DNA of 39,605 bases. Source: Pseudomonadota bacterium. GTDB taxonomy: Bacteria; Desulfobacterota; Syntrophorhabdia; Syntrophorhabdales; Syntrophorhabdaceae. The DNA lies in the NCBI GenBank assembly GCA_026388315.1, contig JAPLKA010000088.1, positions 1-39,605 on the forward strand, read 5' to 3'. Positions 1 to 39,605 of the stretch are shown here, one piece after another; within the stretch, counting starts at the first letter, position 1; each line of letters begins with the position of its first letter. The translations under genes were made by a program, and so were the position numbers. Below the pieces are notes generated by a model. It searched no databases. It had not been told where the DNA came from and saw only the letters and a program-made list of their open reading frames with translations.

Positions 1-26
1 AAAGCCTTCAAAGGAGAGTTGTGACA

Positions 27-89
27 ATGTCTGTTAAGAGCTTGGGGCTTGGTTTCAAGAACGACCGAACACCTAATCGTGCAGAATGA
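27..89 (+). other. Tiny ORF or tail of an upstream gene at the window edge
   Basis: An ATG at 27 preceded by an AAGGAG-like site (11-16) opens a 20-codon frame ending at 87-89. The same frame stays open back to base 3, and the frame starting at base 1 ends with TGA at 22-24, so this may be the end of one or two genes that begin outside the window. No family was recognised, and the rest of the stretch up to 206 shows nothing convincing. Confidence 0.2.
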
Positions 90-206
90 GCTTTTTTCCG
101 AGCAGGATTATTCACCCTGCAATTGGCAATCGTTTGAAATCCGGGATAGAAGAACATCGATACATTATGATATGCATAGTGCCGGAATCAAGGGGGTAGA
201 AATATT

Positions 207-3200
207 ATGGCAGTCATGGAACTTCGAACAGTAGAAGATACAATCCTTTGGAAAACATTGAAGGCGTTGAACAACAAAAATGCTCACTTTCTATCTGCAA
301 ACGTTTTGGCTATATGCGAGGAGGCAGAAAATCGATCAAAAATCATAATAGAACACTTTCCTGAGTATACCATCCATGACCAAGTACACTTGCTGCGCGC
401 TACGGAATTAATGGGGCTAATCCTTGGTGACAAAGTAAATGTTCTGAATGCTGTGGAATTATCTCTTCTGATTTTGTCTTCTTATCTTCATGACCAGGGC
501 ATGGTTCTTGAGGCTGATGAGCAGAACACACTCGAAGGGACAGCAGATTTTGTTTTGTTTCGTGACAATTGGTACCTCAATCATCCTAATAGGAAAGAAA
601 TTCAACAACAGATAGCAGGCAGGTCGGCAAGCGAGAAAAAACGTGATGAGCTTATAAGGAAGATAAACGAATTAGATTCCGGTATGGTAACTGCGTATTT
701 GCGAACAACTCATGGTATTCGTTCTAAGGCGTTTGTGTTGAAACAATATGAGCATGACAGGCGCCTTGACATAGCCGGAAGAAATCTTTCGCACCTTCTG
801 TCCCAGTTATGTCTATCACATTGCGAGCCAACGACAAGCCTAATACCAAATAATGGATTTAACTACGATGAGCAAGTGGGAACTTATGCGGTAAACATGC
901 CTTTTCTTGCGGTGATTCTTCGTTTAGCCGATATTTTGGATTTTGATAGCGATCGAGCGCCTGACACTCTTTACCAAGCGATCCATTTTACCAATGACGT
1001 GAGCGTGCAGGAATGGGAGAAACATCGTGCTGTTCAAGGATGGACTATTTCGCAAGATTTGATTCGATTTACTATGTACTTTAAACACCCTGTTTATGAA
1101 GCAACTGCTCGACGATTCATGGATATGATTGATTCCGAATTAATAGAGTGTAAACAACTGATCAAACACTTTCCGGCAAATTGCAGCAATTATCGGTTGG
1201 ACCTTCCTGACAGAGTGGATCGTTCGCGCCTTGGTCCACAAGGAAATGCCTATATTTATCATGATCTCGAATTTTCTCTGTCAAGAGACGAAATCATACG
1301 GTTGTTATTACTTGAAAAGCTATATAGAAATCCTTCTCTTTGCGTGCGCGAACTGCTTCAGAATGCCTTGGATGCTCTCCGATATAGAAAAGCTTTGCAT
1401 TCTTGTAATGGAATAGACTGGAAGGAAGGCAAAGTTGAAATGCATCATGCAACGGATGATAATGGTTACGAAATTATTAGTTGTCGTGACAACGGCGTAG
1501 GAATGGATGAAAATACAGTCACAAGTTTTCTCTGCAAGGTAGGAAGGAGCTTCTATCGATCACCCCAATTTGAACAGGAGAGGCTTGAATTCCGGAAACA
1601 TAATTGTGACTTTGACCCGGTATCCCGGTTTGGCATCGGATTTATGTCCTGTTTTATGCTGGGAGACAGGATCATCATTCAAACACGCAGGGATTACGGC
1701 GCAGGAAGAGAGTACGGCAGACCGCTGATGATTGAGATTAATGGACTGAGCAGCATGGTGGTGATAAAGGAGGGGACGGCCAACCTTGAAGTTGGCACAA
1801 TGGTAACCATTGTTTCAAGGAAAAAACCCGGCTTCCTTGATGAATGGAAAGATCGAGTGAAATTGACTACAGTGCTGAAGGGCTATGCCGTTGCAGTGGA
1901 ATTCCCAGTCCATGCCGACTGCTTGATTCCGGAAATAGCCGACACAGTAGAGATACCTCCGGAACCAGAAAAGATTCCTACACTGATGGAGTATGCAGGG
2001 TTGAAAAACATTGTCTCCTATGAGCAGAATTTTTGTGAAATAGATGTACGCTTAGGTGGATCAATGAGAGAGTCTTTTCTGATAGACCAGCAAGGATTGC
2101 CCGCGATAGAGAATGCAGAGGCTGCCTGGAAGACACGAGAAAATTCAAAAGATTGGGAACTTTTTGTTGGAGATAAAAAGATTGAAGATTATCCTTGGAA
2201 TGAACATGATGGAATAACTATCAGCGCAGATGGGATTCTTATAGCCGGTGAACCCGGACGTGCTTCTTTTAAAAGAGATAGTCGGATTCTTGGATACACT
2301 AACTCTCAAATCTATGGCCCTATGGCTACGCTCCTTGATGTAAGAGGAGAGATGAAACCGGAACTGACCCCGGCCCGCACACGTCCAGACCGCAGTCTAT
2401 TTAACTCTCCACCAGGATGGAGACGGCTTGACGAATGTGTAGGTGAGGCTTCTGGCAAGATATGGGGTAAGGTTGCTACACGACTTGAAGAAGGTTTATT
2501 ACAAGAGACGTTTTGGAAACTTGGAACAATCTATAGAGCTTCATTCAGAAATATTACCCCTGAAGCTCTGTGGAGTAATGTGGGAGTATCGGTTATTGGT
2601 TCCAAAACTGTCTGGCCAAAAATCAGTCATCTGGGGAAGCTTACGATAGATAAAGCGGAACGTGGGTTTAAACTGAGGACAGAGGATGGTAGCACTATTG
2701 GTCCTGATGAAAACCTGCAACGATGGGAGGAAACTGGGACTAACCACCCCGAGTTGCTATACAAAATGAACTCATTGGTACTGCTTATGAGCGTTGCGAT
2801 AGTGGAAGATAAAAATATTACTCTGATGCCAGAGGTTCCTAATCCTTTTGATGGTTTGTTATCCCATTACTATGTGGGTGAAAGAATATTAACCGGTTAT
2901 CTTATTCCTTTCAAGGGGGTTGCTTCAAAGGCTATTGCGCTTCAAACTCCTATAGGGATAGCAAACAGGTCCCATCCTTTGTCGCAACTTTATGTTAAAA
3001 GTCGGTTGTTGAAAAAGAAAAACGATATAGAAGAATTTGCATCTTATTTTCTTACATTCATTACGTCAATACTGAACCTTAATGAGAAGTCCGGTTCATT
3101 GGAAAAACCCGAGTATGGGCACAAACAGATTGGTTACCAGTATTTTGAGGTAGACTGGCAAAATTATGATATGTGTCTCAAGCCACCATATACTGTTTGG

Positions 3201-3263
3201 GTTCAGGGCAAGGGATGGACCATAATAGATGAGGGTTTTTTTGAACGGTGGAAAACCATCTGA
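207..3263 (+). CDS. HD-domain plus Hsp90-type (GHKL) ATPase protein, 1018 aa
   Basis: A large soluble protein with two recognisable parts. Residues about 50-250 look like an HD phosphohydrolase-type fold: HDQVH at 57-61, LHD at 94-96, a TTHG segment near 167-170 and LRLADILD near 239-246, the last typical of HD-fold C-terminal helices. Residues about 350-490 carry a GHKL/Hsp90 ATPase: ELLQNALDA (N-box, 382-390), DNGVGM (428-433) and FGIGFMS (475-481). The remaining 500 residues resemble the middle region of Hsp90-like proteins but hold no motif I can name. The start is ATG 207, with AGGGGG at 191-196 upstream; ATG 216 is an alternative. Proteins pairing an HD domain with an Hsp90-like ATPase are often found in bacterial conflict contexts, but that role is inferred. 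The gene lies next to a TA pair and a ParB-like gene, which fits an accessory region. The substrate is unknown. Confidence 0.75.
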   Translation: MAVMELRTVEDTILWKTLKALNNKNAHFLSANVLAICEEAENRSKIIIEHFPEYTIHDQVHLLRATELMGLILGDKVNVLNAVELSLLILSSYLHDQGMVLEADEQNTLEGTADFVLFRDNWYLNHPNRKEIQQQIAGRSASEKKRDELIRKINELDSGMVTAYLRTTHGIRSKAFVLKQYEHDRRLDIAGRNLSHLLSQLCLSHCEPTTSLIPNNGFNYDEQVGTYAVNMPFLAVILRLADILDFDSDRAPDTLYQAIHFTNDVSVQEWEKHRAVQGWTISQDLIRFTMYFKHPVYEATARRFMDMIDSELIECKQLIKHFPANCSNYRLDLPDRVDRSRLGPQGNAYIYHDLEFSLSRDEIIRLLLLEKLYRNPSLCVRELLQNALDALRYRKALHSCNGIDWKEGKVEMHHATDDNGYEIISCRDNGVGMDENTVTSFLCKVGRSFYRSPQFEQERLEFRKHNCDFDPVSRFGIGFMSCFMLGDRIIIQTRRDYGAGREYGRPLMIEINGLSSMVVIKEGTANLEVGTMVTIVSRKKPGFLDEWKDRVKLTTVLKGYAVAVEFPVHADCLIPEIADTVEIPPEPEKIPTLMEYAGLKNIVSYEQNFCEIDVRLGGSMRESFLIDQQGLPAIENAEAAWKTRENSKDWELFVGDKKIEDYPWNEHDGITISADGILIAGEPGRASFKRDSRILGYTNSQIYGPMATLLDVRGEMKPELTPARTRPDRSLFNSPPGWRRLDECVGEASGKIWGKVATRLEEGLLQETFWKLGTIYRASFRNITPEALWSNVGVSVIGSKTVWPKISHLGKLTIDKAERGFKLRTEDGSTIGPDENLQRWEETGTNHPELLYKMNSLVLLMSVAIVEDKNITLMPEVPNPFDGLLSHYYVGERILTGYLIPFKGVASKAIALQTPIGIANRSHPLSQLYVKSRLLKKKNDIEEFASYFLTFITSILNLNEKSGSLEKPEYGHKQIGYQYFEVDWQNYDMCLKPPYTVWVQGKGWTIIDEGFFERWKTI

Positions 3264-3492
3264 ACCGGAATGGGGTCGGACAAAACCCTTGAGAATATTG
3301 GATTATGGATTATCTTCTAACCCTTACTCCTTAATCCATCAATCCTTAATCCACTTTTTTGGCTTAAAGTACTGTTTTTTTGGGGGGGCAAAACCGGTAA
3401 AGAAGGCTGGACTGAATTTCAATTTGTTTGAAATTATGCGGGGGAAAGTATAAACTCTATATTATATCCTTGTAACTCCAGGGAGTAAGGAG
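3264..3492. repeat. Spacer with degenerate short repeats
   Basis: No gene is supported here. Between about 3298 and 3354 the words GGATTAT and CCTTAATCCA occur repeatedly in both orientations (TTGGATTATGGATTATC, then two copies of CCTTAATCCA), giving an imperfect inverted repeat. Bases 3361-3389 hold one copy of a dispersed word, GGCTTAAAGTACTG followed by a T run and a G run, that recurs near 35.4 and 37.4 kb. Confidence 0.5.
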
Positions 3493-3498
3493 GTGTTT

Positions 3499-3741
3499 AT
3501 GGTTACAAGAACCTTGAAACTCGATATTTCTTTTCAGGAACTTCTTGCCGTTGTAGATCAGCTTGAATTGGATGAAAAAATGTTTCTCAAGAGGAAACTG
3601 GACAGGGAAAAGGTTCCTTCATGGCAGGAACGTTTTGGAAGAGCGCTTCAACAGCTTGGTAATAAAAACAAAAGGTTTACAACAAAGGAAGTGCTAACCG
3701 ATGTCGAACGGGCCATTTCCGATGTAAGAACAAATGTATAG
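3499..3741 (+). CDS. Putative antitoxin of a PIN-type TA module
   Basis: An 80-residue, charged, probably helical protein. ATG 3499 is preferred over the GTG at 3493 because TAAGGAGG at 3486-3493 sits at ideal spacing before it. The N-terminal part (LKLDISFQELLAVVDQLELDEKMFLK) is typical of small antitoxins that accompany COG1569 PIN toxins; the tail is basic and likely wraps the toxin. Its last codons overlap the toxin start by 8 bases, the usual arrangement in which antitoxin is translated first. Its function is inferred mainly from this partner; no DNA-binding motif is obvious. Confidence 0.7.
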   Translation: MVTRTLKLDISFQELLAVVDQLELDEKMFLKRKLDREKVPSWQERFGRALQQLGNKNKRFTTKEVLTDVERAISDVRTNV

Positions 3742-4165
3742 AATTAAGGCTGTTTTAGACACTAATATTATTTTCAGTGGTATCGTCTCGCCAAAAGGCT
3801 CACCAAGAAAACTTCTCGAATTAGCAAAAGAAGAAACATTCAAAGTTGTAACCTCGATTTTGATAAATCGGGAAATCCTTGAAGTTCTCCACAGGGGTCA
3901 CATATACACGAAATATGGTCTCAATGAGGCTATCATAGATGACATTGCTTCTTTTCTTTATGAAGGTGCAATTTTAACAGAAGATTCGTATGAAATTATG
4001 AAAGTCAAAAGAGATCCGGAAGATGATAAATTTATCAACTGTGCCATTGAAGGGGAAGCAGACTACATAGTTTCCGGCGATGGGCATCTGCTCGATCTGA
4101 AACATTATAGCGGCATCCAGATTATTAATGTAAATAGCTTTTTGAGAATATTGCAAAAAGCGTAA
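3734..4165 (+). CDS. PIN-domain toxin (COG1569-type putative RNase)
   Basis: This 143-residue protein has the PIN nuclease layout: AVLDTNIIFSGI near the N terminus (first metal-binding Asp, residue 8), an ILINREIL segment with the conserved Glu, and KRDPEDDKFINCAIEGEADYIVSGD, carrying the DPEDD and SGD acidic clusters. Such proteins are Mg-dependent single-strand RNases that inhibit growth when released from the antitoxin. It overlaps the preceding antitoxin gene by 8 bases and is probably co-translated with it. Length is typical and all acidic residues are present, so it is likely active. The RNA target cannot be read from sequence. Confidence 0.85.
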   Translation: MYRIKAVLDTNIIFSGIVSPKGSPRKLLELAKEETFKVVTSILINREILEVLHRGHIYTKYGLNEAIIDDIASFLYEGAILTEDSYEIMKVKRDPEDDKFINCAIEGEADYIVSGDGHLLDLKHYSGIQIINVNSFLRILQKA

Positions 4166-4300
4166 CGTCAATTCTGGTAAAGAACAACATCGAGGTAGAT
4201 TTACAAGACAGTACATAGTACATCGTACATCGAGAAAAGGCTCTTAACGAAGTACGAACGACGAAGTACGAACCACTGAATTAAAAAGAGGGGGAGAAAG

Positions 4301-4960
4301 ATGGCGACAAAGAAAACAGTTGAAAGTCCAGAGTTTATGTATCTGCCTCTGGAGAGCATTATTGTGGAAGAACAGATTCGCTCAGGGATCGACACGGAGA
4401 GTGAGTCCTTCAAGGCCCTCATGGAATCCATTAAAGACAAAGGTGTCTTAGAGCCCGTCCTTGTAACACCAAAAGACGGCAAATACCTCCTCCTCTGCGG
4501 GGAGAGACGCTTTCTTGCTGCCCAGAAGCTGGGGCTCCCAACAATACCGGCGCGCATACTTGATGCGATCACCCAGAAGGATGAAATCCTTGCCTTCCAG
4601 CTAACAGAAAATCTCCAGCGGGAAGACTTGAATCCAATGGATCAGGCAAAGGGCATATTGGCATATATTCAGGCTAAACATCCCGATAAAGGATATGATG
4701 TAGATGGTGTAATGAGTGACTTAATAAAATACGATAGAAAACCCGAACTTGTGTCAGACGAATTAGTCGCAACTGTTGCGACTACTCTTCAAATCTCCGG
4801 AAAGTCAACAAAGACGCTATTTAACGGACTTTCACTTCTAAAACTTCCCGATGAGATTCAGGCAGCAATTCGGGCAGAAACACTCCCCGTTTCTCAAGGA
4901 TATCTCTTCGCCGCTAACCTCGAATGTCCTGATCGTGTGAAGGCAGTGAATAGTAGATAG
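4301..4960 (+). CDS. ParB/Spo0J-family protein, C-terminally truncated
   Basis: This 219-residue protein starts at ATG 4301 behind GGGGGAG (4290-4295). Residues 15-115 are a ParB N-terminal domain: CGERRFLAA (66-74) is the GERRxxA motif and ENLQREDLNPMDQA (103-116) the second conserved box. Residues 150-205 look like the start of the central HTH domain (SGKSTKTLFNGLSLLKLP). Family members usually run to about 290-320 residues. Here the frame ends in a run of TGAATAG-like repeats, so the C-terminal dimerisation part is missing. No parA is nearby, so a role in chromosome partition is doubtful; plasmid or accessory origin is more likely. Codons 155-161 contain a perfect 21-base palindrome (4764-4784), and relics of the same segment recur at 34.0, 35.9 and 37.5 kb. 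Confidence 0.75.
   Translation: MATKKTVESPEFMYLPLESIIVEEQIRSGIDTESESFKALMESIKDKGVLEPVLVTPKDGKYLLLCGERRFLAAQKLGLPTIPARILDAITQKDEILAFQLTENLQREDLNPMDQAKGILAYIQAKHPDKGYDVDGVMSDLIKYDRKPELVSDELVATVATTLQISGKSTKTLFNGLSLLKLPDEIQAAIRAETLPVSQGYLFAANLECPDRVKAVNSR
4764..4784. repeat. In-frame palindrome inside the ParB-like gene
   Basis: The arms TAGTCGCAAC and GTTGCGACTA flank a central T (10-base arms). The palindrome lies in frame and encodes roughly VATVAT. It belongs to a family with different arms but the same symmetry found between 34.0 and 37.6 kb. Confidence 0.9.
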
Positions 4961-5062
4961 TGAATAGTAGATAGTGAATAGCTAAAAAGGCAGAAAATAT
5001 GAAATGCCGTGAATGGCAAATAGGTTTTTGACTAACGACTGTTCACTAACGACTATTCACTG
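4935..5062. repeat. Degenerate TGAATAG repeats and inverted partners
   Basis: AGTGAATAGTAGAT recurs nearly in tandem from about 4947 to 4982. CTATTCACT, its complement, appears at 5052-5060, after an ACTAACGACTGTTC/ACTAACGACTATTC duplication. The repeats make up the truncated end of the ParB-like gene and the spacer before aspA. No gene is present. Confidence 0.6.
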
Positions 5063-5078
5063 AAGTAACAATGTTTTC

Positions 5079-5107
5079 TTGCTTCTTTTACAAACAGGGT
5101 TTATAAA
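5079..5107 (+). promoter_or_regulatory. Candidate sigma70 promoter for aspA-hydF-hydG
   Basis: TTGCTT (5079-5084), 17 bases, TATAAA (5102-5107). Transcription would begin about 5113-5116, right at the aspA ATG at 5117, and no Shine-Dalgarno site is seen, so the mRNA could be nearly leaderless. This is a sequence match only. Confidence 0.4.
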
Positions 5108-5116
5108 ATATGCACG

Positions 5117-6544
5117 ATGGGTACATACCGTACAGAAAGAGATTTTCTGGGTGAGATGGAGATTCCGGCAGATGCCTATTATGGCATTCATACCCTCCGG
5201 GCAGTAAAAAATTTTCCTATATCATCATTCAGGGTGCCCCAGGAACTCATTCAGGCACTGGCAGAGGTAAAAGAGGCCTGTGCCCTCGCAAACATCAAGG
5301 TCAAACTACTCGATCAAAAAATAGGTGAGGCAATATTAGAGGCTACCAGAGAAATCCAAAACGGAAAATTCTCTGACCAGTTTATCGTAGATGCCTTTCA
5401 AGGCGGGGCCGGTACTTCCACCAACATGAACATGAATGAAGTTCTTGCCAACAGGGCCATCGAAATCCTGGGCGGTACAAAGGGCGACTATCACTTTATA
5501 GACCCGCTGGAACATGTCAATCTCTCCCAATCCACAAACGATGTTTACCCGACGGCGCTCAAAGTGGCAGCCATCCGATTAGTCATTACCTTAAGTGAGG
5601 TTATTGCGCAACTCCAAGGTGCTTTTCAGGAAAAAGAATCGGCCTATGCCGGCATCCTCAAGCTTGGCCGGACTGAAATGCAGGATGCAGTCCCTATTAC
5701 CCTCGGACAGGAGTTCGGGGCTTATGCAGAGGCCGTTGCGCGTGATAGATGGCGCCTTTTCAAAGTCGAGGAACGTTTAAGACAGGTAAACCTGGGCGGT
5801 ACAGCGATAGGGACCGGCCTTAATGCAGAGCGTGAATACATTTATGCTGCTATTGAAGAATTGCAGAATATTACGGGCCTCGGCATCGCGCGGGCAGAGA
5901 ATATGGTTGACGTTACACAAAACGCCGATGTCTTCGTTGAAGTCTCAGGGCTTGTAAAGACGGTTGCAGTTAACCTGGCAAAGATAGCAGGCGACCTGAG
6001 ATTGCTCTCTGCCGGCCCTCGCGGCGGTCTGGCGGAAATTTCGCTGCCCCGGCAACAGGCAGGCTCTTCGATCATGCCGAATAAAGTAAATCCTGTAATT
6101 ACGGAGATGGTTACCCAGGTAGCATTTCAGGTAATAAGCTGCGATCAGGCTATTACCATGGCTGCATTATCGGGACAGCTTGAATTAAATGCCTTTTTAC
6201 CGCTCATCACCTTTAACCTCATCAACGCCCTTAAGCTCCTCATTAATGGAGTTACAGTTTTCCGTACCCGTTGCATAGAAGGCATTGAGGCCAATACAGA
6301 TCGCTGCAGGCAATGGCTTGAAGAAAGTCTTTGTCTTGCTACTGCCCTCGCCCCGTATATCGGATATGACAAGGCAGCAGAACTCTCTAAAAAAGCAGCA
6401 TCTGAGGGCAAAACCATTCGCGAAGCTGCAATAGAGGACGGATTGTTCACCAAGGAAGAACTTGATGCCATATTCATCCCACGTGAACTTACGAGGCCGG
6501 GCATCGCCGGTGGTCAAAAACTGAAACAAAGAAAGAGAGGTTAA
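5117..6544 (+). CDS. aspA: Aspartate ammonia-lyase (aspartase)
   Basis: This 475-residue protein of the fumarase/aspartase superfamily catalyses aspartate to fumarate plus ammonia. The signature GSSIMPNKVNPV, the flexible loop bearing the catalytic serine, lies near residue 320. NLSQSTNDVYPT and GGAGTSTNMNMNEVLANRA are the other two conserved active-site regions. Length matches the family. The N terminus (YRTERDFLGEMEIPADAYYGIHTLRA) aligns with aspartase start regions, supporting ATG 5117. It is followed after 5 bases by hydF and then hydG. aspA commonly accompanies hydrogenase maturation genes, where it may supply ammonia for assembly of the azadithiolate bridge; this role is inferred from neighbourhood. 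Fumarase class II is less likely given the sequence and context. Confidence 0.93.
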   Translation: MGTYRTERDFLGEMEIPADAYYGIHTLRAVKNFPISSFRVPQELIQALAEVKEACALANIKVKLLDQKIGEAILEATREIQNGKFSDQFIVDAFQGGAGTSTNMNMNEVLANRAIEILGGTKGDYHFIDPLEHVNLSQSTNDVYPTALKVAAIRLVITLSEVIAQLQGAFQEKESAYAGILKLGRTEMQDAVPITLGQEFGAYAEAVARDRWRLFKVEERLRQVNLGGTAIGTGLNAEREYIYAAIEELQNITGLGIARAENMVDVTQNADVFVEVSGLVKTVAVNLAKIAGDLRLLSAGPRGGLAEISLPRQQAGSSIMPNKVNPVITEMVTQVAFQVISCDQAITMAALSGQLELNAFLPLITFNLINALKLLINGVTVFRTRCIEGIEANTDRCRQWLEESLCLATALAPYIGYDKAAELSKKAASEGKTIREAAIEDGLFTKEELDAIFIPRELTRPGIAGGQKLKQRKRG

Positions 6545-6549
6545 TTGCT

Positions 6550-7791
6550 TTGGTTGATACAACACTGAATCAAACACCCCGCGGAAGCAGATTGCATATT
6601 GCGATCTTTGGCCGCCGTAACGCCGGCAAATCGAGCCTGATCAATGCATTAACAAATCAGAATATCGCAATTGTCTCAGATATCCCGGGCACAACTACAG
6701 ACCCTGTATACAAATCGATGGAGATACTTCCTATTGGTCCTGTTGTGCTCATCGATACGGCGGGTATAGACGATATAGGCCAACTGGGCGCTTTAAGGAT
6801 GGAAAAGGCCTTTGCAGTCCTTGCAAAAACCGACCTGCTTCTGCTTGTTATTGATCCGGCAACAGGCGCCGGGACGCATGAAAAGGATGTCATCGGCCGT
6901 GCAAAGAAAAACAAGGTGCCCGTCATAGGCGTGCTCAACAAAATAGACCTCTTTCCGCAGGCATCAACAGAGGAACTCAGCGCCCGGTTAAATGTGCCCG
7001 TAATCCCGGTGAGCGCCCTAACCCGCCGGGGAATCCATGAACTTAAAATGGCCATGATAAAGTCAGCGCCAAAAGACTGGATGTCCCCTACTATACTTGG
7101 TGATTTGATTTCACCGGGAGATACCGTTGTGCTTGTAACGCCTATAGACCTCGCTGCGCCGAAGGGGAGATTGATCCTCCCGCAGGTACAGACAATACGT
7201 GATATATTAGACAATGATGCCATGGCTCTGGTAGTAAAAGAAAGGGAATTAAAAGCAGCCCTTGCAAATTTAAAGAGCAAACCCCGCCTTGTTGTTACCG
7301 ATTCGCAGGCCTTTCTAAAGGTCGCGGCAGACACACCGAAAGATGTGCTTATGACATCCTTTTCGATCCTCTTCGCCCGCTATAAAGGCAATCTCACCAC
7401 CCTTGTTGAAGGCGCAAAGGCCATTGAAAATCTGATGCCCGGTGATAAGGTCCTTGTTGCAGAGGCATGTACACACCACAGGGTTGAAGATGACATAGGA
7501 ACCGTGAAAATTCCCAGGTGGCTCCGGCAGATTGTGGGAGGACCGCTCGATTTTACGTGGGTCAGCGGCTTTGAACTCCCGCCCGATCTGAATGATTACA
7601 AACTGATTATTCACTGCGGGGCGTGTATGATAAACCGTAAAGAAATGCTCCACCGTCTCGTGACCGCCCAGCAGGCAGATGTGCCAATCGTTAATTATGG
7701 CGTCCTCATCGCATATGTGCTTGGTATCCTGAAGCGTGCGCTTGCACCGTTCCCCGAAGTACAGCAGATCCTCGAAGAGGCAAAAGACTAA
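6550..7791 (+). CDS. hydF: [FeFe]-hydrogenase H-cluster maturation GTPase HydF
   Basis: This 413-residue scaffold protein carries the diiron subcluster to the apo-hydrogenase. The GTPase domain occupies residues 14-175: P-loop GRRNAGKSS (21-29), the GTTTD switch (47-51), DTAG (69-72) and NKID (130-133). The C-terminal iron-sulfur motif is complete: C306-T-H308, 45 residues, then H354-C355-G-A-C358, matching CxHx(44-53)HCxxC. The start is TTG at 6550, with AGAGG at 6536-6540; the next in-frame ATG is inside the GTPase fold. It starts 5 bases after the aspA stop and 53 bases before the hydG start, so it is in one operon. Confidence 0.96.
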   Translation: MVDTTLNQTPRGSRLHIAIFGRRNAGKSSLINALTNQNIAIVSDIPGTTTDPVYKSMEILPIGPVVLIDTAGIDDIGQLGALRMEKAFAVLAKTDLLLLVIDPATGAGTHEKDVIGRAKKNKVPVIGVLNKIDLFPQASTEELSARLNVPVIPVSALTRRGIHELKMAMIKSAPKDWMSPTILGDLISPGDTVVLVTPIDLAAPKGRLILPQVQTIRDILDNDAMALVVKERELKAALANLKSKPRLVVTDSQAFLKVAADTPKDVLMTSFSILFARYKGNLTTLVEGAKAIENLMPGDKVLVAEACTHHRVEDDIGTVKIPRWLRQIVGGPLDFTWVSGFELPPDLNDYKLIIHCGACMINRKEMLHRLVTAQQADVPIVNYGVLIAYVLGILKRALAPFPEVQQILEEAKD

Positions 7792-7844
7792 GAGCTATTT
7801 ACTTTTATCAAGACCGGCCATATATTTAGCCTATGGAGATTTCA

Positions 7845-9239
7845 ATGCAGGCTGATTTCATTGATGAACAAAAAATAAGTACTATTTTAGAAGAAGCGAA
7901 GGGTGCAACTGATGATGAAGCCAAAGCCATTATTGCAAAGGGAAGAGACGCAAAAGGATTGACCCCTTACGAAACAGCCGTTCTCCTGCAAAGCGACAAC
8001 AAAGAGATCATGGAACTGATGTATGATGCGGCACATGAGGTCAAAGAAAAGATTTACGGCAAAAGACTTGTCTTCTTTGCTCCCCTCTATATAAGCAATT
8101 ATTGTGTCAATAACTGTGTTTACTGCGGATACCGCATCGATAACAGGATAAGTCGCCGGCGATTAAGCCCGGAAGAGATAGAACGGGAAGTCGTGGCGCT
8201 TGAAGCAATGGGACATAAGAGAATCGCATTAGAGGCAGGGGAAGACCCAAAAAATTGCCCGCTCGATTATGTTTTGGATTCAATACAGAAAATTTATACG
8301 GTAAAGGAGAAGATGGGCAGTATCCGGCGGATAAATGTAAACATTGCTGCCACTACGGCTGATGACTACCGGAAATTAAAAGAAGCCGGAATCGGGACAT
8401 ATATTCTCTTTCAGGAAACCTACCACCGCCCCACTTATGCAAAGATGCATCCTTCAGGACCCAAAAAGGACTATGACTGGCACACTACTGCCATGGACAG
8501 GGCCATGAAGGGCGGAATTGATGATGTAGGTTTCGGGGTTCTCTTTGGTCTTTATGATTTTAAATTCGAGGTTTTGGGACTGCTTTTACACTCTCTTCAC
8601 CTTGAAAAACGTTTCGGTGTTGGCTGCCATACTATTTCCGTACCGAGAATGCGTCCGGCAACAGGCGTAAATCTCACAACCTTCCCCCATCTGGTAAGTA
8701 ATAACGATTTCAAAAAGCTTATCGCTGTTATCCGCCTTGCCGTTCCTTATACGGGAATGATTCTATCCACCCGTGAGCCTGCTGAATTCAGAGATAAAAT
8801 CCTGTCTCTCGGTATCTCACAGTTAAGCGCAGGCTCCTGTACAGGTGTCGGAGGATATCACAAAGGCATTGAAAAAATTCAGGTTGAAACCGATGGTCAA
8901 TTTCAGGTGGAAGATCAGCGCAGCACCGATGAAGTGCTCCAGAGTGTATGCACTTCAGGATATATACCGAGTTTCTGTACCGCCTGCTACCGTAAAGGCA
9001 GAACAGGTGACCGGTTTATGCCGCTGGCAAAGTCCGGCGAGATTCAAAATATCTGCCAGCCGAATGCAATCCTTACCTTTAAGGAGTTCCTGCTCGATTA
9101 CGCTTCAGACGAAACAAAAAGACTCGGCGAAAAAACGATTCAAGATCATCTCCATATGATTCCAAACCCTAAAATACGGAAAGAGACAGAGGGCAGGCTT
9201 AAAAGACTTGAGAATGGAGAGCGCGATCTGTATTTGTAG
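7845..9239 (+). CDS. hydG: [FeFe]-hydrogenase maturase HydG (radical SAM tyrosine lyase)
   Basis: HydG cleaves tyrosine to p-cresol and supplies the CO and cyanide ligands of the H-cluster via an iron synthon. Counting from the upstream ATG at 7833, the radical-SAM cluster motif is C91-x3-C95-x2-C98 (CVNNCVYC), and the second cluster that builds the synthon is C382-x2-C385-x22-C408. Both are complete. I choose ATG 7845 because GGAG at 7835-7838 is well spaced for it; the ATG at 7833 adds four residues and has no site of its own. Length and motifs match the family throughout. It is the last gene of aspA-hydF-hydG and faces hydE. Confidence 0.97.
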   Translation: MQADFIDEQKISTILEEAKGATDDEAKAIIAKGRDAKGLTPYETAVLLQSDNKEIMELMYDAAHEVKEKIYGKRLVFFAPLYISNYCVNNCVYCGYRIDNRISRRRLSPEEIEREVVALEAMGHKRIALEAGEDPKNCPLDYVLDSIQKIYTVKEKMGSIRRINVNIAATTADDYRKLKEAGIGTYILFQETYHRPTYAKMHPSGPKKDYDWHTTAMDRAMKGGIDDVGFGVLFGLYDFKFEVLGLLLHSLHLEKRFGVGCHTISVPRMRPATGVNLTTFPHLVSNNDFKKLIAVIRLAVPYTGMILSTREPAEFRDKILSLGISQLSAGSCTGVGGYHKGIEKIQVETDGQFQVEDQRSTDEVLQSVCTSGYIPSFCTACYRKGRTGDRFMPLAKSGEIQNICQPNAILTFKEFLLDYASDETKRLGEKTIQDHLHMIPNPKIRKETEGRLKRLENGERDLYL

Positions 9240-9493
9240 ACACTTACCTGAAATGCCTCTGTCTTAAAAATTTGGATATACCGGAACACTGTTTCCCTCC
9301 CTGCTTCGCTGCGCGCGGTATACCCACTACGACTCGGAATGCATTCAATCTGCGAACTCGTCGTTCCTCCTCAAACAGCGCAGATTACCCTTCGGGACAT
9401 TTTTCCTCGTCAAGTGGGTCCCCCAACCGTGCTCGAAGGCGCGACTCGGAAAAAGTTCTTCCGGCATTATACTGTTAAAACAAAGTTGAGGCA
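9240..9493. other. Spacer between convergent hydG and hydE
   Basis: About 250 bases with no supported gene. Bases 9294-9460 are noticeably richer in G+C and CG dinucleotides than the flanking genes and look like a foreign relic. Short frames exist on both strands but none resembles a family I know. No clear terminator hairpin with a T run was found. Confidence 0.4.
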
Positions 9494-10522
9494 TTACGCT
9501 TGTTTTGATTTCTTGATTGAATGTCCCGGACCTTTCCCGACAGTTCTGCCCAGCGATTGGATTCTCGTTACAGCAGAATACAAACTTTGGTCGGCGGACT
9601 CATCGACACCCGGTTTCCCCGGATATAACATATAATCTTTTCGATATACTGAGGGTGTATTGTTAGGCATGAAAATGTTTGCACCCCTCTGAAGCACAAA
9701 ATTTCTCCCCTCTCCCGGAAACACTGCATCAAAGGCCGTAGTTGCCGGTATATGGGCATCAGGATTAAAGATACGCAATACAGCGAGGGCTTTAAAGAAT
9801 ACTTCAGGATTTCCGTCATATGGATTTTTTCCCTGTCCCAGAGGAGTCTCAGGGTGGGGTATAAAAGGCCCAATGCCTATCATGTCGAGGTCAAGTTTGC
9901 GACAGAGAAGAATATTATCCGCCAGTATCTCCAGTGTCTCTCCCGGCAGACCTATCATAAACCCGCTCCCGGTTTGGATACCGAGGTTCTGAAGGTCATT
10001 AAGACATCTCAATCGCTCCGCCAGGGTAGAATCGGGGTGCAACTTATCAAAAAGTGCCGGATCGCTTGTCTCAAATCGCAGAAAATAGCGATCCATGCCA
10101 CATTCCCGCCAATAGCGATATGTGTCATAAGAACGGTTACCCACCGATACGGTAACAGTTAAGGAAGTTTCTTTCTTTATTCTCTTAATTATTTCTCCAA
10201 GTTCTTCGTCTCTGATACCGGGGGTTTCACCTGATTGGAGAACAATGGTCGTCTGCCGAGTTCCCGCCATTGCATATGCCGCCTCCAGGATTTCTTCGGC
10301 CTGCATAGTATACCGTTTTACGTTTCTGTTGGATGCCCTGATACCACAGTAAAGGCAGTTGTTTGCACAAATGTTGGAAAACTCAATGATACCACGTATG
10401 AATATATCATCGCCCATATACTGGCGACGTATTGAATCGGCCTCACGATAAAGCCTCTCCAGCTCTTCGCCTTCAGCCTTCAAAAGCTGTATTGCTTTCT
10501 CTCTTGTGTAATCAATATTCAT
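9494..10522 (-). CDS. hydE: [FeFe]-hydrogenase maturase HydE (radical SAM)
   Basis: This 342-residue radical-SAM enzyme acts with HydG and HydF on the organometallic precursor of the H-cluster. The cluster motif C52-x3-C56-x2-C59 (CANNCLYC) is complete. FETSDPALFDKLHPD and GSGFMIGLPGET match the HydE barrel (BioB/PylB-like). The optional C-terminal second cluster motif of some HydE proteins is not visible. It faces hydG and lies 39 bases after the PBP1A gene on the same strand, so it is probably transcribed with the PBP operon, not with hydF-hydG. No strong ribosome site precedes the ATG. Confidence 0.95.
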   Translation of the reverse strand: MNIDYTREKAIQLLKAEGEELERLYREADSIRRQYMGDDIFIRGIIEFSNICANNCLYCGIRASNRNVKRYTMQAEEILEAAYAMAGTRQTTIVLQSGETPGIRDEELGEIIKRIKKETSLTVTVSVGNRSYDTYRYWRECGMDRYFLRFETSDPALFDKLHPDSTLAERLRCLNDLQNLGIQTGSGFMIGLPGETLEILADNILLCRKLDLDMIGIGPFIPHPETPLGQGKNPYDGNPEVFFKALAVLRIFNPDAHIPATTAFDAVFPGEGRNFVLQRGANIFMPNNTPSVYRKDYMLYPGKPGVDESADQSLYSAVTRIQSLGRTVGKGPGHSIKKSKQA

Positions 10523-10561
10523 TAAGATTGAAGAAAGGAAATTACCATCAATTACAATAAA

Positions 10562-12667
10562 TTACTCTACCACTACCGGCTCAGGCTGTGCTCCAAAATC
10601 ATTCATCGGGTACCTTCTCAGGGCGGAGGCCATAAAATTCATCCATATGGGCAGGCAGACCCGTGCGCCGCTCTCCCCTTTACCGAGGGTCGTCCGTGCG
10701 TCGAATCCAACCCATACACCGGTTGCTATATGAGGAGAATAACCGATAAAGAGGGCATCGTAGTAATTGCTTGTGGTGCCTGTCTTGCCGGCAACAGGAA
10801 AGCCTATCTTCGAGGCCCCTTTTGCGGTTCCATACTCGGTTGGCCCTTTGAGTAAAATATTCATTTTTTGCGCTATTTCCTCGGGCATTACCCTTTCTTT
10901 CTCGACTCCGTTTTCTTCAAGGATATTCCCGTCTCCATCTACAATCTTTCGAATCATAAGAGGTCTTACCCTGTACCCACCATTTGCGAAGGCCGAAAAG
11001 CCCTTCACGAGGTCGAGGAGCGTCAAATTGGAGCTTCCCAAGGCAATAGAAAGATTATTCGGCAATTCTGTATTTATACCAAGTCCGGCCACCGTCTCTT
11101 GCACAGCACTGACGCCAACATCTGCAAGCAGGCTCACCGTAGCGGCATTCTTTGAATAAGCAACGGCATCCTTTATGGTAATTTGTCCTTCGTACTTCCC
11201 GTCATAATTTCTTGGCGTCCATGCTCCACCAGGGCCACCAGGGTATGACCTTGGTTCATCCGCAATTAAAGAATCAATATCATAACCCTTCTTCAAAGCA
11301 GTAACATAGATAAAAGGTTTAAATGCACTGCCTGATTGCAATTTAGCTGAAACAGCCCTGTTATAAGGGCTTTTTTCAAAATCCCTCCCTCCAACCATGG
11401 CCAGAACATACCCGTTACTTACATCCATGCTCAATAGTGCACCTTCAACCTTCATAGTCCTCACAGGCTGGAATGTATGTATCTTCTTCTTGCCCTGCCC
11501 GTTATATATCGCCTTTACAACATCTCCCGGCTTATACGGGAAATCATCCATTGCAAGGGTTCCTTTTTCCTTGCCGATTAAAACAGAATAACCGCTCTTT
11601 ATTCTTTCCGATATGAGAATATTGTATGTTTTCCCCGGTAAAAGATTAGAAAGTTTAAGGTCTCTATCCCCTGTTCTCATGAAGCCATCCCACTTCTTCT
11701 TCTCAAGGCGGTATGCAACGGTATATTCACCCTTTCTCTGCTCATACTGTGTCAGACCTCTTCTGACTGCATCTTCTGCCAATTTCTGAAACTGGGGGTC
11801 CACAGTTGCATATATCTGTATCTTGTTCCTGGAAAAAACACCTTTCCCGTACTTTTCTTCCACGTACTGAAATACAAAATCCTTGAAATAACTATCGGTA
11901 AAAACCCCGTTATCTTCCCTTATTGCTATCCTCTCATTTAACATTTCCTTTTTTGTTTTTTCGTTTATCATATTCTTTTCAAACATCTGATCAATAACAT
12001 ACTCCTGTCTCGCCCTTGCATTTCCGGGGTGCCTTTTGGGTGTATTTCTGGACGGCGCCTGCACGATCCCGGCAAGGAGGGCTGCTTCAGCTCTCGTCAT
12101 CTCCCAGACATGTTTTCCAAAATAGACCTGCGATGCAGCCTCGACTCCATATACCCCATGTCCCATGTATATGTTATTCAGATAGAGATTGAGGATATCT
12201 TTTTTCGTCAAATATTTCTCTAATTTATAAGCAAGGATAGCCTCTCTTGCCTTCCTTAACATACTCCTCTCAGGTCCTAAAATAAGCGTTTTAATAACCT
12301 GCTGGGTTATGGTGCTGCCTCCCTGGACAACCTTTCCGTGCACAACATTCTTCCATAGTGCCCTTACAAGGCCCTGAAACTCAATGGCGCCGTGGTTAAA
12401 AAAATCGGCATCCTCAGCAGCAAGAAAGGCCGACCTCACATGTTTCGGTATCTTGCTGTAGGGAACAAAAATTCTGTTATCGGGAACAATAAGATAAACA
12501 AGCTGGTCATTTACACCAAAAATACTGCTTGCAGGTTTGTTTTCAAGGTTTTTCAGGACTTGAACTGACGGGATATCCTTTATAACGTAAAGAGCATACC
12601 CCACCGTCATGAAACAGAGCGAAAGGATTACCAATAAAATGAGGTAGAAAGGAAGCTTCTTCTTCAA
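10562..12667 (-). CDS. PBP1A-family bifunctional peptidoglycan synthase
   Basis: This 701-residue class A penicillin-binding protein polymerises and crosslinks peptidoglycan at the outer face of the inner membrane. One N-terminal membrane anchor spans residues 7-28. The glycosyltransferase (GT51) domain has catalytic E85 in AAEDADFFNHG and QGGSTITQQ (115-123). The transpeptidase has SAFK (447-450), SKN (505-507) and KTGT (628-631), so both activities look intact. The start is TTG at 12665-12667, overlapping the TGA of the upstream hydrolase gene by 4 bases (TTGA), which implies translational coupling. hydE follows 39 bases downstream. The symbol is left open because several PBP1 types share these motifs. 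Confidence 0.93.
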   Translation of the reverse strand: MKKKLPFYLILLVILSLCFMTVGYALYVIKDIPSVQVLKNLENKPASSIFGVNDQLVYLIVPDNRIFVPYSKIPKHVRSAFLAAEDADFFNHGAIEFQGLVRALWKNVVHGKVVQGGSTITQQVIKTLILGPERSMLRKAREAILAYKLEKYLTKKDILNLYLNNIYMGHGVYGVEAASQVYFGKHVWEMTRAEAALLAGIVQAPSRNTPKRHPGNARARQEYVIDQMFEKNMINEKTKKEMLNERIAIREDNGVFTDSYFKDFVFQYVEEKYGKGVFSRNKIQIYATVDPQFQKLAEDAVRRGLTQYEQRKGEYTVAYRLEKKKWDGFMRTGDRDLKLSNLLPGKTYNILISERIKSGYSVLIGKEKGTLAMDDFPYKPGDVVKAIYNGQGKKKIHTFQPVRTMKVEGALLSMDVSNGYVLAMVGGRDFEKSPYNRAVSAKLQSGSAFKPFIYVTALKKGYDIDSLIADEPRSYPGGPGGAWTPRNYDGKYEGQITIKDAVAYSKNAATVSLLADVGVSAVQETVAGLGINTELPNNLSIALGSSNLTLLDLVKGFSAFANGGYRVRPLMIRKIVDGDGNILEENGVEKERVMPEEIAQKMNILLKGPTEYGTAKGASKIGFPVAGKTGTTSNYYDALFIGYSPHIATGVWVGFDARTTLGKGESGARVCLPIWMNFMASALRRYPMNDFGAQPEPVVVE

Positions 12668-14400
12668 AATATAATCTTACCCTTTTTCACGTCATACACA
12701 CCAGAGACAGTAAGCCTCAACTCTACGATAGAGGTAAACGTCAAAAAACCGATTGTCCATAAGGGATCGTCGAGTGTGCTGCCTCTTTCTCTGAAAACTT
12801 TGTTGCCTTTACGCAACTCTTCGGCAAGCTCTCCTATGCTCAGGCTGGACATGGTAGCGCCGTTGGGGAGGGGCAAAACGTACAGCACCTTGCCTTTATC
12901 TACAAGCACGATTCCGCCGCCTATATTCAGGGCTGTATTGGCTGCAAGCTGCATATCCGTATCGTCAAAACCCGCAACAAGCAAGCCATGTGTTTCGTGT
13001 GCAATCGTAGAGGCAAAACCACCGATGTCTGCGCCAATTCCCCTTACAAACCCCCTGCCCCACTTCTTTTTTTCCCTTCTCGTATAGAAGATTTTTCTTA
13101 TATCATGCTCCTTCTGAGGCATTATAAGCTTCGCATCCAGGAGAACCGGCATATCAATCCTCCGTGTAACTGTCCTGTCCACAACGTCAATGACGGGGAT
13201 TGTCTCTTCACCTTTCCATTCGATTGATAATTCATGCTTCTCGATATTTTTAAAGACAAAAGGATTATATGCATTCCCTATTTCCGGGAATGGAGTTGAT
13301 TTCACTATTAATGCACCTTCCTCAGCCACCAGCCTTCCCCTCTCAATAACCTTCACCGGCGTTGGCTTCTTGAGGTCTTCAAGGAGCAGGATATCAGCAA
13401 TCCTGCCCGGAGCAATACTTCCCACCTCGCCTTCCATACGAAAATACCGCGCCGGATTCAACGTGGACATTTTAATGGCATCAATCGGGTCGAGGCCGAA
13501 ATTGATAGCCTCTTTTATAACAAAATCCATATATCCTCTCTCCAATAAGTCGCCCGCAAAGATGCCATCAGAAACGAGCATCATGGAATCCTTGGGCAAC
13601 TCATTCATCACAGGGCAGAGTTTTTCAAAATCACTCCTGATAGAGCTGTGTCTGACCATCGTATACAATCCAAGACGGACCCTGTTCCGCAAATCGGATT
13701 CCCGAATCGATTCATGGCAGGAGGTAATCCCTGCTGCAACAAGGGTATTGAGCTTGTCATAGGAAGCGCCGAGCGTATGCCCCTCAACATTTTTTGACAA
13801 AGACCTCGCAATAAGGATTTTTTCAAGGATACTATCTTCGTTATCCAATATCCTTACATATGGCGACAATTCACTGATGGAAACACACTCCCGGTAACGT
13901 GCAAAGAGTTTCCAGATTTCATGAATGGAAAAAAGCTCCCCGCCTTCAATATCGGGGTAAGGAGGATACGCTGCCGGTACACCCCACAAAAATTTCACCG
14001 CAAACTTATCACTTGTTTTTAAAACTTCGATAAACCCTGCCACACCAATTGAATTAATCATATCATGGGCGTCTGAAAATATCGTGGTAGCCCCTCTCGT
14101 TACCACAAAATCGCCAAACGTCGATGGATTGTAAAAAAGGTCAGCATGGCCGTGGGCATCTATATAGCCCGGCACAGCGACATATCCCTTAGCATCGGCA
14201 ACAATTGTTTCATCGCCTATAAGCGGCTCTTTTTCTCCAACATATGCAATCCATGACTTATAAACCCATATATTTCCTTTAAACATACTGCCACTGAAAA
14301 CATCCAGAATCTCTGCATCTTTCAGGATTAAGTCCGGTGGCATTTCACCGTTGGAAACATGTATTAATCCTTTCACATCCTTCAACGTCTTCTCAATCAT
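12664..14400 (-). CDS. Adenine-deaminase-like amidohydrolase, divergent
   Basis: This 578-residue protein has the overall plan of COG1001 adenine deaminases: an amidohydrolase core with PGYIDAHGHAD near residue 95, SDAHD near 130, GHTLGASYDKLN near 210, LGLDPIDAIKMSTLNPA, and the C-terminal adenine-deaminase domain ending VELRLTVSGVYDV. Several hallmark positions differ from what I recall for true adenine deaminases: HGHADLF replaces HVHIESS, AHETHG replaces AHDSHN, and PNGATMS replaces the usual IAGLMS. The substrate may therefore differ. It overlaps the PBP1A gene downstream by 4 bases. Metal binding is plausible, since the paired histidines remain. Confidence 0.75.
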   Translation of the reverse strand: MIEKTLKDVKGLIHVSNGEMPPDLILKDAEILDVFSGSMFKGNIWVYKSWIAYVGEKEPLIGDETIVADAKGYVAVPGYIDAHGHADLFYNPSTFGDFVVTRGATTIFSDAHDMINSIGVAGFIEVLKTSDKFAVKFLWGVPAAYPPYPDIEGGELFSIHEIWKLFARYRECVSISELSPYVRILDNEDSILEKILIARSLSKNVEGHTLGASYDKLNTLVAAGITSCHESIRESDLRNRVRLGLYTMVRHSSIRSDFEKLCPVMNELPKDSMMLVSDGIFAGDLLERGYMDFVIKEAINFGLDPIDAIKMSTLNPARYFRMEGEVGSIAPGRIADILLLEDLKKPTPVKVIERGRLVAEEGALIVKSTPFPEIGNAYNPFVFKNIEKHELSIEWKGEETIPVIDVVDRTVTRRIDMPVLLDAKLIMPQKEHDIRKIFYTRREKKKWGRGFVRGIGADIGGFASTIAHETHGLLVAGFDDTDMQLAANTALNIGGGIVLVDKGKVLYVLPLPNGATMSSLSIGELAEELRKGNKVFRERGSTLDDPLWTIGFLTFTSIVELRLTVSGVYDVKKGKIIF

Positions 14401-14540
14401 GTAACGCCTCGTTTTAAGCTGTCAGCCTGTTTATAGTAAGGGGTCAAGGGTCCGAGGATTCGAGGGTTCAAGGGTGCCGGCAGTTCCGGGATCAAAGATG
14501 TTTTCACACGAACTCTTGGCCCCTCTGCCCCTGAATTATT
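14401..14540. repeat. G-rich degenerate repeat spacer
   Basis: Between 14438 and 14480 the words GGGTCAAGGGT, CGAGGATTCGAGGG and GGTTCAAGGGT form imperfect tandem copies. No gene or clear terminator is seen. Confidence 0.4.
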
Positions 14541-14936
14541 TCATAATATCGCGCATGTAACTATCGCTTTAGCCACCATTTGCCCATCAACGGTTTTAAC
14601 ATCAACATCTGAAACCGCAAATCTTTTCCCTTTGTGTATCACCCTGCCCTCAGCATACACCTTAACATTCTTAACGGGCATAAAGTAATTTATCTTCATT
14701 TCAAGCGTGAGCGCCTTTTCTTCATCACTGAGTATCGATAACACGGAGTTTACACCTGCAGAATCTGCCAGACTGGCTATGGCGCCGCCATGAAAATACC
14801 CAAAGGGGTGAGTCAGGTGGTCTTTAAAATCAATTGCAAGTTTTGCAAACCCCTCGCTTATCCCGACAACCTCGATACCAAGGTGTTTAAAGTACGGCGT
14901 TTCTTTCGCAAGTTTTAGCTGTAAATCCACATTCAT
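14541..14936 (-). CDS. PaaI-type hot-dog thioesterase
   Basis: A 131-residue single-domain acyl-CoA thioesterase. FGYFHGGAIASLADSAG is the PaaI/DUF4442-type helix motif; its HGG and the following Asp form the active-site region. MKINYFMPVKN and GKRFAVSDVDVKTVDGQMVAKAIVTCAI complete the fold. Members hydrolyse aryl- or acyl-CoA esters; the substrate is unknown here, though aromatic acyl-CoAs are plausible in a syntrophic anaerobe. It is on the same strand as the deaminase-like gene but separated by 140 bases of repeats, so it is probably a separate unit. Confidence 0.85.
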   Translation of the reverse strand: MNVDLQLKLAKETPYFKHLGIEVVGISEGFAKLAIDFKDHLTHPFGYFHGGAIASLADSAGVNSVLSILSDEEKALTLEMKINYFMPVKNVKVYAEGRVIHKGKRFAVSDVDVKTVDGQMVAKAIVTCAIL

Positions 14937-15041
14937 ACGAATTGTATTAAAATCTATCCCAAAATATCCATTTAATCAATAAAAAGCTATTAACATCAAC
15001 TATCAGTTATCAGCCATGAGCTACCCAACCGCTCTATTCTC

Positions 15042-15070
15042 TTGTATTGGCCATGAAAAATTACTATAAT
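15042..15070 (+). promoter_or_regulatory. Sigma70-type promoter of the phoU-pst operon
   Basis: TTGTAT (15042-15047), 17 bases, TATAAT (15065-15070), with initiation expected near 15077, 25 bases before the phoU ATG. The AAGGAGG at 15088-15094 lies in the leader. I see no convincing tandem Pho box, so regulation by PhoB cannot be read directly. Confidence 0.6.
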
Positions 15071-15101
15071 CTTCCGGGCAAATACTCAAGGAGGCCATAC
15101 G

Positions 15102-15791
15102 ATGGAAATGATGGAAGGGCATATCTATAAGGCTTTTGATATGGAGCTTAAAGAGTTGAAAGAACGGCTTCTTTACGCAGGAGGTATTGTGGAAAGGGCA
15201 TTTCAGGATGCCATAAAAGCGCTCCTTGACCGTCGTTCGGAGGTTGCCGAAAAGGTAATAGAAGACGACGACATCATCAATGCGAAGGAGGTAGAGATTG
15301 ACGAGTTTTGCCTGAAACTCCTCGCCCTCCGGCAACCGGCAGCGAGGGATTTGAGATTCATCACCACCGCCATTAAAATAAATTATGACCTCGAAAGGAT
15401 CGGAGATCTTGCAGTAAATGTCTCTGAGCGTGTCCTTGAATTAAACAAGGAACCGCAATTAAAACCATACATCGACTTACCCACCATGGCAAGCATAGTG
15501 CAGCTCATGGTCAAAGAAAGCCTTGATGCCTTTGTAAGAGAAGATGTCGAGCTGGCCATGAAAGTTACAAGAGACGACGAAAAGGTAGACCAGCTTCTTG
15601 ACCAGATCTTCCGTGAGTTATTGACCTATATGGGGCAGGATTTACGAACCATCACACGGGCAACGAGACTGCTCTTTATTGCGAAATACCTGGAAAGAGC
15701 GGCTGACCATGCCGTGAATATTGCCGAGCTGGTCATATTTATGGTGGAAGGAAAAATAATCAGACATCTGAAGGTTCTTCCCGAGGAATAG
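15102..15791 (+). CDS. phoU: Phosphate-signalling protein PhoU
   Basis: This 229-residue helical protein has two similar three-helix bundles. Each bears the acidic metal-binding signature: EDDDIINAKEVEID with RQPAARDLRFI in the first, and RDDEKVDQLLDQIF with KYLERAADHAVNIAE in the second. PhoU restrains the phosphate importer and passes its state to the PhoR sensor kinase. The start at ATG 15102 has AAGGAGG 7 bases upstream. In many bacteria phoU is the last gene of the pst operon; here it is first, directly before pstS (5 bases). No phoB or phoR gene lies in the window. Confidence 0.95.
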   Translation: MEMMEGHIYKAFDMELKELKERLLYAGGIVERAFQDAIKALLDRRSEVAEKVIEDDDIINAKEVEIDEFCLKLLALRQPAARDLRFITTAIKINYDLERIGDLAVNVSERVLELNKEPQLKPYIDLPTMASIVQLMVKESLDAFVREDVELAMKVTRDDEKVDQLLDQIFRELLTYMGQDLRTITRATRLLFIAKYLERAADHAVNIAELVIFMVEGKIIRHLKVLPEE

Positions 15792-15796
15792 ATTTC

Positions 15797-16612
15797 ATGC
15801 ATAAAATTCTGAGTACAATTTTTCTTCTTTTCGTAATATTGCCGTTCACCTGCTACTGTAATTTTAACCAGGGCACAACAAACAAAAAGCATACCGTTAC
15901 CATAGCCGGATCAACATCGGTCATGCCATTTACAGAGAAACTCGCCGAGCACTTCATGGTTGACCACCCCGATCATGTAATAGACATACAGGGTGGCGGA
16001 TCTACCGCAGGGATTCAGGCATGTATGAATAACACTGTTGGTATTGGCATGTCATCGCGGCAGCTCAAAGAACAGGAAATGGCATTAAAAGAAATTATCA
16101 TCTGTTATGATGGAATTTCTATTGTAGTTCATCCAAAAAACCCGATCAGGGAGCTTACATTAAAACAGGTAAGGGACATTTTTAATGGCCGGACAAAAAA
16201 CTGGAAGGAATTGGGATGGGTTGACAGAAGAATTGATGCAGTGTCAAGAGAGGAAGGTTCGGGAACCAGGGGCTCCTTTGAAGAGTTGGTCATGGGAAGC
16301 GAAGAGATCGATGACAGCATCATGGTGCAGGATTCTAACGGTTCAATCAGAGAGGTCGTTGCAACCGATCCTTACGCTATCGGATACATATCCCTCGGTC
16401 TTGTAGATAGCAGGGTTAAAGGTCTTTCCATAGGCGGGGTTGCGCCAAACCTCGAGAATATAAAAAACAAAAAATATAAGATTATCCGTCCTTTTATATA
16501 TGTAATAAATGGAGAGCCAAAGGGTACTGCGAAAACATTTATCGATTTTGTACTTTCCGGAGACGGGCAGAAAATATTGATTAAAGAAGGTTTGATAAGC
16601 ATATATGATTAA
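15797..16612 (+). CDS. pstS: Phosphate-binding protein PstS
   Basis: A 271-residue periplasmic substrate-binding protein with an N-terminal signal segment (residues 1-20; a cysteine-rich end but no clean lipobox). The phosphate-binding loops are evident: AGSTSVMP near 36, GGGSTAG near 66 and SREEGSGTRGSFE near 150. It delivers phosphate to the PstC-PstA channel. GAGGAA at the end of phoU serves as ribosome site, and its own 3-prime end overlaps pstC by 8 bases. Length is typical of the short PstS form. Confidence 0.93.
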   Translation: MHKILSTIFLLFVILPFTCYCNFNQGTTNKKHTVTIAGSTSVMPFTEKLAEHFMVDHPDHVIDIQGGGSTAGIQACMNNTVGIGMSSRQLKEQEMALKEIIICYDGISIVVHPKNPIRELTLKQVRDIFNGRTKNWKELGWVDRRIDAVSREEGSGTRGSFEELVMGSEEIDDSIMVQDSNGSIREVVATDPYAIGYISLGLVDSRVKGLSIGGVAPNLENIKNKKYKIIRPFIYVINGEPKGTAKTFIDFVLSGDGQKILIKEGLISIYD

Positions 16613-17468
16613 AACAAGAATCGACAAAGAGTTTGCGGTAAAGATAATCCTCACGATATTTGCCTTTTCTTCTCTCCTCTTTCTATTTCTCATCTTTTCT
16701 TTTATTCTCTTTGAAGGCCTGCCGCTTTTCCTCAAAGTTGGTCTGAAAAAAATAATATTAGGTTTTAAATGGGCGCCTACAAAGGGCTCTTTCGGGATAT
16801 TCCCCATGATCATATCCTCCTTTTTCGTAACCTTCGGGGCACTTATAATCGGTGCGCCATTGGGACTTTCCTGTGCAATTTACCTTTCCGAATATTCCAG
16901 TAAAAAGATGAAGATGTTTTTAAAGCCTGCTCTCGAACTATTGGCAGGCATCCCCTCGGTTGTTTATGGATTTTTGGGTGTTATCTACATTGTTCCTATC
17001 ATAAGAAATAATTTTGGTGGCGCTGGTTTTTCCCTCCTCGCTACTTCTATTATCCTCGGTGTAATGATTTTGCCTACAATAATCAGTATATCCTTTGATG
17101 CAATTATGAGTGTTCCCAAAACATATAGGGAGGGTTCTTTTGCCATGGGTGCCACTAAATGGCAAACAATCTATAAGGTGGTAATACCCTCCGCAAAATC
17201 AGGGATCCTCGCAAGCTTCATTCTTGGCATGGGCAGGGCCATAGGTGAAACCATGGCGGTTATCATGGTTGCAGGTAATGCGCTGAAAATACCAACAAAC
17301 ATTCTTGATCCCCTGCGAACCCTCACCGGAAATATCGCACTTGAACTTGCCTATGCCACGGGAGACCACAGGATGGGTCTATTTTCAACAGGGGTTGTTC
17401 TCCTCGTTATCATCATGATTCTCAACTATATTGCAAATTTCGGGATAAAGAGAAGGGTAATAAAATGA
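16605..17468 (+). CDS. pstC: Phosphate ABC transporter permease PstC
   Basis: A 287-residue inner-membrane permease with six predicted spanning segments. It starts with a long hydrophobic helix at about 13-40. The coupling-loop region around MGATKWQTIYKVVIPSAKSGI is the EAA-type motif that docks to the ATPase, and GMGRAIGETMAVIMVAG is a PstC-type conserved stretch. LLAGIPSVVYGFLGV is the other family hallmark. It overlaps pstS by 8 bases and pstA by 4 bases. It pairs with PstA to form the channel. Confidence 0.94.
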   Translation: MIKTRIDKEFAVKIILTIFAFSSLLFLFLIFSFILFEGLPLFLKVGLKKIILGFKWAPTKGSFGIFPMIISSFFVTFGALIIGAPLGLSCAIYLSEYSSKKMKMFLKPALELLAGIPSVVYGFLGVIYIVPIIRNNFGGAGFSLLATSIILGVMILPTIISISFDAIMSVPKTYREGSFAMGATKWQTIYKVVIPSAKSGILASFILGMGRAIGETMAVIMVAGNALKIPTNILDPLRTLTGNIALELAYATGDHRMGLFSTGVVLLVIIMILNYIANFGIKRRVIK

Positions 17469-18301
17469 GGATAAATCCAAGAATAGTCGATAGAGTTGTC
17501 AAAGTGGGGTTAACTTCACAGGCATTTTTTACTGTCGGCATTTTAGTGGCAATTATTGCTGTTATTTTTTTCAAAGGTTTCCCCAATATCAATATGGAAT
17601 TCATCTTCTCCTTCCCTGAAGATATGGGTAGACATGGCGGTATATTTCCTTCAATAGTGGGTACTATACTTATCGCACTCCTTTCAATACTTCTTGCCAC
17701 ACCATTAGGGGTAGGCACTGCAATTTATTTAACAGAATATACCAAAGAATCGAGATTGACGAAAATCGTCCGGTTTGGTGTAGAATCGCTTGCGGGCATC
17801 CCGTCAATACTGTATGGTCTCTTCGGTTTTATATTTTTTGTGATAAAACTTAAAATGGGATGGTCACTTCTGGCAGGTGTGCTCACACTTACCATCATGA
17901 TCCTTCCTACGATAATCAGAACGAGTGAAGAGGCAATAAAGGCTGTACCAAGAAATTTAAGGATTGTAAGCTATTCTTTAAGCGCTACTAAATGGGAAAC
18001 AGTGGCAAAAGTCGTGCTACCTTCTGCTTTCCCGGGCATTTTAACGGGCATTATGCTGAGTGTCGGAAGGGCGGTAGGTGAAACAGCAGCAACAATATTT
18101 ACTATGGGAAGTTCTCTCAGGCTCCCCACATCGCTTATGGATTCAGGCAGAACACTGGCCGTTCACTTCTATATCCTCGCACGAGAAGGGATATCAATGG
18201 AAAAGGCATACGCTACGGCACTTGTGCTGGTTTTAAGCATACTATCGATTAACATTATTGCTTATTACATTATGAACAGAGTAATTTCAAAATATTCTTA
18301 G
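17465..18301 (+). CDS. pstA: Phosphate ABC transporter permease PstA
   Basis: A 278-residue membrane protein, partner of PstC. Hallmarks are LAGIPSILYGLFGF, the coupling-loop region SATKWETVAKVVLPSAFPGI and SVGRAVGETAATIFTMG. Six hydrophobic segments are visible. It starts in the pstC stop (ATGA overlap) and is followed 6 bases later by the first pstB. PstC and PstA each present a coupling helix to one ATPase subunit, relevant because the two ATPases differ. Confidence 0.93.
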   Translation: MRINPRIVDRVVKVGLTSQAFFTVGILVAIIAVIFFKGFPNINMEFIFSFPEDMGRHGGIFPSIVGTILIALLSILLATPLGVGTAIYLTEYTKESRLTKIVRFGVESLAGIPSILYGLFGFIFFVIKLKMGWSLLAGVLTLTIMILPTIIRTSEEAIKAVPRNLRIVSYSLSATKWETVAKVVLPSAFPGILTGIMLSVGRAVGETAATIFTMGSSLRLPTSLMDSGRTLAVHFYILAREGISMEKAYATALVLVLSILSINIIAYYIMNRVISKYS

Positions 18302-18307
18302 ATAAAT

Positions 18308-19063
18308 ATGGACATTAAAATACAGGTCGAAACATTAAAAATCTTCTTTGCCAAAAACGAGGTCTTAAAAGGCATCACTATAGATGTTTATAAAAATAAG
18401 ATCACCGGATTTATGGGACCCGCCGGAAGCGGGAAATCAACCTTAATATCCGCTTTCAACAGAATGATAGAATTTGAAGAAGATGTGAAAATTGAGGGAA
18501 AAATCTATATTGACGGTGTAGACATAATCAACGGAGATATTGATGGCGTTTCTTTAAGGAGGCAGATAGGTACTGTTTTTGCGGTTCCCATACCGCTTCC
18601 ACGTTCGGTATATGACAATATCGCTTACGGTCCACGCCTGAAGGGTATTACCGACAAGACAGAACTGAATGAGCTCGTAAGGGACAGCCTGAAGAAGGCA
18701 TTTTTGTGGGATGAGATGAAAGACAGGCTGAGCATATCTGCTTTAAAGCTGTCAGGTGGTCAGCAGCAGAGGCTTTGCCTTGCAAGATCCCTTGCTTTAA
18801 AACCGGAAATTATTCTCCTGGACGAACCATGCTCAGGCCTTGACCCTATTTCAACCGCAAAGATTGAAGATGCCCTGAACGAGTTAAAAAAAGAATTCAC
18901 CATTGTACTGGTTTCGAACAATACAAAACAGATAGCCCGAATCAGCGATTATTCCGCTTTCTTTTACATGGGTGAACTGGTTGAGTATGGCCCCACAGAA
19001 AGGGTGTTTACCTTTCCGTCACAGAAACAGACAGAAGACTACATATCAGGGAAATTCGGATGA
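18308..19063 (+). CDS. pstB: PstB1, phosphate ABC ATPase with degenerate own site
   Basis: A 251-residue ABC ATPase of the PstB family. Walker A (GPAGSGKST, 37-45), the signature LSGGQQQR (148-155) and Walker B (IILLDEP, 168-174) are normal. The Q-loop glutamine is replaced (VFA at 90-92 where VFQ is expected), and the switch histidine is replaced by Asn (VSNN, 202-205, where VTHN is expected). Its own nucleotide site therefore looks impaired while its signature is intact. It sits between pstA and a second, reciprocal ATPase (ATGA overlap). Together they probably form one heterodimer. It is about as long as ordinary PstB and is not a decayed copy. Confidence 0.93.
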
Positions 19064-19815
19064 TGAATGATTTTGTTCTCTCCACAGAAAACTTAAACTT
19101 AACCTATGGAACTTTTCATGCATTGAAAAACGTCGATTTTAATGTATATCAGAACTCAATCACCGCACTCATAGGACCCTCCGGGTGTGGAAAGTCGACC
19201 CTGCTCCGCTGTTTTAATCGCATGAACGACCTTATTGATGATGTAAAGATTACCGGAAATATATTCGTAAACAAACAAAATCTTGACGACATTGACATTA
19301 TTGAGCTGCGAAAAAAGGTCGGTATGGTATTCCAGAGACCAAACCCCTTTCCTTTTTCGGTGTATGAAAATATGGTCTATGGCCTTAAGATCCACGGCAT
19401 GAATAACAGGCGAAAAAATCATGAAATCGTAGAAAAATGTCTCAGGGCCGTTGGACTATGGGAAGACTTGAAAGATAAATTTCATGCATCTGCACTGAGC
19501 CTCTCCGAGGAAATAAAACAGAGACTCTGTATAGCCCGTTTACTGACCGTTGAGCCGGAAATTATTCTACTTGATGAGCCATGCTCCGCCCTCGATCCCA
19601 TCGCAACCATGAGGGTGGAAGAGCTCATGATAGAACTCAAAAAAGACTATACCATCCTCATAGTAACCCATAACATGCAGCAGGCCGCAAGGGTATCGGA
19701 CTATACCGGTTTCATGCTCCTCGGTGATCTGATAGAATTCGGTGAAACCTCACAAATATTCACATCACCCCAGGACGCAAAAACAGAAGGCTATATAACA
19801 GGGCGATTCGGATAA
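19060..19815 (+). CDS. pstB: PstB2, phosphate ABC ATPase with degenerate signature
   Basis: A 251-residue ABC ATPase, homologous to its neighbour along its full length with the same motif numbering. Walker A (GPSGCGKST, 39-47), Q-loop Gln ([10 protein letters not shown]92), Walker B (IILLDEP, 168-174) and switch histidine (VTHN, H204) are all canonical. The signature is LSEEIKQR (148-155) instead of LSGGQQQR. This protein can therefore provide a good nucleotide site but a poor signature, the reverse of PstB1. The start is the first of two ATGs, in the ATGA overlap with pstB1. It is the last gene of the operon; no terminator hairpin is obvious after it. Confidence 0.93.
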
Positions 19816-19861
19816 AATTGTTTATTCAGTGTGTGAAAGTCTCTCTTAAGGGCTTTACCTA

Positions 19862-19891
19862 TTGACTTTTCCGGCATAATAGGTGCATATT
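19862..19891 (+). promoter_or_regulatory. Candidate promoter for the EF-G gene
   Basis: TTGACT (19862-19867), 18 bases, CATATT (19886-19891). Initiation near 19898 would leave almost no leader before ATG 19901, and no ribosome site is seen there. Weak evidence. Confidence 0.3.
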
Positions 19892-19900
19892 TTTACCCTG

Positions 19901-21943
19901 ATGAAGAAAGAAGCACAGAGATTACGAAAAATAAGAAATATCGGTATTGCGGCGCATATAGATGCCGGCAAAACAACCGTCACAGAGCGTATCCTTTACT
20001 ACACAAAAAAGACATATAAAATAGGTGAAGTGCATGAGGGAACGGCAACAATGGATTACCTTCCGCAGGAGCAGGAAAGAGGCATTACCATTACCTCTGC
20101 CGTAACTACATGTGACTGGAATGACCACGAAATTCAGATCATCGATACCCCCGGCCATGTGGATTTCACTATAGAAGTTGAGCGCTCACTCCGTGTGCTC
20201 GATGGCATGGTAGCGGTCTTCTGTGGTGTGGGTGGGGTTGAGCCACAATCAGAAACAGTCTGGCATCAGGCCGATAAGTACAAGGTACCGAGGATTGCCT
20301 TTATAAATAAACTCGACAGAATCGGCGCCAATTTTTTTAATGTGATGGACATGTTGGTGGAGAAGTTCGGCGCAAATCCTATTCCTCTGCAAATACCACT
20401 CGGCACGGAAGATGGATTTTACGGTGTCATCGATTTAATCAAAATGAAAGGCATAGTCTGGAGCGATGAAGACCTTGGCGCCACATACAACTTCATCTCA
20501 ATTCCGGAAAACTATAAAAAGATGGCGCAGGAATACAGGGAAAAACTCTTCGAAAAGCTCTCACTTCTTGATGACCAGCTCATGGAGCTTTATCTCGACG
20601 GAAAGGATATTGATGAAACCCTTATTCATGATGTCATAAGAAAAGGTACAATAGCCCTGAAATGCATACCCGTGCTTTGTGGCGCTGCCTTAAGGAACAA
20701 AGGTATACAGCCCTTGCTTGATGGAATAATTGAATATCTCCCCTCACCCCTTGAAGTCCCTCCGGTACAGGGTAAAAACCCGGAAACAGGTGAAATAGAA
20801 TCGAGGGAAGCAAAAAGCGATGAAGACCTCTCTGCGCTTGCATTCAAGGTAGTTATTGAGGAAGGGAGAAAGTTAACATATACAAGGATTTATTCCGGGC
20901 AAATTAAAGTAGGAGATGAAGTATATAACGTAAATATCGGAAAGAAAGAGAAAATTTCAAGAATATTTAAAATCCATGCAAATCATAAAGAAAGAATAAA
21001 TGAAGCAAGAACAGGGGCGATTGTTGGACTGGTAGGATTAAAAGAAACCTCTACCGGCCATACACTGACAAAGAAAAGACCTATTCTTCTGGAGCCTATG
21101 GAAATCTATCAGCCGGTGATTTCCATCGCAGTTGAGCCGAAACGGAACATAGATCAGGATAAACTTATGATTGCACTCCAGAAAATTTCTGACGAAGACC
21201 CCACGTTTATCCTTAAAACTGATGAAGATGCATACCAGACAGTCGTTTCCGGCATGGGAGAACTGCATCTCGACGTTATTGCACGACGGATAAAGGACGA
21301 ATTCGGCGTTGAACTTCACGTGGGAAAACCTCAGGTAGTTTATAAGGAAACTATTGAAGGAAACGCCTCGATTGAACATGCATTTGAAAAAATAATTAAC
21401 AACACCCCCTGTAAAGGTTCGGTTTCACTTGATGTATCATCGAACGAAAGGGGCGGCGGCATCGTTATAATATCACATATTGTAGAAGAACATCCTGCCT
21501 TCACTTTCCTCAACACCATTCAGGAAGGTATTATGGAGGCTTCCAATGTAGGGATATTAAAAGGCTTTCCCCTGACAGACATCAAAGTGGATATCAATGA
21601 TGCCTCATATAATAATCCTGAGTTTGCCCGGCTAACCCTGAAAATAGCCTCCTTTGAAGCATTCAGGAAGGCATGTACAGACGCGAAGCCTGTTCTTCTG
21701 GTCCCGATCATGTCTCTCGCAGTAACCGTACCGAATGAATTCATGGGAGAGATTATCGGTGATTTGAATAGTCGAAAATGTCAAATTCTGAATTTAACGA
21801 CAAAGGACAAAATCACGATAATCCATGCGAATGCCCCATTAACAAAAATGTTCGGCTACTCTACTGATGTGCGTTCACTTTCACAGGGCCGTGCTTCTTT
21901 TACTATGTATTTCTCCCATTATGATAAGGTTGAAAATGGATAG
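19901..21943 (+). CDS. Elongation factor G-like translocase (probable paralogue)
   Basis: About 680 residues with all EF-G domains. GTPase motifs are [18 protein letters not shown] and NKLD; the domain II beta-barrel region ([15 protein letters not shown]) and the domain IV/V region ([10 protein letters not shown] and later) follow. It promotes ribosome translocation. It is not next to rpsL, rpsG or tuf, so it may be a second EF-G (EF-G2 type) rather than the principal one. I prefer ATG 19901; a GTG at 19883 would add six residues not typical of the family. Its last 8 bases overlap birA. Confidence 0.88.
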
Positions 21944-22901
21944 GACCAGAGAAATATTGACGTTTTTAAGGGGTGCGGATGATTACATATCGGGAGACAT
22001 GATCTCTGCAAAACTCGGCATATCGCGAACAGCAGTCTGGAAATACATTAACCAGCTTGAGCATAAAGGATACGGTATCATAAAGCTTAAAGGCAAGGGG
22101 TATAGACTTATTGATACGCCTGATAAATTATTTCCATGGGAAATCTACAGGTACCTCGATACCCATTCTATTGTGAAAGAGATCGTATACCAGGACAATA
22201 TAGATTCTACAAACTCTTACGCATTTAAACTTGCCCTTGGCGGCAAACCGGAAGGCACGTGTGTCGTTGCGGAAGCACAGAGGACCGGAAAGGGAAGACT
22301 CAACAGGGTCTGGTTTTCTCCTCCCGGGAAAAATTTATATCTGTCGGTTATTTTGAAACCCCCTGTACATCCCGCAAGGGTCTATCCTATAACATTCATA
22401 TCGTCCCTTGCCGTGTATGATACAATTGAAAGGGTTACAGGGATAGCGCCAACATTAAAATGGCCCAATGATGTATTAATCCACGGGAAAAAAGTGTGCG
22501 GCACCTTACTTGAAATCTCAACCGAAGCAGACATGGTAAGGTTCATTGTCGTCGGGATTGGATTTAATATCAATATGAAGGAAAAAGAGATTGACGAAAT
22601 GATTAGAAACAAAGCAACTTCTCTTCATATTGAAACAAAAAAAACATACGAAAGGGCTTCGATCTGTGGTATTTTACTCTCCAATCTTGATAAATATTAT
22701 TCTATTTTTCGGAAAAAAGGAGAACAGGATATATGCAACATCTGGGAAAAGACGGCACAAATCAAAGGGAAATATCTCGAGATAAATCAGATGGGTGAAG
22801 TATACAGAGGTGTCTCGGAAGGTATAGATACAAGTGGTGCCATGCTAATCAACATTAATGGTAAAGTAAAAAGGATAATCGCAGGGGATGTATCCTTTTA
22901 A
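21936..22901 (+). CDS. birA: Biotin operon repressor / biotin-protein ligase
   Basis: A 321-residue bifunctional protein. The N-terminal winged HTH (residues about 1-60, [20 protein letters not shown]) would bind a biotin operator. The ligase domain carries [12 protein letters not shown] (the GRGRxxR-type biotinyl-AMP loop, with one Gly-to-Lys change as read) and KWPNDV. It attaches biotin to acyl-CoA carboxylase or decarboxylase subunits. ATG 21936, overlapping the EF-G stop by 8 bases and preceded by AAGG (21926-21929), is the best start; the open frame continues 69 bases upstream into EF-G but without signals. Confidence 0.9.
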
Positions 22902-23021
22902 AATGCGAAGAGTGCAAGCTTTAATCCTGCCGAAGGCGGGACAAGGTGAAATGCGAAAGGTGAAAAGTAATAGGTAAATTACGAATTACGAATTACGAAT
23001 TTTTACAAAGGAGATGCAAAC
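22902..23021. repeat. Short-repeat spacer between birA and coaX
   Basis: Holds one copy of a dispersed hairpin word, TTTAATCCTGCCGAAGGC plus GGGACAA (22920-22944), also at 29802-29826 and 34249-34273. It is followed by three tandem ATTACGA units near 22978-23000. The AAAGGAG ribosome site for coaX is at 23007-23013. Confidence 0.6.
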
Positions 23022-23804
23022 ATGCTGCTTGTGATTGATATAGGGAATACAAACATTGTTTTCGGTGTTTATGATGACGACAAATTGGTAAATCACTGGA
23101 GGCTCAGCACCGCACTTCAGAAGACCGTTGATGAATACGCTATTCTTCTTAACAGCCTGCTTTACTTCGAAAAGATTAAACTCAACGAAATCGACAGCGC
23201 TATCATTTCCTGTGTGGTACCTCCCCTTCTCATACCTTTTGAAATACTTTGCAGAAAATACGTCTACGTAAAACCGATTATAGTGGAGCCCGGCATTAAA
23301 ACGGGCATGCCCATCCAGTATGAAAACCCCCAGGAGGTAGGCGCTGACCGGATAGTGAATGCCGTTGCAGGATACGAAAAACACAAAAAATCTCTTATTA
23401 TTGTTGATTTCGGCACAGCAACAACTTTTGATTATATAACACCCAAAGGCGATTATATGGGTGGGGCAATTGCCCCTGGAATCATGATATCTCTTGAAGC
23501 GCTTTTCGAAAGGGCGTCAAAACTGCCGAGGGTTGAACTCATCAGGCCTAAAAGCATAATAGGGAAAAATACGGTACATGCCATGCAATCAGGCATAACA
23601 TATGGTTATGTAAGCCTCGTGGACGGAATAGTGTACAAAATGAAAGAAGAGGTTAAAACCAATCCCTATGTTATCGCTACGGGTGGTCTTGCAAGCTTGA
23701 TGTACAAAGAATCCAATACGCTCGATGAGGTAGATGAATTCCTCACCCTGAAAGGTTTAAAGATTTTGTACGATAAGAATAAAGACTTTCATAAATTCAA
23801 ATAA
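23022..23804 (+). CDS. coaX: Type III pantothenate kinase CoaX
   Basis: This 260-residue ASKHA-fold kinase performs the first step of coenzyme A synthesis, phosphorylating pantothenate. The N-terminal phosphate motif [13 protein letters not shown], the [11 protein letters not shown] segment with the catalytic Asp, and [11 protein letters not shown] (phosphate 2 region) are all present, and GGAIAPGI follows. The ATG at 23022 has AAAGGAG upstream at ideal spacing. It stands next to birA, a frequent pairing, and ends 3 bases before a strong terminator. Confidence 0.95.
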
Positions 23805-23806
23805 AA

Positions 23807-23832
23807 AAAGGCGGGGATTTAACCCCGCCTTT
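23807..23832. terminator. Bidirectional intrinsic terminator
   Basis: AAAGGCGGGG, a six-base loop, then CCCCGCCTTT: a perfect 10-base stem flanked by A and T tracts, lying between the convergent coaX and acyl-CoA ligase genes. It can stop transcription in both directions. Confidence 0.92.
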
Positions 23833-23855
23833 CCGTTTTATCCTGATTCTATTTT

Positions 23856-25463
23856 TTACTGATGATCGCTCCACTTTCCGAACTGTTCTCTCAGTATCCT
23901 GTGGAGTATCTTGCCTGCGCCGCTTCTTGGCATTTCTTCATCTTTTATAAAGACAATACTTTTTGGAACCTTGAAGCCTGCGATCTTGCCCTTGCAGTGG
24001 CCTGTAATTTCTTCAGGTGTTGAGGTCTGACCATCATGCAATACCACGACTGCCATTACCTGTTCGCCCCATTTTTCGTGAGGAACGCCGATGACTGCAA
24101 CATCTTTTACCTTCTCAAGACCGCCGACACAGTTCTCTACTTCAGACGGAAAGATGTTCTCGCCGCCGGAGATAATCATGTTTGCCTTTCTGTCAACAAG
24201 GTAGATGTATCCTTCTTCATCACGGTATCCCATATCGCCTGCGCTGAAGTATTCTCCCTTCATGGCTGCTTTTGTCTTTTCGGGCTCTTTCCAGTATTCT
24301 TCAAAAAGCATGGGGCTTCTTGAGTAGAGTTCGCCTACTTCGTTCGGTTTTGTTACAAGGTTTCCATCCTCATCATAGAATTTAATATAGTCGGTACCGA
24401 TAACCTCGCGACCGCATGAGCCAAGCTTTGTAAGCTGTTCATGGGGTTTGAGGACTGTTACAATGCCTGCTTCCGTAGAGCCATATGCTTCGTTGAGCTC
24501 TGAATTGGGGAACATCTTGAGGACGCCAAGCTTTGTATCTCTTCTGGCCGGGGCAGAGGAGATAAGGAGTTTTTTAACGCATGTCAGATCATATTTCTTC
24601 TTCACATCGTCCGGTAGTGCAAGCATCATGATGTAATGGGTTGGAACCAATGAGGTAAAGGTGACTTTGTGCTCAGAGAAAGTCTTTAACAGATACTCAG
24701 GGTTAAAGCTCACCATGTTGTATGTCATAACGGTACCGCCGACCCAGGTAGCAACAAATGAATAGAAGAGAGAGTTTACGTGACAGCATGGCATGACGAG
24801 GAGATTGCAGTCATCATAATTGAACTGGTGATCAAATATCTGGATAAAATACTGGGCAAAGAGATTGGCATGTGTCTTTACAACACCCTTTGGCCTCCCC
24901 GTTGTTCCACCTGTATACATGATAACCCATGGATCTTCGGCATCTACTACGGTTGCCGGTTCTTCCGGGCTCGCTTTTGCAAGCGCTTCTTCATAAGAAA
25001 CAAAACCATCATATTTCTCATTATCCAAGGCAAAGGAGACATAATGCTTTACAGTAGTGAGATTTTTCTTCATTCCGTTAATCTGGTTGATCCAGGGAAA
25101 TTCTTTCCCGTCTGCTCCATCCTTCCCGCCTTGTACGATAAAAACCTTTGCCTCACAGTGGTTAGTGATATATTCCATATCTACAGGCGCAAGCCTGAAC
25201 ATAAGGGGTACGCAAATAAATCCGCCCTTCGCAGCGGCTGCATAAATCTCCATCCACTCTACACAATTGTATGCAAGCACTGCAAACCTGTCACCCTTCT
25301 TCATGCCCATATCGGCAAGTGCATTTGCAAGTCTGCATGATCTCTCGTCCCACTGTTTGAATGTATAAGCCCTGTACAAGTCTTTGATACCGATCTTGTT
25401 CGGAAACTTCAGGGCATTTACCCTTACCACGTCTTTTGCTGTTAACCAGCGTCCGTTCCTCAT
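23856..25463 (-). CDS. AMP-forming acyl-CoA synthetase / ligase
   Basis: This 535-residue ANL-superfamily enzyme activates a carboxylic acid with ATP and CoA. MYTGGTTGRPKGVVKTH is the P-loop-like A3 motif, YGSTEAG the A5 motif, FSAGDMGYRDEEGYIYLVDRKANMIISGGENI the A7/A8 hinge region, and PRSGAGKILHRILR supplies the catalytic lysine near the C terminus. The substrate cannot be read; fatty or aromatic acids are possible. ATG 25461-25463 follows AGGAGG on the minus strand. It is the last gene of a three-gene unit with the Fe-S protein and the FAD oxidase. Confidence 0.9.
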   Translation of the reverse strand: MRNGRWLTAKDVVRVNALKFPNKIGIKDLYRAYTFKQWDERSCRLANALADMGMKKGDRFAVLAYNCVEWMEIYAAAAKGGFICVPLMFRLAPVDMEYITNHCEAKVFIVQGGKDGADGKEFPWINQINGMKKNLTTVKHYVSFALDNEKYDGFVSYEEALAKASPEEPATVVDAEDPWVIMYTGGTTGRPKGVVKTHANLFAQYFIQIFDHQFNYDDCNLLVMPCCHVNSLFYSFVATWVGGTVMTYNMVSFNPEYLLKTFSEHKVTFTSLVPTHYIMMLALPDDVKKKYDLTCVKKLLISSAPARRDTKLGVLKMFPNSELNEAYGSTEAGIVTVLKPHEQLTKLGSCGREVIGTDYIKFYDEDGNLVTKPNEVGELYSRSPMLFEEYWKEPEKTKAAMKGEYFSAGDMGYRDEEGYIYLVDRKANMIISGGENIFPSEVENCVGGLEKVKDVAVIGVPHEKWGEQVMAVVVLHDGQTSTPEEITGHCKGKIAGFKVPKSIVFIKDEEMPRSGAGKILHRILREQFGKWSDHQ

Positions 25464-25519
25464 GTTTCGTCCTCCTACAATTATTTTTTAATGATAAATT
25501 GTTTCTACAAAAACTGCCT

Positions 25520-26788
25520 TTACTCAACAAGCTCCAGAAAATGGTACACCTTCTGCGGCATCTTATTTCTCAGAACATTGTCGATTAAATTTATCATGCA
25601 ACCAGGACATGCTGTAACGACTATATCTGCACCAGTTGCTTTGATGCCGTCCATTTTTTTATCTGCAATCTTCTTTGTAAGGTCATAGTGGTAAACACTG
25701 AAGGAACCACCCATACCGCAGCACATATCGGCATTGGGCATTTCAACATATTTCAAGCCTTTTAAAGCCTTCAGGATCATCCTTGGCTGGTCTTTAATGT
25801 TCTGATACCTTACAAGGTGGCACGGGTCGTGCCATGTGGCCGTCTTACCTTCAAATTCCTTTTTCAGTTTGAATTCTTCCAGTGGTACCTTCATCACATC
25901 AATAATAAACTCGGTGCTGTCTTTCACCTTCTTTTCAAATTCTTCATATCTTTTTTGCTGATCTTCGTTATCAGGGAGGTACTTCTGATAATCTTTCAAA
26001 GTGGAACTGCACGTACCGCAACCCGTTACAATATAATCAACATCTTTAAAGGCTTTGATATTTTCTTCTGCAAGCATTCTGCCTGTCTCAAAATCACCGC
26101 TGAAATATATGGCAGCTCCGCAGCAGTTCTGACTTTGGGGAACAACCACTTCAATACCCTTTTTTGTCAGGAAATCAATAATCTTCAGCCCCAGTTCAGG
26201 ATATACAAAGTCCATTGCACACCCCATAAAGAAGCCAACCTTCATTTTTGCTGCCTGACCGTTCTGTGGCTTATAGACAGGTTTAACCATATCACGTAGA
26301 AACTTGTCAGCAAGTGCAGGAATATTCCTTCCCTGACCAAGCGCCTTCAAAAAATCGGGTAAGTGTCTGATATTGCCTTCTGTCTTTGGAAGCATCCACT
26401 GGAATGCCTTTGCTAATTTTACATATCTTCCAAAGGCCTTTCTGTTGGACATTACCTTCCTAAACGCAAAGTTCTTTACAAAACCCAAACCCTTGTTTTT
26501 CACCATCTGGGCCCTTGCCCCCACAACTACCCTGTCAATCTGGGTCTTTGAAGGACAATTAGCTACACATCGTTTGCAGAGAAGGCATTTGCCGATGATT
26601 GTGCCCATCTCGTCGGTAAATTCCTGTTTGCCGCTAAGAATCTGTTTGACAAGGTAGTTCTTACCCCTTGCAACGGATGTCTCCATCCTCTCTTCCTGAT
26701 ACACAGGACAGAAAAAGCTGCAAAAACCACATTTCATGCACTGATCTGCAAATTGTTCTATTTTTTTAAGCTCTTTTAGGTCTTTCAA
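25520..26788 (-). CDS. Fe-S oxidoreductase with two CCG domains (GlcF/HdrD-like)
   Basis: A 422-residue electron-transfer subunit. Two [4Fe-4S] motifs lie at the N terminus: C17-x2-C20-x2-C23-x3-C27 and C68-x2-C71-x2-C74-x3-C78, each followed by Pro. Two cysteine-rich CCG domains follow: QNCCGAAIYFSGD with GCGTCSSTL, and DMCCGMGGSFSVYH with ACPGCMINL. It would accept electrons from the neighbouring FAD oxidase and pass them to a quinone, Etf or heterodisulfide-type acceptor. It lies 17 bases after the FAD gene. No membrane segment is visible. Confidence 0.9.
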   Translation of the reverse strand: MKDLKELKKIEQFADQCMKCGFCSFFCPVYQEERMETSVARGKNYLVKQILSGKQEFTDEMGTIIGKCLLCKRCVANCPSKTQIDRVVVGARAQMVKNKGLGFVKNFAFRKVMSNRKAFGRYVKLAKAFQWMLPKTEGNIRHLPDFLKALGQGRNIPALADKFLRDMVKPVYKPQNGQAAKMKVGFFMGCAMDFVYPELGLKIIDFLTKKGIEVVVPQSQNCCGAAIYFSGDFETGRMLAEENIKAFKDVDYIVTGCGTCSSTLKDYQKYLPDNEDQQKRYEEFEKKVKDSTEFIIDVMKVPLEEFKLKKEFEGKTATWHDPCHLVRYQNIKDQPRMILKALKGLKYVEMPNADMCCGMGGSFSVYHYDLTKKIADKKMDGIKATGADIVVTACPGCMINLIDNVLRNKMPQKVYHFLELVE

Positions 26789-26805
26789 GCCGAACCCCCT
26801 TTACA

Positions 26806-28185
26806 CTAATCCCAGATTTTGCCCGGGTTCATAATATTGTTAGGATCAAAGAGTGCCTTAATATCCTTCATCATTTTGACAACGACGGGATCAGTGATCT
26901 TACTGAAGAATTTCTGTTTTTCGAGACCTATACCGTGTTCACCTGACAATACACCGCCAAACTCAACTGCCGCCTCAATAATTGCATCCATGGCCTTTAC
27001 TGCCCTGTCATAATGATCTTTGTTGTTTATATCTGTAAGGATCGCAGGGTGGAGGTTTCCGTCGCCTGCATGACCGAGCACAACAATCTCAACATTGTGT
27101 TTCTTCGCAAGCTCTTTGCATCTGTTGATTAAGGCAGGTATCTTTCCTCTCGGTACTGTTACGTCTTCAGCGAAGACTGTTTTTGCCTTGCCGAAAACCG
27201 CTGCAAACCCGGCACGTCTTGCAAGCCAGTACTTGTTGGCTTCATCTATGTCTTTTGCCACTCTTGCATCAACGGCGCCATATTTTTTTGTGATCTCCAC
27301 GATCTTTTCCGTCTCTTTCTCGACTGCTTCAGCAATTCCATCGCATTCAAAAAGAAGGACCGCATCCGCATCCTTCGGGAGGCCCATGGGCATCATTTCT
27401 TCAATTCTGTTAATAACCCAGTTATCGAGAAGTTCGATCTTGCCGGGTATTACACCATTTTCCAGAACCCTGAACACACTTTCTCCTGCCTTCGCCACAT
27501 CATCAAATACAACCATAGTGGTCTTCTTTGCAGGAGGAATAGGGTTAAGTTTTAACTCTGCCCTTGTTACCACACCAAGGGTACCTTCTGAGCTAATAAA
27601 AATGTGGAGCAGGTCATAACCCACGACGTTCTTCAATGTCCGGCCGCCAAGGTTGACAATTTCGCCTGTAGGCAGCACTACTTCAAGCCCCAGGATGTAC
27701 TGCTTCGTTACACCATATTTGACGCATGCAGGACCACCGGCATTCTCAGCAATAATACCACCCAGGGTTGCACCCAGGAAGCTCTGGGGGTCAGGCGGGA
27801 AAAAAAGCCCTTCCTTCATAAGCCTGAGGGTCAGGTCCTGAAGGACAACACCGGGTTCCACCGTAGCGGTAAGGTTCTCTTTGTCTATTTTCAATATCTT
27901 ATTCATCTTCGTAGTACAGAGAACAATTCCACCGTGCCAGGGAACAGAGCCACCGCTCACATTTGTGCCTCCACCCCTCGGAGTCACGGGTACCTTTTCA
28001 ACATTGGCAATCTTCATAATCTCAGAAATTTCCTTTGTGCTTGTAGGGAACACCACTACATCGGGCTCATGTATCCAGCTTGTGGTCCCGTCATAGGAAT
28101 ATGCCTTCAACGCCTCAGGCGTTGTGAGGACATTTTCTTTACCAACAATCCTCTGAAATTCGCCTATTAATGATTCTTTTATCAT
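26806..28185 (-). CDS. FAD-linked oxidase (GlcD / D-lactate dehydrogenase type)
   Basis: This 459-residue VAO/PCMH-family flavoprotein oxidises a 2-hydroxyacid such as glycolate or D-lactate. VTPRGGGTNVSGGSVP and FLGATLGGIIAENAGGP form the FAD-binding region, and the C-terminal GVLSGEHGIG and DPNNIMNPGKIWD are hallmarks of the GlcD/DLD group. The protein has no Fe-S motif of its own; its neighbour supplies that. It is first in the unit, behind a promoter-like TTGACA (28261-28266 complement) and TATATG (28237-28242 complement). The true substrate is open. No etfAB genes are adjacent. Confidence 0.9.
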   Translation of the reverse strand: MIKESLIGEFQRIVGKENVLTTPEALKAYSYDGTTSWIHEPDVVVFPTSTKEISEIMKIANVEKVPVTPRGGGTNVSGGSVPWHGGIVLCTTKMNKILKIDKENLTATVEPGVVLQDLTLRLMKEGLFFPPDPQSFLGATLGGIIAENAGGPACVKYGVTKQYILGLEVVLPTGEIVNLGGRTLKNVVGYDLLHIFISSEGTLGVVTRAELKLNPIPPAKKTTMVVFDDVAKAGESVFRVLENGVIPGKIELLDNWVINRIEEMMPMGLPKDADAVLLFECDGIAEAVEKETEKIVEITKKYGAVDARVAKDIDEANKYWLARRAGFAAVFGKAKTVFAEDVTVPRGKIPALINRCKELAKKHNVEIVVLGHAGDGNLHPAILTDINNKDHYDRAVKAMDAIIEAAVEFGGVLSGEHGIGLEKQKFFSKITDPVVVKMMKDIKALFDPNNIMNPGKIWD

Positions 28186-28236
28186 CCATGCCCCCTTATC
28201 CTAACGGTTATTTGGTATTGTTACTTATTTCACTTA

Positions 28237-28266
28237 CATATATCCTTTTCACGCTGAATTTGTCAA
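28237..28266 (-). promoter_or_regulatory. Sigma70-type promoter of the FAD oxidase operon
   Basis: On the minus strand: TTGACA (28266-28261), 18 bases, TATATG (28242-28237), 52 bases before the start codon at 28185. It lies in the divergent spacer 28186-28459, which is AT-rich and otherwise shows no gene. Confidence 0.65.
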
Positions 28267-28459
28267 GAAAATATACTAACCAAAACTCTACGTTACAATA
28301 CTTGTGCAAAATGGATAAATATTTCAAAAAACTCTTTAAAATAAATCGTTATTTCATTATGCATTTTTAAAATAATCCGGATAAATGCAGGTAAATAATT
28401 TTTATTCACAAGCCTATTTTCTTGCAAAAAATGGGAAGAAATTGGTATCATCTTGCAAC

Positions 28460-29770
28460 ATGATGGAATTATTTAAAGATTCAGATTTCACAAAGAAAAA
28501 CATCAAAAAACCATTAGCAGATAGAATGAGGCCAAAATCACTTGATGATTTTACGGGTCAGGAACATCTCCTCGGTAATGGTAAACTTTTAAGTGTTCTC
28601 CTTGAAAAAAAGGATGTGCCATCCATGATATTATGGGGGCCAAGTGGTGTTGGAAAAACAACGATTGGATGGATCATCGGCAAGGAAATGGGTCTGCCTT
28701 TTATTCCGTTGAGCGCCGTAAACATTGGAATAAAGGAAGTGAAAGAAGTATTACAAAAAACCAGGATGCAGAAAATTATCCTTTTTATTGATGAATTTCA
28801 CAGGTTTAACAAATTGCAGCAGGATACATTTCTCCCGCACGTGGAAAACGGAGACATTATACTCATAGGCGCCACAACTGAAAATCCCTCTTTCGAAGTC
28901 ATCTCCCCGCTCCTCTCCAGGATGAAGGTGCTTACGTTGAACCCACTCAATAATGCTGAATTGATCCGGATTGTAAAAAGAGCCCTTGAGAACGATGCGG
29001 AACTGAAAAATTCATCATTGAAAATCGATGAGAATATCATAGAAGAATTGGTGATGCTTGCCAATGGCGATGCAAGAAAAGCGCTTAACCTTCTGGAAGT
29101 CTGCCATAAGATGGTTAAAGTGGCAGGAAAAGGGGATCAGGTTATTGACCGCAGCATCCTGAGAGAAGCCTACCAGAAAAACATTGCGGTTTATGACAAA
29201 AAGGGTGAGATGCATTACGACCTCATCAGCGCCTTGCACAAAAGCATGAGGGGGTCCGATCCTGATGCAGCGCTCTACTGGCTTGCACGCATGGTCGAAG
29301 GCGGTGAAGACCCGCTCTACATAATGAGAAGGATGGTAAGATTTGCATCGGAAGATGTGGGCAATGCAGATCCACATGCATTGACCCTTACAGTTTCAGC
29401 CATGGAGGCCTTTAAATTTATCGGCCCGCCCGAAGGGTATCTGGCCCTTGCACAAGCCTGTATATACCTCTCGTTATGTGAAAAGAGCAACGCGATCTAT
29501 AAGGCATATAACTCGGTAAGCCATGATGTGAAGAACCTGCCGGAGTATCCGGTACCCTTTCATATTCGTAATGCTCCCACAAAGCTTATGGAAGGACTGG
29601 GTTATGGAAATGGATACCTTTATCCCCATGACTATGATGACGCCCTCGTCAGACAGGCATATATGCCGGAACAGATTAAAGACAAAAGGTATTACCGCCC
29701 GACTGACAGAGGTTATGAAAAAAAATTAAAAGAATTCCTGGAAAAAGTCAAAAAGGTGAAAGGAGCGTAG
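28460..29770 (+). CDS. rarA: Replication-associated recombination protein RarA (MgsA)
   Basis: A clamp-loader-like AAA+ ATPase acting at stalled replication forks. ADRMRPKSLDDFTGQEHLLG opens the domain; Walker A is GPSGVGKTT, Walker B FIDEFHRFN, and sensor 1 GATTENPSF. The C-terminal part (YWLARMVEGGEDPLYIMRRMVRFASEDVGNADP) is the tetramerisation region specific to this family. The frame begins at ATG 28385, but the extra 25 residues are not family-like; ATG 28460 or 28463 fits better. No clear ribosome site was found for any of them. Complete. Confidence 0.93.
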   Translation: MMELFKDSDFTKKNIKKPLADRMRPKSLDDFTGQEHLLGNGKLLSVLLEKKDVPSMILWGPSGVGKTTIGWIIGKEMGLPFIPLSAVNIGIKEVKEVLQKTRMQKIILFIDEFHRFNKLQQDTFLPHVENGDIILIGATTENPSFEVISPLLSRMKVLTLNPLNNAELIRIVKRALENDAELKNSSLKIDENIIEELVMLANGDARKALNLLEVCHKMVKVAGKGDQVIDRSILREAYQKNIAVYDKKGEMHYDLISALHKSMRGSDPDAALYWLARMVEGGEDPLYIMRRMVRFASEDVGNADPHALTLTVSAMEAFKFIGPPEGYLALAQACIYLSLCEKSNAIYKAYNSVSHDVKNLPEYPVPFHIRNAPTKLMEGLGYGNGYLYPHDYDDALVRQAYMPEQIKDKRYYRPTDRGYEKKLKEFLEKVKKVKGA

Positions 29771-29801
29771 AGCGGAGAGCGGGTATCCGATATCCGTACG
29801 G

Positions 29802-29826
29802 TTTAATCCTGCCGAAGGCGGGACAA
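29802..29826. repeat. Dispersed hairpin word, copy 2
   Basis: TTTAATCCTGCCGAAGGC plus GGGACAA, preceded by CCGTACGG, in the spacer before the methyltransferase. CCTGCC and GGCGGG form a 6-base stem (one G-T pair) with a GAA loop. Confidence 0.75.
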
Positions 29827-29846
29827 TGGGGGGGGAGAAGGCAACG

Positions 29847-30533
29847 ATGAGTGATAATAGCACACCCCACAGAGCAAAGGAGTATGATGAAGAGGTCCGC
29901 AGGACGATCCCCTTCTACCACCTGTTTCATACCGAAACCATCGACCTGGTCCGAACGCTTCTGCCAAGCGTATCGGTCTGGCTTGACACCGGCTGTGGCA
30001 CAGGCTACCTTGCGGAGCAAGCGCTGCCTCTTCTGCCCAAGGTGCGTTTTCTTCTGGCCGATCCCTCTCCGGCGATGCTCGACCAAGCCCGTGGAAGGCT
30101 TGCACGCTTTCCGTTAGCAGACATCCGCTTCCTTGGCGCCGTGGCTACGGAGGAACTCGTCGGCGTAGTGCCCGAGACTCCCCAGGTGATTACCGCCATC
30201 CAAAGCCACCATTATGGCGGAGAGGAGGTTAGGAGGCTTGCAACCGCTGTATGTTATCGGCTCCTGGAACCGGGAGGCCTCTATGTCACTTTCGAGAACA
30301 TTCAACCGGACACGGCACGAGGCATCAACATCAGCCTTGATCGCTGGCTCCGTTTCCAGCGTGAGGCGGACCGCTCACCACAGGAGGTGGAGGAGCACCG
30401 TTCCCGTTTCGGCAGGAACTATTTCCCGATTACCGTTGCCGAGCACCTGCAGCTTCTACGGGCAACCGGTTTTACCGTTGTCGAGATACTCTGGCTGTCA
30501 CAGATGCAGGCGGGCTTCTACGCCATTAAATAA
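29847..30533 (+). CDS. SAM-dependent class I methyltransferase
   Basis: About 228 residues. VWLDTGCGTGYLAEQAL is motif I (SAM-binding glycines), LADPSPAMLDQARGRL contains the acidic residue binding the SAM ribose, and the IQSHHYGG stretch lies at motif IV. The substrate is unknown. ATG 29847 is chosen because GGAGAAGG (29834-29841) precedes it at good spacing; ATG 29826 lies in the dispersed repeat. Base composition is richer in G+C than rarA just upstream, suggesting that this gene and the next two arrived together. Confidence 0.85.
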   Translation: MSDNSTPHRAKEYDEEVRRTIPFYHLFHTETIDLVRTLLPSVSVWLDTGCGTGYLAEQALPLLPKVRFLLADPSPAMLDQARGRLARFPLADIRFLGAVATEELVGVVPETPQVITAIQSHHYGGEEVRRLATAVCYRLLEPGGLYVTFENIQPDTARGINISLDRWLRFQREADRSPQEVEEHRSRFGRNYFPITVAEHLQLLRATGFTVVEILWLSQMQAGFYAIK

Positions 30534-30949
30534 TGCGCGATAACGGGACATCTCTAAACAATTCAATAACAAGTAAAGTCTCCCTGAAAGCGTGTGTTTG
30601 CTACTTTCACACACGATACTCCATTGCAAGCGGTAATCATTATTGCCGCCTTTTCCCCCTTGACATACAAACTTTTCATATCTTTCACCCAAACTCTGAA
30701 AAACAATGTCTTATCAATTGATGCGGGGAAGGGCTCCGCGCCTGCATGGCGATACCGTCACCGGCAAATAATATGTTGTATTTTTATAATGTTTGAAGGA
30801 AAATGAAAAGGGAAATGGGGCGTCATTATACGAATAATTTTTTTGGCTTGGGAAAGTTATTTATTTGTTATGGACCATCCCCTCTATCTTTGCCCTGGAG
30901 AGCCTGAAATGCAAGAAATAAGACCTGACAAGATTTTTCAAGGTGTAAC
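30534..30949. other. Spacer before the nucleobase permease
   Basis: About 415 bases, AT-rich, between two GC-rich genes. No gene is supported. A 7-base stem (CGTGTGT at 30591-30597, ACACACG at 30609-30615) without a T run could be a weak terminator for the methyltransferase. I looked for a purine riboswitch because of the permease but could not recognise its conserved core. Confidence 0.4.
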
Positions 30950-32734
30950 ATGAAACGAAGAATGTGGCTGGACACCTTCCTGCCTCCCTTTGTTGAAACG
31001 GAAAGGGAGAAGCCCCGCGATATGCTCTATATCGCCCAGGAGACGCCTCCTCCTTCCACAATCCTGATGGCCGGCATCCAGCACACACTTGTGGCGCTCA
31101 TGCTGGTAGTCTACCTGGTAATCGTGGGTCAGGATATAGGGCTTGCGGGTGGTCAACTGAGAGGATTCATATCACTGGGCGTTGTGGTCATGGGCATCGG
31201 TACCCTGCTGAACAGTCTAACCACCCGGGTCAGCGCCGGCCACTTGCTGGTCCATATACCCAGTCCCATCACGATGACGGTTTTCATTCTCGTTGTGATG
31301 ACGTTCGGGTTGAGTGCCGCAGCCGGAGGTATGCTGGTGGCGGGCTTCATTGTCTTCTTCATGGGTCGTTTCCTGCCCCGTTTGCAGGTCCTGTTTCCAC
31401 CCGAGGTCACCGGAGTTCTGCTGGTACTTTTAGGGGTGTGTCTGCTGCCCGGGGGTGTGCGGCGGTTTATCGGCCTGGAGGAAGGGGTCACCTTCTTCAA
31501 CATGGGTTCCGTACTCATCGCCCTGTGCACTCTGGGAACTATCACAGCTATTTCCGTCTGGTCTTCGGGACGTGTCCGTGTATTCGCTCTGATCATCGGC
31601 GTCGCTATCGGCCTGTTGGCGGCGGTTCTGACCGGCCACTTCGGTACCGCCGAACTAACTGCCGTGGCCGGACAACCCTTATTCGCCATGCCTTTCAGCG
31701 ATTACAGGCCGCCGGTTCCCACATGGGTTCCGGGTGCGATCATCCCTCTGGCGTTGACACTGATCATCAGCGCCGTGGACGAAGTCGGCTGCGGGGTAAT
31801 GGTGGACAGGATGAACAATAACCAATGGCGGCGGCCTGATCTGCCCATGATCGGCCGGCTGCTGAACATTATGGGCATTTGTAATGTTTTAAGCGGACTG
31901 ACAGGAACGCTGACAACTGGCAGTTCATCGGCCAACCTGGGACTCGCGCATGCAACAGGCGTGGCGGCCAGACGGGTGGGGACTGCGGCGGGTCTGATGC
32001 TCATCGCGATCGCATGTCTTCCTAAGATCAGCCTGTTCATTACCCTCCTGCCGCGAGCAGTCATCGGAGCAATTCTGGTTTACACCGCCGCCTACATGAT
32101 GGTCTCCGGAACAGAGTTGATCCTGTCGAGACTGCTCAACAGCCGAAGGCGGGCAACCGTGGGGCTGAGCCTGGCTGCAGGCATGGCGGTGTTGATGGTT
32201 CCGGAACTGACCGCAACGATGCCCCTGGAGATTAAACCCATTCTGGGCTCGGGGCTCGTGGTCGGGGTCGTGTCCGCCATCGTTTTGAATCTCATCTTTC
32301 GTATCGGTGTGTCCCGGCGCGGAGAGATACTGCTTGACGGGCAGAGACCGACGCTGCAGGCGGCGCGATTCCTGGAGGAACGCGGAGCAGACTGGGGAGC
32401 GAGGCGGGACGTCATCGGACATGCCGGCATAGCCGTGGGCGAGGCGCTGGAGACCTTACAAGGGGCTGGATTGCTTCAGGGGTCGGCGCGTTTGATGGCC
32501 GTCTTTGACGAGTACAAGCTGATCGTGACCCTTGACTATCCGGGGCGAGGTATTCGCCTGGCCGAAGAGCGTGCCGTCGATTTACAGGCGCTTCTGGATG
32601 AGGAGCATGATGACGCGGCGCTGGATGAGGCCATGGCTGTGGTATCGGCAGGTATGATCCGCAACATGGCCGATCAGGTCGAATGCAGCGAGCGAAAGGG
32701 CCGGGGCCGCATTCGGCTGATTTTCAACCACTGA
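30950..32734 (+). CDS. NCS2-family nucleobase permease with C-terminal HATPase-like domain
   Basis: A 594-residue inner-membrane protein. Residues about 35-460 have the multiple spanning segments of the xanthine/uracil permease family (SLC23 type), with VGQDIGL, PSPITMTVFILVVMTFGLSAAAGG and SSANLGLAHATGVAARRVG as recognisable parts. The last 130 residues are soluble and resemble a GHKL/RsbW-like ATPase: VGEALETL at the N-box place and LDYPGRGI at the DxGxG place. The N-box Asn seems absent and the second glycine box is not obvious, so ATP binding is doubtful. AAGGTG precedes ATG 30950. The composition is GC-rich. The domain may gate uptake; that is inference. Confidence 0.85.
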   Translation: MKRRMWLDTFLPPFVETEREKPRDMLYIAQETPPPSTILMAGIQHTLVALMLVVYLVIVGQDIGLAGGQLRGFISLGVVVMGIGTLLNSLTTRVSAGHLLVHIPSPITMTVFILVVMTFGLSAAAGGMLVAGFIVFFMGRFLPRLQVLFPPEVTGVLLVLLGVCLLPGGVRRFIGLEEGVTFFNMGSVLIALCTLGTITAISVWSSGRVRVFALIIGVAIGLLAAVLTGHFGTAELTAVAGQPLFAMPFSDYRPPVPTWVPGAIIPLALTLIISAVDEVGCGVMVDRMNNNQWRRPDLPMIGRLLNIMGICNVLSGLTGTLTTGSSSANLGLAHATGVAARRVGTAAGLMLIAIACLPKISLFITLLPRAVIGAILVYTAAYMMVSGTELILSRLLNSRRRATVGLSLAAGMAVLMVPELTATMPLEIKPILGSGLVVGVVSAIVLNLIFRIGVSRRGEILLDGQRPTLQAARFLEERGADWGARRDVIGHAGIAVGEALETLQGAGLLQGSARLMAVFDEYKLIVTLDYPGRGIRLAEERAVDLQALLDEEHDDAALDEAMAVVSAGMIRNMADQVECSERKGRGRIRLIFNH

Positions 32735-32791
32735 CCGGAGTCCGACTGCCCGTACCGGTTGCAATTCTCCGGAAATGCTATATCATGTCCA

Positions 32792-32937
32792 TATCAGACC
32801 AATTCGGATTCAAAGATAGCACCCAGAGGGTACCCGGGCAACAAGGAGGAGGCGACGGAGGCGTACATTTTAGTACGTCGAGGAGGTGACGACGAAGGCA
32901 ACGAAGTTATATGAATGAAGGCTAATTGGTATCAGAC
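32792..32937. mobile_element. Possible small non-autonomous element
   Basis: The 8-base word TATCAGAC is repeated directly at 32792-32799 and 32930-32937, and the enclosed 130 bases begin with CAATTCGG and end with CTAATTG, a weak inverted repeat. The inside is rich in GAGGAGG-like and ACGACGAAGG words. It could be a MITE-like insertion with its target duplication. Only this copy was seen. Confidence 0.3.
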
Positions 32938-32962
32938 TACACGATTCGACAGGAGGAAGACA

Positions 32963-33484
32963 ATGATCGAGATTCTCAGAACCAGGCGCAGCATAAGGAA
33001 ATATGAGAAAAAAGGGATTGATAAAGGCTTGGCGGATATCCTCAAGGAGGCCCTGCTCCGCTGCCCCTCATCCCGGGGCAACAATCCCTGGACCTTTATA
33101 TTCGTGGACGATCGTGAGCTGCTCCACCGGCTCTCTCAGGCAAAAGAGCGCGGATCAACTTTCCTTAAAGATGCGGCGCTGTGTATCGTGGTCTGCGGAG
33201 ATGAAACGAAGTCGGACGTGTGGGTGGAGGATTGCTCCATCACCTCAATTGTTGTACAGCTTACAGCTCATTCATTAGGTCTTGGAACCTGCTGGGTTCA
33301 GGTCAGAAACAGGTTTTACGCCGGGGAAAAGACCTCGGAGAGCTATATTCAGGAACTCCTCGGCATACCCGACCACTTGCGAGTAGAGTGCCTGATCAGC
33401 ATGGGTTATCCCGCGGAAACCAAAACGCCGGTCCCCTTCGAACAACTCGAGTACGGAAAGATAAAATACAACGGCTACCGGTGA
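32963..33484 (+). CDS. Nitroreductase-family flavoprotein
   Basis: A 173-residue FMN oxidoreductase of the nitroreductase fold. EILRTRRSIRKYEKKGID at the N terminus provides the phosphate-binding Arg-Ser-Ile-Arg region, and CPSSRGNNPWTFIFVDD is the flavin contact. GLGTCWVQVRNR and LISMGYPAE are the C-terminal parts. ATG 32963 is selected for the AGGAGG at 32951-32956; the frame is open to 32915. It is short for the family but complete at the landmarks. Substrate unknown. The next 270 bases lead into a decayed toxin gene. Confidence 0.88.
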   Translation: MIEILRTRRSIRKYEKKGIDKGLADILKEALLRCPSSRGNNPWTFIFVDDRELLHRLSQAKERGSTFLKDAALCIVVCGDETKSDVWVEDCSITSIVVQLTAHSLGLGTCWVQVRNRFYAGEKTSESYIQELLGIPDHLRVECLISMGYPAETKTPVPFEQLEYGKIKYNGYR

Positions 33485-33567
33485 TCCCCGGTACACACAG
33501 TGATGATTTCCCTTGCAGGTTCAGGGGGGAATGTTGCAGAAAAAGAAAAAAGGAGAACACCACAGAT

Positions 33568-33759
33568 GAAGAGCTACCGGAAAGAGTTATGGTTCAACAC
33601 ATCCACGAGAAGGGCATATATCAACATTACCTCTCAAAAGGTCGACCGCTACATATTGTTGCAGCAGATAACATCGTTGATAACGAAACAATTGTTATTA
33701 CTGTTTATGAGCCTGAGCAAGACAAATGGAGCCCTAATTTTAAAAGGAGAATCCCATGA
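33568..33759 (+). pseudogene. DUF4258 toxin remnant (3-prime part)
   Basis: The frame reads SKGRPLHIVAADNIVDNETI, then VITVYEPEQDKWSPNF and a basic tail. This is the C-terminal half of DUF4258-type (RelE-like fold) toxins, including the usual ITVYEP motif. The N-terminal half is missing; the preceding bases do not resemble it. The stop TGA overlaps the ATG of the YgiT/MqsA gene (ATGA), the normal arrangement of this pair, so it is a truncated TA operon. A short functional form starting at ATG 33589 is possible but unlikely. Confidence 0.65.
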
Positions 33760-33983
33760 AATGCGTCATTTGCAAACACGCTGAAACAAAACCCGGCACA
33801 ACGACTGTCACCCTGGAAAGGGATGCCCTTACCTACGTTATTAAGCAGGTGCCTGCTTAAGTTTGCCCGAATTGCGGCGAAGATTACGTAGATGAGAATG
33901 TAACAGGTGATCTGCTGAAATCTGCAGAGCAGATGGCAAAAGTCGGTGCACAGGTGGATATACGCCAATATATTGCCGCATGA
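33756..33983 (+). pseudogene. YgiT/MqsA-type zinc-finger antitoxin interrupted by a stop
   Basis: From ATG 33756 (AAAAGGAG upstream) the frame reads MKCVICKHAETKPGTTTVTL, then VIKQVPA, a TAA at 33858-33860, and VCPNCGEDYVDENVTGDLL, ending at TGA 33981-33983. This is the N-terminal zinc-binding domain of YgiT/MqsA antitoxins with its two CxxC pairs (CVIC and CPNC). The codon at the stop is Glu in relatives as I recall them, so a single G-to-T change (GAA to TAA) may have broken it. The protein would be 75 codons long with the stop read through, typical for DUF4258 partners. Confidence 0.75.
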
Positions 33984-34017
33984 ACTCAGGTCGAATGAAA
34001 ATAATATCGAGGTCATA

Positions 34018-34153
34018 ATCCTCAACTATCCGAAATCTGAAAGCGTATCGGAGGCAATGATGGAAACAGTTTCCGTCATTGTTGCACAGCATGAAAATCA
34101 ACAAGGACGCTTCTTAACGGGCTATTGCTCTTAAAACTTTTTGATGAGATTCA
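34018..34153 (+). pseudogene. ParB-like gene relic, copy B
   Basis: Translated with one frame correction it gives SEAMMETVSVIVAQH, then KSTRTLLNGLLLLKLFDEIH. This matches residues 152-190 of the ParB-like gene at 4301 (SDELVATVATTLQ, then KSTKTLFNGLSLLKLPDEIQ). A base appears lost near 34091 (TGAAAA where TGGAAAA would restore the frame). The 136 bases are nearly identical (about 3 substitutions seen) to 35865-36000. A 27-base palindrome with one mismatch lies at 34055-34081. Confidence 0.75.
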
Positions 34154-34248
34154 TAGGGCAATCCAAAATGAAGGCAGTGGATGGTGGATGGCAATCAGAA
34201 AACATCGAAAAACATCGAACCTTGAACAGCTTTTTGCAATCCGTACGG

Positions 34249-34273
34249 TTTAATCCTGCCGAAGGCAGGACAA
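34249..34273. repeat. Dispersed hairpin word, copy 3
   Basis: TTTAATCCTGCCGAAGGC followed by AGGACAA, preceded by CCGTACGG as in copy 2. One base differs from copies 1 and 2 in the stem. Confidence 0.75.
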
Positions 34274-34316
34274 TCGATATATTCCATACGGTTCTATTTC
34301 GGTCCTATTTTTCAGG

Positions 34317-34805
34317 TTACTCCCCTGCCAATTTACAAACATCATTTATGAATGTATCTGAGAGCCACAGACCTGAGCTTTGAAGTTTTCCAAGGTTTTC
34401 TCGAACTGATTTTACTATTCCCTTTCTTTTGGCCAGAACGATTATCCCTACTGTTCCGGTAAAATTACATCCCAACGATTCGGCACATCTCCTTGCTTGT
34501 AAATCATCTATAATAGCCCAACAATCGGGATTCTTGTATACGTAAGAAAGAACAGCATTTTCGCCTTCACCTAAATCCCATGCTGCTATAGTTGGATTAA
34601 TCGGTATGTTTTTGATCGTCTTCAACCATTTCCGGGAAAGCACAGTGTTTATACCAAAGTCAACAGCGCTTTTTGCCGTGACCTCCTTCTTGACGTTATC
34701 GGGTACAAGAATATCTTTAAACAAGGCCGGTAATAATTCAGAAAGCTCGCTTTTAGATAGACAGATCAGTGGTGATGCATTTAAAATCACACGACTAATC
34801 GGCAT
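34317..34805 (-). CDS. DUF3368 PIN-like toxin
   Basis: A 162-residue PIN-like nuclease of the DUF3368 family. RVILNASPLICLSK at the N terminus (the first acidic residue is Asn, as is common in this family), DLGEGENAVLSY with Glu, and AIIDDLQARRCAESLGCNFTGTVGIIVLAK with the conserved DD and GTVG are all in place. It probably cuts RNA. It overlaps the UPF0175 antitoxin gene by 11 bases on the minus strand. No truncation is seen. Confidence 0.85.
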   Translation of the reverse strand: MPISRVILNASPLICLSKSELSELLPALFKDILVPDNVKKEVTAKSAVDFGINTVLSRKWLKTIKNIPINPTIAAWDLGEGENAVLSYVYKNPDCWAIIDDLQARRCAESLGCNFTGTVGIIVLAKRKGIVKSVRENLGKLQSSGLWLSDTFINDVCKLAGE

Positions 34806-35052
34806 TTTGTAACTCTTTTCCTATATTGTCAGCCGTATATTGAAACGGGGAAACCCCAAACCTTGCCAATGAAAAAACGAATTCTGACCGGGTCAGGTCA
34901 GCTATTTCAGCCGCCTTTTCCTGTGATACTATTCCCATTTCATACCACTTTACAGCAGCAGCCAACCGCATTTCTGCGGCGAACTCTGGTGGACTCTTTC
35001 TTATTGCAGAAAATGCACCGTCGGGCATATCGAGCTTTAAGGCATATGACAT
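34795..35052 (-). CDS. UPF0175 antitoxin
   Basis: An 85-residue helical protein: PEFAAEMRLAAAVKWYEMGIVSQEKAAEIADLTRSEFVFSLARFGVSPFQY is the UPF0175 (COG2886) HTH pattern, ending in the usual aromatic-rich toxin-binding tail. It binds DNA and neutralises its DUF3368 partner, which starts within its last codons. CAGGAGG on the minus strand (35058-35064) precedes the ATG. A TTAGTATACTAA palindrome at 35089-35100 is a likely operator. Confidence 0.88.
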   Translation of the reverse strand: MSYALKLDMPDGAFSAIRKSPPEFAAEMRLAAAVKWYEMGIVSQEKAAEIADLTRSEFVFSLARFGVSPFQYTADNIGKELQNAD

Positions 35053-35088
35053 TTTGGCCTCCTGTTTCTCACTATTTTCACAGCTTAC

Positions 35089-35100
35089 TTAGTATACTAA
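35089..35100. promoter_or_regulatory. Candidate autoregulatory operator of the UPF0175 module
   Basis: TTAGTATACTAA, a perfect 12-base palindrome 37 bases upstream of the antitoxin start; such sites are often bound by antitoxins. Confidence 0.4.
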
Positions 35101-35196
35101 AAAAGCACGGCAAAATAAAGAAAGGGAAACGACAAAAAGTTTCAAAAGGGAAATCGCGCGATGCAAGGTCTGTTTTGATTTTCCCGATATTTAAAC

Positions 35197-35221
35197 AATG
35201 GTTACAACTGTTGTAACCATT
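35197..35221. repeat. Palindrome D
   Basis: Arms AATGGTTACAAC and GTTGTAACCATT around a central T. The flanking frame reads MVTTVVTIFSGRS, resembling LVATVATTLQISGKS of the ParB-like gene. Confidence 0.9.
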
Positions 35222-35489
35222 TTCTCTGGCAGGTCTCCGGGTCTCCGGTTATAGCTTCTGTCTGTATCGTGCCCGGTCAGTTTCAGAGAATATTTTTTTG
35301 CCGCCCGCTATCGCTCGACAAATACTGACAAAAGATAATATGTTTTGCCAGTCGACGACAATGCCGCCTGTCAAATATTCAGCCCTAACGGGCGAATATA
35401 TCTTATCATTTCACAGGCAAAAACAGCACTTTAAGCCATGAAATTGGCCATTTTCCACGTCTGTATTTCTTTTCCGAAGATTTCAGCAA

Positions 35490-35510
35490 TTGCGGACAAT
35501 GTGTCCGCAA
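35490..35510. repeat. Palindrome E
   Basis: Arms TTGCGGACA and TGTCCGCAA with an ATG spacer. Confidence 0.9.
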
Positions 35511-35599
35511 ATTCCCTCCGATGCACAGCCATGTCCAGTAATGCAAAAAAAAGACCCCATTTCCTTCATAAGAGGCGGTCCTTTTTTAGCTATCTCCAA

Positions 35600-35624
35600 A
35601 TTCTCCGCCACAGTGGCGGAGAAT
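35600..35624. repeat. Palindrome F
   Basis: Arms ATTCTCCGCCAC and GTGGCGGAGAAT around a central A. One frame reads FSATVAEN, a ParB-like word. Confidence 0.9.
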
Positions 35625-35745
35625 CCATAAAACAAGGACTGGACTATGTTTGCAAAGATTAAAGAGCTCTCTAAAACTGTTGTAGAAACCTGCCTCACAA
35701 TCTTAAGCCCATCACCCGGTCCAGACTTTCTGGTCCGGCCCCTGA

Positions 35746-35770
35746 ATTTTCAGAAACAGTTTCTGAAAAT
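35746..35770. repeat. Palindrome H
   Basis: Arms ATTTTCAGAAAC and GTTTCTGAAAAT around a central A. A frame reads ETVSENVSEHLLTI. Confidence 0.9.
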
Positions 35771-35864
35771 GTTTCAGAACATCTTCTCACAATTTGCAGT
35801 TCTGGAAATAGTTGCCATGAATCAGGCTTCATGATAAGTGAAATAAGTTAAGAATGTCCCGGCT

Positions 35865-36000
35865 ATCCTCAACTATCCGAAATCTGAAAGCGTATCGGAG
35901 GCAATGACGGAAACAGTTTCCGTCATTGTTGCACAGCATGAAAATCAACAAGGACGCTTATTAACGGGCTATTGCTCTTAAAACTTTTCGATGAGATTCA
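35865..36000 (+). pseudogene. ParB-like gene relic, copy C
   Basis: Near-identical to 34018-34153 over 136 bases. It holds a perfect 27-base palindrome (35902-35928, 13-base arms). The downstream GGCAGCAATCCGAAGTGAAAA continues to match the ParB-like gene (EIQAAIRSE). The translated frame carries the same one-base loss as copy B. Confidence 0.75.
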
Positions 36001-36032
36001 GGCAGCAATCCGAAGTGAAAACCCGTGAAGCG

Positions 36033-36470
36033 TTATCCGTGAAGCGTGAAGTTCTCAGCCACTTCTTGTTTCAGAAAAAGCTTCAAAAAGTCTGCTGGTG
36101 AAATAACCCGAACTCCTTGGCATAAGTTGGAAGGAAAATGGACCTGATTGCCGGTAACCAAGTACTCTACGCTACCCATAAGGGCTACCTCAAGAAACGG
36201 TTCGTCGTCGGCATCGGGTAAAGAAGTGAGAAGTGGAGAAGATGCTACGGTTTGGCCATTACGTTCAACATAATCAAGGATGGTGACAATCTTATCTTCC
36301 GCAAACTGAAACTTGGGACGCCTTAATACCTCATGGTATTCGGACAAGATACGGGCATCAACACACAAAGTCAGGTTGCCGGAGGAAATCATCCGAACAA
36401 TGTCACCACATGCACCGAACGGCGATAGAAGACCTGCAACCAGAACATTCGTATCGAGGACGATCTTCAT
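36033..36470 (-). CDS. PIN-domain toxin (COG1569 type)
   Basis: A 145-residue PIN nuclease: KIVLDTNVLVAGLLSPFG (metal-binding Asp), SEYHEVLRRPKF (conserved Glu) and LPDADDEPFLEVALMGSVEYLVTGN with the DADDEPFLE acidic cluster. The normal third Asp of VTGD is Asn here (VTGN), a common variation in this group. It overlaps its antitoxin gene by 4 bases (ATGA) on the minus strand. It is of the same general type as the toxin at 3734 but diverged. Confidence 0.87.
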   Translation of the reverse strand: MKIVLDTNVLVAGLLSPFGACGDIVRMISSGNLTLCVDARILSEYHEVLRRPKFQFAEDKIVTILDYVERNGQTVASSPLLTSLPDADDEPFLEVALMGSVEYLVTGNQVHFPSNLCQGVRVISPADFLKLFLKQEVAENFTLHG

Positions 36471-36754
36471 CGTTGTCGTTTTTCCCTCACTGTCTTGATT
36501 TCGGCGTCGATCTCCTCCATAGTGATTCTGTCTGTGCCCTGCACTGTGGACTGACGCTGAAGGCTCATAACAGCCTCGACGGCACGTGCCTGGCGAAACG
36601 CAGAGAGCGACTCTTCCAGGTTTGATTCATTAACCGCCGATAAAATAGCAATGGGCCGACCGTTACTGGTAACAATTAACTCCCGTTCCGTCGGGAGATT
36701 CTTCCAAACCTCGGCAGATTTCCCTCGTAAGTCACGTACGCTTATGAATTTCAT
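36467..36754 (-). CDS. Phd/YefM-type antitoxin
   Basis: A 95-residue protein. MKFISVRDLRGKSAEVWKNL and ELIVTSNGRPIAILSAV are the Phd/YefM N-terminal DNA-binding fold; the C-terminal part is a long charged helix that binds the toxin. It precedes the PIN toxin with a 4-base overlap. The upstream promoter TTGACT (36808-36803) and TACACT (36786-36781) carries GTGTAC words at 36771-36776 and 36782-36787, likely the operator for autoregulation. Confidence 0.85.
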   Translation of the reverse strand: MKFISVRDLRGKSAEVWKNLPTERELIVTSNGRPIAILSAVNESNLEESLSAFRQARAVEAVMSLQRQSTVQGTDRITMEEIDAEIKTVREKRQR

Positions 36755-36770
36755 AACCTAACCTCCAATT

Positions 36771-36808
36771 GTGTACTAACAGTGTACACCATTGTCACTC
36801 ATAGTCAA
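36771..36808 (-). promoter_or_regulatory. Promoter/operator of the Phd-PIN module
   Basis: Minus strand TTGACT (36808-36803), 16 bases, TACACT (36786-36781). GTGTACAC (36782-36789) and GTGTAC (36771-36776) overlap the -10 region. Confidence 0.5.
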
Positions 36809-36828
36809 GTTTATTCTTCACATAACGA

Positions 36829-36993
36829 GCCTGTAGAAAAACCCCTGACTGCGCCCTAACTGCGATTAAGGGGTGGTTTTCTGGAGTCATCTGACCCTTC
36901 CCAACCATGAGATCTCCGGTTGTGGCGCATTCTGTGAGGTCACTCTTTTCCACATCCCATCAGAAAATCTGCTCGGGGACTTTTTCTACAGGC
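36829..36993. mobile_element. MITE-like element with perfect 13-bp inverted ends
   Basis: GCCTGTAGAAAAA (36829-36841) and its exact complement TTTTTCTACAGGC (36981-36993) bound 165 bases without a transposase. Ends of this kind occur on some insertion sequences, so this may be a deletion derivative. No target-site duplication was found. Confidence 0.6.
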
Positions 36994-37489
36994 ACAACAT
37001 GAGCGTCAGCGAGATGCGCATAGTGCGGATTCGCTGCACGTACTAGTTGGGCAATTGTTCTTGTAAATCAATATGTTATCCTCAGCAAATGTCAATATTT
37101 CACCAACGTCCCCTTCGCTCCCCCCCTTCGCTCCCCAGCTCCTTCGTCGCCGGAAACCGTTATGCGAGTCGCGACTTCGAGCATTTCTTGGGACCCTACC
37201 TTCAGCCGGGTACTTGTGGAGGCACGACACGGGTGGCCCCGCGGCCAGTGCCGCGTCTGGGCCGGCCTGATTTGTTCGAAGCCGGGTACCCACTTGTGGG
37301 TGGACAAGTTAGAAGGCCGAACGGATGCTAACCGTTACAAGGGTAAGAAAGCACGACCCACTCACCGGGTGGGTGCCCCGGCAGAGAGCAAAACAGTGTT
37401 CCGGCCATACCGATAATGCTTTGGGACGTAATTGGACTTAAAGTGCTGTTTTTGGGGCAAATTGCAACAAAGAGGTATGATCCAAGGCA

Positions 37490-37650
37490 GTTGTTGACAC
37501 ATTGTCAACAACATCATAAATCTCTGTAAAGTCAATACTGGCCTTGCATAGAGCCATTTCACTTTTAAAACTATTTTCTGAGGAACCGTAACTCTCCGCA
37601 ACTGTTGCGGAGATTCTTAATATCATCGGAAAGTCAATACAGACGAAGGG
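37490..37650 (+). pseudogene. Tandem ParB-like relics J and K
   Basis: One frame reads VDTLSTT, stop, ISVKSILALHRAISLLKLFSEEP, stop, LSATVAEILNIIGKSIQTK. Both parts align with residues 152-185 of the ParB-like gene (ELVATVATTLQISGKSTKTL then SLLKLPDE). J contains palindrome 37490-37512 (arms GTTGTTGACA/TGTCAACAAC) and K contains palindrome 37593-37613 (arms TCTCCGCAAC/GTTGCGGAGA). Two in-frame stops mark it as decayed. Confidence 0.65.
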
Positions 37651-37663
37651 AATCCCATTCTTC

Positions 37664-37731
37664 GAGATTGCCACGGGCTAAAGCCCTCGCAATGACAGAT
37701 AAGGGAGGGGCCGTTCGCGATGACGGACAGG
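37664..37731. repeat. Dispersed TTGCCACGG...TCGCAATGACA repeat, left copy
   Basis: GATTGCCACGGGCTAAAG then CCCTCGCAATGACAG, with a second GATGACGGACAGG unit. It contains the hairpin GGGCTAAAGCCC. A related copy lies at 38646-38724, beyond the TA module. Confidence 0.6.
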
Positions 37732-37759
37732 TGAGAAGCTACCGCCTGTCTGCTGCCAA

Positions 37760-38257
37760 CTATTTTACTATGTTTTTAATTGAACTGATCGGTGAATAGA
37801 ACCCATATCCAACCATTTTATGTAATACTTTATCTGCTTCCTTATGATTTATAATGCTCATCTCTATGGATTTTATGAGAATTCCTATTGTACCGGTCAG
37901 CTTCACTCCCAATAAGCCTGCTTCTCTTCTTGCCGCCCTGTCGTCACAGGCAAAAACCAATCCTCGCAACTTAGCAACGGCAATACTGGACGACTCGCCG
38001 AAACCCAAGGATATTGAGAGAGACTCAAAAACAGTTTTTTCTTTGTCACTTAGCGTAATTTCTTTAAGCCAGCCATCTAACACAGCTTGTCGTATCCCGA
38101 CAAGCTTTCCGTGCCCCTGCATTATTCCTCTCATATTTTCCGCTGAAACGAAGTCGGTAATATAAGCAACATTGGAATACATCTTTTTTGGAATATAGAG
38201 AGAATCTGATAAGGCAAAGTTGCTCAAAACGCAATTATCAAAGATAATTTCAGGCAT
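37760..38257 (-). CDS. DUF3368 PIN-like toxin (second)
   Basis: A 165-residue protein of the DUF3368 family: EIIFDNCVLSNFALSDSL at the N terminus with the first Asp, LGFGESSSIAVAKLRGLVFACDDRAARREAGLLGVKLTGTIGI with the conserved DDRAAR and GTIGI. It overlaps its antitoxin by 8 bases on the minus strand. It is related to the 34317 gene but sequence identity is low by eye. Likely a complete RNase-type toxin. Confidence 0.83.
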   Translation of the reverse strand: MPEIIFDNCVLSNFALSDSLYIPKKMYSNVAYITDFVSAENMRGIMQGHGKLVGIRQAVLDGWLKEITLSDKEKTVFESLSISLGFGESSSIAVAKLRGLVFACDDRAARREAGLLGVKLTGTIGILIKSIEMSIINHKEADKVLHKMVGYGFYSPISSIKNIVK

Positions 38258-38561
38258 TCAACATATCCTGCAGGCATTCAGATGATTCCTGGATGTTAAT
38301 AGAAATGCCACGGTCTTTCAGATAAACTCTTAAGCTGACAATATCAATGCCGAGAATCTCTGAAAGCTTACCCAGACTGATGAAACCTTCTTTATATGCC
38401 TCAATAGATACCATTCTTCTGTGCTCAATAAGATCTTTCTTCATATAGGTAGTATCCAGTGCCTCCCTTACAAGCTCTCCAAGGGTTTTCCGGTTTTCCC
38501 TGGCATATAATGTAAGTTTCCCGTGCTGCTCATCGGTCAGCATAATATTAGTTCTCTTCAT
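38250..38561 (-). CDS. Antitoxin combining an RHH and a UPF0175-like half
   Basis: 103 residues. The first 40 (RTNIMLTDEQHGKLTLYARENRKTLGELVREAL) resemble a ribbon-helix-helix DNA-binding fold, and residues about 50-95 (SIEAYKEGFISLGKLSEILGIDIVSLRVYLKDRGI) resemble the UPF0175 helical part. GGGAGGATTAAG precedes the ATG. Two ATATGTGTAA words 12 bases apart (38575-38584 and 38587-38596) lie just upstream and are probable operator half-sites. Confidence 0.75.
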   Translation of the reverse strand: MKRTNIMLTDEQHGKLTLYARENRKTLGELVREALDTTYMKKDLIEHRRMVSIEAYKEGFISLGKLSEILGIDIVSLRVYLKDRGISINIQESSECLQDMLNA

Positions 38562-38574
38562 CTTAATCCTCCCG

Positions 38575-38596
38575 ATATGTGTAACTATATGTGTAA
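38575..38596. promoter_or_regulatory. Operator repeats of the RHH antitoxin module
   Basis: Direct repeats ATATGTGTAA at 38575-38584 and 38587-38596, one helical turn apart, immediately upstream of the antitoxin start. Confidence 0.5.
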
Positions 38597-38645
38597 TATA
38601 ATTTTACAGTAACAAAATCAACAAAAACGTTCTGAAATTGAATTA

Positions 38646-38724
38646 GATCGCCACCCTTCCCAGAGGTCGCTCACGATGACAGGCAAAGGGAGAGACTGCC
38701 ACGGCTTCGCCTCGCAGTGACATG
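38646..38724. repeat. Dispersed TGCCACGG...CAGTGACA repeat, right copy
   Basis: GATCGCCACCC...CACGATGACAGG followed by GACTGCCACGGCTTCGCC and TCGCAGTGACATG, related to 37664-37731. Followed by CACTATTCACTATTCACTG, a TTCACTA run. Confidence 0.5.
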
Positions 38725-38761
38725 CCGGAGGTTTCACTATTCACTATTCACTGCTTTTCCA

Positions 38762-39046
38762 TCAATTCATGTACCCCATCGCACCTTTCGGTTCTTCCGC
38801 TACTTCAATAGTCCCGAATGATGCTTCATATCTGGATATATTTTCTGCAAGGGCGTTGAAAATACGTTTAACGTGTCCGGGGCTCACCACGATCCTGGCT
38901 GTAACAGCACCTTCCGGAGGAGCAAGCATAATAAAATCCATTACAAATTCCTCTTTTGTATGTGCTACCACCATATTGTTTGCATATACTCCGCCCTTTA
39001 TTTCATTAGGGAAATATACTTTGATGTCCTGTTGACCGTTCGGCAT
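38762..39046 (-). CDS. DUF3467 family protein
   Basis: A 94-residue small protein typical of DUF3467: KVYFPNEIKGGVYANNMVVAHTKEEFVMDFIMLAPPEGAVTARIVVSPGHVKRIFNALAENISRYE. The function of the family is not known. AAAGGAG on the minus strand (39052-39058) sits 5 bases before the ATG. It is divergent from thiL with a 89-base gap. No clear partner. The fold is predicted to be a compact alpha/beta domain. Confidence 0.85.
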   Translation of the reverse strand: MPNGQQDIKVYFPNEIKGGVYANNMVVAHTKEEFVMDFIMLAPPEGAVTARIVVSPGHVKRIFNALAENISRYEASFGTIEVAEEPKGAMGYMN

Positions 39047-39135
39047 ATAGACTCCTTTAGTTTTTTTAAAACTATAAAATATTTTCTTTGACCTTGCAAT
39101 AAAAGGCTGTAAACTGATATTATCTTTCTCGAATC

Positions 39136-39605
39136 ATGGAAATTACAGAAAACAATCTCATAAAAAGGCTCAAAAGATTTGAACAGAAAAACGAAAGGGT
39201 AATAAGAGGCATCGGCGATGACGGCGCAGTCGTTGAAATGACTCGTGGTCGTTATGTCTTTGTACAGGATGCACTCGTAGAACACATCCATTTTGAATTT
39301 TCTTTTATGGATGCGGTTTCGGTTGGTAAAAAATCGATATACGTCAATGTTTCCGATATACTCTCCATGGGCGCCGACCCGCTGTACTTTCTCGTCACTA
39401 TAGGTATCCCCGGCAGCATGTCATACAATACAATCATAGATTTGTATAAAGGCATGCATCGTGCTGCCCGGGAATTTAATGTTATCCTTCTTGGCGGGGA
39501 TACAGTTGAAACGAAAAGCGACTTTTTTAGCGATGTCTCTATGGCAGGCATCCTGAAGAATGATACGTACCTGGGGAGAAATACAGCCAATGCGGGCGAC
39601 CTGAT
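39136..39605 (+). CDS. thiL: Thiamine-monophosphate kinase ThiL (5-prime part)
   Basis: The frame is open from ATG 39136 to the window end (about 156 codons). IRGIGDDGAVVE, VQDALVEHIHFEF, NVSDILSMGADP and LLGGDTVE are the AIR-synthase-fold motifs of ThiL, which phosphorylates thiamine monophosphate to the diphosphate. The C-terminal half is outside the window. No ribosome site is obvious at the start, though the N terminus fits. Confidence 0.92.
   Translation, partial: MEITENNLIKRLKRFEQKNERVIRGIGDDGAVVEMTRGRYVFVQDALVEHIHFEFSFMDAVSVGKKSIYVNVSDILSMGADPLYFLVTIGIPGSMSYNTIIDLYKGMHRAAREFNVILLGGDTVETKSDFFSDVSMAGILKNDTYLGRNTANAGDL

Follow-up and report, generated by a model that had tools for sequence, protein, structure and literature searches.

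In the chromosomal ParB/Spo0J-parS systems, a protein with a ParB_N domain bearing CTPase motifs and an HTH_ParB domain reads a palindrome with its recognition helix, and the site may lie within parB itself; a parS is reportedly present inside the spo0J gene of B. subtilis (Lin and Grossman 1998). N178 of Caulobacter ParB contacts parS, and Noc has a permissive lysine at the position of ParB T179 (PMC7383237). Noc and its NBS sites illustrate how ParB-type specificity can diverge between paralogues via a few HTH residues (PMC7383237, PMC8429893), KorB of RK2 is a ParB-type CTP clamp that works as a long-range repressor from operators (PMC11790492), and stand-alone ParB genes without parA have been surveyed among the orphan ParB-fold proteins (PMC12704722). 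Perfect inverted repeats within coding genes have been described in the mitochondria of Nematomorpha (PMC6649704). The ParB-like family described here resembles each of these systems in the respect just given, though in the case of KorB only through an inferred function.

The window, which is the whole stretch of DNA analysed (39,605 nucleotides of contig JAPLKA010000088.1), carries at 4764-4784 a perfect palindrome, TAGTCGCAAC-T-GTTGCGACTA, with arms of 10 nt around a single central base, 4774, which is the third position of codon Thr158 in the open reading frame 4301-4960. Eight palindromes with arms of at least 10 nt were observed in the window, compared with 0.35 expected from dinucleotide shuffles. 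The features of this locus are listed below; family residues are numbered as in L016, and after residue 61 one must be subtracted to obtain the number in the window protein.

4301 to 4960, plus strand: ParB-like gene copy, 219 aa, C-terminally truncated (Pfam ParB_N 2e-14, HTH_ParB 1.4e-5)
4499 to 4510, plus strand: GERR, CTP-binding C-motif, invariant or nearly so across the family
4607 to 4627, plus strand: ENLQRED, CTPase P-motif, nearly invariant across the family
4703 to 4843, plus strand: specificity cassette (extra helix and loop, palindrome, recognition helix), family residues ~136-182, swapped between copies as a unit
4764 to 4784, no strand assigned: 21-bp palindrome TAGTCGCAACTGTTGCGACTA with half-site TAGTCGCA, putatively bound by the product of this gene (no binding data)
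4808 to 4843, plus strand: recognition helix TKTLFNGLSLLK, with K171 (family 172) accompanying G at -5 and N175 (family 176) accompanying A at -3
4944 to 5062, no strand assigned: AGTGAATAGTAGATAG / TTCACTAACGACTATTCACTG repeat, which removes the C-terminal third of the ParB-like gene

A preliminary description of the stretch had placed the palindrome in frame in its one long ParB-like gene. The palindrome is indeed in frame, but the gene is not a long one, being a C-terminally truncated copy cut by the AGTGAATAGTAGATAG repeat, whose product has 219 aa versus ~312 aa in full-length paralogues. Site, recognition helix and CTPase motifs are kept and the C-terminal domain is lacking, so that this copy is probably not fully functional, a likely inference made from sequence alone. 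It serves as an entry point to the family rather than as its best example. The AGTGAATAGTAGATAG and TTCACTAACGACTATTCACTG repeats also border many other family members. Small genes that by eye resemble toxin-antitoxin pairs (PIN-type, Phd-like) adjoin the ParB-like gene and the relics described below (window 3493-4165, 34317-36754 and 37760-38561), and such neighbours are not consistent across the ParB-like copies. Short repeats, GTTTAATCCTGCCGAAGGCGGGAC, recur between genes at window 22910-22945, 29792-29827 and 34239-34274.

For a comparison at the nucleotide level, 85 unique paralogues from the window genome and four related genomes were aligned by protein, and their DNA was read at the place of the palindrome. 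All 85 copies have a dyad, T-N7-AC-N-GT-N7-A, centred on the same codon, that of Thr at family residue 159, with T at -10 (C in one copy), A at -2 and seven variable positions from -3 to -9; the full-length paralogue L016 carries TTGCCCCA. The variable positions are Watson-Crick paired in 589 of 595 cells, versus ~250 when the 3' letters are dealt anew, and the covariation score of the dyad is 0.905 versus 0.189 when shuffled, with as many as 58 distinct half-sites among the 85 paralogues. An explanation of the symmetry as a side effect of protein constraint is all but excluded by these data, since the same amino acids encoded by random synonymous codons would give a mean of 1.2 perfect palindromes versus 79 observed among the 85 copies. 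The same holds for an mRNA hairpin. The covariation is stem-like, as such a hairpin would require, but only 2 of the 595 cells are G.U pairs, which RNA would tolerate, the centre is a single nucleotide, and an RNA structure would not covary with residues of the recognition helix.

According to an AlphaFold model (mean pLDDT 75), the codons that hold the dyad specify the first helix of the HTH (154-167); an extra helix (135-147) lies before it, and the turn GKS and recognition helix (171-182) come next. The preliminary description had assigned the palindrome to a linker between the ParB N-domain and the HTH, at a position that may tolerate change, and neither statement held, the palindrome encoding the first HTH helix and not a linker. 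It had also proposed that homologues without a palindrome at this place would speak against a self-encoded target; none was found inside the family, down to members of 40% identity, and the palindrome is missing at the same place only in canonical ParBs outside the family. An alternative is that a mobile palindromic or MITE-like element became inserted in frame, as in the case of the Rickettsia palindromic elements. Many dispersed pieces of ~150 bp with palindromes, as well as a second type of repeat with two palindromes, are in favour of this origin. Against it, the dyad forms an ungapped part of a conserved HTH helix and stands on the same codon down to 40% identity, and every copy's own sequence is matched to its helix, which makes a mobile element very unlikely.

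The matching of dyad and recognition helix follows a residue-base code. At -3, A goes with Asn at residue 176 in 45 copies, C with Arg in 38 and G with Ser in one, L029 being the one exception among the 85; N or R at 176 is thus paired with A or C in 83 of 84 cases. A rule that holds in 85 of 85 links base -5 to residue 172: the base is G whenever Arg or Lys stands at 172 (48 copies) and never G in the remaining 37. Further out in the dyad, bases -7 to -9 show associations with residues 144, 148 and 151. Five pairs of half-sites differ at -3 alone, and in all of them residue 176 switches as predicted; the full-length copies L008 (half-site TTGCTAAC, R176) and L107 (half-site TTGCTAAA, N176) have half-sites that differ at this base only. 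Among 40 further copies that had played no part in deriving the code, all intact ones with N or R at 176 obey it, and the 172 rule is followed in 26 of 29. Exceptions are L029 (R with A), L128 (S with G), L291, L297 and L193. In the alignment made here, family residue 176 corresponds to N178 of Caulobacter ParB and 177 to T179.

Whether shared descent alone lies behind the association was assessed on a tree of the N- and C-terminal domains. Residue 176 and base -3 each undergo 29 changes on it, and the supported independent pairs are concordant in 14 of 14 cases for 172/-5 and in 13.7 of 14 on average for 176/-3. Both point changes and exchanges of whole cassettes enter this count; a short tree restricted to the cassette leaves just three supported pairs, and the result is not significant. 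An internal control is provided by decayed copies, in which site and helix are as close to each other as in intact genes. Those with N or R at 176 obey the code in 17 cases and violate it in 17, versus 83 and one in intact genes (p = 2.5e-10). The code has therefore been lost in decayed copies despite the same linkage, and selection on intact genes appears to keep site and reader matched. Such selection is likely, and the matching of reader and site in the family very likely, both being inferred from sequence alone and the matching without binding data. Purifying selection is strong on the N-domain (dN/dS 0.11) and weaker on the cassette (0.37).

Decayed cassettes and other palindromes of the window are the following.

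34018 to 34172, plus strand: decayed cassette relic, frameshifted, with a palindrome at 34055-34081 having one mismatch (TGATGGAA/TTCCGTCA)
35137 to 35259, minus strand: decayed cassette relic with a perfect palindrome at 35197-35221 (TGGTTACA); its recognition helix is no longer cognate
35490 to 35510, no strand assigned: palindrome TTGCGGACAATGTGTCCGCAA in relic DNA
35600 to 35624, no strand assigned: palindrome ATTCTCCGCCACAGTGGCGGAGAAT
35746 to 35779, no strand assigned: two overlapping palindromes, TTTTCAGAAACAGTTTCTGAAAA and TTCTGAAAATGTTTCAGAA
35865 to 36022, plus strand: decayed cassette relic, 94% identical to 34018-34172, with a perfect palindrome at 35902-35928 (TGACGGAA)
37490 to 37512, no strand assigned: palindrome GTTGTTGACACATTGTCAACAAC in a relic
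37593 to 37613, no strand assigned: palindrome TCTCCGCAACTGTTGCGGAGA in a relic

The earlier claim that relics elsewhere carry palindromes was thus correct (SATVAE at 37603, TTVVT at 35209 and ETVSV at 35915). Another dispersed repeat, found at L244:12440-12540 and 13380-13490 and at window 35600-35780, contains two palindromes of the same design ~67 nt apart (TTTTCAGAAACTGTTTCTGAAAA, TTCTCCGCAACAGTTGCGGAGAA) and no evident ParB reading frame.

A set of 44 decayed cassettes, several of them at window 34018-37613, was assembled after two spurious matches had been excluded. Their flanks are ~75% identical to the nearest gene and their frames are often broken, and 302 of 308 pairs are kept, with 40 of the 44 palindromes perfect. 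No intact reader was identified in the window genome for most of the relic half-sites. This persistence of the palindrome in relics is a point against self-targeting, since self-reading does not explain it. It is possible that other proteins still bind the relics or, alternatively, that hairpin-templated repair perfects the arms. Template switching at quasipalindromes is a known process (PMC7202029, PMC8794818), and the symmetry as a whole might be ascribed to it, linkage then making site and helix look matched. Such a mutational origin would account for perfect palindromes in dead copies and for simultaneous changes in both arms. It predicts no position-specific code between amino acids and bases, however, and relics that are equally linked have lost the code, so that as a full explanation it is unlikely. 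Hairpin-templated repair may still be the origin of new perfect sites, and could also let both arms of a working site change together; both possibilities remain conjectural.

The sites of individual genes are almost private. With up to one mismatch, the window site is found at three places genome-wide: the window gene, the paralogue L002 and a pseudogene. For L017, L005 and L024 the only occurrence of the site lies in the gene concerned, and the L011 site has a single occurrence and, in addition, a mismatched version in one relic. These counts bear on a further explanation, in which the dyads would serve in trans as parS-like stations: the proteins would bind ~100 dispersed sites and organise or silence the chromosome, the in-gene copy being one of many. 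There are 104 distinct sites in the sampled DNA of the window genome, some of them clustered (window 35197-37613; L244), and decayed copies retain perfect symmetry, as this explanation would have it. Nevertheless, the sites of the window gene and of four paralogues occur only once or almost once, in their own gene, and most relic half-sites have no identified intact reader in the genome; use in trans is possible but rather unlikely.

Reader and site are exchanged together as one cassette, a conclusion strongly supported by sequence. In L013 and L102, a stretch of ~270 bp upstream of the gene (-359 to -90) is 96-100% identical and the N-domain 76-96%, but identity drops to 40-49% at codons ~136-165, and their dyads are different; the cassette has been replaced at a locus that for the rest is mostly 75-100% identical. 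Conversely, in the pairs L001/L002 and L003/L004 the cassettes are near-identical, while the rest of the genes has diverged and the flanks are unrelated. No terminal repeats of transposons were seen around intact genes when the flanks were checked by eye.

The window genome (3.8 Mb, 131 contigs) has 95 matches to the ParB-like protein, ~20 of them near full length and the rest fragments, and the copies are scattered over many contigs. The family is present at E <= 1e-30 in 6 of 46 genomes of the same order, with at least 34-41 matches each in the window genome, G002, G005 and G016, five in G010 and one in G011. Named records with relatives are metagenome-assembled genomes that carry the labels deltaproteobacteria, Proteobacteria, Syntrophobacterales or Syntrophus and come mostly from sediments (Lac Pavin, Alinen); from these labels we infer that the bacterium of the window is of Syntrophales type. 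Plasmids and viral contigs gave no close relative. A search with a covariance model built on the palindrome gave 133 strand matches in the window genome and 113, 102, 73, 20 and 7 in five relatives bearing the family; of nine other genomes without the expansion, at least eight had no match at all and G017 had two.

Membership of the ParB/Noc CTPase superfamily is indicated by a ParB_N domain with GERRxxA and ENxxR motifs, by NCBIfam parB_part and HTH_ParB scores above cut-off, and by ParB, Noc and KorB as the top Foldseek matches of the AlphaFold model. The linked parA of a canonical ParABS system was not seen, no ParA being among the most frequent Pfam matches in 76 neighbours. No partner gene recurs among them either, each of their 97 Pfam families being present in three neighbours at most. 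Nor is there a single conserved 16-bp parS of the TGTTTCACGTGAAACA type, the 21-bp dyads having 58 different half-sites, and the Noc threshold was not reached either (nucleoid_noc 76.7 bits versus a cut-off of 315). We regard the family as hyper-expanded, stand-alone ParB/Noc-type proteins of Syntrophales-type Desulfobacterota with conserved CTPase motifs, for which CTP binding, hydrolysis and clamp sliding are inferred. Two members, at L144:97-697 and 994-1906, are in tandem, with different palindromes and matching helices. Five copies (L026, L028, L029 and, in G002, C247:3691 and C37:1265) have no N-terminal CTPase domain and all begin at the same place (PMDQAKG, family residue 111-114), which could point to a second form of the gene or to a recombination breakpoint.

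The preliminary description had suggested a self-encoded, parS-like target of the gene's own product, and this is supported as the best reading, in the absence of binding data. Since the recognition residues change in step with the palindrome of their own gene, each protein very probably recognises its own gene; private sites, a residue-base code and the loss of this code in decayed copies together imply that each gene very probably encodes its own parS-like site. Self-targeting as a whole, the palindrome being a binding site within the reading frame of its own reader, is therefore likely, the binding itself being inferred. According to this model, a dimer would bind the dyad inside its own gene and, by analogy with ParB, Noc and KorB, the last of which provides the model for the inferred function, would close with CTP as a clamp and slide over its own locus. 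The simplest and most likely outcome would be repression of the gene's own transcription, and different cassettes would insulate sister copies from each other. A promoter operator was considered and rejected, the own half-site being absent from the 400 bp upstream in 63 of 63 genes; it was not found within 600 bp downstream either. Repression would therefore have to act ~470 bp inside the gene. Without transcription or CTPase data, we hold autorepression by the in-gene dyad to be slightly less likely than not. We lean, by a small margin, towards a bolder reading in which each copy is self-addressed, with the target in the codons of its reader and the two swapping as a recombinable cassette and diversifying, so that one chromosome would hold dozens of ParB-parS pairs, orthogonal to each other and each confined in its action to its own gene. 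Such a family could even behave as selfish DNA selected to escape its own siblings, which we mention only as a possibility.

The family amounts to a naturally occurring collection of dozens of proteins that read DNA, each stored together with a target that is very probably its own, so that a residue-to-base code for the ParB-type HTH can be read from genomes. If confirmed, it would supply many orthogonal ParB-parS pairs (such pairs are used for DNA labelling; PMC11109969, PMC11798528) and would show a route to new binding specificity when reader and site travel together. It also raises the question of what a chromosome gains, or pays, from dozens of ParB-like proteins each recognising only itself.

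In comparison with known systems, canonical ParB-parS relies on one conserved 16-bp parS near oriC, together with ParA, whereas the family described here has dozens of stand-alone copies, whose 21-bp sequences are individual and have an odd 1-nt centre and whose HTH is preceded by an extra helix and loop. Noc-NBS represents one switch between two specificities, versus 58 half-sites in 85 copies and a site in the reader's own gene. KorB has operators across the plasmid and KorA as a partner, while no partner gene has been found here. The survey of orphan ParB-fold proteins, when searched by term, does not mention palindromes, copies or Syntrophus lineages, and the palindromes of Nematomorpha belong to another lineage and are much longer, with no matching DNA-reading protein in the abstract of that paper. 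No description of dozens of copies, each with its own matched site in HTH codons, was found in the open-access literature searched. What is known, then, is ParB-parS and one parS inside spo0J; what is apparently new is a family whose members carry differing, matched sites in their own HTH codons.
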